Assembly: GCF_000379025.1 (NCBI RefSeq)
Contig: NZ_KB900620.1
Location: 1 to 54,701 of the forward strand
Direction of reading: 5' to 3'
DNA from: Orenia marismortui DSM 5156
Lineage (GTDB): Bacteria > Bacillota > Halanaerobiia > Halobacteroidales > Halobacteroidaceae
Length of the DNA: 54,701 bases
Numbering within the stretch: position 1 is the first letter of the stretch; the number at the start of each line of letters is the position of its first letter. Made by a program: the position numbers and the translations under genes. Shown piece by piece: positions 1 through 54,701 of this stretch. The notes below the pieces were generated by a model. It had not been told where the DNA came from, did no database searches, and saw nothing but the letters and a program-made list of their open reading frames with translations.

Positions 1-567
1 ACCCACTATAGTACTAGTGTTTAAACCACTCAAAATTAAGATATCATTAGTAATCAAATCTTAAACTTCAATAACCTAGATATCCTTCGCTATAATCAAC
101 TTTCGTTGATTTTTTTTCTCACTACTATGATATCTTCTGAACTCTAATATATCATCACTCTGGCTTTCCTGTTGGAGTTATACCATCACTTATCTCTATA
201 GATTTCTATAAAGAATTATATTAGAGATTCCCTCGGTCAATTACGTAAACCCTACAATCATTCCGACCCTAATCACACCTAGTTTTCTAACATGGGCACT
301 TCCAGTTACACGTATTTACCAGCGCTACCTGTCTCTCCTTTGTACAGAGCCCCAAGCTAACATTGGACTTCCCCGTTTTTATGGCGGGTCGCCAAAGCTA
401 AATGCCACCTCTGGTTCACATATTGTTCCGGACTGATTGCTCATCTCAAACTCTTCAGATTCTACCTCACGGTAGACACCCTGCTACTGTTGATTTCACA
501 CACCGTACTGGCGAAAACAGCATGGATAGGATTTTCACCTACTGTTTACTAAATCTACGAGGCACAC
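1..567 (-). mobile_element. Group II intron, 5' ribozyme part (runs off the left edge)
   Basis: On the minus strand the sequence starts GTGTGCC at 567 and continues with blocks typical of bacterial group II intron domain I, such as GGTGAAAATCC and GGGTGTCTACC followed by GTGAGGTAGAATCTGAAG. I recognise this pattern from group II introns of Clostridia. No maturase frame is evident here; in such introns it begins roughly 600 nt in, which would be at or beyond the edge. The 5' end lies two bases past the T-run of a rho-independent terminator. Insertion behind terminators is known for class C introns, but I cannot assign the class. The 3' end is not visible. Confidence 0.75.
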
Positions 568-568
568 A

Positions 569-603
569 TAAAAAAAAGGCTATAGCAGGTAGCTATAGCC
601 TTT
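569..603 (-). terminator. Terminator (expression platform) of the c-di-AMP riboswitch
   Basis: On the minus strand AAAGGCTATAGC and GCTATAGCCTTT form a 12-bp stem with a 5-nt loop, followed by TTTTTTT. It lies about 90 nt downstream of the riboswitch aptamer and is the natural off-switch platform. The group II intron begins immediately after it. Confidence 0.85.
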
Positions 604-689
604 AAAGTATCATAATAAAATATCTATTATCACCTTATTTATAAGATAATAATAAATACTAAATATAGTTCGAATACTATATTTAATAT

Positions 690-838
690 AATACCGCCTA
701 CCCCTTTTTGAACGCTGACGAGGTTAGCTGTCGGACTCAGGTTAAAGGTAACCTTAGTAAACTCACTACAAGTAAGTTTACATTCGCCCCAAAATAAAGT
801 GGGTCCCCCGCTTCTATATAATTAATAGAATTAAGCGA
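690..838 (-). promoter_or_regulatory. c-di-AMP riboswitch (ydaO/yuaA motif)
   Basis: The minus strand carries the conserved core of the ydaO aptamer in order: TCGCTTAATTC, GAAGCGGGGGACCCA, TTTGGGGCGAAT, and CCGACAGCTAACCTCGTCAGC. These match the known c-di-AMP riboswitch class, which is normally an off switch acting by transcription termination and usually controls cell-wall, potassium or osmolyte genes. Its own promoter lies upstream and a terminator downstream. The regulated gene is outside the window, beyond a group II intron. Confidence 0.93.
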
Positions 839-866
839 TTAAAGCAACTATTCAATTTACTTGTTA

Positions 867-895
867 TTATACCTATTAAGTCGGTGCTTTGTCAA
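867..895 (-). promoter_or_regulatory. Sigma-A promoter of the c-di-AMP riboswitch transcript
   Basis: Consensus TTGACA (890-895) and TATAAT (867-872) on the minus strand, separated by 17 nt. Transcription would start about 20 nt before the riboswitch aptamer. Confidence 0.9.
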
Positions 896-1059
896 GGAGA
901 TTTTAATGATAATAAGACTTGAAAACTGTGAATATATATCAATTAAAAATAATAGTCATAATATAACAACTTAATTATCTCCTCTTTAATTAGTACTAAC
1001 TTGTGACAAAAATTATTGAGTTCTATGTATTAGTTAATAATTTCTTATCAAAAAACTAA

Positions 1060-1088
1060 AAGACCTAAAGCATCAGCTCTAGGTCTAA
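1060..1088 (-). terminator. Terminator of the infC-rpmI-rplT operon
   Basis: Minus-strand hairpin AGACCTAGAGC / GCTTTAGGTCT followed by TTTTAGTTTTTT, just after the rplT stop codon. Confidence 0.85.
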
Positions 1089-1095
1089 GAAATAA

Positions 1096-1449
1096 TTATA
1101 GATTTTCTTTAGCTAAGTTAACTAACTCTTCAAAGCTTTCACTATCATTAACAGCTAGTTCAGCTAACATTTTTCTGTTAATATCAACATCAGCTTGCTT
1201 TAATCCATAAATGAATCTGCTGTAAGAAAGTCCATGTTGTCTTACACCAGCATTAATTCTTGTAATCCATAATTTTCTGAAGTTTCTTTTCTTTTGTTTT
1301 CTATCTCTATATGCATAAGCTAAAGATTTTAGTACTTGTTCTGTAGCTGGTCTATATAATTTACTTTTAGAACCGAAATAACCTTTAGCTAGCTTTAATA
1401 TCTTCTTTCTTCTTTTTCTTCTTCTATTTCCCCGTTTAACTCGTGGCAT
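1096..1449 (-). CDS. rplT: Ribosomal protein L20
   Basis: The 117-residue product matches bacterial L20 in length and sequence. It starts with the basic [11 protein letters not shown] segment, continues with [17 protein letters not shown], and has the [13 protein letters not shown] region typical of the family. L20 binds 23S rRNA early in 50S assembly. In many Firmicutes it also represses its own operon by binding the infC leader, and the leader seen at 2242-2395 fits that. It is the last gene of infC-rpmI-rplT, 27 bp after rpmI, with a good Shine-Dalgarno sequence before the ATG and a terminator after the stop. Confidence 0.98.
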
Positions 1450-1476
1450 AATCTTTCCTCCTCAATAATCTTTCTA

Positions 1477-1677
1477 TTATTCGTATGGTAATGCTTCTGA
1501 AATCCTCTTAGAATCTGCTTTACTTGCCATTTCTCCGCCTCTTAATTTTCTCTTTCTATTTCCACTTTTATTAGTCATTAAATGACTAGCAAAAGCTTTA
1601 CCTTTTTTCTTAATTTTACCTTTAGCAGTCTTTTTGAATCTCTTCTTAGTTCCTTTATGTGTCTTCATTTTACCCAT
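1477..1677 (-). CDS. rpmI: Ribosomal protein L35
   Basis: The 66-residue, very basic product begins MGKMKTHKGTKKRFKKTAKG and contains HLMTNKSGNRKRKLR, both typical of bacterial L35, a component of the 50S subunit. Length is normal. It sits between infC (20 bp away) and rplT (27 bp away) in the order conserved across bacteria, so it is cotranscribed from the infC promoter and shares the L20-type leader control. A strong AGGAGG-type ribosome binding site precedes the ATG. Confidence 0.98.
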   Translation of the reverse strand: MGKMKTHKGTKKRFKKTAKGKIKKKGKAFASHLMTNKSGNRKRKLRGGEMASKADSKRISEALPYE

Positions 1678-1697
1678 AATTATTTCCTCCTCCTAAC

Positions 1698-2213
1698 TTA
1701 CTTGTCACTTGTTGGAGTGATAAACATTAGCATATGTCTACCTTCCATACTTGCTTTACTAGATACTCTACCTAAATCTTTAACTTCTTCTGCGAACCTA
1801 TCCATTAATTCATATCCAAGATCTTTGTGTGCGATCTCTCTTCCGCGGAAGCGAATTCTTACTTTTACTTTATCTTTATTGTTTAAGAACCTTTTAGCCA
1901 TGTTCACCTTTACATTGAAATCATGGTCTTCAATTTTAACACTCATTTGAACTTCTTTAACCTTCATAACATTTTGATTCTTTTTAGCCTCTTTAGCTTT
2001 TTTGGCCTGTTCATATTTATATTTACCATAATCCATTATCTTACAAACAGGTGGTTTAGCTTGAGGAGCAACCTCTACTAAATCAAAACCTCTTTCTTCA
2101 GCAATACTTAAAGCTTTTTTTAGTGGCATAACACCAACTTGTTCACCTTCATTATCAACAACTCTAACCTGACGAGCACGAATTCGCTCATTAACTCTTA
2201 AATCCGTACTAAT
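1698..2213 (-). CDS. infC: Translation initiation factor IF-3, with an AUU start codon
   Basis: IF-3 binds the 30S subunit, prevents premature joining with 50S and proofreads the start codon. The frame contains the family hallmarks RVNERIRARQVRV at the N-terminus, KPPVCKIMDYGKYKYEQ, and the C-terminal domain ending MEGRHMLMFITP. I place the start at the ATT codon at 2211-2213, giving 171 residues. It lies 10 nt after AGGAGG and begins at the usual first residues (ISTDLRVNE). The frame continues upstream to an ATG at 2258, but that stretch runs through the leader terminator and is not family-like. An AUU start is the known autoregulated start of infC in other bacteria. First gene of infC-rpmI-rplT. 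Confidence 0.95.
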   Translation of the reverse strand: MSTDLRVNERIRARQVRVVDNEGEQVGVMPLKKALSIAEERGFDLVEVAPQAKPPVCKIMDYGKYKYEQAKKAKEAKKNQNVMKVKEVQMSVKIEDHDFNVKVNMAKRFLNNKDKVKVRIRFRGREIAHKDLGYELMDRFAEEVKDLGRVSSKASMEGRHMLMFITPTSDK

Positions 2214-2241
2214 TTTATATGCACCTCCTAAGTTTTTAACA

Positions 2242-2395
2242 AGAAAAAAGATGACCATAGATATAGGTCATCCCGCTTGAAGATTTAAACATAGAAATAC
2301 CTTAATATATTTATAAGGAAATTATGTTCAACTCTATTAACCCAAAGTTACTTGCTCTAGGTGAGAAGCGGATGACTTCTTCTTTATTGTTCTAT
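2242..2395 (-). promoter_or_regulatory. L20-type leader of the infC operon with terminator and antiterminator
   Basis: The roughly 180-nt untranslated leader ends in a rho-independent terminator (2242-2272): GATGACC / GGTCATC followed by TTTTTTC, directly before the infC Shine-Dalgarno. An upstream segment (minus-strand GTCATCCGCTT, 2366-2376) is complementary, with one bulge, to AAGCGGGATGAC (2267-2278), which includes the terminator's 5' arm. The two folds exclude each other. This is the layout of the Firmicute infC leader, where L20 binding favours termination. The two pairings are read from sequence; L20 control is inferred from the family. Confidence 0.8.
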
Positions 2396-2398
2396 AAC

Positions 2399-2427
2399 AG
2401 TATACTATAGATTAAATATTGTGTCAA
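2399..2427 (-). promoter_or_regulatory. Promoter of infC-rpmI-rplT
   Basis: TTGACA (2422-2427) and TATACT (2399-2404) on the minus strand with a 17-nt spacer, about 185 nt before the infC start. Confidence 0.88.
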
Positions 2428-2438
2428 GAAAAAAATCA

Positions 2439-2512
2439 GCCTTTAGCTATTAGCTCCTAACTGTTAGCTATAGATTAATCAGCTAGAAGCCAGGAGCTGA
2501 TAACTAGCAACC
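2439..2512. repeat. Intergenic GCTA-type imperfect palindromic repeat
   Basis: A degenerate palindromic stretch built of TTAGCTATTAGCTCC- and CAGCTAGAAGCC-like words lies between the thrS stop and the infC promoter. Similar stretches occur at 16744-16826, 49165-49258 and 50165-50212, always between genes. No open frame is present. It may be a small mobile or structural repeat of this genome. Confidence 0.5.
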
Positions 2513-2513
2513 C

Positions 2514-4427
2514 TTATTTTTTATTCTCAACTTCCTCTAAAACATCTTCTTTAAACTCATCAACTTTAACAGCACCTAAATCACCTTCACGACGATCTCG
2601 TACAGATACTGTTTCACTTTCTACTTCATCATCACCTATAATCAACATATAAGGGATTTGTTGAACTTGAGCTTCTCTAATCTTATACCCAACCTTCTCT
2701 TGTCTAATGTCCACATCTACTCTTATTCCTGCACTTTCTAATTCTTCTTTTACCTTATAAGAATAGTCGATATGATTATCAGTAATCGGAATAATTTGAG
2801 CTTGTACTGGAGCTAACCAAGTTGGGAAAGCACCTGCATAATGTTCAATTAAGATTCCCATAAATCTTTCTAAACTTCCATAAATAGCACGGTGAATCAT
2901 AACTGGTCTGTGTTCTTCACCATCACTACCGACATAAGTTAAATCAAAACGTTCTGGCATTTGGAAATCTAATTGTATAGTTCCACATTGCCATGTGCGT
3001 CCTAAACAGTCTTCTAAATGAAAATCTATCTTAGGACCATAAAAGGCTCCATCTCCTTCATTGATTTCATAATCTAAATCATTAGCTTTAATTGCTTCTT
3101 CCAAAGCAGATGTTGCTTGATCCCATAACTCATCAGACCCCATGGCTTTATCAGGCTTAGTACTTAATTCTACATTATATTTAAAGCCAAAAGCATTATA
3201 AATAGTATCCACTAGTTTGATAACTCCTGTTAACTCTTCCTCAATCTGTGATGGTAAGCAGAAGATATGAGCATCATCCTGAGTGAAGTTTCTAACTCTC
3301 ATTAAACCATGTAATGTACCAGATAATTCATGGCGGTGTACTAAACCTAGCTCACCCATTCTAATTGGTAAATCTCTATAACTATGTTTTTTATCTTTAT
3401 AAACTAAAATACCACCTGGACAGTTCATAGGCTTAACTGCAAAATCTTGCTCATCAATTTGAGTAAAGTACATATCATCACGATAATGGTCCCAGTGTCC
3501 AGACTGCTTCCAAAGACTTTGGTTTAGGATAATAGGAGTCTTAATTTCTTGGTATCCAGCCTTTCTATGCTCTTCTTTCCAAAAATCTACTAATTGATTT
3601 CTTAAAACCATTCCTTTAGGATGGAAAAATGGAAATCCTGGACCCTCTTCTTGTAAACTAAATAAATCTAATTGCTTGCCTAATTTACGATGATCTCGCT
3701 TTTTAGCTTCTTCTAATCTTTCAAGATGCTCATCTAACTGAGCTTTTTTGTAAAAAGCAGTAGCATATACTCTTTGTAACATCTTATTATTTTCATCACC
3801 ACGCCAATAAGCCCCTGCTACACTTAATAATTTAAAAGCATTATTCTTTAATTTGCCTGTTGATGGTAAGTGCGGCCCACGACATAAATCTCTAAATTCA
3901 CCTTGAGTATAAATACTTACAGTATCATCTTCTAATTCTTCAATTAATTCTACTTTATAATCTTCACCTAACTCTTTCATTAATTCAATCGCTTCTTCTT
4001 TAGATAATACTTCTCGTTTAATTGCATATTTTTCATTGATAATCTTCTTCATTTCTTTTTCAATCTTTTCAAAATCTTCTTCAGAGATTCTATGTTCCAT
4101 ATCAAAATCATAATAGAAACCATCATCAATTGTAGGTCCTATAGCTAATTTAACATCATCATATAATCTTTTTACTGCTTGAGCCAAAACATGAGCTGCA
4201 GTATGGCGATAAACCTCTAAACCTTCATCAGAACCTAAAGTAATTAATTCCAACTTAATATCATCCTCTATTTTATAATAAACATCTACAGTCTCTCCAT
4301 TAACCTTTCCTGCAATTGAAGCTCTTCCTAATCTAGATCCAATATCAAAAGCAACATCCTTAACTGTTGTTCCTCGATCATACCCCCGACTTGATCCATC
4401 TGGTAAAGTAACTTTTACTTGACTCAT
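2514..4427 (-). CDS. thrS: Threonyl-tRNA synthetase
   Basis: This 637-residue enzyme charges tRNA-Thr, and its length is standard. In order it has an N-terminal TGS domain (about 1-60), an editing domain with HTAAHVLAQAV and FRDLCRGPHLPSTG, a class II catalytic core with the zinc-binding MNCPGG cysteine and the HRHELSGTLHGLMRVR motif 2, and a C-terminal anticodon-binding domain starting near PVQAQIIPITD. The start is the ATG preceded by AAGGAGG. Expression should respond to uncharged tRNA-Thr through the T-box leader upstream at 4855-5125. The 427-nt stretch between T-box terminator and start codon is unusually long. Confidence 0.98.
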   Translation of the reverse strand: MSQVKVTLPDGSSRGYDRGTTVKDVAFDIGSRLGRASIAGKVNGETVDVYYKIEDDIKLELITLGSDEGLEVYRHTAAHVLAQAVKRLYDDVKLAIGPTIDDGFYYDFDMEHRISEEDFEKIEKEMKKIINEKYAIKREVLSKEEAIELMKELGEDYKVELIEELEDDTVSIYTQGEFRDLCRGPHLPSTGKLKNNAFKLLSVAGAYWRGDENNKMLQRVYATAFYKKAQLDEHLERLEEAKKRDHRKLGKQLDLFSLQEEGPGFPFFHPKGMVLRNQLVDFWKEEHRKAGYQEIKTPIILNQSLWKQSGHWDHYRDDMYFTQIDEQDFAVKPMNCPGGILVYKDKKHSYRDLPIRMGELGLVHRHELSGTLHGLMRVRNFTQDDAHIFCLPSQIEEELTGVIKLVDTIYNAFGFKYNVELSTKPDKAMGSDELWDQATSALEEAIKANDLDYEINEGDGAFYGPKIDFHLEDCLGRTWQCGTIQLDFQMPERFDLTYVGSDGEEHRPVMIHRAIYGSLERFMGILIEHYAGAFPTWLAPVQAQIIPITDNHIDYSYKVKEELESAGIRVDVDIRQEKVGYKIREAQVQQIPYMLIIGDDEVESETVSVRDRREGDLGAVKVDEFKEDVLEEVENKK

Positions 4428-4854
4428 TTTTAATTCCTCCTTATATATAATTTATAATTGTAGATAACAAAGCTTTAAAATAATTATGTGAAATTTCTTT
4501 AGTTAAAAGTTAAGAATTCAAAGAAACGTAAGCGATGTCTGAGTTATATTTTAAGCTTCGTTTATGTCCCAAATTTATGGTTTAAACAAATATTAATTAA
4601 TATAATCAAGCCTGTTTCCTTGGGAAAGCAAGCGAAATCTGATTAAATCAAAAATTAGTTATTAATGCACCAAATTTACTTAATAACTCTGATAACATTA
4701 ATAAAGTATAAGCGTTTTCCCTATCTTTTAAATGATTGGACTGGGTTTGCCACGAAGAGTTTTTTATTTTAAAAACTCATAGGTTTGGTTACTTTTTTAT
4801 CTAAGGAAAAAGGCAACTCGCCGTTAGGCGAAACCTAAGCATAGCTACAAAAAA
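4428..4854. other. Gene-free spacer between the T-box and thrS, with inverted repeats
   Basis: I see no gene here. The stretch contains short palindromes, for example TTTCC-CAA-GGAAA around 4612-4626, and a segment reading (minus) GGCGAGTTGCC then AAAAAAGTAACCAAA near 4780-4830. That segment resembles the GTAACCAAA-type intergenic repeats found in other bacteria. It separates the T-box terminator from the thrS ribosome binding site and may be an inserted miniature element. The resemblance is from memory and unverified. Confidence 0.4.
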
Positions 4855-5125
4855 TAAAAAATCCCCCATCTCTAATTTAGAGACGAAAGATTCGTGGTTC
4901 CACTCTAATTAAACCCATAAATTTTAGAATATAATATATAAATATGGATTTATCTCAATTTAAATAACGGCTTTTTACCGGAGCACCCTACTATCATTAA
5001 GTTCAGGCGTCAACTCAGAGGTGGTTTTCAGTTAACAATTCTTAGGAGACTTCCAGCTTATAATCTCCATTCTCTGCTAAGAATCAAATTAACTTACTCG
5101 TCCTCTTCATAGTTTTTAAGCTTAT
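4855..5125 (-). promoter_or_regulatory. T-box leader of thrS
   Basis: The T-box sequence TGGAACCACGAA is at 4891-4902 (minus). It is followed by a 15-bp terminator stem between ATCTTTCGTCTCTAA and TTAGAGATGGGGGAT and then TTTTTT (terminator about 4855-4890). Upstream is a stem I region (about 4970-5110) with AGAGAATGGAG and GAAAACCACCTCTGAG. The latter offers ACC as threonine specifier, agreeing with thrS. T-boxes read through when the cognate tRNA is uncharged. The T-box and terminator are clear; the exact specifier position is inferred. Confidence 0.88.
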
Positions 5126-5137
5126 TAACTTACTAAA

Positions 5138-5166
5138 ATTATAAATCCTATTAAATCTACTGTCAA
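5138..5166 (-). promoter_or_regulatory. Promoter of the thrS T-box transcript
   Basis: TTGACA (5161-5166) and TATAAT (5138-5143) on the minus strand with a 17-nt spacer, starting transcription just upstream of the T-box stem I. Confidence 0.88.
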
Positions 5167-5173
5167 GTTAAAT

Positions 5174-5773
5174 TTAGAAATTCATAACAATTACAGTTTG
5201 TCCTATTCCAACAAGAAAACCAAGAATAGCCCCTAGAACCTCTATATGTTTTAATTCTTTAGCTGCAATTTGTAATACTAATTCTTCTAATTCCCTCATT
5301 TCAAAGGTACTTACCCTTGTTTCTACTAAACGAGCTAAATCTGTCTCATTTAAAATTTTGTCTTTAGCCCTATCCATTAGCTGATCAAGATATGGATCTA
5401 AATCTTTATTTACCATCTCTTTTAAGAAGTTAATAATCATAACTTTAAAATTATCAGGTATAAATGGTGGTATTTTTTCTTCAGCCTTCTGGTCTATAAT
5501 ACTTAAAATAGCCACCTTAATGTCATCTTTAACTTCCAGTCCTGATAACTCTCTTTCTAACTCCTCCTTAGGCAATAAATCTCTTTCTACAACCTCTCCA
5601 ATCTTTTTAGCTAACTCTTTACTTCGCTTTGGTAATAACCCTTGAATTTCAAAGTTTAATAAAGGAATTTTAATTGGTTCATAAGGCCTAAAAATTAATT
5701 TAATTGCTAGTAAGTTAGTTATCCAACCAATTATTGCTCCAACTATCGGTAAAAATAAAAACTTAAAAATCAT
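5174..5773 (-). CDS. DUF445 family membrane protein
   Basis: The 199-residue product (start chosen at 5773, where GAGGG precedes the ATG) begins with a hydrophobic segment containing IVGAIIGWITNLLAIKLIFRPYEP, the signature of the DUF445/YheB family. GLLPKRSKELAKKIGEVVERDLL follows, and a second hydrophobic segment closes the C-terminus (LGAILGFLVGIGQTVIVM). The middle is helical and charged. Function is not established for this family; some members have roles in the cell envelope or spores. It lies 68 bp after ytxC and is probably cotranscribed with it. An open extension upstream to 5836 lacks a ribosome binding site. Confidence 0.85.
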   Translation of the reverse strand: MIFKFLFLPIVGAIIGWITNLLAIKLIFRPYEPIKIPLLNFEIQGLLPKRSKELAKKIGEVVERDLLPKEELERELSGLEVKDDIKVAILSIIDQKAEEKIPPFIPDNFKVMIINFLKEMVNKDLDPYLDQLMDRAKDKILNETDLARLVETRVSTFEMRELEELVLQIAAKELKHIEVLGAILGFLVGIGQTVIVMNF

Positions 5774-5841
5774 TAAAATCCCTCGCCTTCTTTTAAAACT
5801 AATTACTATTATATAATTTGAGTTTTTATTTGACAAGGTAA

Positions 5842-6735
5842 TTAGTCTAATTCATTTAAATTATTCAAATTACAATACTCACAACCTAGACAGATGGAGA
5901 TCTTATCAGCAAATATGTTCTTTAATGGCTTAATTATAGAAACTGGTTCTTTAAAGTGTAAGATTATTAATTCAGGTGCTGCAGTTATCAAAGCACTGAT
6001 TAATAAATCATCATAATCTAAATCACAATCTACCATACTTAAAAGATTTTCATCTAAGTAGGTATTTTCTATTACCATACCATCTTCATTTAATAATTTA
6101 AAATGATTATTTTTAAATTTAACCACATGAATCAACTCGTTTTTAGTTTCCTGGGTATCAATAAAATATTTCAATAAATGAATAAATTCTTCATATTCTT
6201 TTTCTACAATAAAATCATCCACTGCTCTATCAATAGCTACCTCTAATTCTGACAAATAATCCTTTAATCTAAATTGAACAAAGCCTTCCAAACTCATTTC
6301 ATTTCTTACTTCTAAGTAATCAAGAATTTCTAATAATATTCTATTCTTCCGTTGAATTTTAGAAATAATACTTTGATCTTCTTGACTTATTAAGAAGTTT
6401 AATCTATCTGTTGCCATCTCTATAATTTCTCGATTTTCAAGATTAGAGAATTGTTTATACTTACTTTTCAATATCTTCTCTAACAATTCTCCCTCTATAT
6501 TATTAATAATTACATCAGATAAAGCATTAGCAATATATTCATTAAAGATAAAATCCAAATTATCTAATCCATCTTTATCAAGTTTTAATTGGCAATCAAA
6601 AACAGTTAAATCTCCCTTTTGAAATTCATCTATCTCTATAATTATCCCATCCTGTTTTAAAAATGCTAGCTCAAAAAATAACCTGTCTCGAAGGTATTCT
6701 TCATAATGATTAGTACCTATTTGAATGATAGGCAT
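5842..6735 (-). CDS. ytxC: YtxC-like sporulation protein
   Basis: The 297-residue soluble, acidic protein resembles the putative sporulation family YtxC: a helical N-terminal half, a central FVQFRLKDYLSELEVAIDRAVDDF region, and a cysteine-containing end (ISICLGCEYC). In Bacillus and clostridia ytxC is a neighbour of thrS, as here, which strengthens the call. The molecular role is unknown. It is followed 68 bp later by the DUF445 gene. The ATG is preceded by a GGGAG ribosome binding site. I am fairly sure of the family and unsure of function. Confidence 0.75.
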   Translation of the reverse strand: MPIIQIGTNHYEEYLRDRLFFELAFLKQDGIIIEIDEFQKGDLTVFDCQLKLDKDGLDNLDFIFNEYIANALSDVIINNIEGELLEKILKSKYKQFSNLENREIIEMATDRLNFLISQEDQSIISKIQRKNRILLEILDYLEVRNEMSLEGFVQFRLKDYLSELEVAIDRAVDDFIVEKEYEEFIHLLKYFIDTQETKNELIHVVKFKNNHFKLLNEDGMVIENTYLDENLLSMVDCDLDYDDLLISALITAAPELIILHFKEPVSIIKPLKNIFADKISICLGCEYCNLNNLNELD

Positions 6736-6811
6736 TTTACCACTCCCTTAAAAATCAAATCTATACTATTATATGTAGTTTATATCGCTTATATACTGTT
6801 AAAGGAAATGG

Positions 6812-6845
6812 CCAAAAAATAAAAAACACTCTTCTTTTGAGTGTT
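6812..6845 (-). terminator. Terminator displaced from the tRNA operon
   Basis: Minus-strand hairpin AACACTC / GAGTGTT followed by TTTTTATTTTTTGG, immediately downstream of the tRNA-Val 3' fragment at the island's left end. Before island integration it would have terminated the tRNA operon ending in tRNA-Val(GAC). Confidence 0.8.
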
Positions 6846-6851
6846 ATAATT

Positions 6852-6893
6852 AATGGTGGGGATAAGCGGTCTCGAACCACTGACCTCTACGAT
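6852..6893 (-). repeat. attL: 42-bp copy of the tRNA-Val(GAC) 3' end
   Basis: Forty-two bases are identical to 15930-15971, covering the 3' half of tRNA-Val(GAC) from the anticodon loop through CCA plus two flanking bases. The rest of the tRNA is absent here. This is the expected scar where a tyrosine-recombinase element integrated into the tRNA gene. Confidence 0.93.
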
Positions 6894-7140
6894 TGTAGTG
6901 TTCTAATTTCATCAATATCATCTAGTTCATCTCCAATCTCTTCTATCCTATTTAAGAATTCTTGGTTACTATCTAATTGATATAAATTAGAATACTGTTT
7001 CTGGTAATAATCTTTATTAAAGAAATCACATGCCTGCTGAAAAGTTAATAAGAATAGTCCCTTACTTCCTAACTCTTTAAGTAGATAACCATCCTCTATT
7101 AGAATAATCTGCTCTTCCTCAATTAGCTCCTCCAATTCGG
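6887..7140 (-). pseudogene. C-terminal remnant of an unrecognised acidic protein
   Basis: About 84 residues are open, reading TELEELIEEEQIILIEDG and later FFNKDYYQKQYSNLYQ, and ending with a stop inside the attL tRNA fragment. There is no ATG: only a TTG at 7135 without clear ribosome binding site. The frame breaks where the IS4-type transposase remnant begins at about 7141. It is therefore most likely the surviving tail of a larger island gene cut by an insertion. It is very acidic, with no recognisable domain. Confidence 0.5.
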
Positions 7141-7543
7141 TATATCCAAATTTATTGTAATTTTAACTTGGCCTGAAAATGCTTTTAAAGATCCTAAGGC
7201 TTTGAAAGCATTTATTTATACAGATGTTTCATTAGATACAGTAACTATCTTAAAATATTATTGTAAGCGTTGGCCTATTGAAATATTTTTTAGACAAGAA
7301 AAATCATTATTAGGTCTTGATAACTATCAAATCCGTTCAATTAAAGGCATAGAAAGAATTTGGATTTTACAAGCATTAGTTCATTTATTTTGTACTATTG
7401 GTTTAGATCAACCTATGAAATTTGGTAAAGGCATTTTAAAAGTTAGAAAACAAAGTAAAAAAGATTATATTAAATGGATTTATAATTGTGCTAAAGGCAA
7501 TATACCATTAAATAATGTTTTTCAGTTTTTAAAAATAACCTAG
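7141..7543 (+). pseudogene. IS4-family transposase, C-terminal fragment
   Basis: The open plus-strand stretch reads GISKFIVILTWPENAF, then YYCKRWPIEIFFRQEKSLLG. The latter is a perfect Y(2)R(3)E(6)K signature of IS4-group transposases and holds the last catalytic Glu of the DDE triad. The first two acidic residues and the N-terminal two thirds are missing, and no terminal inverted repeat is evident. It is a dead remnant whose left boundary coincides with the truncation of the preceding gene. Confidence 0.85.
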
Positions 7544-7555
7544 GGATTGGTCTAA

Positions 7556-7927
7556 TCACTTGATTCCAAAAAATGTAATGAGTTTTGCTCGTTTATAGTT
7601 ATTATCTGATTTACGTCTTGCTTTAGCTCCTATATCACTTCTTACTTTTGTAAGAATCCACTCTGAATCTATATTCTCCTCAATATCAATAAGTTCATAT
7701 ATATCAGTATAAGATGGTTGATTCTTTTTGAGTTTCTCATATTCTTCTTCATCTCCAAATCCAAATATATAAGGTTCTTCCCAATTAAAATCTTCAATAC
7801 CAGTTACCTCACAAGGAAGCTTTAAATTTTCTTTTAAATATTGAAAATAGGTATTAAGTTCTTTCTGAAAAGAATAGTCCCTATCACCAAGAATTATATT
7901 TATTCTCCATTGTCTAGCTCTCTCATC
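7556..7927 (-). pseudogene. Degraded gene of a CcbP-like (calcium-binding family) protein
   Basis: One hundred twenty-three codons are open with no start codon: a TAA lies immediately upstream and there is no ATG, GTG or TTG near the beginning. The sequence has RQWRINIILGDRDYSF, LPCEVTGIEDFNWEEPY, then IFGFGDEEEYEKLKK and AKARRKSDNN. I recall a similar pattern (LPFxVTGxEDFxWEE, VRRKSD) in a small plasmid and island protein family annotated as calcium-binding. The C-terminus looks frayed after RRKSD. Probably inactive; family call tentative. Confidence 0.45.
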
Positions 7928-8145
7928 TTAAACTCTATCTTTCAACTCTTAATTTCTAATTATCAACTTTGCTAACATAGCATCTCTAAGTTTATATTCA
8001 AATACTAAAAGTATTCCTGCCTAAAAATTAAAAGTATATTTTATTTCAAAGTATAGAAGTATAGCTTTACAATGTCATATCTCAATCCTAAAATAATAAT
8101 CACACCTATTCTAATCAGCCATTTTAACCTTATATTCTATAGATT

Positions 8146-8391
8146 TTATTTCCTAATTTTAGTTCCACTATACGCAAATTGGTCTCTATTCATCTTGACA
8201 TAATTTCTTTGACCTTTGGACCTAATCTCTCCTATTAAATTATCATAATTGCTACATAATAGTTTCTTACCTTTAACCTTAGCATATATTTTTCTAATCT
8301 TATCTTCCCAACAACATAAGACTTTACCTTGTCCTATCTTCTTATACTTCATAATTTTAAATTTACATTTGGCACATTTAATAATTAAAAT
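8146..8391 (-). CDS. Small zinc-ribbon-like protein, possibly decayed
   Basis: The frame can be read from an ATT at 8389-8391, which follows GGGAGG by 8 nt, and gives 81 residues starting LIIKCAKCKFKIMKYKK. An internal ATG at 8352 gives 68 residues. A first CxxC (CAKC) is clear only in the longer form. The second pair expected in such zinc ribbons reads CSNY, as if a Cys codon changed to Tyr. The C-terminus (VKMNRDQFAYSGTKIRK) is basic and similar to small ribbon proteins I have seen in clostridia. With neither a normal start nor a complete metal site it may be a pseudogene. Confidence 0.4.
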   Translation of the reverse strand: MLIIKCAKCKFKIMKYKKIGQGKVLCCWEDKIRKIYAKVKGKKLLCSNYDNLIGEIRSKGQRNYVKMNRDQFAYSGTKIRK

Positions 8392-8454
8392 ATTACTTCC
8401 TCCCTTAAACCAATGCTTTTATAATTATTCTCAAATCTAAATACTTGAAAAATT

Positions 8455-8748
8455 TTAACAAGGACATTCCTCTCCTTGATCTAATAACTCTACAATATCT
8501 TCTCTACTCCAATCATTATCTAATGGATTTTTACTCTCTCTACAGCTTGGGTCACTATATCTATTTATTATCTCTTTTGGACTGAACTGATGTATATCCA
8601 AATTCTCTATATCTTGACTTCCAATTCTATAACCATTAGGAGTCGTACAAATATAGACCATATCATAGCTTAGATTTTGACCTTCAAATGTCCCTACAAA
8701 ATAAAATCCTTGTCTACCTTTACAGTAAAAGTATTCAATTAGTTTCAT
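8455..8748 (-). CDS. Hypothetical protein (97 aa)
   Basis: Start chosen at the ATG at 8746-8748 because GGGGTG lies 5 nt upstream; an earlier in-frame start is not supported. The product begins MKLIEYFYCKGRQGFYFVGTF and ends GEECPC, with five cysteines in total. I do not recognise a family. The ribosome binding site sits in a possible hairpin (minus ACACCCTATT ... GGGGTGTTTTT), which could also act as a weak terminator. It follows the HIT gene in the island after 141 bp and may be a separate unit. Confidence 0.55.
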   Translation of the reverse strand: MKLIEYFYCKGRQGFYFVGTFEGQNLSYDMVYICTTPNGYRIGSQDIENLDIHQFSPKEIINRYSDPSCRESKNPLDNDWSREDIVELLDQGEECPC

Positions 8749-8889
8749 AAAAACACCCCGATATTCCATTTAATAGGGTGTATTCTACCCTTTCTACTAT
8801 AAACTATGTACCATTAATAATTGTATAATAAAAAAACAGCAAATATAGCTAATATTAACCATATTAACTGCTTATATGTAATAAATACT

Positions 8890-9264
8890 TTAACCATCAT
8901 AAGGTACTAAATTCGGCATTAATTTTCTAATTCCACCCCTAGGATTTTCAATATCTCCTTTATATCTAGGGATTATATGTATATGTAAATGCATAATAGT
9001 CTGACCTGCTGTTTCTCCAACATTAACTCCTATATTATATCCATCAGGACTGTAGAGCTTATCCAATTTTTCTTTACCTTGATTAATTAAATCATAAATA
9101 TCATTCATCTCTTCTTTACTTAATTCAAAGAAACTACTAAAATGTCTTTTCGGTATTATTAATAAATGACCTTTATTTACTGGATACTTATCAAAAATCG
9201 CAAAACTGAATTGACTTTCTAATATAATCTCTAATTCTTCTGTATTACAGAATATACATTCCAT
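8890..9264 (-). CDS. HIT family (histidine triad) protein
   Basis: The 124-residue product has the N-terminal CIFC motif, PVNKGHLLIIPKRH and the catalytic histidine triad MHLHIHIIPR (His92, His94, His96). HIT proteins hydrolyse or transfer nucleotidyl groups from adenosine or dinucleotide substrates. Length is normal and active-site residues are intact. It is the third gene of the island cassette, 32 bp after the MazG-like gene and presumably cotranscribed with it and the helicase. Pairing two nucleotide-processing enzymes with a helicase-nuclease suggests a joint role in nucleotide signalling or DNA metabolism, which is inference. Confidence 0.92.
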   Translation of the reverse strand: MECIFCNTEELEIILESQFSFAIFDKYPVNKGHLLIIPKRHFSSFFELSKEEMNDIYDLINQGKEKLDKLYSPDGYNIGVNVGETAGQTIMHLHIHIIPRYKGDIENPRGGIRKLMPNLVPYDG

Positions 9265-9296
9265 TATAAAGACCTCTCTTTAGAAAAATTATAAAA

Positions 9297-9608
9297 TTAA
9301 TCATAAACCTTCAATAATTTTAATCTCTCCTTAAATCCTCCGCGCTTTTCAACTTTCTCACTTCTAATCTTATCAACTTCTTCTAAAGTAACTTCTTTAA
9401 GATCTATAATAGCATACATTACTTCTAAAATATCAGCTAATTCTTCAACCTCTTCTGATTCTATATACTCATTGACTTCTTCTAGTAACTTCTTTTTTAA
9501 GTATGACTTGTACTCTACCTCATCCATAACCTCTACTTCATATTCTTTCCCTGACTCTTTAATAATACCTGGTATCCTATCTCTGATTAATTTATCATAT
9601 TTTTTCAT
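9297..9608 (-). CDS. MazG-like nucleoside triphosphate pyrophosphohydrolase
   Basis: The 103-residue product has the all-alpha NTP-PPase pattern: KLIRDRIPGIIKESGK at the start, the metal-binding EEVNEY helix, and EELADILEVMYAI with the second acidic pair. Members hydrolyse NTPs or dNTPs to monophosphates; this short RDRIP-type subgroup is often labelled phosphoribosyl-ATP pyrophosphohydrolase-like. Its ATG overlaps the helicase stop codon as TAATG, so translation is probably coupled. It sits between the helicase and the HIT gene in the island. The exact substrate is unknown. Confidence 0.88.
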   Translation of the reverse strand: MKKYDKLIRDRIPGIIKESGKEYEVEVMDEVEYKSYLKKKLLEEVNEYIESEEVEELADILEVMYAIIDLKEVTLEEVDKIRSEKVEKRGGFKERLKLLKVYD

Positions 9609-11995
9609 TAATCTCTCTCCTTAAATCTTCTTCTAAAGTAGTTTAACTCTCTATATTTTAAGATATCAATAAAATGTTCTGTTAAATCCTCTGTTAAATA
9701 AGGCTTCAACTCTTCATCTAACATAAACCTTTTATTCACTTCATCATGGATAAAAAACTTCCTCTTACTTAAAAACTTTACGGGATTTTTTACTGCTTCT
9801 TTGATAAACTTATCCTTGTCCCAATTTTTCCAATTTTTATGCCTCTTGTTATTTAAATCCTTTTGATGAAGTTTGTAATTCTTATAATAATCCCTGAAAG
9901 TCTCTCCTACTTTCTTAATACTCGCTTCACTTTTTAATCTCTCATCATCTAATAAAGCTAATAAAGTAGGTATCTTATAAGACTTACTCATGCTTGTTTT
10001 TTCTAATTCAATTAAAAAATCTTCAACTATAGTATCTATCCACTTTTTCTCATTATCCTTCAATTCACCAATAGATTCTAAGAACCTAAGATAACCTTTG
10101 TGTTTCTTTCTAAGGTACTCTTTTATATCTATATCTATCCCCTCATAGATATCCTTTCTTAATGGTCTTCTACCTAAATAATTCTTTAATCTAAAGTATT
10201 CATCTTCCATACGCTTTCTTAATGGGTCTCTAGTTGCCATTTCCTTAAATAAGTCCATTATTTGCAAATCAAAAGATACCTTACAATCATCTGGATATTC
10301 AAATTCATCAATATCTCTAAAATTATTCTTTTTATTCTCCAAAGGGTTTTCTCCTGATAAAAGAAGAGGTATATAGTGTGCTCTTTTATAATTACCGATA
10401 AAATCAAGCACTTTTAAAGATTCTTTACCTGAACCTTTATCTTTTCTCAATCCTCTACCTAATTGTTGTAAGAAAATCGTATAAGATTCCGTTGGTCTTA
10501 AAAATAACACAGTATCTAAAGCAGGTATATCTACTCCTTCATTAAATATATCTACTGCAAAGATAACATCTATTTCTCCTTTTAAAAACTTATCAATTGC
10601 TTCATCTCTCTCCATAAAATATTGCTTTTGATTATTTGAGCTATGTACAGAGACTGCTTTGATATTATTATCATTAAAATATTTAGCCATATAATCTGCA
10701 TGATTAATAGAGGCACAAAAACCTAAAGTTCTTTTACCTGCTAAGTTATTGTAATGCTTTAAAATTAAATTACCTCTCTGATGAGTAGATAGATTCTTCT
10801 CTAAATCTTTGATATTATATTGTCCATTAGACATCTTTACCTTGTCATAATCTACCTCATAATCATAAATACCATAATACTTAAAAGGAACTAGCAACCC
10901 CCTATTAATTGCATCCTTTAAATAAATCTCATAGATAATATTATCATCACATAATTCATTAATATCTTTATTATCCATACGATAGGGTGTAGCTGTAAGA
11001 CCTAATAAAAAATCAGGTTCAAAATAGTCAAGAATTCTCTTATAACTATCTGCTGCTGCATGATGAAATTCATCAATCACAATATACTTGAATTCATCCT
11101 TTTTAAAGTACTCATCATTCAAATAATCTTCTTTACTCAAGGTCTGAACACTAGCAAATACTGCTTTACCACTCTTATCTTTTTCTTCCCCATTGAAAAA
11201 ACTAGTCGTTAAGCTAGGTTCTATTCTTTTATAAGATTTTTCTGCTTGCTTTAAAATCTCTTCTCGATGAGCTACAAATAAAACCTTATCAAATTGAATC
11301 GAGTCAAAAGCTGCTAAATAAGTTTTACCTATTCCAGTTGCTGCTATAACCATACCCTTGTTATATCCTTCTTCCCTCGACAACTTCAATTCATATAGTG
11401 CTTCAATCTGTGCCCCTCTTGGTTCTGGAGTTTTTATCTCAGTATTATTTTCTTCTGCTTCAGACTTATATATTTTAGGCTTTTTCCAGTTACTAGCATA
11501 GCTGCTTAGTATCTTATCATCTATTATAATTGATTCCTTATTAAAAACCTTATCAAACTCTTCTTCAAATTTCTCATAAGAACTTGGGTCATTATTTTCA
11601 GCTAATCTATAATTCCATTCTACTCCTGAGACTAGAGCAGAATATGAAATATTAGAAGATCCTATAAATAATACTTTCTCCTTATCATTTTTAAAGAAAT
11701 AAGTCTTAGGATGAAATGATATATTCTCTTTGGAGAAAAATCTTAAATCAACCATATCACCTAACTCATATTTTAATAAGCTTAAGGCAGATGGTTCAGT
11801 GATATTGAGATATTTACTAGTAATAATCTTTATATCTGCACCTTTTAATGCTTGCTTCTTTAAATCCTTAACAATTAATTTAACACCTGATTCTCTTAAA
11901 AAAGAAACTATTATTTTAATCTCTTTAGCCTTACTTAACTCTTCTTTGAAATGGCTGTATAGTGAGATTTCTCTTCCTGTTATAGAGTTTAGCAT
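9608..11995 (-). CDS. PLD-nuclease / superfamily 2 helicase fusion
   Basis: The 795-residue protein starts with a phospholipase-D-like nuclease domain (1-150) with FHPKTYF (His95, Lys97) and IGSSNIS. A DEAD/DEAH-type helicase follows: Walker A ATGIGKT (219-225), Walker B DEFH (308-311), GLTATPYRMD (332-341), EGVDIP (near 465) and QQLGRGLRKD (near 490). A roughly 270-residue helical C-terminal domain (LGRRPLRKDIYEG and on) has no clear assignment. Such fusions are found in defence or DNA-repair islands. All motifs look intact. GGGAGG precedes the ATG. It is the first gene of a three-gene set with MazG-like and HIT, coupled by TAATG to the next. Confidence 0.9.
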   Translation of the reverse strand: MLNSITGREISLYSHFKEELSKAKEIKIIVSFLRESGVKLIVKDLKKQALKGADIKIITSKYLNITEPSALSLLKYELGDMVDLRFFSKENISFHPKTYFFKNDKEKVLFIGSSNISYSALVSGVEWNYRLAENNDPSSYEKFEEEFDKVFNKESIIIDDKILSSYASNWKKPKIYKSEAEENNTEIKTPEPRGAQIEALYELKLSREEGYNKGMVIAATGIGKTYLAAFDSIQFDKVLFVAHREEILKQAEKSYKRIEPSLTTSFFNGEEKDKSGKAVFASVQTLSKEDYLNDEYFKKDEFKYIVIDEFHHAAADSYKRILDYFEPDFLLGLTATPYRMDNKDINELCDDNIIYEIYLKDAINRGLLVPFKYYGIYDYEVDYDKVKMSNGQYNIKDLEKNLSTHQRGNLILKHYNNLAGKRTLGFCASINHADYMAKYFNDNNIKAVSVHSSNNQKQYFMERDEAIDKFLKGEIDVIFAVDIFNEGVDIPALDTVLFLRPTESYTIFLQQLGRGLRKDKGSGKESLKVLDFIGNYKRAHYIPLLLSGENPLENKKNNFRDIDEFEYPDDCKVSFDLQIMDLFKEMATRDPLRKRMEDEYFRLKNYLGRRPLRKDIYEGIDIDIKEYLRKKHKGYLRFLESIGELKDNEKKWIDTIVEDFLIELEKTSMSKSYKIPTLLALLDDERLKSEASIKKVGETFRDYYKNYKLHQKDLNNKRHKNWKNWDKDKFIKEAVKNPVKFLSKRKFFIHDEVNKRFMLDEELKPYLTEDLTEHFIDILKYRELNYFRRRFKERD

Positions 11996-12400
11996 AATAG
12001 CCCTCCCTATTTTATTACGTAATCTTTTCGTTGAACTTAATTACTGTTTAAAATTTTTTTGATAAACCCATAATTCCATCTTTAAGACTCTTCTATTTTT
12101 TATTGTAAATGCCAGTAAAAATTAAAATTAACTATACTTAACTAATATCTTATAATGACTTTTCAATAATTATAGATAAAATAAAAAACACAAACCATAA
12201 AAAAATAAATATTGGTAAATCTATCCCATTTATTCTATAAAAATTATCTTTTCCCTTTTCATTTATAGTAAATTATTTAACAATTACTATAAAGTTACTT
12301 CTTTATCTTATATTATAAACTAAAAAAAGGATGTAAGCTTTAGCCTACACCCTAAATTTACTGCATTATATTCAATTATTTTGTAACTATCTTATCCATC
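11996..12400. other. Spacer upstream of the helicase operon
   Basis: No gene is evident. A terminator for the next gene upstream lies at 12322-12353 (minus GGGTGTAGGCT / GCTTACATCC then TTTTTTT). The remaining 300 nt must hold the promoter of the helicase-MazG-HIT unit, but I find only loose TATAAT-like words and no convincing -35. Confidence 0.5.
12322..12353 (-). terminator. Terminator after the 101-aa hypothetical gene
   Basis: Minus-strand hairpin GGGTGTAGGCT with GCTTACATCC, followed by TTTTTTTAG, 50 bp after the stop codon at 12401. Confidence 0.75.
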
Positions 12401-12706
12401 CTAAAACTCCTTATCCCACCTAACCTTATACTCCCCACGATCCAGCTCCAACTTCAACCCCTCTTCCTTCTTAACCTTAGCCTTCAACCTATTCTCAACC
12501 TTCTTTTTACTCTCATTACCAATCTCATAACCAGCCTCCTCCAACTCACTCAAGACCTTATCCAATAAATCATTAATGCTATTTAATGAATCATTCTCAG
12601 GGAACTCCAGTAATACTCCATCAATCACATCATCAACCTCTGCTAAAACAAAAGCTCCAGTCCTAAAATAAGGATCTAAGCCTGGCTTCCACTTCCTCAA
12701 TCCCAT
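12401..12706 (-). CDS. Hypothetical island protein with atypical codon use (101 aa)
   Basis: Read from the ATG at 12704-12706, the product begins MGLRKWKPGLDPYFRTGAF, continues VLAEVDDVIDGVLLEFPEN, and has a lysine-rich, probably coiled C-terminal half. No strong ribosome binding site is visible and an alternative TTG lies 15 nt upstream. I do not recognise the family. Codon use is strikingly different from neighbours, with many GAG, AAG, TTG and GTT codons rather than A-ending ones. That suggests recent arrival from another genome. A terminator follows. Confidence 0.6.
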   Translation of the reverse strand: MGLRKWKPGLDPYFRTGAFVLAEVDDVIDGVLLEFPENDSLNSINDLLDKVLSELEEAGYEIGNESKKKVENRLKAKVKKEEGLKLELDRGEYKVRWDKEF

Positions 12707-13086
12707 AATCAATATACTCAATAATGATAAGCAACCTATTACTTGACTTACTATATTAATAAAAAGCTCATTTATGAATTTACTCTGATACTAAACATTT
12801 TATCTAGCTAAATTATAGCTCTTATTATCAAACTAAAAATTTCAAAGCTTAGTTTTGCAAAATTTGAGTGATACTAAAATAAACATTAAGGTTTCATTTC
12901 TTTTTTAGGAATATTAATCATAGATCAGATTGCCTCCAAGATGTTTTTTATATGATTACAATTAATATTCCTAGGATTTAAATATCTGATTTTGTTATTT
13001 TTAGGTAATAAATATTAATCTAACTACTTTATTTCTTGTAAAGTGGTGTTTTTCATAATCTAATCTTCAAAAATTATATAGCTTTC
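12707..13086. other. AT-rich stretch without a recognisable gene
   Basis: I see no coding frame of usable length on either strand. The words TTAGGAATATTAATC (about 12906) and ATTAATATTCCTAGG (about 12961) form a widely spaced inverted repeat around 55 nt of sequence, possibly a relic of a small element. Confidence 0.4.
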
Positions 13087-13232
13087 TTATTTATTTTTGT
13101 TATGTTTATTATTAAATTCAATTGTAAATTTTCTTATTTCCACGCTTGCATTACTGCCAAGTTTATCACATATATTCTTAAATTCTTCCCAAATATCATC
13201 ATCACATCTAAACAGTTTCCTAGGTGTTCCAT
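13087..13232 (-). pseudogene. Frameshifted ribbon-helix-helix-like small gene
   Basis: Forty-seven codons read GTPRKLFRCDDDIWEEF, then KNICDKLGSNASVEIRKF and a basic tail. The pattern of an N-terminal basic strand followed by two helices fits small CopG/RHH-type DNA-binding proteins. The only ATG (13230-13232, in ATGGAACACC) is one base out of frame; one extra G after it would give an intact 48-residue protein. It follows the small membrane-protein gene by one base, suggesting a former operon. Confidence 0.45.
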
Positions 13233-13233
13233 T

Positions 13234-13407
13234 TTAATCATTCTTTTCTATAATTCTGAAAACTAAGAAAAAAATAGTTGCAAACCCTAACCAAGCTGCA
13301 ACTTGTAGATTATGATCTAGAAAATAAAAAACTATTGCACCTAGGCCCAAAGAGTACTCAATTGGACTATCCCACCATCTTTTTACTATCCTTTTTACAC
13401 TCCACAT
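13234..13407 (-). CDS. Small membrane protein (57 aa)
   Basis: The product starts MWSVKRIVKRWWDSPIEYSL, continues through two hydrophobic stretches (GLGAIVFYFL and VAAWLGFATIFFLVF) and ends RIIEKND. GGTGGTGATTAATT precedes the ATG and provides a ribosome binding site. The positive N-terminus suggests it faces the cytoplasm. The family is not recognised. It lies in the island between the integrase and cargo genes, directly upstream of the frameshifted RHH-like gene. Confidence 0.55.
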   Translation of the reverse strand: MWSVKRIVKRWWDSPIEYSLGLGAIVFYFLDHNLQVAAWLGFATIFFLVFRIIEKND

Positions 13408-13437
13408 AATTAATCACCACCTTTTATATTAATTGTA

Positions 13438-13557
13438 TCATATTACCATAAACCAAACAATATTATTCACTCCAAGGAATGGGATTGTCAAAGCAGCACA
13501 ACCACCTGCTATCACAATCCCTAAAAGCAGACGCCCAGTTCCAGTCCTTCCAAGCAA
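13438..13557 (-). CDS. Possible 39-aa hydrophobic peptide
   Basis: From a TTG at 13555-13557 the frame reads LLGRTGTGRLLLGIVIAGG, then CAALTIPFLGVNNIVWF. This is a glycine-rich hydrophobic segment that could span a membrane once. The start is weak and a TAG lies shortly upstream, so this may be a remnant of a longer gene. It borders the GC-rich segment at 13558-14000. Confidence 0.2.
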   Translation of the reverse strand: MLGRTGTGRLLLGIVIAGGCAALTIPFLGVNNIVWFMVI

Positions 13558-14000
13558 GATAGCTACAACCTGCTAGCACCCTGGGAGTCTTATCAGACTC
13601 TTCGTGAAAAACAAATCCGGTCTCGTATCTATCTTGCTTTCCACTCCTTACACTCGGCTAAGAGCATCTCCCTACCCAGCCAGCATAAAAAACCATGCTA
13701 GCTGTAAAGACAAGAAAATTACTACTTCTACCTGAATTACTCTGCACTTTTCGCAAGCCCATTGTTTCCCTCATTCCCTTTCCCCCAAACCCCCTTAGCC
13801 TTTTCTTCAAGTCTTAACAGACTTTTCGTACTATCGTCACTCCCTTCCTAAGCAGGCTCAACAGACCACTTCGCCAATAAGGTTGCATTAAAATGGGGGA
13901 CAGGGAAGATTGAAGGACAGGATTTGAGGCGATGAGAAATGACGCATCAGTTTCTCATCTGTCCTCAGCTTGCTTCCGGGAGATAAAAGATTAAAGATCA
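13558..14000. other. GC-rich, hairpin-rich non-coding segment of the island
   Basis: No convincing gene is present. The segment is clearly richer in G and C than everything around it and strand-biased (C-rich on plus). It holds repeated hairpins: GAGTCT-TATC-AGACTC then TTCGT (13585-13605), AAGTCT-TAAC-AGACTT then TTCGT (13809-13829), and CAGCCAGCAT / ATGCTAGCTG (about 13677-13703). The two TTCGT hairpins are clearly related. It could encode a structured RNA or be a recombination or replication site of the island. Confidence 0.4.
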
Positions 14001-14451
14001 ATATTAATAGAATGTTAGTTTATGTTATTACTGCAACATAGTTCTCCATTACATTACGAACTATATAGCAGCCCCATCTATCTAAATAGAGCAAGGTTGG
14101 GGAATTAAGCATCATGACTATGAACTAATATCACTATAAAAATTAAATATATGCTAGGATATATAATTAAAAATATCTAAATCTTCCCCTTCTACACCAG
14201 TCCTGCTCATTATATGCTTCCAGTCAAAAACATCAAGGACTACTCATTCTTGCGTTCCTCCTTGACCTTTTCTCCTTCCAGCATTAAAAGAAATTGCTGG
14301 TATATGAGGATAATATGTTTGAAAATAACTTATGTCATACACCTATCATTCTTTATCATAACTTTATATTATTTATTGAAACTCTGCATATTTTTAGCAT
14401 GATATAGGCATACTAGTAATATACAAATAACTTAATTAAGGCGGTGGTCTT
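14001..14451. other. Spacer before the integrase module
   Basis: No gene is supported. A plus-strand frame at 14214-14402 has no ribosome binding site or family likeness. Sequence is AT-rich apart from short runs near 14070-14110 and 14190-14290. Confidence 0.4.
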
Positions 14452-14723
14452 GTGCAGAAAAATCAACAATTATCATTAGATATCCTCCCTACAGAATCAG
14501 ATTATATTAATAGAATTAACTCTATGATGAAGGATTTAGACAATATCCAGCAGGTTCCTTAGAAAGAATTCCATTCTTCTTTGAAAAAAGGAGATTACTA
14601 CGAATTAAACAAAGAATAGAGCGATTGGATACCCTCTTATTAAGGGAAAATAATCACAATATAAAAAAGGAGATGAAAAAATGGGTCATATCAGAAAACA
14701 AGGTGAAAACACCTGGGAAATAA
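14452..14723 (+). pseudogene. Frameshifted small gene upstream of the integrase
   Basis: A GTG at 14452 after AGGCGGTGG opens 36 codons (QKNQQLSLDILPTESDYINR and on) ending at 14562. The +1 frame from about 14553 continues as GSLERIPFFFEKRRLLRIKQ, then RIERLDTLLLRENN, to 14723, overlapping the integrase start by 43 nt. Together they make a roughly 90-residue basic, helical protein of the kind found before integrases in Firmicute elements (possible excisionase or regulator). The shift lies at CAGCAGGTTCC. It may be a mutation or, less likely, programmed frameshifting. Confidence 0.5.
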
Positions 14724-15826
14724 CAATCAGTACTGGAAAAGACCCTGTTACAGGAAAATATGGACGGATATATGAAACTGTTCAAGGGAATAAGACTCAA
14801 GCTAAAAAAAGAATGATGGAATTAGAGTATGAATTAGAACATAGCACTTATATTAAGCCTTCAGAACTAACTCTTAGCGAACTGTTACATCAATGGTATC
14901 AAGACTATGCCCAAACTAATTTAGCTCCATCTACACAGGAATATTATGATATTATAATCAATTCTCATATAATTCCTTTGTTAGGTGGGATTAAAATATC
15001 TGATCTTGAACCTATGCATATCCAAAGATATTTAAGTGAAAAATTAAGAAATGGTAGATTAGATGGAAAATCTGGTGGTCTATCTAATAAATCTGTTAAG
15101 AGGCATTATACTGTCATTAATCAGGTTTTGAAATATGCTGCAAAGTTACAGGTAATTGAGAACAATCCAGCTAAATATGTTGATCCACCCAAACCAGAAA
15201 ACCCAGAAATTCAAGCCCTTAAGCAAGAAGAATTAGAAAAAATATTAGATATCGCTAAAGGATGGATTCATGATTTTATTTATATTGCTGCCTTCACAGG
15301 AATGAGAAGAGGTGAGCTATTAGCTTTAAGATGGAAGGATGTTAATTTTAAAGATAAGTCACTACAAATAAGACAGAGTGTAAGTAAGCTCTCTGGAGGA
15401 AGGTTAATCTATAGAGAACCCAAAACCAAATCAAGTATAAGACTAATAAGTATTGATGATGATATTGTCAAAATATTAAAATGTCGGAATAAAGAGCAGA
15501 AAGAAAATAAATTAAAATTAGGAAGTCAATATAATAATAAGTATAATTTAGTTTTTGCTAAAGAAAATGGTGATCCTTATCTGCCTTTATATACAACAAG
15601 ACAATTTAATAAAGTTGCTGAAAAAGCTAACTTATCCAATTTTAGATTACATGATCTAAGACATACCCATGCCACTCTTATGTTACAAGCTGGAATCCAT
15701 CCAAAGATAGTCCAAGAGAGATTGGGCCATTCTTCAATTACTCAAACTCTAGATACCTATTCTCATATAACTCCTTCAATGCAGAGAACAGCTGTTCAAA
15801 AACTTAAAGATAGTTTAAAGAAATAA
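14681..15826 (+). CDS. int: Tyrosine-recombinase integrase of the island
   Basis: The 381-residue phage/ICE-type integrase has an N-terminal arm-binding domain (GENTWEITISTGKDPVTGKY), a SAM-like core-binding domain (about 60-165), and a catalytic domain with every expected residue: Arg209 in TGMRRGE, Lys near 248-250 (PKTKSS), His324 and Arg327 in HDLRHTH, His350 in LGHSS and Tyr360 in DTYSH. AAGGAGATG precedes the ATG. It ends about 105 bp from the tRNA-Val(GAC) 3' end, the attachment site. It is the only plus-strand gene of normal length in the island and the reason the element could integrate and excise. Confidence 0.97.
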   Translation: MGHIRKQGENTWEITISTGKDPVTGKYGRIYETVQGNKTQAKKRMMELEYELEHSTYIKPSELTLSELLHQWYQDYAQTNLAPSTQEYYDIIINSHIIPLLGGIKISDLEPMHIQRYLSEKLRNGRLDGKSGGLSNKSVKRHYTVINQVLKYAAKLQVIENNPAKYVDPPKPENPEIQALKQEELEKILDIAKGWIHDFIYIAAFTGMRRGELLALRWKDVNFKDKSLQIRQSVSKLSGGRLIYREPKTKSSIRLISIDDDIVKILKCRNKEQKENKLKLGSQYNNKYNLVFAKENGDPYLPLYTTRQFNKVAEKANLSNFRLHDLRHTHATLMLQAGIHPKIVQERLGHSSITQTLDTYSHITPSMQRTAVQKLKDSLKK

Positions 15827-15929
15827 TCCCTGTAAATCATTTTCGGGACTTTTTCGGGAAATCACCCCAAAATAAAAAATAACCCGTTCCATCAATGTTG
15901 TCTAATCCATTGATATCACTAGGTTAGTA

Positions 15930-15971
15930 AATGGTGGGGATAAGCGGTCTCGAACCACTGACCTCTACGAT
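15930..15971 (-). repeat. attR: 3' part of intact tRNA-Val(GAC)
   Basis: This 42-bp block is identical to 6852-6893. It ends in the anticodon loop of tRNA-Val, a common crossover point for tyrosine recombinases. The integrase gene lies just beyond it. Confidence 0.93.
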
Positions 15972-16007
15972 GTCAACGTAACGCTCTCCCAACTGAGCTA
16001 TATCCCC
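15932..16007 (-). tRNA. tRNA-Val (GAC)
   Basis: The 76-nt cloverleaf has acceptor GGGGATA / TATCCCC, D arm GCTC...GAGC, anticodon loop TTGACAT with GAC, T loop TTCGAGA and encoded CCA. It is the last of the seven-tRNA operon and the integration site of the island. Because its natural terminator was carried 9 kb away, transcripts now run into the island end, where ATCAATG / CATTGAT with a downstream T-rich run (15870-15914, minus) may replace it. Confidence 0.96.
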
Positions 16008-16114
16008 ATAATATTAAGTTAAAATTGATAATCTACAATTATATATTAAAAAAACAATTAAAAGTCTTCAAAACTCTTAATTGTGAATTATTAATTTTCA
16101 TTGTAAATTAAAGA

Positions 16115-16203
16115 TGGTACCGAGGGTCGGGTTCGAACCGACACGGGCATAAAAGCCCACCGGATTTTAAGTCCGATGCGTCTGCCAATTCCGCCACCTC
16201 GGC
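16115..16203 (-). tRNA. tRNA-Leu (TAA)
   Basis: The 89-nt class II tRNA has acceptor GCCGAGG, anticodon TAA in ACTTAAAAT, a long variable arm and T arm GTCGGTTCGAACCCGAC, with encoded CCA. Confidence 0.96.
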
Positions 16204-16301
16204 ATAATATTTAATTTGAAATTTATAATGTGAAATGTATAATTGAAAATAATTTATACTTTTAATTATCAATTATTAATTATACATTATAAATTAAGTT
16301 A

Positions 16302-16378
16302 TGGAGGTGGCACCCAGACTCGAACTGGGGAATAAAGGATTTGCAGTCCTCTGCCTTACCAACTTGGCTATGCCACCC
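16302..16378 (-). tRNA. tRNA-Cys (GCA)
   Basis: The 77-nt tRNA has acceptor GGGTGGC / GCCACCT, anticodon GCA in ACTGCAAAT, discriminator U73 as expected for Cys, and CCA. Confidence 0.95.
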
Positions 16379-16394
16379 TAATATTAACTTAAAC

Positions 16395-16470
16395 TGGAGC
16401 GAAAGACGGGACTCGAACCCGCGACCTTCTCGTTGGCAACGAGATGCTCTACCAGCTGAGCTACTTTCGC
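16395..16470 (-). tRNA. tRNA-Gly (GCC)
   Basis: The 76-nt tRNA has acceptor GCGAAAG / CTTTCGC, anticodon GCC in GTTGCCAAC, T arm GCGGGTTCGAGTCCCGT and encoded CCA. Confidence 0.96.
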
Positions 16471-16484
16471 ATATTATTCAAAGA

Positions 16485-16560
16485 TGGTGGCAAGACCCGG
16501 ACTTGAACCGGGGACACGAGGATTTTCAATCCTCTGCTCTACCGACTGAGCTATCTCGCC
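16485..16560 (-). tRNA. tRNA-Phe (GAA)
   Basis: The 76-nt tRNA has acceptor GGCGAGA / TCTTGCC, anticodon GAA in ATTGAAAAT, T arm CCCGGTTCAAGTCCGGG and encoded CCA. Confidence 0.96.
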
Positions 16561-16665
16561 ATATCAGAGTTTTGAACAAGAAAGATTTAAAAATATAAAA
16601 ATCAAATTCCAGTTCTCTCGAATTTGATTATTTTAGGTCTATCTAAATGATAAATTATATTAAAA

Positions 16666-16743
16666 TGGCGAGGATGACGAGACTCGAACTCGCGACCTCC
16701 GGCGTGACAGGCCGGCGTGGTAAACCAACTCCACCACATCCCC
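16666..16743 (-). tRNA. tRNA-Asp (GTC)
   Basis: The 78-nt tRNA has acceptor GGGGATG / CATCCTC, anticodon GTC in CCTGTCACG, discriminator G as expected for Asp, and CCA. Confidence 0.95.
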
Positions 16744-16826
16744 GTATTGTTAGCTTTTGGCTTCTAGCTGTTGGCCTCTGGCTAAATCTTTTAAGATTTT
16801 GCTAAAAGCTAATGGCTATATAAATG
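16744..16826. repeat. GCTA-type intergenic repeat in the tRNA operon
   Basis: A degenerate palindromic run of TTAGCTTTTGGCTTCTAGC-like words, related to those at 2439-2512, 49165-49258 and 50165-50212. Confidence 0.45.
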
Positions 16827-16830
16827 GTGT

Positions 16831-16887
16831 GACGGCCTCGATGGCCTAATACTAAAAATTTCATTGCGTATTAAAATCAGAAATTTT
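16831..16887 (+). ncRNA. Omega-RNA-like fragment in the tRNA operon
   Basis: On the plus strand GACGGCCTCGATGGCC, then TAATACT, a stem AAAAATTTC / GAAATTTTT and a loop with ATTGCGTATT match, base by base or with pair-keeping changes, the tnpB-associated RNA region at 21745-21805 (minus). There is no tnpB or IS end next to it. It may be a remnant of an IS200/IS605 element or an independent structured RNA. Orientation is opposite to the tRNAs. Confidence 0.5.
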
Positions 16888-16963
16888 TGGTGGGCGAAAC
16901 AGGACTTGAACCTGTGACCCCCTGCTTGTAAGGCAGGTGCTCTCCCAACTGAGCTATTCGCCC
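16888..16963 (-). tRNA. tRNA-Val (TAC)
   Basis: The 76-nt tRNA has acceptor GGGCGAA / TTCGCCC, anticodon TAC in CTTACAAG, T arm ACAGGTTCAAGTCCTGT and encoded CCA. It is the first tRNA of the operon. Confidence 0.96.
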
Positions 16964-16977
16964 TTAACACAAATATT

Positions 16978-17006
16978 ATTATATATAACTTCACTAAAAA
17001 GGTCAA
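16978..17006 (-). promoter_or_regulatory. Promoter of the seven-tRNA operon
   Basis: TTGACC (17001-17006) and TATAAT (16978-16983) with a 17-nt spacer on the minus strand, ending 14 nt before tRNA-Val(TAC). Confidence 0.88.
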
Positions 17007-17039
17007 GAACTTTTTTATTTTTTATCTGAAAATATAAAT

Positions 17040-18260
17040 TGCAATATAAAATGCACGGTTTTTTATTTACTCAATACCTCATAAATTTTAAGCTGCCTTT
17101 AACTGTTCTTCAAATATATAATTTGCATTCTTAAACCCAAACATTTTTCGTGGATAATTATTTATCCATCGCTCAATTCTTTTAACTTCATTTCTGCTAA
17201 TATTCTTAAAGCTACTTCCTTTTGGTAAAAACCTTCTAATCATTTTATTTAAATTCTCATTACTACCTCTTTGCCAAGAACAATAAGCATCAGCATAATA
17301 TTGACTAGTTCTTGAGATATCACTTCCTGTAAAGGAAGTTTCTATCCCTTCATAATCATAGAATTCTTTACCATTATCTGTAGTTATAGTTTTAAATAAG
17401 TCTCTAAATTTTCTAACTCCTATTCTTCTTTCTACGCGATCTAATCCTTTTATTACAGATTCTTGAGTCTTATTAGGTATTAGTTCTATTATTTCTTTGC
17501 GACTATATCTCTCTGTTAAAACTAATAAAAAGGGCTCATCTTTACCTTTCCTACCCTCTACTAAGTCCATTTCCCAATGACCTATTTCTGACCTTTTATC
17601 AGCTTCCTTAGGCCTATCTGATATCTTTCTTCCCTCTTTTCTCTTTTTGTTGATTCTTTTTCTTTCTGTTTAGATTTATTAGTCTTTTTATATCTACCAT
17701 AAACCAAATCTTCTCTATCTATAAACAGAATGCCTTTATCTATATAATTATATATCGTCTTCCAATGTATTTTAATTTCAAACCCATCATCCTCTTTAAT
17801 CATCTCTGCAATTACCTCTGGAGAATAATTTCCTTTATTTTTTCTTCTATGAATTCAGCTAATTGATGATCTTTTCCTATTTTAATCTTAGCTCCTTTAG
17901 CAGTCGCATTGTTATCATATAAGTTTTGAGCTATATCAGCATCGTATTCTATTCTTTTAGTGTAATCTGAATTTAATAATACAAGCTTTCCCCTTTCAAT
18001 TTCTCGACTTATTGTCGTCCTATGCCTCCCTAACTCTCTTGCTATTGCTGTCTTCGATTTGTTTTGTATATTATATAAATGTTCTATTATCTTTCTCTCT
18101 TCCCACTTTAAATGTTTTCCTTTTCTACTTTTTGTGTTATAATTATTTTGGCACATATTTAATACCTCCAATGTTTGCTTTGGTCAGTTAACATTATATA
18201 TGAGGTATTAATGTGTGTCATTTTTTATTTTTTGAACTATCCGTGCATTTAATTATACAA
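17040..18260 (-). mobile_element. IS30-family insertion sequence, inactive
   Basis: About 1.22 kb with related ends: TGCAATATAAAATGCACGG at 17040-17058 and, inverted, TGTATAATTAAATGCACGG at 18241-18259. It contains one interrupted IS30 transposase. A 15-bp direct repeat TTTTTATCTGAAAAT lies outside the ends (17019-17033 and 18267-18281), longer than the 2-3 bp IS30 usually duplicates. The exact ends are therefore uncertain. Confidence 0.8.
17088..18171 (-). pseudogene. IS30 transposase, split into three frames
   Basis: The N-terminal part (17812-18171) has the helix-turn-helix SKTAIARELGRHRTTISREI. The middle part (17582-17803) has EIKIHWKTIYNYIDKGIL. The C-terminal part (17088-17570 and slightly upstream) has the DDE core with EMDLVEGRKG, ITTDNGKEF and WQRGSNENLNKMIRRFLPKG. 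Frames change near 17815 and near 17630, and the first fragment ends in a stop (IILQR). All catalytic residues survive, but no single protein can be made without two frameshifts, so the copy is dead. Confidence 0.88.
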
Positions 18261-18295
18261 TGCACCTTTTTATCTGAAAATCCGCTTATTAAGGA

Positions 18296-18333
18296 TTAGA
18301 TTCTGAGGTTGAGTACCCAACCTCAGAATCTAA
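18296..18333 (-). terminator. Hairpin downstream of ypeB (probable terminator)
   Basis: A 14-bp perfect stem AGATTCTGAGGTTG / CAACCTCAGAATCT lies 6 bp after the ypeB stop. The T-run is poor (TAATCCTTAAT), so it may act as a weak terminator or an mRNA 3' stabiliser. Confidence 0.6.
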
Positions 18334-18338
18334 TTATA

Positions 18339-19769
18339 TTACTTTACATTTTTATAAAAATCATCATCAACACCTTGTACAACCTCTTCTTTTCCAGTCA
18401 TTGCATTAATATGAACTCGATAATTAGCATCTCCTCTTCCATTGGCAATTTTTCCAATGAACTCATAGCACAATACTTCTTTTCCACCATGAGTATCTAT
18501 AACTAATCTTTCTTCTATTATATTTAAATTAGCACTTATTCTTTCCTTAGCTTCTTTCATACTTAACTTAGGTGTTAACATACCCTTAGGCCTATCTTTA
18601 TGATGTAAAAGATATTCTATGGCATTAAAACCTATTATTTCACCATTATCCATAGCAACTTCTGCACTCACCGAATCTGGACTAACTATTACATCATAGT
18701 TCCCAACTTTTTGTACAGGGGCAAGTACAATCATAGCTATATCATTAAAAGGCTTACTAGAGACTACCTCCATCTTTTCATATCCATTTTCTTTGAGAAA
18801 TCTTTCGGCAACCGCTTCAGATTTTTCTTCTCCAATTTTCTTACCCTTTATATTTCTTTGATTTAATAACCAGATTACACTTCCACCTTTTTTACTGATA
18901 TCTATATATACTACCTCATTCTTATTATTCTTATTAGTAGCTTTTACAGAATGTGCCGGTAAATTAGTTTTTACTGTCTTACCTTTTATTTCTAATTTTT
19001 CTTGATCATTAATTTCATATTTGTATCGATTAGGATCTTTAATAAATCTCTTAGCTTTTTGAATTGCTTGCTTCTGGTTGATGTTATCTCCTTTAATCTG
19101 TGTTAAACCAGTAATTGTATCTTCTTCTGTTAACCTAATACCCCCGTCAGGAAAAAGAGATTCTAATTCTTTTTGAATATCCTTTAATTTTAGTTTACCA
19201 TCCATCTCAATTAAACCAGCTAGAGGACTAGCAGAATATTGACTATCTTTTTGATCCATCTTAACTCTTTTTTTATTATACCACTTGAACTTCTTTCGAT
19301 CCATCTTATCATGAATACTTTCTAAGTTCTTATTTGCAACTGCAACCTGTTGATAAAAAGAATCTAACATTTTTTTGTCCTTATCATTTAAACCACCATC
19401 AACAACCTTTTTATCTAAATGATTTGTATATTGTAATACCCTATGTAGCAAAGTTTTAACGTTCTGTAATGAACTATCACTAATAGGGATTTGTCCTATA
19501 TCTTCTTGCGCCGAATAAGCTGAACGCCAAATATTAGATAGATTTACTGATAAGTTGTCAGCAGCTTTAGCAACCATAACCGTTCCTAATTCCGCTTCTA
19601 AAGCATCTATGTGATGATTTACACCTTGAAATGCATTCTCATATCTATTATTTAGTTCACTCTCTACATCTTTAGTAACATTATACTGATTATAACCCCA
19701 ATAACCTAATACTCCTATAGCAAAGACTAAGACTACTATACCTATTGTTTTAAAATCCAAATTTATCAC
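18339..19769 (-). CDS. ypeB: Germination protein YpeB
   Basis: The 476-residue protein has an N-terminal membrane anchor (IGIVVLVFAIGVLGYWGY), a helical region with ALEAELGTVMVAKAADN, and C-terminal PepSY-like repeats ending near YRVHINAMTGKEEVVQG. YpeB is needed for localisation and stability of the spore cortex-lytic enzyme SleB and keeps it inactive until germination. It lies 2 bp after sleB, the conserved sleB-ypeB arrangement, and is translated in the forespore in known systems. Length is close to the Bacillus protein (about 450). Strong evidence that the organism forms endospores. Confidence 0.95.
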   Translation of the reverse strand: MINLDFKTIGIVVLVFAIGVLGYWGYNQYNVTKDVESELNNRYENAFQGVNHHIDALEAELGTVMVAKAADNLSVNLSNIWRSAYSAQEDIGQIPISDSSLQNVKTLLHRVLQYTNHLDKKVVDGGLNDKDKKMLDSFYQQVAVANKNLESIHDKMDRKKFKWYNKKRVKMDQKDSQYSASPLAGLIEMDGKLKLKDIQKELESLFPDGGIRLTEEDTITGLTQIKGDNINQKQAIQKAKRFIKDPNRYKYEINDQEKLEIKGKTVKTNLPAHSVKATNKNNKNEVVYIDISKKGGSVIWLLNQRNIKGKKIGEEKSEAVAERFLKENGYEKMEVVSSKPFNDIAMIVLAPVQKVGNYDVIVSPDSVSAEVAMDNGEIIGFNAIEYLLHHKDRPKGMLTPKLSMKEAKERISANLNIIEERLVIDTHGGKEVLCYEFIGKIANGRGDANYRVHINAMTGKEEVVQGVDDDFYKNVK

Positions 19770-19771
19770 TC

Positions 19772-20248
19772 CTATTTAGCAAAGATATGCTTACCTATTG
19801 TTCGTACAATTTTTCGAGAAAAAATCCAATTTGTTTCTACTTTTGCTGCATTGTAGTAGTATACAGAACCATAAGTAGGATCCCAACCACGATAGGCTGC
19901 TAAAGTGGCTTTTACAATTTGATCACTTGGCGTCTGTTGCCATATATGACCTCTAGCTACTGCTGTGAAAGCCCAAGGCTGATAAATAACACCAGATATA
20001 GTATTAGGAAAACGAGAATCACGGACACGATTCATAATAACAGCTCCTACTGCTACCTGACCTTCATAAGGTTCGCCTCGAGCTTCAGCATCCAAAGTCC
20101 TAGCCATTAACCTCATGGTAGGAGATAAACTATAGAATGATGTAGCTGCTTCACTTTTTTCAATTGTAGTATCTGCTTGAGTATAATAAAGAAAAGCACC
20201 TGTACCAACTAATGCAAAAATTAATAATAATAAACCTAATCTCTTCAT
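19772..20248 (-). CDS. sleB: Spore cortex-lytic enzyme SleB, short form
   Basis: The 158-residue protein has a signal sequence (LGLLLLIFALVGTGAFLYY), then the Hydrolase_2/SleB catalytic domain: LMARTLDAEARGEPYEGQVA with the catalytic Glu, VGAVIMNRVRDSRFPNT, and VYYYNAAKVETNW. SleB is a lytic transglycosylase that degrades spore cortex during germination. The usual N-terminal peptidoglycan-binding domain is missing, so it is about half the length of Bacillus SleB. Partnership with YpeB, encoded 2 bp downstream, supports SleB over CwlJ. AAGGAGG precedes the start. Confidence 0.93.
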   Translation of the reverse strand: MKRLGLLLLIFALVGTGAFLYYTQADTTIEKSEAATSFYSLSPTMRLMARTLDAEARGEPYEGQVAVGAVIMNRVRDSRFPNTISGVIYQPWAFTAVARGHIWQQTPSDQIVKATLAAYRGWDPTYGSVYYYNAAKVETNWIFSRKIVRTIGKHIFAK

Positions 20249-20316
20249 TATTACCTCCTTTATTAATTTATTACTTTCTTATAGTTTGCTTTTAGCTTTT
20301 CAATTATTCACAGAAA

Positions 20317-20670
20317 TTATTCTTTTGAGTTTAAACTTCTCCGTGGTATCTCTGGTGGTTCTGGCAAAGGAGCTTCTTCTCCATTACCTTCATTAGATGG
20401 ACGCTGAGGTGAACTAACAACTGTAATGCTATTCAATAAAATCTCTATCTCTTCTAATTCATCTCCTTTTTCTATCTTCTTTCTTAACTCTGCTCTAGGA
20501 ACAACTATAGTAACTTCATGGGGTTTATCGTAAGCCATACAACGTTCCAAAAATATTTCTAATCCATCTAAGTTAAGATGTACTTGATCTTTATTTCTAC
20601 AATGGCACTCCTTTTTAAAAAAATTAGTAATCTTATTTTTAATTTTCTTGGTTAAAGAAAAAATACCCAT
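20317..20670 (-). CDS. Hypothetical protein behind a start-site hairpin (117 aa)
   Basis: The product begins MGIFSLTKKIKNKITNFFKK, an amphipathic basic helix, followed by ECHCRNKDQVHL and a compact middle (EVTIVVPRAELRKKIEKGDE), and ends in a Pro/Glu-rich tail (EEAPLPEPPEIPRRS). I do not recognise the family. The AAAGGAGGTGG ribosome binding site and the ATG are both inside a long hairpin (20662-20729), so translation should be tightly controlled. It lies 68 bp upstream of sleB and could share its transcript, hinting at a spore or germination link, which is inference. Confidence 0.65.
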   Translation of the reverse strand: MGIFSLTKKIKNKITNFFKKECHCRNKDQVHLNLDGLEIFLERCMAYDKPHEVTIVVPRAELRKKIEKGDELEEIEILLNSITVVSSPQRPSNEGNGEEAPLPEPPEIPRRSLNSKE

Positions 20671-20729
20671 AATCCACCTCCTTTATATAATCTATTCCAA
20701 AAGATTAATAAAGGTGAATTATGGGTATT
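20662..20729 (-). promoter_or_regulatory. Long hairpin hiding the ribosome binding site and start codon
   Basis: On the minus strand AATACCCATAATTCACCTTTAT pairs with ATAAAGGAGGTGGATTATGG plus GTATT, interrupted only by a G-U pair and a 3-nt bulge. The inner TAATCT / AGATTA extends the stem. The Shine-Dalgarno and ATG of the 117-residue protein are inside the 3' arm. It could block translation until unfolded, or be cut by RNase. Confidence 0.8.
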
Positions 20730-20754
20730 AAGTATTTTTAATGATTAATACAAT

Positions 20755-21429
20755 CTAAAATTTAACAGCAAGATTCATTCCAAGCCTTAAACTATCTACT
20801 ATTAATTCTTTATCTGCTGAATTCTCAACTAATTTATCTGTATCCCAATCATATACATGATTTAATTTAATCTTTGTTTTACCATAACCAAAATTACTAA
20901 TAAAAGATACATGGTCATTAATAGGATAATCTATTTGTGTTTCTACTATAACTCCTAATCCATCTCCTGCTAGAATATCCTGTTCAAAAGGTGTCTTCTC
21001 CCAAGAATTATACTCATAATAACTCTCTGTAAATTGATTATGGCTAAGTCCCATATTTAATCGAACATTATCTGTTAATTTATAAGCTAACTTACCATAA
21101 TATCCATCAAAATCATATTCAGATGAATACTCTGTTCTACTACTATCATTATAAGTGTCAAAAGAACTCCATGAAGATGATGCATTATTTAATCCTAAAC
21201 CCAATCCATATTTACTACCTATCCAATATACTCCTTCTAAATAAAATCCTTTACCACTATTTAAAGACTCCCTTACCCAGTAAGACTCATTAATATTTCC
21301 CTCTTCAATGTCAGAGTAAACAAAGTTATTGTATGTAACTCCTCCATTGAACTCTAAATTATTAGCACTTGCTATCGTATTAGAGCATAAAAGAAATGAT
21401 ATAATCGCAATTACCATAAATCTTCTCAT
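20755..21429 (-). CDS. Outer-membrane beta-barrel-like protein
   Basis: The 224-residue product has a signal peptide (MRRFMVIAIISFLLCSNTIA, cleavage after ASA), then alternating short strands rich in Tyr, Gly, Ser and Asn (such as GVYWIGSKYGLGLGLNNASS and GYYGKLAYKLTDNVRLNMGL). It ends LRLGMNLAVKF with a terminal Phe, the Bam-type signature of outer-membrane barrels. Eight or so strands seem likely. This fits Halanaerobiales, which are Firmicutes with an outer membrane. The specific function is unknown. It lies upstream of the hairpin-controlled gene and sleB on the same strand. Confidence 0.75.
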   Translation of the reverse strand: MRRFMVIAIISFLLCSNTIASANNLEFNGGVTYNNFVYSDIEEGNINESYWVRESLNSGKGFYLEGVYWIGSKYGLGLGLNNASSSWSSFDTYNDSSRTEYSSEYDFDGYYGKLAYKLTDNVRLNMGLSHNQFTESYYEYNSWEKTPFEQDILAGDGLGVIVETQIDYPINDHVSFISNFGYGKTKIKLNHVYDWDTDKLVENSADKELIVDSLRLGMNLAVKF

Positions 21430-21612
21430 AAGATCATCCTTCCACTTAAAATTTTTATATTAATGCAATGATTTTTGCTGTATTGTTTATAATGACTAGA
21501 TTTAGAAGGAAGACTAAAATAATTATATCATTTTTCAAACTGTTATTAAATGAAATATAATGGCATTTAAATCAAATTCTATTTTTGCTAATAGAACAAA
21601 ATAAGAGGTTGA

Positions 21613-21950
21613 CATCCTCCCCGCCCGTTCCTATCGTCACCTACAGGTCATAGACCTTTCGTGATTCTCCGAACGAGGATTCCTTAAAGAAACTTACGAG
21701 GTTGTCTGCTGATTAAATGCCAGTCCATTTCTGGTAGGCAAGTTCACTGAAACTTTCTTTTAAATTGCGCATTGATAGTTTCAGTATTAGGCCATCAAGG
21801 CCGTCATAACGCAAACTTTAGGCTATGCCATCAGCCCTCCTAAGATATGGATATACCAACTTAGGCACTTAGACTATTACCATCTAAGCAGATTGTTGCA
21901 AATGTACTTTATTACGTAGTGTCTGTTAAGACACGGAGGCTGAATATTTA
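21613..21950 (-). ncRNA. Omega RNA (tnpB guide RNA) and right end
   Basis: About 310 nt of conserved, structured sequence follow the tnpB stop on the same strand: GTGTC-TTAACA-GACAC, GACGGCCTTGATGGCC, GAAACT...AGTTTC, GAATCCTCGTTCGGAG and GGGGAGGATGTCAAC. In this family the RNA overlapping the tnpB 3' end and the right end is the omega/reRNA scaffold, and flanking DNA supplies the guide (here reading CCTCTTATTTTG after the end). Structure is inferred from the family and visible stems. Confidence 0.7.
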
Positions 21951-23047
21951 TTAGCTATATTACGGCTTGCATTTAAATCAGAGTGGATATGATTACCACA
22001 TTCACAAGAGTATAAATTAGCTTTACGATTAGACTTTTTAACTTTAGCACATTTAGAACAACTCTGGGAGGTATATTTGGGGTTAATATATTCTACCTTA
22101 ATCCCAGCTAATTCAGCTTTATATTCAATAAATTGTTGAAGTTGATAGAAAGTCCAGCTATGAAGGTTTCTATCCCTACGAGTTCTATAAGAACTCTTCG
22201 TGGTAGAACCTGCTCTATTAAGACTTTTAGCGGTATTTCGGATATTCTCTAGATTCTCCATAATTATAGTGCCAACTTGCTCTTGCACAGCAAGATTGAC
22301 TAATTGACGACTAATTTTATGGTTTAAATCTACCATCCATCTTTGCTCTTTATCATCAATGGTTTTAATGGCTTTTACCTTCTTAGATTGAGCTAGTTTC
22401 CTTCTTAATGAACGATACTTTTTGCGGATAAAGCCTGCTTGTTTACCATTGTGGAATTGACGATTAATCTCTTTACCTTTAGGAGTTTTAATACTAGCAA
22501 CAGCTAATTGCCGAAGTCCTATATCAATTCCCATTACATTAGAGTTAGTGGTTTCTTTATCAGAAATTTTAATTGTTACAGCAAAGTACCATTTACCTCT
22601 TTTATAGAACAGACTAGCTTTACCTAATTTACAACCACTTTCGATATATTGTTGCAATTCTTCAAACCTTTTAGTCTGCTTAATAGGAAAGGCGAATCTT
22701 TGACATTTGGTAGTATAAAGAGGTATTGAGATTATAGACCCATCAATTTTATAATTTTGATTATTATAGCAAATGGGTTGGTTATCCTTAAATTCTAAAT
22801 TATCTTTATTAGAATCAGATTTTAAAAACAACTTATAGAGTGCTTTAACTTCTCTAATATTTTGATTCTTAACAGCAGAGGGTAGATTTATTTCTTTAAA
22901 GTCAGCAGAACTCAGTTTAGTTTCTCCTGCTTTAAGTTTGTCAGCAACAAATTGACGATTCTTAACTACTTCTGCAATATTGTTTAAGAATATATTTTGT
23001 TTTCTTTTAGTTGGTTTTAGCAACTCTAGGACATAAGTTAATTGCAT
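21926..23047 (-). CDS. tnpB: TnpB RNA-guided nuclease
   Basis: The 373-residue protein has the split RuvC site: Asp175 in GIDIGLRQLAVAS, Glu264 in MENLENIRNT and Asp357 in HSDLNASRNIA. A zinc finger uses Cys330, Cys333, Cys348 and Cys350 (CSKC ... CECG). TnpB cuts DNA guided by omega RNA and is an ancestor of Cas12. The start is placed at the ATG at 23045-23047, preceded by AAAGGTGATAAT. The frame is open 24 codons further upstream and there encodes GNVSSETIQHYIETKGDN, the catalytic-tyrosine helix of a TnpA: evidence of a lost tnpA fused in front. Catalytic residues look intact. Confidence 0.95.
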   Translation of the reverse strand: MQLTYVLELLKPTKRKQNIFLNNIAEVVKNRQFVADKLKAGETKLSSADFKEINLPSAVKNQNIREVKALYKLFLKSDSNKDNLEFKDNQPICYNNQNYKIDGSIISIPLYTTKCQRFAFPIKQTKRFEELQQYIESGCKLGKASLFYKRGKWYFAVTIKISDKETTNSNVMGIDIGLRQLAVASIKTPKGKEINRQFHNGKQAGFIRKKYRSLRRKLAQSKKVKAIKTIDDKEQRWMVDLNHKISRQLVNLAVQEQVGTIIMENLENIRNTAKSLNRAGSTTKSSYRTRRDRNLHSWTFYQLQQFIEYKAELAGIKVEYINPKYTSQSCSKCAKVKKSNRKANLYSCECGNHIHSDLNASRNIANKYSASVS

Positions 23048-23158
23048 ATTATCACCTTTGGTTTCAATATAGTGTTGGATAGTTTCAGAACTAACATTAC
23101 CCCTACGAGTTTTTAACAATTCAAAAACTCTCCGTGTTAATAGAAATTTAATTTTATG

Positions 23159-23551
23159 TTATTTAGTCTGTTGTTGAACATATTGTTTTATACTTTGAGA
23201 AGTTATGTCTCCCGCAGCAGCTACAAAATAAGCTCTAGTCCATACAAAGCCCTTAATATTCAAATTTGGAAAGTGCTTTGATATTCGTCTTCCAGTAGTA
23301 CCTTTAATAATATTCATTAGCTTACTGGGAAAATACTTGGGCAAAGCTGATATAAAAAGATGTATGTGGTCTGGCATTATTTCAGTAGCTAATACTTCAA
23401 AATTATGTGTATCAGCTAGTTCATTAATGGTATCTAAAGTTAATTTTTTGATTTCAGGATTATCTAAAATATGTTTTCTATATTTAGGTATCCATATAAA
23501 ATGATAGTTTAAAAGAAACTTTGCGTGCCTTGTACTATTATAGGTATTCAT
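23159..23551 (-). CDS. tnpA: IS200/IS605 Y1 transposase
   Basis: The 130-residue HUH single-strand transposase starts MNTYNSTRHAKFLLNYHFIW with family motif IPKYRKHIL, has the metal-binding HUH pair in MPDHIHLFIS, and ends with the catalytic tyrosine helix SQSIKQYVQQQTK. The start is the ATG at 23549-23551; the frame extends upstream without a likely start. GGGG precedes it. It is transcribed with tnpB on the minus strand. All catalytic residues are present, so it may be active. Confidence 0.94.
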   Translation of the reverse strand: MNTYNSTRHAKFLLNYHFIWIPKYRKHILDNPEIKKLTLDTINELADTHNFEVLATEIMPDHIHLFISALPKYFPSKLMNIIKGTTGRRISKHFPNLNIKGFVWTRAYFVAAAGDITSQSIKQYVQQQTK

Positions 23552-23592
23552 TGTTAAAAACCCCTTAATATCAGTTATTATCTGTATTATAT

Positions 23593-23609
23593 TACGAAAG
23601 GAGTTCGTA
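23593..23609. repeat. Left-end hairpin of the IS605-type element
   Basis: TACGAA-AGGAG-TTCGTA, a 6-bp stem with a 5-nt loop, located 42 bp upstream of tnpA as expected for a TnpA recognition hairpin. Confidence 0.65.
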
Positions 23610-23654
23610 TTGAAGAAATGTATTATATAAATAATTTTCAAGTCGATTAAAAAT

Positions 23655-23707
23655 TAAAATATCCGAGAAAGCCCCACCCTTTAACAAGAGCGAGGCTTTC
23701 TCGGATA
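23655..23707 (-). terminator. Terminator of gnd-zwf
   Basis: A 14-bp perfect stem TATCCGAGAAAGCC / GGCTTTCTCGGATA, followed on the minus strand by TTTTAATTTTT, lies 78 bp after the zwf stop. Confidence 0.8.
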
Positions 23708-23784
23708 CAATTCGGTAAAAGCAACTCCCTCTTATACTGTGAACTATATCTATAGTTCACTTTTCTAATATTAAGAAAAAACTA

Positions 23785-25290
23785 TTAAATATCCCACCAT
23801 TTCCGTCCATCTTTTATCAAGAGATCATCAGCTTCTTTAGGGCCATTACTTCCCGCTGGATATTTGGGTAATTTTTTTTGGTTTTCACTCCAAAAATCAG
23901 CTATTTGATCGACAAAATCCCATGAATATTCAACCTCATCCCAACGAGTAAATAAGGTTTGATCACCAACAATCACACTATGCATTAATCTCTCATAAGC
24001 TTCTGGAGAATTAAAACCAACTTGACAATTCTGACAAAAATCCATTTTCACAGGCACAATCTTCTCTTTACTCCCAGGCTCTTTGGCATTAAATTGAAAA
24101 TAGACTCCTTCTTCAGGTTGAATCTTAATTACTAATAAGTTAGGACTTAAATTAGTAGATTTATTTTGATAGGCAGGATGAAAATCAGATTTAAACTCTA
24201 CAATAACTTCTGTTAACTTAGTTGACAACCTTTTACCAGTCTTAATATAAAAAGGAACCCCAGACCACCTTAAATTATTAACAAAGGTTTTTAAGGCCAC
24301 ATAGGTTTCTGTTTTAGAATCAGATGAAACATTCTTTTCATCATGATAAGCAATAACCTCTTCTTTGTCTACCTTCCCTGCCTCATATTGCCCTCTAACA
24401 ACATACTCATCAACATTATCAAATTTAGATAATGATTTCAAAACTTTGATCTTTTCATCTCTTATAGACTCAGTAGTCATATTGGCAGGAGGTTCCATAG
24501 CAGTTAAAGATAATATCTGTAACATATGATTTTGTACCATATCCCTTAAAGCTCCAGATTTTTCATAATAAGCTCCTCTATCTCCAACCCCAACCTTTTC
24601 ATTAGAGATAATTTGAATATTGTCTATATATTTATTATTCCATAATGGTTCAAATAATAAATTAGCAAATCGAATTACCATCATACTTTGCAACATTTCT
24701 TTTCCTAAATAGTGATCAATTCTATAGATATTTTCTTCAGGAAAGACTTTAGTTATCTGTTTATTCAAATCACAAGCAGATTCAAGGTCATAACCAAAGG
24801 GCTTTTCAATAACTACTCTAGACCAAGAATCACCAGAAAAATCAAGCAACTTATATCTATCTAAATTAGTAACGATAGTTCCAAAAAATCTAGGAGGTAC
24901 TGCTAAATAAAATATTCTTCTATTAGGAATATTATATTTATTATCTAAACTATCTAGCAGTTCTTTTAAACCTTTACATCCGTTCTCCTCTAAAATATCA
25001 AAACATTTATAGTAAATTCTTTCTTTTAATGAATTCCAAACCTCTTCTTTGATCTCTCTACTTACAAACTTTTGTAATGAATTATACAAACTCTTTAAGT
25101 ACTCTTCTCGATTATCTATACATCTACCAGTAGCAACTATAGTAAACTCCTCAGGAAGTAAGTCATCTTCCAAGAGATTATAAAAAGCTGGTATCAACTT
25201 ACGATGAGTCAAATCACCTGTACCACCAAATATAATAATTTGACAGGATTCTAACTTACTTTTTCTCAACCTCATGACCCCCAAACTCAT
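23785..25290 (-). CDS. zwf: Glucose-6-phosphate 1-dehydrogenase
   Basis: The enzyme oxidises glucose-6-phosphate to 6-phosphogluconolactone, making NADPH in the oxidative pentose phosphate pathway. The 501-residue frame has the nucleotide-binding IIFGGTGDLTHRKLIPAFYN near the N-terminus and the substrate-binding RIDHYLGKEMLQ signature (about 190), then YIKTGKRL. Length is normal. The start overlaps the end of gnd by 35 nt; ATG at 25290 or the in-frame ATG at 25275 are both possible. Translational coupling to gnd is likely, and both share a Fur/PerR-like box upstream of gnd. Confidence 0.97.
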   Translation of the reverse strand: MSLGVMRLRKSKLESCQIIIFGGTGDLTHRKLIPAFYNLLEDDLLPEEFTIVATGRCIDNREEYLKSLYNSLQKFVSREIKEEVWNSLKERIYYKCFDILEENGCKGLKELLDSLDNKYNIPNRRIFYLAVPPRFFGTIVTNLDRYKLLDFSGDSWSRVVIEKPFGYDLESACDLNKQITKVFPEENIYRIDHYLGKEMLQSMMVIRFANLLFEPLWNNKYIDNIQIISNEKVGVGDRGAYYEKSGALRDMVQNHMLQILSLTAMEPPANMTTESIRDEKIKVLKSLSKFDNVDEYVVRGQYEAGKVDKEEVIAYHDEKNVSSDSKTETYVALKTFVNNLRWSGVPFYIKTGKRLSTKLTEVIVEFKSDFHPAYQNKSTNLSPNLLVIKIQPEEGVYFQFNAKEPGSKEKIVPVKMDFCQNCQVGFNSPEAYERLMHSVIVGDQTLFTRWDEVEYSWDFVDQIADFWSENQKKLPKYPAGSNGPKEADDLLIKDGRKWWDI

Positions 25291-26152
25291 TTCTTAATGC
25301 TGCAATAACCTTACCTGAAAAAGTATCCTGCTGTTGAGAACGATATCTTACAAATAAAGAATTAGTAATTATAGGTGCTGGAACCTTAAGTTTCAGAGCT
25401 TCCTCTACTGTCCATAATCCTTCACCAGAAGAATTTATCACACCTTTTATACTATCTAATTGAGGATCCTTACTAAAAGCATTTTGAGTTAATTCCATCA
25501 ACCAGCTTCTAATTACAGACCCATGATTCCAAACCCGGGCTATCTCTTTATAATCAAGTTTAAAATCACTGGCATCCATAATTTCAAATCCTTCTCCAAT
25601 TGCTTGTAAGATACCATATTCAATGCCATTATGAACCATTTTAACAAAATGACCACTACCTGTTGGCCCTGTATGTAAATATCCCTTTTCTACATTTACA
25701 TCTCGAAAGACATCTTCTAAATAATCAAAGACCTCATCTTCTGCTCCTATCATCATACATGCTCCATTTCTAGCACCTTCAACTCCTCCACTGGTTCCAG
25801 CATCAACCAAATGTATTCCTTTTTTCTTAAGAAAATTATTCCTTCTTAGAGTGTTATTAAAATTAGAGTTACCACCATCTATAATAATATCTTCTTTATC
25901 TAAAAGTGATGCTAAAACTTCAATAGTATTATCTACAGGATCTCCAGCAGGAATCATCATCCAGATAACCTTTCTTCCTAACAGACTAGTTACCATTTCT
26001 TCTAAGTCTTTAACACCTTTAACTCCTTCTTGCTCAGCTACTTCTACACTTTCAGAACTTCTATCATAACCAATTACCTCATGCCCATGATCCACTAAAT
26101 TTAATGCTAAATTCCTACCCATCTTTCCTAATCCAATAACTCCTATTTTCAT
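25256..26152 (-). CDS. gnd: 6-phosphogluconate dehydrogenase, decarboxylating (short GndA type)
   Basis: The 298-residue protein has the Rossmann motif GVIGLGKMGRNLALNL, DGGNSNFNNT, the substrate-binding GTSGGVEGARNGACMM and catalytic HFVKMVHNGIEYG. It converts 6-phosphogluconate to ribulose-5-phosphate and CO2 with NAD(P)H. It belongs to the short (about 300 residues), often NAD-dependent class seen in many Firmicutes, not the 470-residue dimeric class. The lactonase gene is not nearby. It is followed by the overlapping zwf. The upstream element at 26241-26255 may place the pair under redox control. Confidence 0.95.
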   Translation of the reverse strand: MKIGVIGLGKMGRNLALNLVDHGHEVIGYDRSSESVEVAEQEGVKGVKDLEEMVTSLLGRKVIWMMIPAGDPVDNTIEVLASLLDKEDIIIDGGNSNFNNTLRRNNFLKKKGIHLVDAGTSGGVEGARNGACMMIGAEDEVFDYLEDVFRDVNVEKGYLHTGPTGSGHFVKMVHNGIEYGILQAIGEGFEIMDASDFKLDYKEIARVWNHGSVIRSWLMELTQNAFSKDPQLDSIKGVINSSGEGLWTVEEALKLKVPAPIITNSLFVRYRSQQQDTFSGKVIAALRNEFGGHEVEKK

Positions 26153-26240
26153 GGTCTCATCTCCTTATTGATTTTATTTAATCTAAATTTATATATTATT
26201 ATTTATACCTTTTTATAATATATTCTATCCATAATACTAA

Positions 26241-26255
26241 TAGTAATCACTACTA
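26241..26255 (-). promoter_or_regulatory. Fur/PerR-like operator upstream of gnd-zwf
   Basis: TAGTAAT-C-ACTACTA is a 7-1-7 inverted repeat with one mismatch, the layout of Fur-superfamily boxes. A related site in the same flanking context (minus AATAATAGTAGT) lies in the NADH oxidase promoter at 35018-35032. PerR is the most plausible binder given the redox genes, but the regulator is not in this window. Confidence 0.55.
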
Positions 26256-26294
26256 TTATTTTACTATAAAAAATAAATTTTTCCTGCATATATA

Positions 26295-26332
26295 AAAATA
26301 AAGCATATCCTATATAGGATATGCTTTATTTA
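26295..26332 (-). terminator. Terminator after the alpha-amylase-type gene
   Basis: A 34-bp perfect palindrome centred on CCTATATAGG, with arms AATAAAGCATATCC, and T-rich flanks on both strands, 14 bp past the stop at 26346. Confidence 0.75.
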
Positions 26333-26345
26333 AAGATTTTAACTA

Positions 26346-28439
26346 TTAATTTATCACTAAATTATTATCCTTAACTTTTAATATTAAAGTTCCATAAGCT
26401 TTTAATTCTATAGAATCTGAGGCTTTATATTTGGAATCATTTATTAATTCAAGTACATCAGAAGATGCACTAATAATTTTCTTATCTGATGATAAGTTAT
26501 GAATTACATATAGATTATACTCTTGATCTCCACCACTTACTTTATAAGCATAAGTTCTAGCAGAAGTATCTATCTTTTCGTAGTTACCTGTAGAAAAGAT
26601 GGGATTCTCTTTTCTAATCTTTATCATTTCTTTGTAATGCTCAAAAATACTACCTTCCACACCTTTTTGTTCTTCTAATGAAATCCCATCATTAGCTTCA
26701 GTATATTTCATCTTATTATAAAAATTACTTTTTGCCATTATTGTCATACCTTCACCTTCTGCATCAGCATACCAATCAAAAGGCTCTCTGATATTATCAT
26801 CTGGTTTAGCTCCCATTTGTCCAAGTTCTTCACCATAATATAAAAATGGTGTTCCTGGTAATGTTAATAATAAAGAAGAAGCTAATTTCATTTTTTCCTT
26901 ATTTTCTACTAAGTCATGAGCCACTCTATTTTGATCATGATTTCTTAGGAAAGTAGCATCAATAAAATCTTTAGAATACCTACTATAACGATTATGAATA
27001 TACTCTATATCACCCAGAATATCTCTTGGCTCACCATTAACCATTCTTATTATTTGATCAGCTAAGCTAAAGTTAAATGATGCATCTAAATCTTCAAAAA
27101 ATTGTGCCATCTCATCAGTTTCTGTCCAGTTTTCACCTACTAAGAATGCTTCTGGATTTACTTTTTTAACAGCAGAATTAAATTCTTGCCACCAATTATG
27201 AGTTACATCTCCATCCTCATCTATATGCAAAGCAGCATCTAATCTAAATCCATCTACTCCATCAGAAAAATCTCCATCCTGATTAGGGTCTAACCAAAAC
27301 TTAGCTATTTTCTTCATCTCTTCCCTTACTTTATGGTTTCTAAGATTTAAATCAGGCATTCCACTCCAGAAAGTTCCATAATAATATTCTGGGGTAGAAA
27401 CCTTATGCCAAACCATTTGCCCCCATGGACCTTTTTCATAAATATCATCAAATTGGTCTCTCCAAACATAATAATCTGTATATTCATTCTCCTCTTCTTT
27501 TGAAGCTGCTTCAAACCAAGGATGTTTATCACCAGTATGATTTATAACTAAATCCATAATTACTTTTATTCCATTCTCATGAGCCGCTCTTAAAAATTCT
27601 TGAAACTCTTCTATTGTTCCATAATCTTCATTAGTATCATAATAATCTACTACATCATAACTATGATAGCTAGGAGAAGAATTAATAGGCATCAACCATA
27701 ATGCATCTACACCTAAGTCTTTTAAATATGGTATCTTTTCTTTTAATCCAACAAAGTCACCAACACCATCATTATTTCCATCATAAAAACTTCTCACGAA
27801 AATCTCATAGAAAACAGCCTTTCTAGGCCAATCAGGTGCTTCCCAATTATTGGTGTTTCCTAATTTTTTAAAGGTAATGACTTCTGTAGAAGTACTATCT
27901 TCATTATTTTTAGCCTCTATTTTATAATAATAGGTCTTTCCTGCTTTTAAATTGCTTATTTCTAAACCTTCATTATCATAATCAATATTTTGCTCTTTAA
28001 CTGTTAAATCATTTGAATCTTCTCCCAAATAAAAACTCACTTTATTATATGAATTCGTTTTAAACAGGAATTTAACTGTATTATCATCAATATCTATATA
28101 TTCTTTTTCACCAACTATAACTGCTGTATCTTTCTTCTTTAATTCTAAAACTAAAGTTGATTCTTTTTCTCTTAATACAATATTTTTAGTCAATGTATCA
28201 TATCCAACTTTAGAGATTGTTACTTCATAATCAGGCTTAGTAATATTAAAAGTAATTACTCCATTAGAATTAGTTTGCTTAGCATTAAGACCATCTAAAC
28301 TCACTTTTGCCTGCTCTACACTTTCACCAAATTGATTTTCTACCTTAATAGATAACTTTCCTTGTGTTAACTGATCATTACAAGCAGTTAAGACAGAGAT
28401 AGTAGCTATTAATAAAAATAACAGTATCTTCTTCTTCAT
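26346..28439 (-). CDS. Alpha-amylase family (GH13) lipoprotein
   Basis: The 697-residue secreted lipoprotein has signal peptide and lipobox SVLTAC (Cys20). A carboxypeptidase-regulatory/PEGA-like beta domain (about 28-100) and a fibronectin-III-like domain (about 105-190) come next, then a GH13 barrel with region I DLVINH (296-301), region II GFRLDAALH (nucleophile Asp401), region III GENWTE (Glu436) and region IV FLRNHDQ (Asp502). It likely hydrolyses alpha-1,4 glucans outside the cytoplasm, anchored to a membrane. The exact specificity (amylase, cyclomaltodextrinase or neopullulanase) cannot be read. It is a single gene with its own promoter and a LacI-type operator. Confidence 0.93.
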   Translation of the reverse strand: MKKKILLFLLIATISVLTACNDQLTQGKLSIKVENQFGESVEQAKVSLDGLNAKQTNSNGVITFNITKPDYEVTISKVGYDTLTKNIVLREKESTLVLELKKKDTAVIVGEKEYIDIDDNTVKFLFKTNSYNKVSFYLGEDSNDLTVKEQNIDYDNEGLEISNLKAGKTYYYKIEAKNNEDSTSTEVITFKKLGNTNNWEAPDWPRKAVFYEIFVRSFYDGNNDGVGDFVGLKEKIPYLKDLGVDALWLMPINSSPSYHSYDVVDYYDTNEDYGTIEEFQEFLRAAHENGIKVIMDLVINHTGDKHPWFEAASKEEENEYTDYYVWRDQFDDIYEKGPWGQMVWHKVSTPEYYYGTFWSGMPDLNLRNHKVREEMKKIAKFWLDPNQDGDFSDGVDGFRLDAALHIDEDGDVTHNWWQEFNSAVKKVNPEAFLVGENWTETDEMAQFFEDLDASFNFSLADQIIRMVNGEPRDILGDIEYIHNRYSRYSKDFIDATFLRNHDQNRVAHDLVENKEKMKLASSLLLTLPGTPFLYYGEELGQMGAKPDDNIREPFDWYADAEGEGMTIMAKSNFYNKMKYTEANDGISLEEQKGVEGSIFEHYKEMIKIRKENPIFSTGNYEKIDTSARTYAYKVSGGDQEYNLYVIHNLSSDKKIISASSDVLELINDSKYKASDSIELKAYGTLILKVKDNNLVIN

Positions 28440-28484
28440 CTGTTAGCCTCCTATAATTTTAATAATTCTTCAATACTTCAATAT

Positions 28485-28513
28485 ATTATATTCTATAAAA
28501 AAGAAGCGCTTCC
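28485..28513 (-). promoter_or_regulatory. Promoter and GAAGCGCTTC operator of the amylase gene
   Basis: A -10 TATAAT (28485-28490) lies 46 bp before the ATG. The -35 position falls in the palindrome GAAGCGCTTC (28503-28512), typical of LacI/CcpA-family operators. Overlap with -35 suggests repression, either catabolite control or an oligosaccharide-responsive repressor. Confidence 0.65.
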
Positions 28514-28529
28514 TTTTTATAAATGTTAA

Positions 28530-28562
28530 AATAAAAAGCTTCTGTTAAACAGAAGCTTTTTT
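28530..28562. terminator. Bidirectional-looking terminator
   Basis: AAAAAGCTTCTG-TTAAA-CAGAAGCTTTTTTT between the phosphatase gene and the amylase promoter. T-runs are present on both strands. On the minus strand it would end transcripts of the IMPase-family gene. Confidence 0.75.
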
Positions 28563-28637
28563 TATCCATTATAAGCATAAAATTATATCTATCCACTTTT
28601 AGCATAAAATTAAAATGTATATTTATAGAAAAATATT

Positions 28638-28722
28638 GCGACAGTTTCGGAGTTAGGCGTTAGGAGATAGGATATAGAAAGATCTTACTAACTCCTATGA
28701 CCTAGCACCTAAAAGTGTCGCA
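28638..28722. repeat. Miniature palindromic repeat with TGCGACA ends
   Basis: About 85 bp bounded by TGCGACA and, inverted, TGTCGCA. Inside are GTTAGGAGATAGGATATAG and its near-inverse TTACTAACTCCTATGACC. The inner words recur at 39428-39510. It looks like a MITE or REP-like hairpin; no gene. Confidence 0.55.
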
Positions 28723-28789
28723 TTATACCCATTAAATTTCACTTTAAATTCAAGTTCTTGTATAAACTAGTAAACTAGGTATTTTAAAA

Positions 28790-29566
28790 TTAATCTATAA
28801 GTTTTAATTCTTGATTTAATATATCGACTATATCTTTATTTCCTACAATAACTGTTATTCCTTTTTCTTTTTCATCAAACATAACTTTACCACCAGCCTC
28901 TTCAATTATTAGTAGACCAGCACCTATATCCCATAGATTTAATTTTCCTTCCCAGTAACCATCAAAGACCCCTGCCGCTACATTACACAGATCAAAAGCT
29001 GCGCTTCCAGTTCTTCTAATTCCTCTGACTTTAGTTGCTATTTTAGTGAAATTATCGACATTATTATCAGAATCACTTGCACGATCATAAGGAAATCCTG
29101 TGGCTAAGACTGATTCTCTCAAACACTTAGCATTGCCAACCTTGATCTTATTATCATTTAAAAATGCCCCTTCTCCTTTTATAGCAGAATACATGTAATT
29201 TAAAGTTGGAACATACACTAACCCCAAAACTGTTTCTCCCTTAAATTGTAAAGCAATAGAGATACAGAAAGCAAAAAATCCACTAGCATAATTGGTAGTT
29301 CCATCAATAGGGTCTATCACCCATAAATAATTAGATTCTTTTCTATCAACTCCACTCTCTTCTGATAAGATAGAATGCTCTGGATAACTGTCTTTAATCT
29401 TTTCAATTAATATCTTCTCTGATAATTCATCAACCTCTGTTACAAGATCTATCTCATCTCCTTTTATATTTATTTCTATATCTGAATTCATCTTTTCAAG
29501 TTGAATCTTACCTACCTCTTTTGACCATGATTTTACCTGAGATAATACTTTCTCCAAATTTAACAA
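28790..29566 (-). CDS. suhB: Inositol monophosphatase family protein
   Basis: The 258-residue Mg-dependent phosphatase has the metal-site LSEESG (Glu69, Glu70), the signature DPIDGTTN (85-92) and the C-terminal WDIGAGLLIIEEAGG. Length is normal for the SuhB/IMPase family. Substrates in the family include inositol-1-phosphate, fructose-1,6-bisphosphate and other sugar phosphates, and sequence alone does not settle which. It is a single gene with a good AGGAGG site. Neighbours deal with sugar metabolism, which fits a sugar-phosphatase role. Confidence 0.9.
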   Translation of the reverse strand: MLNLEKVLSQVKSWSKEVGKIQLEKMNSDIEINIKGDEIDLVTEVDELSEKILIEKIKDSYPEHSILSEESGVDRKESNYLWVIDPIDGTTNYASGFFAFCISIALQFKGETVLGLVYVPTLNYMYSAIKGEGAFLNDNKIKVGNAKCLRESVLATGFPYDRASDSDNNVDNFTKIATKVRGIRRTGSAAFDLCNVAAGVFDGYWEGKLNLWDIGAGLLIIEEAGGKVMFDEKEKGITVIVGNKDIVDILNQELKLID

Positions 29567-29705
29567 TGCTATTCCTCCTTAATAAACTCTGTAATTACTA
29601 CTAAACTATTATAATCCCCTCTTTATAATGATAGTTAAATTTATCACTAGTAAAACCTCATTATAATATTACCTTATTTTAATTTATTATCCTGCAATAA
29701 TCAAT

Positions 29706-29737
29706 TAAAAGCATACTTCTTTTTGAAGTATGCTTTT
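29706..29737 (-). terminator. Terminator of the PLD/PhnD-like operon
   Basis: AAAAGCATACTTC-TTTT-GAAGTATGCTTTT, a 13-bp stem with T-runs, 7 bp after the stop codon. Confidence 0.85.
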
Positions 29738-29742
29738 AATTT

Positions 29743-31161
29743 CTACTCAAGCTCAAATTCTCTTAACTGCTCATATTCAGCTGTAATTGCAGTTGTTAAT
29801 CCAAACTCTTCTTTATATTCATTATAAGTTTTAATCATAGTCTTTCTTAACTTATCCACAAATTGTCGATCATTGTATAACTCTTTTTTGATACTATGTG
29901 GATTATTAGGTATTTCAGGCATTGCGTCATCCATCCGTAACCACTTAACACTATCTCTCATTCTCTCTAATTGCTCTTCAGTTTCAAGAACTACACCAGC
30001 TTTTTTCGTATACCACTGGAACTGATATAATGGAGTAGTAGTCATTACAAAATCGCCACAAAATCCAGCATCAGCCTCTCCTTTAGCAACTCTTAGCAAT
30101 ACCTCTTGATGACCAAATCCAGTCTCTACATTGGCATCCTCTTCAATATCTATATCATAAAACTTCTTCAAAAAGTACTTCTGATATCTATAACCTGATT
30201 CAGAATATTCACTTCTAGCATAAATCGTCTTTCCTCTTAAATCTTCAAAAGAATTAATCCCTGAATTTCTATTAACTATAATAATTCCTGAATAGCTTGT
30301 ACTATTATCAACTTTATTTACTGTCTTTGCAAAAGCCTTCATAAAGGTTCCATTCTTGTTTGCTGAAATAAAATCTCCAGGAGAGCTCTCTACAGCATCA
30401 TATTTTCCAGCATTAACATCATCAATAAATGTTTTTCTATAGACAGGTACTACTTTTATCCCATCATAACCTTTAGCAAATAATTCATCTTTCATATTAC
30501 TCCATATCTGCCCTTCTAAAACTTTTTTGATATTATCATCAAAAAATAACAATCCATATACAAAAGGATTACTAGGATTACTAGGAGCCTTATCTACCTT
30601 GATAGTTCTTTCTGACAAATATGAACTATGTAAATAATAATAAGGCCCATTCTCTAAATTTCCATCTTTCAGAAATTGCTTTTGTATGTTAGCTACTGTT
30701 TGTCCTTCAGAATTAGCATACTTTACTGTATACTTGTATTTTTTGACTGGAGTTAGTCCGTCCATAGATAACTTAACCTTATACCAGATCGGATTGCTAG
30801 TATCCACAACTTCAACTAAAGCGTTTTGGAACAGCACACCTACTGGCTGCAAATCTGTTCCTTGATTCTGACGAATATTTAAAGCAAAAGCCTTTACTCT
30901 CTTTAAACCTAGTCCCATCCTATCAGCTGACATAGCTTGACGAAGGCTATTTATTTGAACATCATATTGCTTGTTCTTATAATCAAGCCTTAGTAATTTA
31001 TCATTAACATTAGATAATTTTGCTTTGGTATTTTCTAATTTGCCAGATAATGATGCTTGATCAGACTCAACCACTTTATATTGTTGAAATAAATAAAACA
31101 TTCCTCCAATTAAAAACCCCAATAAAAGTATAATTAATAGATTACTTACTTTATTATTCAA
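29743..31161 (-). CDS. Membrane-anchored PhnD-like binding protein
   Basis: The start is placed at the TTG (31159-31161), 6 nt after AAGGGGTG, giving 472 residues. An N-terminal membrane segment (LLIILLLGFLIGGMFYLF) is followed by a coiled coil (about 30-85), a beta-rich region, and a C-terminal PhnD/transferrin-like binding domain with YSGIIIVNRNSGINSFEDLR, GKTIYARSEYSESGY and ADAGFCGDFVMTT. PhnD-type domains bind phosphonate or other small oxyanions. Here there is no ABC transporter beside it; instead it follows, by 24 bp, a PLD-fold membrane protein. A sensing or ligand-binding role for that partner is inferred. Confidence 0.75.
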   Translation of the reverse strand: MNNKVSNLLIILLLGFLIGGMFYLFQQYKVVESDQASLSGKLENTKAKLSNVNDKLLRLDYKNKQYDVQINSLRQAMSADRMGLGLKRVKAFALNIRQNQGTDLQPVGVLFQNALVEVVDTSNPIWYKVKLSMDGLTPVKKYKYTVKYANSEGQTVANIQKQFLKDGNLENGPYYYLHSSYLSERTIKVDKAPSNPSNPFVYGLLFFDDNIKKVLEGQIWSNMKDELFAKGYDGIKVVPVYRKTFIDDVNAGKYDAVESSPGDFISANKNGTFMKAFAKTVNKVDNSTSYSGIIIVNRNSGINSFEDLRGKTIYARSEYSESGYRYQKYFLKKFYDIDIEEDANVETGFGHQEVLLRVAKGEADAGFCGDFVMTTTPLYQFQWYTKKAGVVLETEEQLERMRDSVKWLRMDDAMPEIPNNPHSIKKELYNDRQFVDKLRKTMIKTYNEYKEEFGLTTAITAEYEQLREFELE

Positions 31162-31185
31162 AAATACCACCCCTTAAATAATTTA

Positions 31186-33336
31186 TTATATCGACCTACT
31201 TTGCTTCCATAAATCATTAAACTCATTAAAGAGTTTATTAGCTGTCTCTGTTTCTTCTATAATTAACATTCTCTCAATATTCTTGCTCAAACCTGAATAT
31301 GTAAAATTAGCGCTACCTGTTATTACTATCTGATTATCAATCACTATTTCCTTCCTATGCATTTTAGCATAACGGCCATAGGATCTTCTATCATAAGCTC
31401 TTACCTCTACATTTTTATTATTTGAAAACCAACTTTTTAATTTGCCTTTCTTCTCCTTGTTTCTACCCTCATCTCTAGAACTAGAATCGATTATAATTCT
31501 TATCTTCTTATCTTCAGCTAATCTACTCAATTCATCCAAAATTCTTCCATTTGTAAAGTCATAAGCAGTAACACAAACCTCTTCTTTACATTTTGCTAAA
31601 GATTTAAGTATCTCTTCTTCCATCTTTTTAGATTTAGATAGAATTTTTATCTTCTCTTTATCATTAATAGCAGCTAACTCTTTAATTAATTCCCTTTCTT
31701 CTATGATCGATTGTTGTATAGATTCAAATTTTTCAAAATGAGAGTCTAATGACTTTTTCATCTTATTTATTTCATCAACAGGTACATCTTCTCTCTTATT
31801 AAATTTATCTTCTAATTTATCAACCTTTTGGTTGGCTTCTTTAATAACCTGATTATTATTATCCATCTCATTAATTAGTTCTTCAACAATTTCCAGATAA
31901 CCATTAAAATCATAATCATCAATCTTTTGATAAACCTCTTCATAATTATCTAAAATATTATTGTTCTGTTTTTCAATAATTCCAATTGTCTTGTCTAGAT
32001 TTTGATATTCATTAACTAGCTGCTTAATACATTCTTGTACTAATGATTGATTCATATCAATACTTTCTAACCTATCAAAAATTGTATCAACTATAACTTC
32101 AAATCCAGATAAATATTCAATTACCACCTCTATATCTGATGAAGCAAAAGCAAAATCACTTCTATATTTTGTTAAGTATTTCTTAGCATCAACCATACAA
32201 TTCTCTATATTCATTAGATATTTCCATATCTCTGTTCTTGCTTCAACTAAAATATCTCTATATCCATATACTGATTGGGCAATTTCATCCTTACTCATTA
32301 AATTTATATTTTCCCATTTCCTATTGATCAACTTTATATCTACAGATATATTATTATTAAAATCATTGATCTCTTTAGATATATATGACATATCCTCAAT
32401 TAAATTATTTATCTTGCTAAGCTCTTCTTCTTTAGGAGAAAGTACTCGTAACTTATCAGTATAAGTCTCACAATATTTCTTCTTTGCCTCTAACTTATTT
32501 AATAATGATAAGGTTCCTCTTGCAACAGATTGTAACATACCTTTGACTTGAGGAGTATCAAATAATTCAATATCAAAACGAACCAACATATTCAAAACCA
32601 TATTCTGAGGTAATCCCATAATTTCTGATAACTCATCTTTTGGCATAGCCATCATACTCTCTTCAGAAGCTATAACTTCTTCTATACTTTGCTCTAGAGG
32701 ATCTACAGTATCTTCTTCTCCATAATCACCTTTAATCTTTGCATCACTTATGCTATTATCCTTATCTTGAGATCTGTTAACTTTTAGAGTGAAAAATACA
32801 ACTGAAATAATTATAACCCCAAATATATACCAAATTATCGGTATATCTATTCCACTTTCTTCTTGAGAATCTTCTAATAACTTATTAGAAGATTCTTGCT
32901 TGGATTCTAAATCGCTTATATCATTATTCTCTTTTAATATCAGATAATAATGATTTCCTGTCTGATCTGTAATGTAAAAGGTTTTATAATTTAATAATGT
33001 ATCAGCAAAGGTACCCATAATCTCTTTTTCAGATAAATTGCTAGCTTTAATCTCTCTTCTTATACTCTCAATATTATCCTCAGAAGCAACTATTAGTGGG
33101 TAATGTTGTGTATCTTCGCTAAGGTTAATTGCATATAATTTATAATTCTTAATTTTCTTGTCTAAATTTTTAAAATTAACATATGTTAATCTATCAACAC
33201 TTTTCAAAGAATTAATCATACTATTAATATTATCTTGAGCACTAACATCATTTAATTGTAACAATAATATCAGAAGCAAAAATAAGATAATAGAATATAT
33301 ATTTAATTTATTCTTTCTTCTACCTCCCAATTCCAA
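31186..33336 (-). CDS. Secreted or membrane coiled-coil protein with C-terminal PLD domain
   Basis: The 716-residue frame (TTG start after GGGGGAGG; alternatives exist) has a signal or anchor segment (IYSIILFLLLILLLQL), an extracytoplasmic domain of about 130 residues (LTYVNFKNLDKKIKNYKLYA ...), a transmembrane helix near 170 (IIWYIFGVIIISVVFF), a long, probably cytoplasmic coiled-coil region (about 210-560), and a phospholipase-D-like domain with KMHRKEIVID and GSANFTYSG. One HKD motif is seen, so it would act as a dimer. PLD nucleases and lipases both occur in this fold. The same operon holds the PhnD-like protein. The architecture is unfamiliar to me. Confidence 0.75.
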   Translation of the reverse strand: MELGGRRKNKLNIYSIILFLLLILLLQLNDVSAQDNINSMINSLKSVDRLTYVNFKNLDKKIKNYKLYAINLSEDTQHYPLIVASEDNIESIRREIKASNLSEKEIMGTFADTLLNYKTFYITDQTGNHYYLILKENNDISDLESKQESSNKLLEDSQEESGIDIPIIWYIFGVIIISVVFFTLKVNRSQDKDNSISDAKIKGDYGEEDTVDPLEQSIEEVIASEESMMAMPKDELSEIMGLPQNMVLNMLVRFDIELFDTPQVKGMLQSVARGTLSLLNKLEAKKKYCETYTDKLRVLSPKEEELSKINNLIEDMSYISKEINDFNNNISVDIKLINRKWENINLMSKDEIAQSVYGYRDILVEARTEIWKYLMNIENCMVDAKKYLTKYRSDFAFASSDIEVVIEYLSGFEVIVDTIFDRLESIDMNQSLVQECIKQLVNEYQNLDKTIGIIEKQNNNILDNYEEVYQKIDDYDFNGYLEIVEELINEMDNNNQVIKEANQKVDKLEDKFNKREDVPVDEINKMKKSLDSHFEKFESIQQSIIEERELIKELAAINDKEKIKILSKSKKMEEEILKSLAKCKEEVCVTAYDFTNGRILDELSRLAEDKKIRIIIDSSSRDEGRNKEKKGKLKSWFSNNKNVEVRAYDRRSYGRYAKMHRKEIVIDNQIVITGSANFTYSGLSKNIERMLIIEETETANKLFNEFNDLWKQSRSI

Positions 33337-33667
33337 TATATTTCAGCCTCCCCCTCATTATATTTATTTGATAATAGCATCATATTTCTAAAATTTATTG
33401 TAATTTCAATATTTTCATTTTGCTATTTGTAAAAAATATACAACTAACTATGAATTAATAAACTTTGCTATTATTTTATTAATTAGATACATTATATGAA
33501 AATCCTTCTAAAAAACGCAAAGTTTGATTTTAATTTAGTACAAGATTAAATCTAAATTTAGCATAAATAAAAAAAGCATACCCTTTTACAGGTATGCTTA
33601 AGACTCAACTCTTTAGATTTTTATTAAATTTTTTCAATTAATCTATAACCTTATCTTTTTTAATATA
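33337..33667. other. Spacer upstream of the PLD gene
   Basis: No gene is seen. It contains the NADH oxidase terminator (33570-33600). The promoter of the PLD/PhnD-like operon should lie at about 33360-33560, but I cannot point to a convincing one. Confidence 0.4.
33570..33600 (-). terminator. Terminator of the NADH oxidase gene
   Basis: Minus-strand AAGCATACC-TGTAAAAG-GGTATGCTT followed by TTTTTATTTATG, about 70 bp after the stop codon. Confidence 0.8.
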
Positions 33668-34996
33668 TTATTTAGCATTCAACCCTGCCATATTCAATAG
33701 GTTCCAAGGCTTATTGAAATGAGGTTGGAAGAAGAAATCAACAAATGCTAATTCATCTACTGTCATTTTATTTTGAATTACTACTGACATAGTATTTATA
33801 GATTGGGTTAAGTCTGTTTCTGACATGATTTGAGCTCCTACAATTCTTCGTGAATCTGTTTCATAAACAACCTTTAATTTAGCCTCATCATATGTAGGCA
33901 TGAATTCTGGTCTATAATTATCTGTTACTGTTACTGTACTCACTTCTAAACCAGCTTCTTGAGCTGCTTCTTCTGTTAGTCCAGTAGCAGCTATATTATG
34001 TTGATAAATCTTGATTCCTGAAGTTCCTTGGGTTCCCATATATTTTGTAGTCTCTTGCTTCAAGTTTCTAGCTACTAAAGTCCCCATTCTAACTGCATTA
34101 GTAGCTAATGGTATATATCTATATTCTCCTGTAGGATTATATCTTACTGCACAACAATCACCTGCTGCAAGTACATCTTTGTTACTTGTTCGCATATAAT
34201 TATCAACTATAATTGATCCATCATCTAAGATATCGATCTGTCCTTTGAATAATTCTGTATTTGGCTTAAAACCGATACACATAATTACTAAATCAGCTTC
34301 ATATTCATTATGATCAGTAATTACCTTAGAAACTTTTCCATCTTTACCTGCAAATTTATTGACCCTCTCACCTAAGGCCAAAGTGACATCATGCTTTTTA
34401 AATTCTTCTTCAGCAACAGCTGTATACTCTTGGTCTAAATATTTACTTAAAATTCGATCCTCCATGTCTATTAACGTTACATTCTTTCCGTTCCTTTCAA
34501 AGGATTCAACAAGCTCAACTCCTATATAACCAGCTCCTACCACAACTACATTTTGAGTATCTTGAGCCTTTTCAATAATATCATTAGCATGATAAAAGTT
34601 CTTAGATAAGACTATATTCTCTAAATCTATACCTTCTAAATTAGGTATGATTGGCCAAGAACCTGTTGTAATAATTAATTTATCAAAATTATCTTCAAAC
34701 TCTTCTTTAGTATCTAGATTACGGACCTTTAACTTTTTATTATCTATATCTACATCTAAAACATCATGTCCCATCTTTGTTCTAACGCCTAATTTAGCTA
34801 ATTCTTCAGGAGAAGAATAAAATAACCCTTCTACATCTTTAACTACTCCACCAACATAAAGCGCTATTCCACAAGAAAGAAAAGATATATTATCATTTCT
34901 TTCATAAACAGTTATCTCTGCTTCTGGATATAACTTAGCTGCATTTACAATTGCAGCAGTTCCTGCATGGGTACAACCTATAACAGCTATCTTCAT
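33668..34996 (-). CDS. nox: NADH oxidase (water-forming type) / CoA-disulfide reductase family
   Basis: The 442-residue FAD-dependent pyridine nucleotide-disulfide oxidoreductase starts MKIAVIGCTHAGTAAI with a redox Cys42 in SFLSCGIALYVGG, an NAD-binding VVVVGAGYIGVELVESF, and AAGDCC for FAD binding. It closely follows the pattern of NADH oxidases that reduce O2 to water through the cysteine-sulfenic acid (GCTHAG, FLSCGIALY). In an anaerobe it would remove oxygen. CoA-disulfide reductase is the main alternative. The start is chosen at 34996 because AAAGGGGTG lies 6 nt upstream. The promoter carries a Fur/PerR-like box, in line with oxygen response. Confidence 0.92.
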   Translation of the reverse strand: MKIAVIGCTHAGTAAIVNAAKLYPEAEITVYERNDNISFLSCGIALYVGGVVKDVEGLFYSSPEELAKLGVRTKMGHDVLDVDIDNKKLKVRNLDTKEEFEDNFDKLIITTGSWPIIPNLEGIDLENIVLSKNFYHANDIIEKAQDTQNVVVVGAGYIGVELVESFERNGKNVTLIDMEDRILSKYLDQEYTAVAEEEFKKHDVTLALGERVNKFAGKDGKVSKVITDHNEYEADLVIMCIGFKPNTELFKGQIDILDDGSIIVDNYMRTSNKDVLAAGDCCAVRYNPTGEYRYIPLATNAVRMGTLVARNLKQETTKYMGTQGTSGIKIYQHNIAATGLTEEAAQEAGLEVSTVTVTDNYRPEFMPTYDEAKLKVVYETDSRRIVGAQIMSETDLTQSINTMSVVIQNKMTVDELAFVDFFFQPHFNKPWNLLNMAGLNAK

Positions 34997-35017
34997 TAGC
35001 AACACCCCTTTAAATAG

Positions 35018-35066
35018 TAATAATGATTACTACTATTATTATATAATATGTAATTAATTTTTTCAA
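35018..35066 (-). promoter_or_regulatory. nox promoter with Fur/PerR-like operator
   Basis: TTGAAA (35061-35066) and TATAAT (35038-35043) with a 17-nt spacer on the minus strand. Directly downstream, over the start point, lies TAATAAT-G-ATTACTA (35018-35032), a 7-1-7 inverted repeat related to the one upstream of gnd. Repression by a PerR-type metal and peroxide sensor is the simplest reading. Confidence 0.65.
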
Positions 35067-35265
35067 TTAAAGTTAATATTAATAAAATGATGGTTTCTAT
35101 ACTATTTATATCCACTATTTTATTAATCATCAAATAATTTATAAAATAAAAAATATTCTCTTATAGTGTGTCCTTGTAAAATTTATTTATTAAATTAATA
35201 ATTTTTTGGACATTTAGAAGTTATTATGTGCAATTAAAGTTAATTATATTTTTAGACTGTTTTAA

Positions 35266-35406
35266 AAAAGGCATATTAATGATTTATTAAAAAATGATGA
35301 AAATATAGGTATAGGTGCAACTAATCTTGATACAATTATAAAGACTGAAGATATCTTTACTAGAGGAAAAATTGAGAATTATTTCGAGATTAAGGTGACA
35401 ATGTAA
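35266..35406 (+). pseudogene. C-terminal fragment of an unrecognised gene
   Basis: Forty-six open codons on the plus strand read NDLLKNDENIGIGATNLDTI, then IKTEDIFTRGKIENYFEI, ending KVTM. There is no start codon and a TAA lies just upstream. The coding-like composition and the terminator immediately behind (35419-35449) suggest the tail of a former plus-strand gene. Family unknown. Confidence 0.35.
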
Positions 35407-35418
35407 AACAGAATATAA

Positions 35419-35449
35419 AAAGATTCTTTAAATATTTAAAGAATCTTTT
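35419..35449. terminator. Terminator, both strands
   Basis: AAAGATTCTTTAAATATTTAAAGAATCTTT is a near-perfect palindrome with T-rich ends. On the minus strand it serves the lipoprotein gene ending at 35505; on the plus strand it follows the gene fragment. Confidence 0.75.
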
Positions 35450-35504
35450 TATAGTTTGGATTTTAATAATTACTCTATTAATTATTACTTTGTAAAGTTA
35501 ATTA

Positions 35505-36806
35505 TTAAAATTTACTTCTCAAGTTTTCTTCTAATTCTGTTGTAAACCAATCTGGATTGATTCCATAAACTTCTTTACCTGCTCTTGCATAATCAACTTG
35601 GTCAAAAGTTCCTTCTGTATTCTTAAATGCAACAAAGCCTATGCCTTTTGCAAAATAACTATATCTAATATCTCCACTTGGCATAGTTAATTTTAAAACC
35701 ATTATCTCCTTCTCATTAATACTATTATCATTTGGAAGTGTATCAATAATCTCTTCAAAGTTATATATCCAATCATCACCATATACATCTGCTGTATACT
35801 CTTTATTTCTTTCCATTAAAGCAGGCATTACTACATCATTAGGATTATGTATCTCACTTTCCTCAAAAGCTCCATTTCCATCTTCATCATCTTTATACTT
35901 CCATAGATATTTAGAATTATCTTTGTAATAGAAATAATCTACCCTATTTAATATAAGATCATCTGCTGAAACAGGAGTATCCACTGTATATTTAAAACTA
36001 GCTTCAATAAATATTGGCTTATTTAATTCAACACTATAGTCTACTTTTCCCAATATTAATTCCTTTCCAAGAACTTGAGCTATATTGCTAGTTGAAGGTA
36101 AAAATAACATTGAATTAATTGAATTTACATCACTTGTATATGTTATAGCATCAGGATCTTCTATACTACTTGTTTCAACATTATTTAAACTCTTTACATT
36201 CTCTGAAATTGCTCTTTGAGCAACTTCATCTATACTAATCTCTCCTAAGTCAACTCGTTGATTTGATGCTGTTATTTTAACAGTATCTTCATTATTATCT
36301 TTTAATATTCCTATATATTGACCTGCTGAATTCATAAATATAATTACATATGGAGCATCAGGTACTGTAAGCAACTCAAAATTACCATTAGAATCTGTAT
36401 CTGTTGAATATACATTTCCCAACTCATCTACAGCCATTATACTCACATCAGTCGCTGTAGTTAAAACACCTGTACTCATAGCCATATTATTTGAGTTTAG
36501 TTTACTACTCATATTCACATTACCACTAAAGATTGTTGCACCATAAATAACATTAGCTTTATATTCTAATTTATTATATAAAAAACTAACTTCAGTTTCC
36601 TGAGCTTCAGGTAAAGGTTTTGGGGTGAAGTCGGTAATTTCAATCTTACTTCCATCATTAAACTCTGCTTCTAATGTCTCCGCATCAATAACCTTTAAAT
36701 TGGATAATATAAGTTTCTCACTTATATTAGAACTATCATCACTACACCCAACTAATATTATTCCTAATATCAAAATCACTATAAAAATTAAACTATCTCT
36801 TTTCAT
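35505..36806 (-). CDS. Lipoprotein with a carboxypeptidase-regulatory-like domain
   Basis: The 433-residue protein has a signal peptide with lipobox LVGC (Cys21), an Asn/Ser-rich extension, a short beta domain (KVIDAETLEAEFNDGSKIEI), and a carboxypeptidase-regulatory/SdrD-like fold (AVDELGNVYSTDTDSNGNFE) near residues 120-170. A large C-terminal part (TPVSADDLILNRVDYFYYKD, then DDEDGNGAFEESE) follows. I do not recognise the whole protein. It should be anchored outside the cytoplasmic membrane or in the outer membrane. Single gene with its own ribosome binding site (AGGAGG) and terminator. Confidence 0.7.
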   Translation of the reverse strand: MKRDSLIFIVILILGIILVGCSDDSSNISEKLILSNLKVIDAETLEAEFNDGSKIEITDFTPKPLPEAQETEVSFLYNKLEYKANVIYGATIFSGNVNMSSKLNSNNMAMSTGVLTTATDVSIMAVDELGNVYSTDTDSNGNFELLTVPDAPYVIIFMNSAGQYIGILKDNNEDTVKITASNQRVDLGEISIDEVAQRAISENVKSLNNVETSSIEDPDAITYTSDVNSINSMLFLPSTSNIAQVLGKELILGKVDYSVELNKPIFIEASFKYTVDTPVSADDLILNRVDYFYYKDNSKYLWKYKDDEDGNGAFEESEIHNPNDVVMPALMERNKEYTADVYGDDWIYNFEEIIDTLPNDNSINEKEIMVLKLTMPSGDIRYSYFAKGIGFVAFKNTEGTFDQVDYARAGKEVYGINPDWFTTELEENLRSKF

Positions 36807-36991
36807 ATTTGCTATATACCTCCTGGATTTTTATAATTTAAATCATTAATTATAATTTTCTATATTATTATAAAAACCCCTTGTGAAATATTGATTATTT
36901 CCCCTTTAAATATTATTTTTCATTAGAATATATAATTAATTTTTTTATATTCATAGCAAGTATATATCATCTCTATACTAATAATTCTGAC

Positions 36992-37020
36992 AAAAAAAGA
37001 TACTCAATTTTGAGCATCCT
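36992..37020 (-). terminator. Terminator of the DUF421 operon
   Basis: Minus-strand GATGCTCA-AAAT-TGAGTATC followed by TTTTTTTG, about 90 bp after the stop codon at 37107. Confidence 0.8.
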
Positions 37021-37106
37021 CTTATTATTGCTCTATTAAATTATAATTGATGAGTTATCAATAAGATAGATTAAGTATATTTTTATTTAAATTTCTTGTA
37101 ATATTA

Positions 37107-37784
37107 CTAACCCTTATTTTTGGATATCAATAAATTCCCCAAGGTATCCAGTTCAGCTAAATTAACTTCATTTTCATAATTAATAATTCCTTGCTTATTT
37201 AACTCCCCCATTAGCCATTCCTTAGTTAATTTAACATGTTGAAGGTTTCTCTCTATAATTGCCCCATCAATTATTAGTGGGACTGTTAAGCCTTCATATT
37301 GGGTACTAATATTTAGATCACTAGGCTGTAGTGGTCTTTTCTGTGATTTTGGTATAACAGATAGTTGACCCTGAGGTTCTAATATAGCATACTCTACATC
37401 GGAAACCTTATCATACCCCTTCTGTCTCAATAATCCCTTCATTTGATTTAAACTTAAATCCATGTTTTTTAGAGCATACATATCAAGTTGTCCATCTTTA
37501 ACTAATACTGTTGGTTTATGTTCCAAAATTGGAGTTAGTCTATCAATAAGTGTCAATTTGCTAGTTAAGATGATTAAGAAGGTAAGTACTCCAGTTCCAA
37601 ATAATGCTTTAGTAGTAATTTTAGTAACTAAAGGTTCAGCAGCAACAGTTGTTAAAACTATAACTCCTGCCATTTCATAGGCAGTCATTTGAGCAATAGC
37701 TTTTTTAGAAAGCATTCTAGTACCAAAATAGGTAAAGAAATAAACTAATATAACTCTAATTAAATATGAAAGAAAATCTGTCAA
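37107..37784 (-). CDS. DUF421 (YetF-like) membrane protein
   Basis: The 225-residue product has three N-terminal membrane segments (LIRVILVYFFTYFGTRML, AYEMAGVIVLTTVAAEPL, VLTFLIILTSKL) and a soluble DUF421 domain with VLVKDGQ, RQKGYDKVSDVEYAILEPQG and SVIPKSQKRPLQPSDL. Family members such as Bacillus YetF are spore or cell membrane proteins of poorly known role. It is the third gene of a DUF421-DUF4363-DUF421 operon; the DUF4363 gene ends 13 bp upstream. It is a distant paralogue of the first DUF421 gene. Confidence 0.9.
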   Translation of the reverse strand: MTDFLSYLIRVILVYFFTYFGTRMLSKKAIAQMTAYEMAGVIVLTTVAAEPLVTKITTKALFGTGVLTFLIILTSKLTLIDRLTPILEHKPTVLVKDGQLDMYALKNMDLSLNQMKGLLRQKGYDKVSDVEYAILEPQGQLSVIPKSQKRPLQPSDLNISTQYEGLTVPLIIDGAIIERNLQHVKLTKEWLMGELNKQGIINYENEVNLAELDTLGNLLISKNKG

Positions 37785-37797
37785 TTATATCACCCCT

Positions 37798-38169
37798 TTA
37801 AGGTCCTGGAAAAACATTGGTTATGTTTTTAGATATTTCTTTTAAGAGACCTAAGTATTCAAGAGAGTCATCTTCTTTGTGTTTAACTAAAGTTTTAAGG
37901 TGGCCTAATGCTCTTTCAAATTCATAAACTTCTGCTGACCCATTACTAATTTGAATTGCTAATCTATTATCATGCCAATCTTTTTTTAACTTATTAAGAT
38001 TTTCATTAGTTAAATCCCAATCTTCAGCTGTGATAGATTCTTCAATATTATTTAAATTATCAATTAAAAGTTTACCTGGCAAAGATAACTGTAATATACC
38101 CCATAAAACTACAAGAGCAATAACCCAACAAAGCATGATAATATAACGGGTACTTAAACGATCAAACAT
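37798..38169 (-). CDS. DUF4363 family protein
   Basis: The 123-residue product has one N-terminal membrane helix (YIIMLCWVIALVVLWGILQL) and a helical extracytoplasmic domain (WDLTNENLNKLKKDWHDNRL, VYEFERALGHLKTLVKHKED), the form of DUF4363 proteins, which are often encoded beside DUF421 genes. Function is unknown. It sits between the two DUF421 genes (13 and 28 bp spacing), so the three are surely cotranscribed and may form one membrane complex. Confidence 0.85.
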   Translation of the reverse strand: MFDRLSTRYIIMLCWVIALVVLWGILQLSLPGKLLIDNLNNIEESITAEDWDLTNENLNKLKKDWHDNRLAIQISNGSAEVYEFERALGHLKTLVKHKEDDSLEYLGLLKEISKNITNVFPGP

Positions 38170-38197
38170 CCTTTTACCTCCTAAGAAATTTTTATAT

Positions 38198-38908
38198 TTA
38201 CTCTAGTCCATATTCACCTTCTGTTTCCTCTTTATGTTGCTTTAGAGAGACATAGAGATTACCTGATGTATCTAAACCTGCATAAAAAATTCTTTGAATA
38301 TCATCAATACCTTTATTTGAAAGCTCTCTAATCAGCCATTTTCTATCTAATTTTGCATCACCTAAATTTTCATTCATTATTTTCCCATCAATTATAAGAT
38401 CTTTAGTCAATCCTTTATATAAAGTCGATAGATTTAAATCTTGTGGTGTAACAGGCTGTTTTTGTGATTTTGCTTGAACTGAAACTTTACCATCAATCTC
38501 TACTATAGCAAATTCAACATCACCTATATCAAAGATATTCTTCTTTCTTAATTGCATCATTAAATCATTAATAGTATAACGAGTTTTCTTCATATTCTCT
38601 TCAACTATTTTTCCATTTTTGACTAACACTACTGGCTCGGAATTAAAGTATTTTCTAATTAAATAACTTTTCAAATGCAAATAATCAGTTAAAAGAACTA
38701 ACAAAGCTAAAATAATCAAGACAATAGAAGCTGATAAACTAGTAGGCTTTGACCCCATAGCTATAGAACCAGTAATTGTTCCTACAGTGATACCAACTGC
38801 AAAATCAAAAAATGTCATCTGAGCAATTATCTTTCTCCCTATTACTCTACTTAAGAAGAGTAATAAGAAATAGGCTATTATAGTTTTGATAATTAGATTT
38901 AGAATCAT
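38198..38908 (-). CDS. DUF421 (YetF-like) membrane protein, first of the operon
   Basis: The 236-residue product has N-terminal membrane segments (LIIKTIIAYFLLLFLSRVIG, DFAVGITVGTITGSIAMG, IVLIILALLVLLTDYL) followed by the DUF421 domain (EPVVLVKNGKIVEENMKKTR, NIFDIGDVEFAIVEIDGKVS, VQAKSQKQPVTPQDLNLSTL). It has the same layout as the downstream DUF421 gene, but the copies have diverged considerably. First gene of the operon, starting after an AGAGGGAG-type site. Confidence 0.9.
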   Translation of the reverse strand: MILNLIIKTIIAYFLLLFLSRVIGRKIIAQMTFFDFAVGITVGTITGSIAMGSKPTSLSASIVLIILALLVLLTDYLHLKSYLIRKYFNSEPVVLVKNGKIVEENMKKTRYTINDLMMQLRKKNIFDIGDVEFAIVEIDGKVSVQAKSQKQPVTPQDLNLSTLYKGLTKDLIIDGKIMNENLGDAKLDRKWLIRELSNKGIDDIQRIFYAGLDTSGNLYVSLKQHKEETEGEYGLE

Positions 38909-39304
38909 ATTATTTAACTCCCTCTGTTATAGAACAATAATATATATCAACTGATCAATAGTATTATTTCTGATATTTAATATATTATTCCTATAGTAGA
39001 ATGTACAGACTATTTAAAAATTATATATCAACACTTTAGAAGTTTGACAATACCTTCTTATTCTCTTGTAGAAAAGGTAAAAATAAATCCTAAAGAGTAA
39101 ACTAACTTTGTCTTACCCTTTATAAAATAAAAAACATACCCCATTATCTGGAGTATGTTTCTAAGTTTTTTCTATGAAATTTTAGTCTACCATTCGTCGC
39201 CCAACCACCGACAAAAAATATACAATTATTCAACACTAATTATAAGTAATATTAATTTATTTTTTGAATTTAAATATCCATTATCCATTCTCAATTGATT
39301 TTAT
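38909..39304. other. Spacer upstream of the DUF421 operon
   Basis: No gene is supported. It contains the tRNA-Leu terminator near 39126-39165. AT-rich sequence at 38930-39060 must hold the DUF421 operon promoter, not clearly identifiable. A short GC-richer word around 39190-39215 has no recognisable origin. Confidence 0.4.
39126..39165 (-). terminator. Terminator downstream of tRNA-Leu(GAG)
   Basis: Minus-strand AAACATACTCC-AGATAAT-GGGGTATGTTT followed by TTTATTTT, about 140 bp after the tRNA. Confidence 0.7.
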
Positions 39305-39391
39305 TGGTGCCGAGAGTGGGATTTGAACCCACACGGTCAATAGACCATAGCGCCCTCAACACTACGCGTCTGCCAATTCCGCCACCTCGGC
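39305..39391 (-). tRNA. tRNA-Leu (GAG)
   Basis: The 87-nt class II tRNA has acceptor GCCGAGG, anticodon GAG in TGTTGAGGG, a long variable arm, T arm GTGGGTTCAAATCCCAC and encoded CCA. Confidence 0.96.
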
Positions 39392-39427
39392 TTTTCTTAT
39401 ATAATTATAACATACAAAGTATAAAAG

Positions 39428-39510
39428 TCAATAGTACTCTAGGAGATAGGGGATAGGTAATAAGATTTAAGGTATTGATCTTCCTAGCGCCTATCATCTA
39501 ATACCCATAG
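39428..39510. repeat. TAGGAGATAGG-type palindromic repeat
   Basis: An imperfect palindrome with CTAGGAGATAGGGGATAGG on one side and CCTAGCGCCTATCATC on the other, around AAGATTTAAGG. Related to 28638-28722, but without the TGCGACA ends. Confidence 0.5.
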
Positions 39511-39514
39511 CCTA

Positions 39515-40195
39515 TTAAACTACTAATTCACCAGGAAAGACCAATTGAATACTATTAGCATCAAAATAGAAGTTTTCTATACCTATTGGCATCTTATCAA
39601 TTAAAATCATTCTTTGACTTCTTATAATAGGATCATCCTCTTTTAACCCTAATTCATTTGCCATCATTGGATTAAATCTTTCTACTTGTAATACATTACT
39701 TCTGAACTTAAAACCATCAACGCCTTTATTACCGAATAATTCATATAAAGAATTTAAATCAGCAATTCTTTCCTGATTGATATCAGGACTTAAGTAAGTG
39801 ATAATTTCCTGTACACTATATGGATGGCTATCTAATAATTTTTTCTGAACAATCTTATATAACTCTTCTTCGGGATTAGTCTTTACTAATTCTTTACTCT
39901 CTAGATTTGATATCCTTTGCAAACTAACCTCACTAACATTAACCTCACCATCTTCTCTTAATAAACGTACTGTTGCCTTTTGTAAGTTATTACCCTTTAC
40001 TGCCAAACGTTCCTCCATATTGCGAGCATACTTCTCTCTTAACTCCATCAAAGAAATATTAGCTTCTGATAATATCGTTCTAACATATCTAGGGGTAGTT
40101 TCTACATTTTTAGCTATATCACTGATTTTAAGAAAGGGATCATGCCTAGCAAAATTAATAATCTGTTCTTTTTTCGTTAATTCTTCCATCTTCAT
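39515..40195 (-). CDS. HTH regulator with UTRA-like domain, downstream of a dppA gene
   Basis: The start is placed at the ATG at 40193-40195 (AAAGGAGTG 6 nt upstream), giving 226 residues. The N-terminal helix-turn-helix reads DPFLKISDIAKNVETTPRYV, RTILSEANISL. The C-terminal half (DPIIRSQRMILIDKMPIGIE) resembles the ligand-binding UTRA domain of GntR/HutC regulators. It is a clear paralogue of the regulator at 46156-46842. It follows the oligopeptide-binding gene at 40325-41989 and probably controls peptide-transport genes. Confidence 0.75.
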   Translation of the reverse strand: MKMEELTKKEQIINFARHDPFLKISDIAKNVETTPRYVRTILSEANISLMELREKYARNMEERLAVKGNNLQKATVRLLREDGEVNVSEVSLQRISNLESKELVKTNPEEELYKIVQKKLLDSHPYSVQEIITYLSPDINQERIADLNSLYELFGNKGVDGFKFRSNVLQVERFNPMMANELGLKEDDPIIRSQRMILIDKMPIGIENFYFDANSIQLVFPGELVV

Positions 40196-40284
40196 TCTTT
40201 TCACTCCTTTTATCATACTGCTTATCTACAATGTATTATCCCTAACTTATGCCATTTTATACATTGATTTTAGAGCAAAAAGAA

Positions 40285-40317
40285 AAAAGCAGCCAGATTA
40301 AATCTGACTACTTTTTA
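40285..40317 (-). terminator. Terminator of the binding-protein gene at 40325
   Basis: Minus-strand AGTAGTCAGATT-TA-ATCTGGCTGCT followed by TTTTTTC, just after the stop codon. Confidence 0.7.
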
Positions 40318-40324
40318 ATATATA

Positions 40325-41989
40325 TTATTGATATTGTGGCTCTAACCATACATTTGTTAAAGGTAATGCAGATTGAGCTGTAAATACATAATTATGAACA
40401 AATGGTTTAACTAAAATAGGTGCAGTATAGTAATAAACTGGAATCCAAGGTGCATCATCAACAATTTGTTTTTCAATTTTTTGATATAATGCTAATCTTT
40501 CTTTCCCTGGTTTCATAGCACGAGCTTTATCTAACATTTGATCAACTTCACTATTCATATAAAATGCACCATTTCCTCCTGGACCTGCATTGTCAGAATG
40601 GAACAATACATATAGGAAGTTATCTGGATCAGGATAATCTGCAATCCATGCTAATCTAAACATTTGTGTTTCTCCATTGTCCACTTTCTTAATATAAGTA
40701 CCCCAATCCATATTCATCAATGTTATATTGATACCAATTTGCTTCAAATTAGATTGGATAGCTTCAACAATACTTTGGTTCTTCTTACTTGTATTATAAG
40801 CTAACTCATAAGTTCCTGGCAATCCGTCTGGATATCCTGCCTCTGCTAACAATTTCTTAGCTTTTTCTATATTAAATTCATATCCTTCTAAGTCCGGATT
40901 ATATCCTGGCATTGTAGGAGGTAATATACCTTTAGCAGGTTTTACTACACCATTCAATACTACTTGTGTAAGAACTTTTTTATTTACTGCATAGTTAATT
41001 GCCTGTCTTACCTTCTTATTATTAAATGGTTCTTTTTGAGTATTTAAACCAATATAGAATGTTCCTAATCTAGCAATATTACTGAAATCTTCAGCAAAAT
41101 CACCAGTCGGATCCATTATTCTTTTAATTTGTCCAGCTGGCAAGTCATCATCAACTTCTTGATAAATACTACCTTGTTCATATTCAGCAAAAGCTGAAGA
41201 TCCTTCTGGAATAACTCTATAAACAACCTTATCTAAGTAAGGACGACCATTTACATAATAATCTTCATTCTTCTCTAATATAACCTTACTATCATGCTTC
41301 CATTCTACAAATTTAAATGGTCCTGCTCCAACTGGATGTTGAGCAAATTCTTCACCATATTTTTCTACCTCTTCTTTAGGAACTACATAAGCATTCTCCA
41401 TCGCTAATACTGATAAAAATGGAGTAAAAGGTTTAGCTAATGTAATTTCAAGCGTATAATCATCAAGAGCTCTCAAACCACTTACTTTATCAGCTTTTCC
41501 ATCACTAAACTCTTTAGCACCTTTAATTCCATCAAATAACCATACACGTGGTGATTTAGTCTTTGGATCTAAAATCCTTGTAAAGGTATAAACAAAATCA
41601 TCAGCCTTTACTTCTCTCCCATTATGGAATTTAACTCCTTTATTCAACTTAAAAGTCCATGTTAATGAATCGTCACTTACTTCCCAACTTTTAGCAATAG
41701 CTGGAACTACGTTTAGATCTTTATCAAAAGCAACTAATCCATCAAAAATATTTCTAATAATTCGACTAGATGTAGTATCAGTTGAATGAGCTGGATCTAA
41801 TGTTGGGGGATCAGACTTTACACGCCCTTTAAAAGTACCACCATATTTATCTTTTTCACTGATCTGGCTTACATTCTCTACTTTGTCTTTTGATTTTGCA
41901 TTATTATCAGCTGTCTTATTATTACCACAAGCAACAACAAACACCATCAGAAATGATAGCATTAAAATAAATAAATTTCTTTTCTTCAT
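40325..41989 (-). CDS. Peptide ABC transporter substrate-binding lipoprotein (DppA/OppA family)
   Basis: The 554-residue lipoprotein has signal peptide and lipobox VVAC (Cys21), then the SBP_bac_5 fold: YGGTFKGRVKSDPPTLDPAH, WTFKLNKGVKFHNGREVKAD, VGAGPFKFVEWKHDSKVILE, INYAVNKKVLTQ and LAEAGYPDGLPGTYELAY. It captures peptides outside the cytoplasm for an ABC permease; no permease is next to it, so it probably feeds the dpp system further on. It is a close paralogue of 42404-44065. It has its own promoter and a long leader with a terminator (42135-42337), suggesting attenuation. Confidence 0.94.
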   Translation of the reverse strand: MKKRNLFILMLSFLMVFVVACGNNKTADNNAKSKDKVENVSQISEKDKYGGTFKGRVKSDPPTLDPAHSTDTTSSRIIRNIFDGLVAFDKDLNVVPAIAKSWEVSDDSLTWTFKLNKGVKFHNGREVKADDFVYTFTRILDPKTKSPRVWLFDGIKGAKEFSDGKADKVSGLRALDDYTLEITLAKPFTPFLSVLAMENAYVVPKEEVEKYGEEFAQHPVGAGPFKFVEWKHDSKVILEKNEDYYVNGRPYLDKVVYRVIPEGSSAFAEYEQGSIYQEVDDDLPAGQIKRIMDPTGDFAEDFSNIARLGTFYIGLNTQKEPFNNKKVRQAINYAVNKKVLTQVVLNGVVKPAKGILPPTMPGYNPDLEGYEFNIEKAKKLLAEAGYPDGLPGTYELAYNTSKKNQSIVEAIQSNLKQIGINITLMNMDWGTYIKKVDNGETQMFRLAWIADYPDPDNFLYVLFHSDNAGPGGNGAFYMNSEVDQMLDKARAMKPGKERLALYQKIEKQIVDDAPWIPVYYYTAPILVKPFVHNYVFTAQSALPLTNVWLEPQYQ

Positions 41990-42134
41990 CTCTCTTCTTC
42001 CTCCTCAAATTTAAATTAAATAATTTCTTAACTACTAAATAATATTTATATAATATATATAGCTATATATATTATCAAATAAATAAAAATATTAACACTT
42101 TTGTAGATTACTTATATAAGTACTTTATATTCCC

Positions 42135-42337
42135 AAAAAATAAAATAATTCTAAACCAATAGTTTAGAATTACGCTAAATGATTATTATTATATAATAAT
42201 ATACTTAAAAATCAATTATTATATTTTGATATTATACTAGCTACTAAACTACTAATTTTAGAGTTTTCTTATTTATTTAGCTTTGTGCTCCTTCTCTTCT
42301 CGTTTATAATTATAACAAAGTCAAACTAATTTATCAA
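42135..42337 (-). promoter_or_regulatory. Promoter and attenuator leader of the binding-protein gene at 40325
   Basis: Promoter: TTGATA (42332-42337), TATAAT (42309-42314), 17-nt spacer. The leader is over 300 nt. It holds a terminator ATTCTAAAC-TATTG-GTTTAGAAT then TATTTTATTTTTT (42135-42170). An upstream AGTAGTTTAGTAG (42241-42253, minus) copies the terminator's 3' arm and could pair with its 5' arm (TAGTTTAG with CTAAACTA), forming an antiterminator. The same plan occurs in front of the gene at 51378. The signal sensed is unknown. Confidence 0.6.
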
Positions 42338-42361
42338 GTTTTTATATTTTTGTAAATTTAT

Positions 42362-42400
42362 AAAAAAGTTCCAAAGCACTTAAGTACTTTGGAACTTTTT
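42362..42400 (-). terminator. Terminator of the binding-protein gene at 42404
   Basis: AAAAAGTTCCAAAG-CACTTAAGTA-CTTTGGAACTTTTT, a 14-bp stem with a T-run, directly after the stop codon. Confidence 0.88.
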
Positions 42401-42403
42401 TCT

Positions 42404-44065
42404 TTATTGATATTTTGGTTCTAACCAAACATCTGTAAAGGATAATTCATCTTGACCAGTCATTACATAATTATGAACAAATGGTTTAACCAATACTGGA
42501 GTTGTGTAATAATATACTGGAACCCATGGCGAATCATCCATTATTTTCTTTTCTATTTCTTGGTATAACTCAATTCTTTTTTGACCTGGTTTCATAGCAC
42601 GAGCTTTATCTAACATCTTATCAACTTCTTCATTTTTGTAGAAAGAATAGTTTCCTCCTGATCCAAAGTTATCAGAATGGAATAATACATGTAAGAAGTT
42701 ATCAGCATCTGGATAGTCAGCAATCCATGCCATCCTAAAAATTTCTGTATCTCCATTGTCTACTTTTTGGATATAAGTACCCCAATCCATACTCATTAGC
42801 TCAACATTAATGCCGATTTTCTTCAAGCTAGCTTGAACAGCTTCTGAAATTCTCTGATGGGCTTTAGCAGTATTATATGATAGTTCATAAGTTCCAGGCA
42901 ATCCGTCTGGATATCCAGCTTCAGCTAATAACTGTTTAGCCTTTTCAAGGTCATATTCATAACCTTCTAAATCTGGATTATAACCTGGCATACCTGGTGG
43001 CAAAATACCATGTGCAGGTTTTACAAGACCATTTTTAAGAACATTAGCAATAACCTTCTTATTAACTGCATAGTTAATTGCTTTTCTAACCTTCTTATTA
43101 TTAAATGGCTCTTGTTGAACGTTAAATCCAAAGTAATAAGTTCCTAATCTAGTTACTTTCCTAAATTCATCAGCAAATTCTCCATCAGGATTTAGTACTC
43201 TTGACATTTGCCCATCTGGAATATCAGAATCTATTTGATAAATATTTCCCTGTTCATACTCTGCAAAAGCAGAAGTACCCTCCGAAATAATTCTGAAAAG
43301 AAGTTTGTCTAAATAGGGACGACCATCTAGATAATAATCTTCATTCTTCTCTAATACAATCTTGCTATCATGTTTCCACTCGACAAACTTAAAAGGACCA
43401 GTACCTACTGGATTTTGAGAGAACTGTTCACCATATTCTGCAATTGCATCTTTAGAAACAATTGCTGCATTTTCCATAGCTAAAACAGATAAAAATGGAG
43501 TAAAGGGCTCAGTTAATTTAATTTCTACAGTATAATCATCAGTTGCCCTTAATCCAGTAACTTTCTCTGCTTTGCCCTCTTGAAAAGATTTCGCACCTTC
43601 AACCCCTTCAAATAACCATGCACGTGGTGATTTTGTCTTAGGATCTAAAAGTCTTGTAAAAGAATAAATAACATCATCAGCTGTTACTTTATTCCCATTA
43701 TGAAACTTTACATTCTCCCTTAAATCAAAGGTCCAAGTTAATCCATCATCACTAACCTTCCAACTCTTAGCTATAGCTGGTACAATTTCTAAATCTTTAT
43801 TGAATTCAACTAGACCATCAAAAACATTTCTAATAACTTTAGCAGATGTACTATCAGTTCCATGAGCTGGATCTAATGTTGGAGGATCAGCTGATATCCT
43901 TCCTTCAAATACTCCACCATATTTATCTTCTTCACTTACTTTAGTAACCTCATTTTTTTCTTTTTTAGGCTCTTCTTGCTTGCTTTCTTGATTTCCTCCA
44001 CAACCTACAACAGTAAAAGCCAATATAAGTGTAATTGCAATAATACTAATTAATTTCTTAAACAT
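42404..44065 (-). CDS. Peptide ABC transporter substrate-binding lipoprotein, second copy
   Basis: The 553-residue lipoprotein has lipobox VVGC (Cys22) and the same SBP_bac_5 sequence blocks as 40325-41989 (YGGVFEGRISADPPTLDPAH, VGTGPFKFVEWKHDSKIVLE, LAEAGYPDGLPGTYELSY). The two are similar along their full length, so they arose by tandem duplication and probably differ in peptide preference. Upstream sequence is interrupted by an IS1111/IS110-type element. The likely original promoter is on the far side, at 46010-46038, so expression may be reduced or driven by the insertion sequence. Confidence 0.94.
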   Translation of the reverse strand: MFKKLISIIAITLILAFTVVGCGGNQESKQEEPKKEKNEVTKVSEEDKYGGVFEGRISADPPTLDPAHGTDSTSAKVIRNVFDGLVEFNKDLEIVPAIAKSWKVSDDGLTWTFDLRENVKFHNGNKVTADDVIYSFTRLLDPKTKSPRAWLFEGVEGAKSFQEGKAEKVTGLRATDDYTVEIKLTEPFTPFLSVLAMENAAIVSKDAIAEYGEQFSQNPVGTGPFKFVEWKHDSKIVLEKNEDYYLDGRPYLDKLLFRIISEGTSAFAEYEQGNIYQIDSDIPDGQMSRVLNPDGEFADEFRKVTRLGTYYFGFNVQQEPFNNKKVRKAINYAVNKKVIANVLKNGLVKPAHGILPPGMPGYNPDLEGYEYDLEKAKQLLAEAGYPDGLPGTYELSYNTAKAHQRISEAVQASLKKIGINVELMSMDWGTYIQKVDNGDTEIFRMAWIADYPDADNFLHVLFHSDNFGSGGNYSFYKNEEVDKMLDKARAMKPGQKRIELYQEIEKKIMDDSPWVPVYYYTTPVLVKPFVHNYVMTGQDELSFTDVWLEPKYQ

Positions 44066-44249
44066 TACTAAAATTACCTCCCTCTATAAATTAAATTTAT
44101 CTCACTCATGCTCATTCATTCTTAGAATTTCGTTTTCTTATAAAAAAGGAATATGGATTTAATTATTAAAACCAATTAATATTTGGAATTGAAAGGATAA
44201 ACTAACCCCAAAAACTTAACAATTATTTTAAAAAATATGGTCGCTTATT

Positions 44250-44425
44250 GGAACTCCACATCTCCATGGTAGTTTAACCTCCCATATCTCCCAGGATCTA
44301 TGTCCCTACATTCCTTCGTTCTACCTATCCATGGGTGGAGGCTGGATATGCTCCTTGTCAGGGTCTATGCCCGTATTGAAAAAATTAATTCCAGCTCTTC
44401 CAGTCTTCCTTTTTCAAAGTACTTA
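44250..44425 (-). ncRNA. Candidate bridge/seek RNA of the IS110-family element
   Basis: On the minus strand, downstream of the transposase, lie GGGCATAGACCCTGACAAGG, CCTCCACCCATGGATAGG, then GATCCTGGGAGATATGGG and CTACCATGGAGATGTGGAG. This region is much more GC-rich than its surroundings, with several complementary words such as CCATGG and CTCCA / TGGAG. IS1111-type elements carry their target-choosing structured RNA in this position. The RNA is inferred. Confidence 0.5.
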
Positions 44426-44499
44426 CTCTAAGAAAAACAAACATAAATAATTGATTTATATTATAAAATTTACATTCCAATAATTTACTTTAAATATCT

Positions 44500-45783
44500 T
44501 TAAGCAGCTTCCTGTAAATTTGAACGCTTAATATCTCTAAATAATTTTTCACTATCATATTTCACTTGCTTTTTCCATAAGGCAAATAATACTCTAATTA
44601 ATTTGCATGATAAAGCTACTAGGGATTGCTTTTTCTTCAAAGGGTTTTCAGAGCGAGTTGTGTAGTATTCATGAAGTGCTTTAAACTCTTCGTTCTTTGC
44701 TACCAGAGGCAGCATCACTCTATATAGTAAAGCTCTCAATTTAGCTCTTCCCCTTTTAGTAATACAAGTTCTTCCCTTATGTTTGCCTGAACTATTTTCC
44801 ATTAAATTCAACCCTGCTAGCTTTTGTATTTGTCGTGGATGTTCATAGTTATTTATATCTCCAACTTCTGAAATAAATCCTGCTACTGTCTTTATTCCTA
44901 CCCCTTTGATACTTAACATTGATTCTGAACCTGGTACTTTCTTTAATAACTCTTCTATTTTATTGGTTAATTCTTCGCTTTGATTTGTTATATTTTCATA
45001 TTGATCTAAGAAATAATTTAATTCAAACTTTGCTATTTCAGCTCCTTCAGTTAAACCTACTGAATTTTCAGCAGCTCTTATAAGCTTTTTAGCTCGTTTT
45101 ATTCCAACTGCTCTTTTAACTTTTTTCTTCCAAATTGAAACTATTTCTTCTGGTGTCATTTTTACTACTTCAGACGGCAGAGGAAATGTCTTTAGTGTAA
45201 CTAAAGACGCCTTTCCATCCCAACCTTTAAATACTGTTAAATATTCAGGAAAATACTTATCAATAAACTGATGTATCTTTCCTACTACCCGTTGTAAATC
45301 TTTATTTAATCTTTCCATATGGGTCATTGCTACACGAACATCAGCATAAACACCAACTGGTATATTAGGCTCTGAATAGCGCCCATCTTTAACTAATTGA
45401 GCTATTACTTTAGCATCTTTCTTATCATTCTTTGTCGGAGAATTATCATCTAACTCTTTACTTCTCTTTGTATGACTTGGATTGACTAATACCAACTTTA
45501 TTTCCTTGCATCTTAAAAGTTGAGCTAAATTCAACCAATAATGACCTGTTGGCTCCATTCCAACTATTATATCTTCTTTCTCATATTGATCTTTTAATTT
45601 AAACATCCACTTTGAAAAGTTATCAAATCCTTCTTTTGAATTTTGAAAAGCTAACGCTTTTCCGTATTCAATACCACGATAATCTTGAGCTCTTGCAACA
45701 TGCTTTTTCTTTGCAATATCAACCCCAATCACTAAAGTTGAAGTTTTTACTTGCATTATTTTACGATTTCGATTATAATTCAT
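44500..45783 (-). CDS. IS110-family DEDD transposase
   Basis: The 427-residue transposase has the N-terminal RuvC-like DEDD site: Asp22 in GVDIAKKKHVA, Glu77 in GMEPTGHYW, Asp120 and Asp123 in KNDKKDAKVIAQL. A coiled region follows, then the C-terminal Transposase_20 domain with SIKGVGIKTVAGFISEVGD and LAGLNLMENSSGKHKGR, which holds the catalytic Ser. Length and motifs are complete. The start codon is preceded by AGGAGGTACTC, sequestered in a hairpin (45789-45848) that would limit translation from read-through transcripts. Confidence 0.95.
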   Translation of the reverse strand: MNYNRNRKIMQVKTSTLVIGVDIAKKKHVARAQDYRGIEYGKALAFQNSKEGFDNFSKWMFKLKDQYEKEDIIVGMEPTGHYWLNLAQLLRCKEIKLVLVNPSHTKRSKELDDNSPTKNDKKDAKVIAQLVKDGRYSEPNIPVGVYADVRVAMTHMERLNKDLQRVVGKIHQFIDKYFPEYLTVFKGWDGKASLVTLKTFPLPSEVVKMTPEEIVSIWKKKVKRAVGIKRAKKLIRAAENSVGLTEGAEIAKFELNYFLDQYENITNQSEELTNKIEELLKKVPGSESMLSIKGVGIKTVAGFISEVGDINNYEHPRQIQKLAGLNLMENSSGKHKGRTCITKRGRAKLRALLYRVMLPLVAKNEEFKALHEYYTTRSENPLKKKQSLVALSCKLIRVLFALWKKQVKYDSEKLFRDIKRSNLQEAA

Positions 45784-45788
45784 TTTAT

Positions 45789-45848
45789 GAGTACCTCCTT
45801 TTTATTTAGGGATCTTTTAGATACCCCGTATTATATCAGGAGGTGCTC
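45789..45848 (-). promoter_or_regulatory. Hairpin covering the transposase ribosome binding site
   Basis: Minus-strand GAGCACCTCCT pairs with AGGAGGTACTC (one mismatch), enclosing an inner GGGTATCT / AGATCCC stem. The Shine-Dalgarno is in the 3' arm, so translation of long transcripts is blocked, a known way to keep transposases silent. Confidence 0.7.
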
Positions 45849-45961
45849 TTTTTGTCTATCTAGATATTTATTTATTACAGGAATGCTCCTTGTTATTTAT
45901 TATGTATTTATTTTTAGTATTTATTTGCTTTATTATGATAATTTCTTAAAATTTAATCAGT

Positions 45962-45975
45962 GACAAACATAAGTC
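45962..45975 (-). promoter_or_regulatory. GACTTATGTTTGTC element near the orphaned promoter
   Basis: This 14-bp sequence is identical to the one at 53100-53113 near the dppA gene and similar (12 bp, one end change) to one at 46914-46925 upstream of the regulator. Probably an operator of the peptide-transport genes. Confidence 0.5.
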
Positions 45976-46009
45976 ATTTATTAAAATTTAGAAAACAACT
46001 CAGATATTA

Positions 46010-46038
46010 ATTTTATTATAATATTATACAATTGTCAA
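46010..46038 (-). promoter_or_regulatory. Promoter probably meant for the binding-protein gene at 42404
   Basis: TTGACA (46033-46038) and TAAAAT (46010-46015), 17-nt spacer, minus strand. The GACTTATGTTTGTC element lies 34 bp downstream, after which the IS110-family element begins. Without that insertion it would drive the gene at 42404. Confidence 0.6.
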
Positions 46039-46104
46039 AAAATATTGCCTATAACTTAAAGAAATAATGATTACAAAGCAAAACAGACTATAATTCAGAT
46101 ATAA

Positions 46105-46142
46105 AAAAGCAGCAATTATTTTAAAATAATTGCTGCTTTTTA
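46105..46142 (-). terminator. Terminator of the regulator gene at 46156
   Basis: A perfect palindrome AAAAAGCAGCAATTATTTT and its inverse, with T-run, 14 bp after the stop codon. Confidence 0.88.
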
Positions 46143-46155
46143 ATTTACTTATTAT

Positions 46156-46842
46156 CTACAGATTACTCTCACAGTTAATAACTGTTATTTGGTCATTATT
46201 AACCTTTAATAAAAGCTCTATCTCCCCTGGAATAAAATAAACTAAATCTAAGCCGATTAATTCTTCAGAGACAAAAATCTCTTTCTCCAATGTCAATACA
46301 GGTGAACCAGAACTAACATTCAATAGTTCTGCTAAGTTTGAATCGCTTACCTCAGCTCGAATTCTATTTTCAGAAAAATAAGTATCCGCTCTATTCTCTA
46401 ACTCTTCAAAATCATTTAATCCTACATTTTCAGAAACAATAGTTGTATTAACCATAATAGGTACATTCTGGTCTTGAAATAATATTGTTCTTTCTAAAAA
46501 ATTAGATTTCTCACCTATAATATCATTATACTTATTTCTCTTATTTAGAACAGTATTATTATGTACCAATAAGTCTAAATTTCCTAATTGATTTACATTT
46601 AATAAATCTAACAACAACTTGTTCTTATCCTTCTTATCTTCCAACTTTTTAACATATTGCTTTCTTAACTTGGTTAGTGATAGATTAGCCTCTGATAAAA
46701 CAGTTCTCACATAATGAGAGGTAGTTTCAGCTAATTGAGAAATCCTTTCTACCTTTAAAAAAGGATCCTTTTTAGCTAAATAAATCACCCTTTCCTTCTT
46801 GGTCAAGTCATATAATCCATACTCTTCTACTAAACTACTCAT
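46156..46842 (-). CDS. HTH regulator with UTRA-like domain, paralogue
   Basis: The 228-residue protein has an N-terminal DNA-binding region (DPFLKVERISQLAETTSHYV, RTVLSEANLSLTKLRKQYV), which matches the regulator at 39515-40195 closely, and a UTRA-like C-terminal domain (SDSNLAELLNVSSGSPVLTL, EKEIFVSEELIGLDLVYF). It sits between the dpp operon and a peptide-binding gene, both minus strand. The ACTTATGTTTGT element 72 bp upstream of its start suggests autoregulation. The ligand is unknown, possibly a peptide or amino acid. Confidence 0.75.
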   Translation of the reverse strand: MSSLVEEYGLYDLTKKERVIYLAKKDPFLKVERISQLAETTSHYVRTVLSEANLSLTKLRKQYVKKLEDKKDKNKLLLDLLNVNQLGNLDLLVHNNTVLNKRNKYNDIIGEKSNFLERTILFQDQNVPIMVNTTIVSENVGLNDFEELENRADTYFSENRIRAEVSDSNLAELLNVSSGSPVLTLEKEIFVSEELIGLDLVYFIPGEIELLLKVNNDQITVINCESNL

Positions 46843-47174
46843 TCGATTGACCTCCTCTGATTAATCATATCCCTACTGAGCCTAAAATTTATTTTAATAG
46901 CATTAATTAATATACAAACATAAGTTACTTTATTACTTAAATAAGATAAAATTATCTTCAATTAAAAAATTACTTAACTACTATAAAATAAACTTCCAAA
47001 CAGAACCATTTGTATAAATATACGATATTTTTTATAATTATAATACAGTTGCTATACCTTGTCAACACTTAATAGGCTTAATTTTGATGATTATAATTCA
47101 ATATCAATATTATATAAATATTTACTAACATTTATTTGTTCTATGATATAATTTTAGTAGAAAAGAATTTTAAG
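46843..47174. other. Spacer between dppF and the regulator
   Basis: No gene is supported. It holds the ACTTATGTTTGT element (46914-46925, minus). A possible -35 TTGACA lies at about 47060-47065 (minus) with TATTAT-like words behind. No terminator follows dppF here, unlike the second copy at 53421-53460, so read-through into the regulator is possible. Confidence 0.45.
46914..46925 (-). promoter_or_regulatory. ACTTATGTTTGT element upstream of the regulator
   Basis: Twelve bases match the core of the elements at 45962-45975 and 53100-53113. It lies in the regulator's own leader region. Confidence 0.45.
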
Positions 47175-48149
47175 TTAAATTTCATCAGCATAGTGACAAG
47201 CTGCAAAATGACCATCATCTTTCTCTTCAAACTGTGGCACTTCTGTCTTACATTTATCTGTTGCAAAAGGACATCTTGTATGGAAGGGACATCCACTTGG
47301 TGGATTAATCGGACTTGGAACATCACCTTCTAAGATTATCTTCTCTCTTTTCTGTTCTGGATCTGGAATTGGAATCGCTGATAGTAATGCCTTTGTATAA
47401 GGATGCTTTGGATTGTTATATAGTTCATCTTTACTTGATAATTCTACCATTCTTCCCAAATACATTACTGCTACTCTATCACTGATATGGCGTACAACAC
47501 TTAAGTCATGAGCAATGAAGATATAGGTCAATCCTAGCTCTTTTTGCAAATCCTGCATTAAGTTAACTACCTGTGCTTGTACAGATACATCAAGTGCTGA
47601 TACCGGTTCATCACAGACTATTATCTTTGGATCTACTGCCAAAGCTCTAGCAATTCCTATTCTTTGTCTTTGACCACCACTAAATTCATGAGGATACCTA
47701 CTTGCATAGTTTGGTTGTAAACCTACTCTTTCTAATAGGTCTTTTACCTTTCTTTTTGCTTCTTTTCCTGTAGCTATCTTATGGATTTTCATTGGCTCTG
47801 CAATTATTTCTCCAATTGTCATTCTTGGATTCAATGAAGCATAAGGATCTTGGAAGATCATTTGCATCTCACGACGCAAACTTCTCATCTCTTTTTTATT
47901 TAAATCATAGATATTCTTACCTTCGAAGATAACCTCACCTTCTGTAGCTTCTAAAAGTCTTAGTAACAGACGACCTGTTGTAGATTTACCACAACCACTT
48001 TCTCCTACTAAACCTAAGGTTTCGCCACGCTTTACTTCAAAGTTTAATCCATCTACCGCTTTAACTGAGTTTACTACCTTTCCAAAGATTCCACCTTTAA
48101 TTGGAAAGTGTTTCTTTAGATTTCTTACCTTTAAAATTGTATCTGACAT
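47175..48149 (-). CDS. dppF: Peptide ABC transporter ATPase, DppF/OppF type
   Basis: The 324-residue protein has Walker [10 protein letters not shown], the Q-loop [16 protein letters not shown] signature [15 protein letters not shown], Walker B KIIVCDEP and the C-terminal oligopeptide extension with [15 protein letters not shown] (a likely FeS or metal-binding Cys set). It powers peptide import with DppD. The start is the ATG at 48147-48149 after AGGAGG; a GTG upstream lies inside that site. It is the last gene of dppABCDF. A near-identical copy lies at 53464-54438. Confidence 0.96.
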
Positions 48150-48412
48150 AATCTTCACCTCCTACTCTGCTTTTAAGTCTATTTCATCCCATCTATGGCA
48201 TCTTACTGTATGATTATCATCTTTTATATCTTCTAATTGTGGTTCTTTAGACCAACACTCTTCTGTTGCAAATGGACATCTTGTTGCAAACTTACACCCT
48301 TCTGGGAAACTGAATGGATCTGGTACATTTCCTTCAATTGGTGTTAATCTATGAGATTTACCATCTAATCTTGGAATTGATTTGATTAATCCTGCTGTAT
48401 AAGGATGCTTTG
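47175..48412. repeat. Near-identical duplicate of 53464-54701
   Basis: At a constant offset of 6289 bp the two stretches differ by only three bases that I noticed, none changing the DppF protein. The similarity starts exactly at the dppF stop codon and runs off the right window edge. Confidence 0.93.
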
Positions 48413-49154
48413 GATTCTTAAATAAGGTCTTAACATCTGTATATTCTACAACTCTACCACCATACATAACTGCTACTTTGTCAGCTACTTCTGCAATCAC
48501 ACCTAAATCATGGGTAATTAACATAATTGCTGTGTTATATTCATCTCTTAACTCTTTCATTAATTCAAGAATTTGAGCCTGAATTGTTACATCTAAAGCT
48601 GTTGTTGGCTCATCGGCAATTAATAAGTCTGGACTACATGCCAAAGCCATAGCAATCATTACACGCTGTCTCATACCACCACTCATTTGATGAGGATGAT
48701 CATGAACTCTCTTTTCCGGCGAAGGTATTCCTACCTTCTCTAACATCTCTACTGCTTTTTCTAAAGCAGCTTTTTTATCTAAATCTTGGTGTAATTGAAT
48801 TGTTTCTGCAATCTGATCTCCAACTGTATATACTGGGTTTAATGAGGTCATTGGTTCTTGGAAGATCATTGAAATCTCATTACCCCTAATCTTTCTGATC
48901 TCACGCATCGGTTTTTCTAATAAGTTTTCACCTTTAAAATTTATCTCTCCACCTACTATCTTTCCTGGTGGGGTCGGGATTAATTGCATAATTGATGCTG
49001 AAGTTACACTCTTACCTGAACCAGATTCACCTACAATCCCTAAGGTTTCACCTTTATTAATACTAAAGCTAACACCATCTACAGCCTTTACTACTCCTTT
49101 ATCTAAAAAGAAATGTGTCTTTAAATCTTTTACCTCTAATATTTTTTCACTCAT
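48162..49154 (-). CDS. dppD: Peptide ABC transporter ATPase, DppD/OppD type
   Basis: The 330-residue protein has Walker [16 protein letters not shown]-loop [15 protein letters not shown], signature [15 protein letters not shown], Walker B LLIADEP and the C-terminal [13 protein letters not shown] oligo-peptide domain. It forms the heterodimeric ATPase with DppF, whose gene starts 12 bp later. AGGTGAGAAG precedes the ATG. Fourth gene of the operon. The second copy of this gene begins outside the window. Confidence 0.96.
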
Positions 49155-49164
49155 CTTCTCACCT

Positions 49165-49258
49165 CCGTTAGTACTTATTAGCTGCTAGCTATTAATGCTT
49201 GACTACTAGCTTAATTCTTTTAATCTTTACGCTATTAGCCAATAGTTAGTGACTAATT
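49165..49258. repeat. GCTA-type repeat between dppC and dppD
   Basis: Degenerate palindromic words (TTAGCTGCTAGCTATTAATG, CTACTAGC, TTAGCCAATAGTTAG) fill the 106-bp gap. Related stretches are at 2439-2512, 16744-16826 and 50165-50212. Confidence 0.5.
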
Positions 49259-49260
49259 TA

Positions 49261-50157
49261 TTAATCCTTCATCTTAGGATCTAAGGCATCTCTTAATCCA
49301 TCACCAAATAAGTTAAATCCTAATACCGTAATCATAATTGCAATCCCAGGAAAAGCTACTACCCAGGGTGCTATCTGTAACGATGCTCTACCTGCACTTA
49401 ACATAGCTCCCCATTCAGGAGTTGGAGGTTGAGCTCCCAAACCTAAAAAACTCAATCCTGCTGCTTCTAAAATCGCAGTAGCAATACTTAATGTTGATTG
49501 AACAATTAAAGGTGCTAAACAGTTAGGCAACACATGTTTCATGATAATTGTAAAATCATTGGCTCCTAAAGATTTAGCTGCTTCTATATATTCTTCTTCT
49601 TTCACACTTAAAACAGAAGATCTGATAATTCTAGCAAAACGTGGTAAATTAACAATACCAATAGCAATCATAGCATTACTTAGCTGTGGACCTAAAATAG
49701 CCATAATTCCAATAGCTAATAAAATACTAGGAAAGGCCAACATAATATCCATTAACCTCATAATTAAAGTATCAATCTTACCACCATAATAACCAGCAAT
49801 AACTCCAGAACCAACACCTAATACCAAAGCCAAACTAACTGATATAATACCTACTTGTAAAGAGATTCTAGAACCATAGATAATTCTACTTAAAATATCA
49901 CGACCTAAATTATCAGTTCCAAATAAATGTCCTCCAGAAGGTGCTTTTAATCTTTGTAAAATATTTGTTTCTATTGGATTATAAGGTGCCAAAAAAGGCG
50001 ATAAAATAGCTGCTAATATTAAAAGAGAGATAATCCCTAAACCAAACATAGCAGTCTTATTTTTAATTAACCGTTTCCAAGCCTCTACCCACAATCCACT
50101 GCTTTTTTCCTCTATTTCAATTGTTTTATTCTCTAATTGTGCTTGAGTACTTTCCAT
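49261..50157 (-). CDS. dppC: Peptide ABC transporter permease, DppC type
   Basis: The 298-residue inner-membrane protein has a cytoplasmic N-terminus (ESTQAQLENKTIEIEEKSSG), six membrane segments starting with AMFGLGIISLLILAAILSPF, the GTDNLGRDILSRIIYGSR motif typical of DppC/OppC, and the EAA loop EEYIEAAKSLGANDFTIIMK. It forms the channel with DppB. Third gene of the operon, 54 bp after dppB. Confidence 0.96.
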   Translation of the reverse strand: MESTQAQLENKTIEIEEKSSGLWVEAWKRLIKNKTAMFGLGIISLLILAAILSPFLAPYNPIETNILQRLKAPSGGHLFGTDNLGRDILSRIIYGSRISLQVGIISVSLALVLGVGSGVIAGYYGGKIDTLIMRLMDIMLAFPSILLAIGIMAILGPQLSNAMIAIGIVNLPRFARIIRSSVLSVKEEEYIEAAKSLGANDFTIIMKHVLPNCLAPLIVQSTLSIATAILEAAGLSFLGLGAQPPTPEWGAMLSAGRASLQIAPWVVAFPGIAIMITVLGFNLFGDGLRDALDPKMKD

Positions 50158-50164
50158 TCTATCC

Positions 50165-50212
50165 CTCCTTGTATTCTAGCTAACAGTTAATATCAACTGA
50201 CTATCAGCTATT
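50165..50212. repeat. GCTA-type repeat between dppB and dppC
   Basis: A short palindromic stretch TAGCTAACAGTTAATATCAA with CTGACTATCAGCTA, related to the other GCTA-type intergenic repeats. Confidence 0.45.
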
Positions 50213-51216
50213 TAATTGTAATGTATCTTAGGATCAATAACTCCATATAATAAATCTACTGCTAAGTTAACAAAAACAAAGGTAATTGCTAAAACTAATA
50301 TTGAACCTTGAACTACTGGAAAATCTCTTGCCATAATAGCATCAAAGGAATATTTACCTACTCCAGGCCAAGAGAAAATTGTTTCAGTCATAACCGCTCC
50401 ACCTAATAATACTCCAAATTGAAGTCCAATAACTGTTATAATTGGAATTAATGCATTTCTTAAAGCATGTTTATAAATAACGACTTTTTGACTTAATCCT
50501 TTAGCATAAGCAGTTTTAATATAATCTTTACTTAAAACTTCCAACATACTAGAACGTGTCATTCTCGCAATAATAGCCATAGGAATTGTACCCAATGATA
50601 TTGCAGGTAAAACCAAATGCCATAATGAATCTTTTAAAGCCACCCAATTAGCTGTTAATATACTATCTAAGACATAAAAATTAGTTATATTATTCAATTC
50701 TACTCCCACACTCAATCTTGCTGAAGGAGGGAACCAACCTAATTTAAAAGCGAACAACCAAATTACCATTAGTCCTAACCAAAATATTGGCATTGATACC
50801 CCTACTAAAGCTCCGGACATGCTTAAATAATCAAAGAATGAATATTTTTTAGTAGCCGATATAATACCTGCTGGTACACCAATTAAAACAGCAAACAGCA
50901 TACTAAATATAGTCAATTCAATAGTAGCAGGATACCTTTCTAACAACTCTACAGACACCTTTTCATTACTAAATATTGAACGACCTAAATCTCCCTTTAC
51001 TAACTGTTTTACAAAAGTAAAGTATTGAACATATAAAGGATCATTCAGCCCCATTTCCTCTCTTAATCTAGCTACATCTGTAGGATTTGCCCTCTCACCA
51101 AGCATAATTTGAGCAGGATCTCCAGGAATCAAATGAATCATTAAAAATACCGCTATAGATACACCAATTATAATAGGAACTAATAATAATAATCGGCGGA
51201 TTATATAATTAAACAT
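50212..51216 (-). CDS. dppB: Peptide ABC transporter permease, DppB type
   Basis: The 334-residue membrane protein has the N-terminal RRLLLLVPIIIGVSIAVFLM helix, the LIPGDPAQIMLGERA motif typical of DppB/OppB, an extracytoplasmic loop, and the EAA loop YIKTAYAKGLSQKVVIYKHA followed by LRNALIPIITVIG. The end VDLLYGVIDPKIHYN is family-like. It forms the pore with DppC. It follows dppA after a 161-bp gap that holds a hairpin. Confidence 0.96.
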   Translation of the reverse strand: MFNYIIRRLLLLVPIIIGVSIAVFLMIHLIPGDPAQIMLGERANPTDVARLREEMGLNDPLYVQYFTFVKQLVKGDLGRSIFSNEKVSVELLERYPATIELTIFSMLFAVLIGVPAGIISATKKYSFFDYLSMSGALVGVSMPIFWLGLMVIWLFAFKLGWFPPSARLSVGVELNNITNFYVLDSILTANWVALKDSLWHLVLPAISLGTIPMAIIARMTRSSMLEVLSKDYIKTAYAKGLSQKVVIYKHALRNALIPIITVIGLQFGVLLGGAVMTETIFSWPGVGKYSFDAIMARDFPVVQGSILVLAITFVFVNLAVDLLYGVIDPKIHYN

Positions 51217-51326
51217 TTATTAACTACACTCCCTTCTATAATTTAATAACTAGTAATTTGTGATTAATAATTAAAAAAATTAGTTATTAATCACTAATTA
51301 CCAATTATAAGCTAAAAATAAATTAT

Positions 51327-51357
51327 TCAGCCTTAAGTCTTCACTTAAGGCTGAACA
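51327..51357 (-). terminator. Hairpin between dppA and dppB
   Basis: GTTCAGCCTTAAGT-GAAG-ACTTAAGGCTGAAT on the minus strand, 20 bp after the dppA stop, with a weak T-rich tail. As in other binding-protein operons, it probably stops some transcripts or stabilises dppA mRNA so the binding protein is made in excess. Confidence 0.7.
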
Positions 51358-51377
51358 ATAGTTATCTATTGTTATAA

Positions 51378-53009
51378 TTACTTCTTCCAAACTCCATTTA
51401 AATGTTCAATTCCTAATGGGCTTGGTACATAGTTTTCTATTTTATTTTTAAGAGCAATCGGTGGAGTAGAGTGTGCCATTGGTACCCAAGGAGCATCCTC
51501 ATGAACAACCTCTTGAGCTTCTTTATATAGCTTAGTTCTTTCAGCTCTATTCATTGTAGTTTGAGCTTTGATTAATAGATCATGTAGCTCATCACTTCTA
51601 TAGAAAGCATAGTTTCCTGCACTTCCTTTAACTGCATTATCCTTATCTAATAATACATATAAGAAGTTATCAGGATCACCATTATCTCCAGTCCATCCCA
51701 TTAAGCACATATCATGTTCACCATTTCCAACCTTATCTAAGTAAGTACCCCAGTCATAACTTTTAATTTCAGCTTGAACCCCTATCTTCTTCAAGTCTGC
51801 TTGAATAGCTTGAGCAATTAACTTAGGTTGCGGCATATATGGTCTTGGTACAGGCATTGCCCATAGTGTTGTTTTAAATCCATCTGGATAACCAGCTTCA
51901 GCTAGTAATTCCTTTGCTTTTTCTGGATTATACTCATATTTATCTACATCTTCATTATATCCCCATAAAGAAGGTGGTAATGGATTCTTAGCTGGTTCTG
52001 CTAATCCTGCATATAATGCTTGAATAATCTCTTCTTTATTAATAGCATGATTAATTGCCTTTCTAACTAGTTTATTATCAAAAGGCTTCTTATCAAAGTT
52101 CATAGCTAAGTAACCAACATTCATACTAGGTCTTAAAGTCAATTTAAGCTTATTATCTGATTTAACTTGTGGTACACTATTTGGATTAACTCCATCCATC
52201 ATATCAATTGTACCAGATTGTAATTCCATAAATCGAGCAGTATTATCTGGAATAGATCTGAAAACAATCCCTTCAAGATAAGCTTTACCTTTCCAATATT
52301 CTTCATTTCTAACTAATTCAATTCTATCTCCACGCTTCCATTCTTTAAACTTGAAAGCACCTGTTCCTACTGGATGCTTGAAATAATCTTCTCCATATTT
52401 TTTAACTGCTGTTGGACTTGAAATAGCAAAAGGTGCCATTGCTAAGTTTGAAATAAATGGAGCAGATTTTTTATTTAATGTAATTTTTACGGTATATTCA
52501 TCTACAGCTTCTACTTTATTAAGAAGACCTGGGAATCCTCCAAACATATATCCCCAATATTCAAATTCTCCTTGGTGATATGGATGATTTTTGTTCATCC
52601 ACCTTTCAAAGTTGAATACAACAGCTTCAGCATTAAAGTCTGTTCCATCGTGAAATTTAACTCCTTCTTCTAAGTGGAAAGTCCATACTAATCCATCTTC
52701 AGAAGCTTCCCAACTTTTTGCTAAAGATGGGATTACTTTTGTGCTGCCCTCTTCATAATCAACTAAAGTATCGAAAAGTTGCATTGTTACTTTTAGTGAT
52801 TCTCCATCAGTAACATTTGCTGGATCTAATCCAACTGAGTCACCACCACGTCCATAAATTAAAGTTCCACCATACTTATTTTCCTCTGAAACCTCTTTTT
52901 GAGCTTCTTTCTCTACTACTTCTTTTTTAGCTTCATTAGTATTAGCACATCCTATTGCTAGAAAAGCTAATAAACTAATTAACAAAAAAACTATAATACT
53001 TTTTTTCAT
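51378..53009 (-). CDS. dppA: Peptide ABC transporter substrate-binding lipoprotein, operon copy
   Basis: The 543-residue lipoprotein has lipobox AIGC (Cys21) and SBP_bac_5 blocks: YGGTLIYGRGGDSVGLDPAN, WTFHLEEGVKFHDGTDFNAE, VGTGAFKFKEWKRGDRIELV, INHAINKEEIIQAL and LAEAGYPDGFKTTLWAMPVP. It is more distant from the two proteins at 40325 and 42404 than they are from each other, and closer to the dipeptide/nickel-type DppA group. First gene of dppABCDF, with its own promoter and a long leader with attenuator features (53121-53406). Confidence 0.95.
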   Translation of the reverse strand: MKKSIIVFLLISLLAFLAIGCANTNEAKKEVVEKEAQKEVSEENKYGGTLIYGRGGDSVGLDPANVTDGESLKVTMQLFDTLVDYEEGSTKVIPSLAKSWEASEDGLVWTFHLEEGVKFHDGTDFNAEAVVFNFERWMNKNHPYHQGEFEYWGYMFGGFPGLLNKVEAVDEYTVKITLNKKSAPFISNLAMAPFAISSPTAVKKYGEDYFKHPVGTGAFKFKEWKRGDRIELVRNEEYWKGKAYLEGIVFRSIPDNTARFMELQSGTIDMMDGVNPNSVPQVKSDNKLKLTLRPSMNVGYLAMNFDKKPFDNKLVRKAINHAINKEEIIQALYAGLAEPAKNPLPPSLWGYNEDVDKYEYNPEKAKELLAEAGYPDGFKTTLWAMPVPRPYMPQPKLIAQAIQADLKKIGVQAEIKSYDWGTYLDKVGNGEHDMCLMGWTGDNGDPDNFLYVLLDKDNAVKGSAGNYAFYRSDELHDLLIKAQTTMNRAERTKLYKEAQEVVHEDAPWVPMAHSTPPIALKNKIENYVPSPLGIEHLNGVWKK

Positions 53010-53099
53010 TATACTTCTTCCTCCTCATTTCTCTTTTTTTATTTTATTTTATTCTTTATAATAAAATTACTATAAAGAAATTCAATAACCTTATAACAA

Positions 53100-53113
53100 G
53101 ACAAACATAAGTC
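53100..53113 (-). promoter_or_regulatory. GACTTATGTTTGTC element in the dppA leader
   Basis: Identical to 45962-45975. It lies a few bases after a TATAAT (53114-53119, minus), which with an upstream TTGGAG at 17 bp could form a second promoter overlapping the attenuator. A regulator bound here would cover that start point. Confidence 0.5.
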
Positions 53114-53120
53114 ATTATAC

Positions 53121-53406
53121 TCAAAAAATAAAAATACTCCAAACTAATTTAATAGTTTAGAGTCCAGTACATCCAAAATATAATAACAATTATATGTATA
53201 TATAACTAATTTAACTAATTAAAAGAGACTCTTTTAATTAGTTATTGCATTATATTTATTTATTCTACTCAACTTCTAAACTACTCATATTATTCTTCAA
53301 ATCTAATCACTTATAACTTATATCTACTCTACTAATAATACTAACTTCTAATTTATAATTATTCTTCTCTATTGATAATTATACTCAAAAAAATCTTATT
53401 TGTCAA
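53121..53406 (-). promoter_or_regulatory. Promoter and attenuator leader of dppABCDF
   Basis: Promoter: TTGACA (53401-53406), TATAAT (53378-53383), 17-nt spacer. The roughly 365-nt leader contains GAGTAGTTTAG (53276-53286), a perfect 14-bp hairpin AACTAATTAAAAGAG / CTCTTTTAATTAGTT (53213-53243), and the terminator ACTCTAAACTA...TAGTTTGGAGT then ATTTTTATTTTTT (53123-53163). The upstream TAGTTTAG can pair with the terminator's 5' arm (CTAAACTA). The same arrangement and similar sequence precede the gene at 40325. Confidence 0.65.
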
Positions 53407-53420
53407 CACCTTTTATCAGA

Positions 53421-53460
53421 TAAAAAGAAAGAACAATCTCAAGATTGTTCTTTCTTTTTA
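53421..53460 (-). terminator. Terminator of the second dpp copy
   Basis: AAAAAGAAAGAACAATCT-CA-AGATTGTTCTTTCTTTTT, an 18-bp stem with T-run, directly after the second dppF. The first dppF copy has no such terminator. Confidence 0.9.
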
Positions 53461-53463
53461 TGA

Positions 53464-54438
53464 TTAAATTTCATCAGCATAGTGACAAGCTGCAAAATGA
53501 CCATCATCTTTCTCTTCAAACTGTGGCACTTCTGTCTTACATTTATCTGTTGCAAAAGGACATCTTGTATGGAAGGGACATCCACTTGGTGGATTAATCG
53601 GACTTGGAACATCACCTTCTAAGATTATCTTCTCTCTTTTCTGTTCTGGATCTGGAATTGGAATCGCTGATAGTAATGCCTTTGTATAAGGATGCTTTGG
53701 ATTGTTATATAGTTCATCTTTACTTGATAGTTCTACCATTCTTCCCAAATACATTACTGCTACTCTATCACTGATATGGCGTACAACACTTAAGTCATGA
53801 GCAATGAAGATATAGGTCAATCCTAGCTCTTTTTGCAAATCTTGCATTAAGTTAACTACCTGTGCTTGTACAGATACATCAAGTGCTGATACCGGTTCAT
53901 CACAGACTATTATCTTTGGATCTACTGCCAAAGCTCTAGCAATTCCTATTCTTTGTCTTTGACCACCACTAAATTCATGAGGATACCTACTTGCATAGTT
54001 TGGTTGTAAACCTACTCTTTCTAATAGGTCTTTTACCTTTCTTTTTGCTTCTTTTCCTGTAGCTATCTTATGGATTTTCATTGGCTCTGCAATTATTTCT
54101 CCAATTGTCATTCTTGGATTCAATGAAGCATAAGGATCTTGGAAGATCATTTGCATCTCACGACGCAAACTTCTCATCTCTTTTTTATTTAAATCATAGA
54201 TATTCTTACCTTCGAAGATAACCTCACCTTCTGTAGCTTCTAAAAGTCTTAGTAACAGACGACCTGTTGTAGATTTACCACAACCACTTTCTCCTACTAA
54301 ACCTAAGGTTTCGCCACGCTTTACTTCAAAGTTTAATCCATCTACCGCTTTAACTGAGTTTACTACCTTTCCAAAGATTCCACCTTTAATTGGAAAGTGT
54401 TTCTTTAGATTTCTTACCTTTAAAATCGTATCTGACAT
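53464..54438 (-). CDS. dppF: Peptide ABC transporter ATPase DppF, second near-identical copy
   Basis: The same 324 residues as 47175-48149, with the same motifs ([25 protein letters not shown]). The gene copies differ by three silent bases that I can see. It closes another dpp operon that extends beyond the right edge. Near identity implies a recent duplication or ongoing gene conversion. Confidence 0.96.
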
Positions 54439-54450
54439 AATCTTCACCTC

Positions 54451-54701
54451 CTACTCTGCTTTTAAGTCTATTTCATCCCATCTATGGCATCTTACTGTAT
54501 GATTATCATCTTTTATATCTTCTAATTGTGGTTCTTTAGACCAACACTCTTCTGTTGCAAATGGACATCTTGTTGCAAACTTACACCCTTCTGGGAAACT
54601 GAATGGATCTGGTACATTTCCTTCAATTGGTGTTAATCTATGAGATTTACCATCTAATCTTGGAATTGATTTGATTAATCCTGCTGTATAAGGATGCTTT
54701 G
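54451..54701 (-). CDS. dppD: DppD ATPase, second copy (C-terminal part only)
   Basis: The last 83 codons are in the window, identical to the end of dppD at 48162-49154 and including [13 protein letters not shown]. The rest lies beyond the right edge. It ends 12 bp before the second dppF. Confidence 0.93.

What the first reader, a model, noticed from the sequence alone, without database searches (positions are those of the whole stretch)
8890..11995. Candidate defence or stress cassette: PLD-helicase, MazG-like and HIT genes
Seen: a coupled three-gene set (TAATG overlap, then 32 bp) in a tRNA-borne island. A PLD nuclease is fused to an SF2 helicase with an unassigned helical tail, followed by two nucleotide-processing enzymes with complete active sites. 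All neighbours are decaying while these three are intact, suggesting selection. Known: PLD-helicase fusions occur in restriction and defence loci, and NTP pyrophosphohydrolases can deplete nucleotides in abortive infection. Inference: DNA recognition by the helicase-nuclease combined with nucleotide hydrolysis could give anti-phage or anti-plasmid immunity. I do not know a named system with exactly these parts.
Basis: partly seen in the sequence, partly recalled or inferred. Interest (0 to 1): 0.7.

Follow-up and report, generated by a model that had tools for sequence, protein, structure and literature searches.

The report
Restriction nuclease operon with nucleotide enzymes
Three bacterial genes on a small mobile island belong to a widespread, conserved anti-invader operon: a motor-driven DNA-cutting enzyme related to known restriction enzymes that attack chemically modified DNA, with a previously unrecognised C-terminal domain that probably reads the DNA, and two small nucleotide-hydrolysing enzymes that travel with that domain.

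Summary
The cassette lies in a 9.1-kb tRNA-Val island (42-bp att repeats), absent from that site in two congeners.

The 795-aa protein is a SauUSI-like (type IV) PLD-SF2 helicase, not a housekeeping helicase. It belongs to a distinct clade ("SHORT") lacking SauUSI's DUF3427/SRA reader.

The linkage is real. In 398 phylum genomes, 26 of 37 SHORT loci have the MazG-like gene nearby and 15 the HIT gene (about 0.03 expected). Of 66 non-redundant loci, 64 carry MazG, HIT or a class I methyltransferase. The other two lie in DISARM and dnd loci.

New: the "unassigned helical tail" is a portable winged-helix-like domain (Y673, K674 and P738 nearly invariant). HIT or MazG genes accompany all three, and one protein fuses the tail to HIT.

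Best reading: a modification-dependent (type IV-like) restriction enzyme with a new reader domain and reader-linked nucleotide hydrolases. Abortive nucleotide depletion has no support.

Speculative: the tail's closest solved folds are phosphorothioate-DNA sulfur-binding domains (Z about 8, tied with other winged helices), and human HINT1 desulfurates dNMPS, so the mark could be DNA sulfur. Function is untested.

The parts
9608..11995 (-). HEL, 795 aa: PLD nuclease + SF2 helicase/translocase + C-terminal tail domain (SauUSI-like, 'SHORT' clade)
   Evidence: Pfam, PDB 7clg SauUSI E 7.8e-84, Foldseek top hit 7clg, tree
11516..11995 (-). HEL residues 1-160: PLD/BfiI-like nuclease domain, H95-x-K97, N115, E126
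   Evidence: PF13091 1.1e-12; residues conserved in 42-43 of 43
10361..11428 (-). HEL residues 190-545: SF2 ATPase (ResIII + Helicase_C), K224
   Evidence: PF04851 1.9e-38, PF00271 7.8e-17
9611..10048 (-). HEL residues 650-795: portable tail domain, candidate DNA reader (Y673, K674, P738)
   Evidence: AF2 model pLDDT 90, VIA Z about 8 to sulfur-binding domains tied with ORC/Cdc6 winged helices, same domain on McrB-like GTPases and on a HIT protein
9297..9608 (-). MZG, 103 aa: MazG-like (COG4997-type by recall) all-alpha NTP pyrophosphohydrolase
   Evidence: conserved acidic residues, homologs annotated as NTP pyrophosphohydrolase, adjacent to HEL in 26/37 panel loci
8890..9264 (-). HIT, 124 aa: histidine-triad nucleotide hydrolase, H92-L-H94-I-H96
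   Evidence: PF01230 1.3e-22; triad invariant; adjacent to HEL in 15/37 panel loci
8455..8769 (-). 104-aa ORF of unknown family, also next to the trio in genome G004 (optional cargo)
14681..15826 (+). tyrosine integrase of the island
   Evidence: PF00589 1.3e-26
6852..6893 (.). distal att repeat (42 bp copy of the tRNA-Val 3' end)
15930..15971 (.). att repeat at the intact tRNA-Val (15932-16007)

Best explanation
A mobile-island restriction operon. HEL probably works like SauUSI: a dimer of PLD nucleases carried on an ATP-driven SF2 translocase that cuts invading DNA after a C-terminal domain has recognised a chemical mark in it. Shown here: gene order, intact active sites, conserved linkage, clade structure, portability of the tail domain, its reader-like position in McrB-type proteins, and its link to HIT and MZG. 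Inferred: cleavage, modification dependence, and what the hydrolases do.
For: SauUSI is the best match by sequence (7clg, 7.8e-84), by PADLOC profile (mREase_IV 2.4e-89) and by Foldseek. SauUSI mechanism: PMC7913695. SHORT is one side of a branch separate from LONG/DUF3427 proteins (support 92), which do carry DUF3427. HEL lies next to a LONG gene in L052, L055, L085 and L218-L220. MZG/HIT adjacency 26/37 and 15/37 against about 0.03 expected; 64/66 loci with MZG, HIT or MTase. The nuclease is swapped (weak MTES_1575 matches) while helicase, tail and HIT stay together. The tail domain lies at the N-terminus of McrB-like AAA_5 proteins (three checked with DUF2357-PDDEXK_7 McrC partners), which sit next to HIT or MZG, and is fused to HIT in L222. 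Defence neighbours.
Against: No activity is shown. HEL's tail has no detectable sequence similarity to any known reader. Many MZG and some HIT relatives occur away from any tail protein, and MZG relatives are common in viral contigs, so neither enzyme is specific to restriction. The SAM methyltransferase partner is not explained. HEL could instead cut unmodified DNA in concert with a partner system, as the place of one relative beside dndACDE in L060 might suggest.
Confidence: 0.6

Rival explanations
1. Abortive infection by nucleotide depletion: HEL senses foreign DNA, MZG and HIT then hydrolyse nucleotides and stop the cell.
For: NTP hydrolases are known effectors in other systems (general knowledge); the genes are co-transcribed by arrangement.
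Against: HEL already carries an intact nuclease; MZG and HIT are each often absent and can be replaced by a methyltransferase; HIT is fused to a candidate DNA-binding domain without any sensor in L222; MZG and HIT classes are usually house-cleaning enzymes.
Confidence: 0.1
2. Regulatory nucleotide chemistry: HIT/MZG/MTase make, change or destroy a small molecule that licenses or switches off the nuclease, as proposed for the HIT protein ThsC of Thoeris type II.
For: ThsC precedent and its proposed off-switch role (PMC8565338); PADLOC ThsC profile matches HIT at 9e-14; interchangeability of three small-molecule enzymes.
Against: No cyclase or TIR-like signal maker in the conserved unit; association with the tail domain across different machines is better explained by a shared target.
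Confidence: 0.17
3. The tail is a DpnI-type winged-helix reader of N6-methyladenine, making HEL a 6mA-dependent enzyme.
For: Winged-helix 6mA readers are known on PLD nucleases and on NTPase/McrC-type systems (PMC11037411); the tail's fold matches include many winged helices.
Confidence: 0.12
4. Housekeeping repair or stress helicase (RadD/UvrB/XPB-like) with nucleotide house-cleaning genes.
For: RadD is among the next best helicase matches (E 2e-22).
Against: SauUSI is about 60 orders of magnitude better by E-value; patchy distribution (37 SHORT loci in 398 genomes), location on a mobile island, defence neighbours.
Confidence: 0.04

Closest known systems
SauUSI (type IV, modification-dependent ATP-dependent endonuclease; PDB 7clg; PMC7913695)
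   Same: Single chain, N-terminal PLD nuclease with one HxK, SF2 ATPase, helical C-terminal region; best match over residues 12-640.
   Different: Lacks the DUF3427/SRA target-recognition domain; ends in the Y-K/P tail domain; forms its own clade; has MZG/HIT/MTase partners.
PbeA of DndCDEA-PbeABCD (PMC6459918)
   Same: PLD + ResIII + Helicase_C order; defence role; a true PbeA/PbeC pair lies close to a SHORT-MZG pair in G076.
   Different: Much weaker profile match than SauUSI-type; no PbeB/C/D or dnd genes in the window; very long branch away in the tree.
McrBC-like (AAA_5 GTPase + DUF2357-PDDEXK_7) systems
   Same: Some carry the same tail domain at the N-terminal reader position, next to HIT or MZG.
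   Different: Different motor and nuclease.
Sulfur-binding domain (SBD) of ScoMcrA/SprMcrA/Hga enzymes (PMC6224610, PMC7470945)
   Same: Top three fold matches of the tail (Z 8.0-8.2); near-invariant Y673-K674 and P738 can be laid on the sulfur-pocket pairs H116-R117(K) / Y31-Q32 and P165 / P79.
   Different: No detectable sequence homology; different partner nuclease; Z tied with ORC/Cdc6 winged helices.
Thoeris type II ThsC (PADLOC; PMC8565338)
   Same: HIT protein as an accessory of a defence system.
   Different: Different effector; HIT here tracks a restriction reader domain.

Membership tests
SauUSI-type type IV restriction enzyme | N-terminal PLD nuclease with HxK active site | tested here: met
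   PF13091 1.1e-12; H95 42/43, K97 43/43
SauUSI-type type IV restriction enzyme | SF2 ATPase in the same chain, SauUSI as nearest relative | tested here: met
SauUSI-type type IV restriction enzyme | C-terminal SRA/DUF3427 target-recognition domain | tested here: not met
   no DUF3427 in HEL, present in LONG proteins L079, L052, L085; HEL is 795 aa against 953 for SauUSI
SauUSI-type type IV restriction enzyme | modification-dependent, ATP-dependent cleavage | not testable with these tools
   needs protein
PbeA (Dnd-Pbe) | linked to pbeBCD and dnd genes | tested here: not met
   ORFs around the trio on the island were read and scanned: none is a Pbe or Dnd gene; PbeA profile 4e-38 against mREase_IV 2.4e-89; no DndC in the own genome
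RadD repair helicase | full-length RadD match over cut-off | tested here: not met
   127 bits against cut-off 720
HIT superfamily | HxHxH triad and HIT fold profile | tested here: met
   PF01230 1.3e-22, triad invariant
MazG-type all-alpha NTP pyrophosphohydrolase | conserved acidic metal-binding residues | tested here: met
   E43, E44, E47, E56, D59 invariant in 13 homologs
MazG-type all-alpha NTP pyrophosphohydrolase | profile match to a solved member | tested here: inconclusive
   best PDB match 7bgm (HisI/HisE-type protein) E 0.023; MazG-like entries at E 0.5-0.9; no Pfam hit
DNA sulfur-binding domain (SBD) | SBD fold | tested here: inconclusive
   VIA Z 8.2/8.1/8.0 over 116-122 residues, rmsd 3.3-4.0, tied with ORC/Cdc6 winged helix 7.8; Foldseek alone found nothing significant
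DNA sulfur-binding domain (SBD) | pocket residues (H/Y, R/K/Q, P) | tested here: inconclusive
   Y673 57/58, K674 54/58, P738 56/58; correspondence laid by hand, not by a scored alignment
DNA sulfur-binding domain (SBD) | sequence-profile homology | tested here: not met
   hmmsearch, phmmer and hhalign negative; the SBD alignment was shallow
Named PADLOC defence system with these three parts | system model containing PLD-helicase + MazG + HIT | tested here: inconclusive
   only single-protein matches (mREase_IV, ThsC); system-level rules were not run

The most novel reading that the evidence does not exclude
The tail domain is a sulfur-binding-like reader of phosphorothioated DNA. HEL is an ATP-dependent phosphorothioate-targeting restriction enzyme. 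HIT removes sulfur from the nucleoside 5'-phosphorothioates left after shredding, a reaction human HINT1 performs on dGMPS (PMC8775712), and MZG hydrolyses thio-modified nucleoside triphosphates. Supporting hints: the sulfur-binding fold matches, the conserved Y-K and P residues, and the one SHORT protein beside a dndACDE writer (L060) having lost the pocket proline and the partner enzymes. More broadly, a single new reader module with its own nucleotide-cleaning enzymes serves SauUSI-like, MTES_1575-helicase and McrBC-like machines.
Probability: 0.2. Interest if true: 0.88.

Novelty: new variant of a known kind. Interest (0 to 1): 0.62.

Why it matters
It identifies a widespread restriction family in Bacillota (also seen on contigs assigned to Spirochaetota, Chloroflexota and archaea) that lacks the known SauUSI reader, and an uncharacterised portable domain in its place. 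If that domain reads a DNA modification, it adds a new reader to the type IV repertoire. The consistent partnership with HIT and MazG enzymes would then be a first case, as far as I know, of restriction systems carrying dedicated nucleotide-cleaning enzymes. It makes testable which mark is read and why host nucleotide pools would need protection. I found no paper describing this combination in the open-access library searched.

Tried and rejected
Housekeeping RadD-like helicase: rejected. PbeA membership: rejected. Literature search for the trio, DUF3427 and MazG with type IV restriction: nothing on the combination. Profile search of the tail against PDB sequences, phmmer of an MTES-type tail, and hhalign of the SHORT tail to a six-sequence SBD alignment gave no support for SBD homology. 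Pfam accession PF26340 for the SBD does not exist in the library. The SBD search query was composed by hand from memory; its matches to solved ScoMcrA/SprMcrA chains validate it, and the 5zmn/7cc9 fragments used later come from tool output. True DndC genes occur in only 4 of 376 panel genomes, too few to test avoidance between SHORT and dnd. Phage collection: no MZG match, but viral contigs hold many MZG relatives.
Full report
Observation. The three ORFs, their overlap and their spacing are exactly as described. Pfam assigns PLDc_2, ResIII and Helicase_C to the long protein and HIT to the last; the middle protein has no Pfam family, but its relatives are annotated as nucleoside triphosphate pyrophosphohydrolase and its acidic residues are invariant. 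The cassette lies between 42-bp copies of the tRNA-Val 3' end at 6852 and 15930, with an integrase next to the tRNA. In two congeners (L197, L198) the left flank is contiguous with the tRNA and the 9.1-kb island is absent. A homologous trio sits elsewhere in genome G004, not at its tRNA-Val, so the cassette has moved. dN/dS between these copies is 0.066-0.086 with dS near saturation.

Is the trio more than chance? In 398 genomes of the phylum, 37 places match the HEL profile to its C-terminal end (the 'SHORT' family). MZG lies within 5 kb in 26, mostly 8-70 bp away or just beyond HIT, and HIT in 15; ten have both and 31 at least one. Random placement predicts about 0.03. The LONG, SauUSI-like proteins (mostly 950-1100 aa) are a built-in control: 37 of 44 have neither. 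Among 66 non-redundant SHORT loci from all sources, 64 have MZG (31), HIT (18) or a ~200-aa class I SAM methyltransferase (27) within 1.5 kb. The two exceptions lie beside DISARM drmAB (L075) and beside dndACDE (L060). The partners change 15, 10 and 7 times on the tree, so the linkage recurs rather than being one frozen inheritance. HIT and MZG are also found fused to each other in one ORF (L054, L281 and others).

What is the helicase? SauUSI (PDB 7clg) is its nearest solved relative by sequence (7.8e-84 over residues 12-640) and by Foldseek; RadD trails at 2e-22. PADLOC's best profiles are type IV methyl-directed enzymes. SauUSI is a dimeric PLD nuclease whose ATPase translocates on DNA and shreds DNA between target sites; its target is read by a C-terminal SRA domain behind a helical coupler (PMC7913695). 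SHORT proteins lack DUF3427, which LONG proteins carry, and form their own clade. SHORT and LONG genes are neighbours in L052, L055, L085 and L218-L220.

The tail. Modelled alone, residues 555-795 give a confident fold (pLDDT 90). Foldseek finds nothing significant. VIA ranks three sulfur-binding-domain chains first (8h0l Z 8.2, 7ccj 8.1, 7ccd 8.0), followed at once by ORC/Cdc6 winged helices at 7.8; at this level the match may be only a shared winged-helix-like arrangement. A profile of the tail then found the same domain elsewhere. It is at the C-terminus of helicases whose N-terminus carries a weak MTES_1575 nuclease match instead of PLD. It is at the N-terminus of McrB-like AAA_5 proteins, in the place where McrB readers sit; three of their downstream genes were checked and are DUF2357-PDDEXK_7 McrC-like nucleases. 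And it is fused to HIT itself in L222. The McrB-like cases lie next to HIT or MZG, several within about 10 bp. In all, roughly half of the 54 HIT genes and half of the 63 MZG genes of this kind in the panel lie beside a tail-domain protein. Y673 is kept in 57, K674 in 54 and P738 in 56 of 58 tails. HIT was also seen next to a GmrSD-type gene (L214).

Mechanism. The economical reading is that the tail recognises something in DNA, that three different nuclease-motor machines use it, and that HIT and MZG deal with nucleotides connected to the same thing. A phosphorothioate target is attractive. The sulfur pocket of ScoMcrA needs H116, R117 (K in most homologs) and P165 (PMC6224610), that of SprMcrA Y31, Q32 and P79 (PMC7470945), and the tail's most conserved residues can be laid on these. 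HINT1 turns dGMPS into dGMP and H2S (PMC8775712). The single SHORT protein beside a dnd writer has lost the proline and the partners. DndC/BrxP-like genes lie near SHORT or MZG in a few panel genomes. But sequence methods gave no link to sulfur-binding domains, the residue mapping is by hand, the L060 case is one example, and defence genes cluster anyway. Winged-helix readers of 6mA on PLD nucleases and McrB-like NTPases are an established alternative (PMC11037411). I hold the type IV-like reading at about 0.6 and the sulfur version at about 0.2.

Surroundings. Genes within about 3 kb of SHORT loci include DndACD, DrmA/DrmB, Wadjet JetA/JetC, type I REase, HEC-06, a BrxP-like protein and PtuA-type profiles, and a PbeA/PbeC pair lies close by in G076. 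This supports a defence role qualitatively; I did not run a matched background, so it is not a measured enrichment.

Verdict. It is a new variant of a known kind (type IV-like restriction) with an unusual and testable accessory chemistry.

Noticed in passing
L090-L096 (e.g. L091:5968-6522): Stand-alone ~185-aa proteins made only of the PLD nuclease part (36-39% identical to HEL residues 3-172), i.e. split versions of the enzyme in Bacillota MAGs.
   Followed up: no
L057:5333-5953, L058:5348-5956, L084:5402-5992 and other SHORT loci: A ~200-aa class I SAM methyltransferase (Methyltransf_25/11, TehB-like) adjoins SHORT where MZG and HIT are mostly absent; its substrate is unclear.
   Followed up: partly
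L074:8746-12108 = L275:11261-14623: An 1121-aa protein between SHORT-MZG and PbeA-PbeC in G076 with no PADLOC match.
   Followed up: no
L062:9000-10712, L088:9001-10713, L212:9094-10806: A 571-aa protein close downstream of MTase-SHORT in Selenomonas and relatives; the L062 copy matches BrxP (PADLOC 1.8e-84) and the region in G087 matches the DndC profile weakly.
   Followed up: partly
L203:462-4766 and 7630-12483: HIT-MZG fusion ORF flanked by 1435-aa and 1618-aa proteins; the first has no convincing Pfam domain, the second was not scanned.
   Followed up: no
window 7202-7543 and 17088-18171: Transposase-like remnants at the left part of the island and beyond the tRNA cluster.
   Followed up: no
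L200 (G004:C8:409322-409564): A second partial copy of the ytxC-like sporulation gene near tRNA-Val in G004, in the interval used by islands.
   Followed up: no
L294/L384 (IMGVR_UViG_3300001598_002864): A viral contig that carries both a HEL-like helicase segment (43% identity, residues 216-534) and an MZG homolog close together.
   Followed up: no
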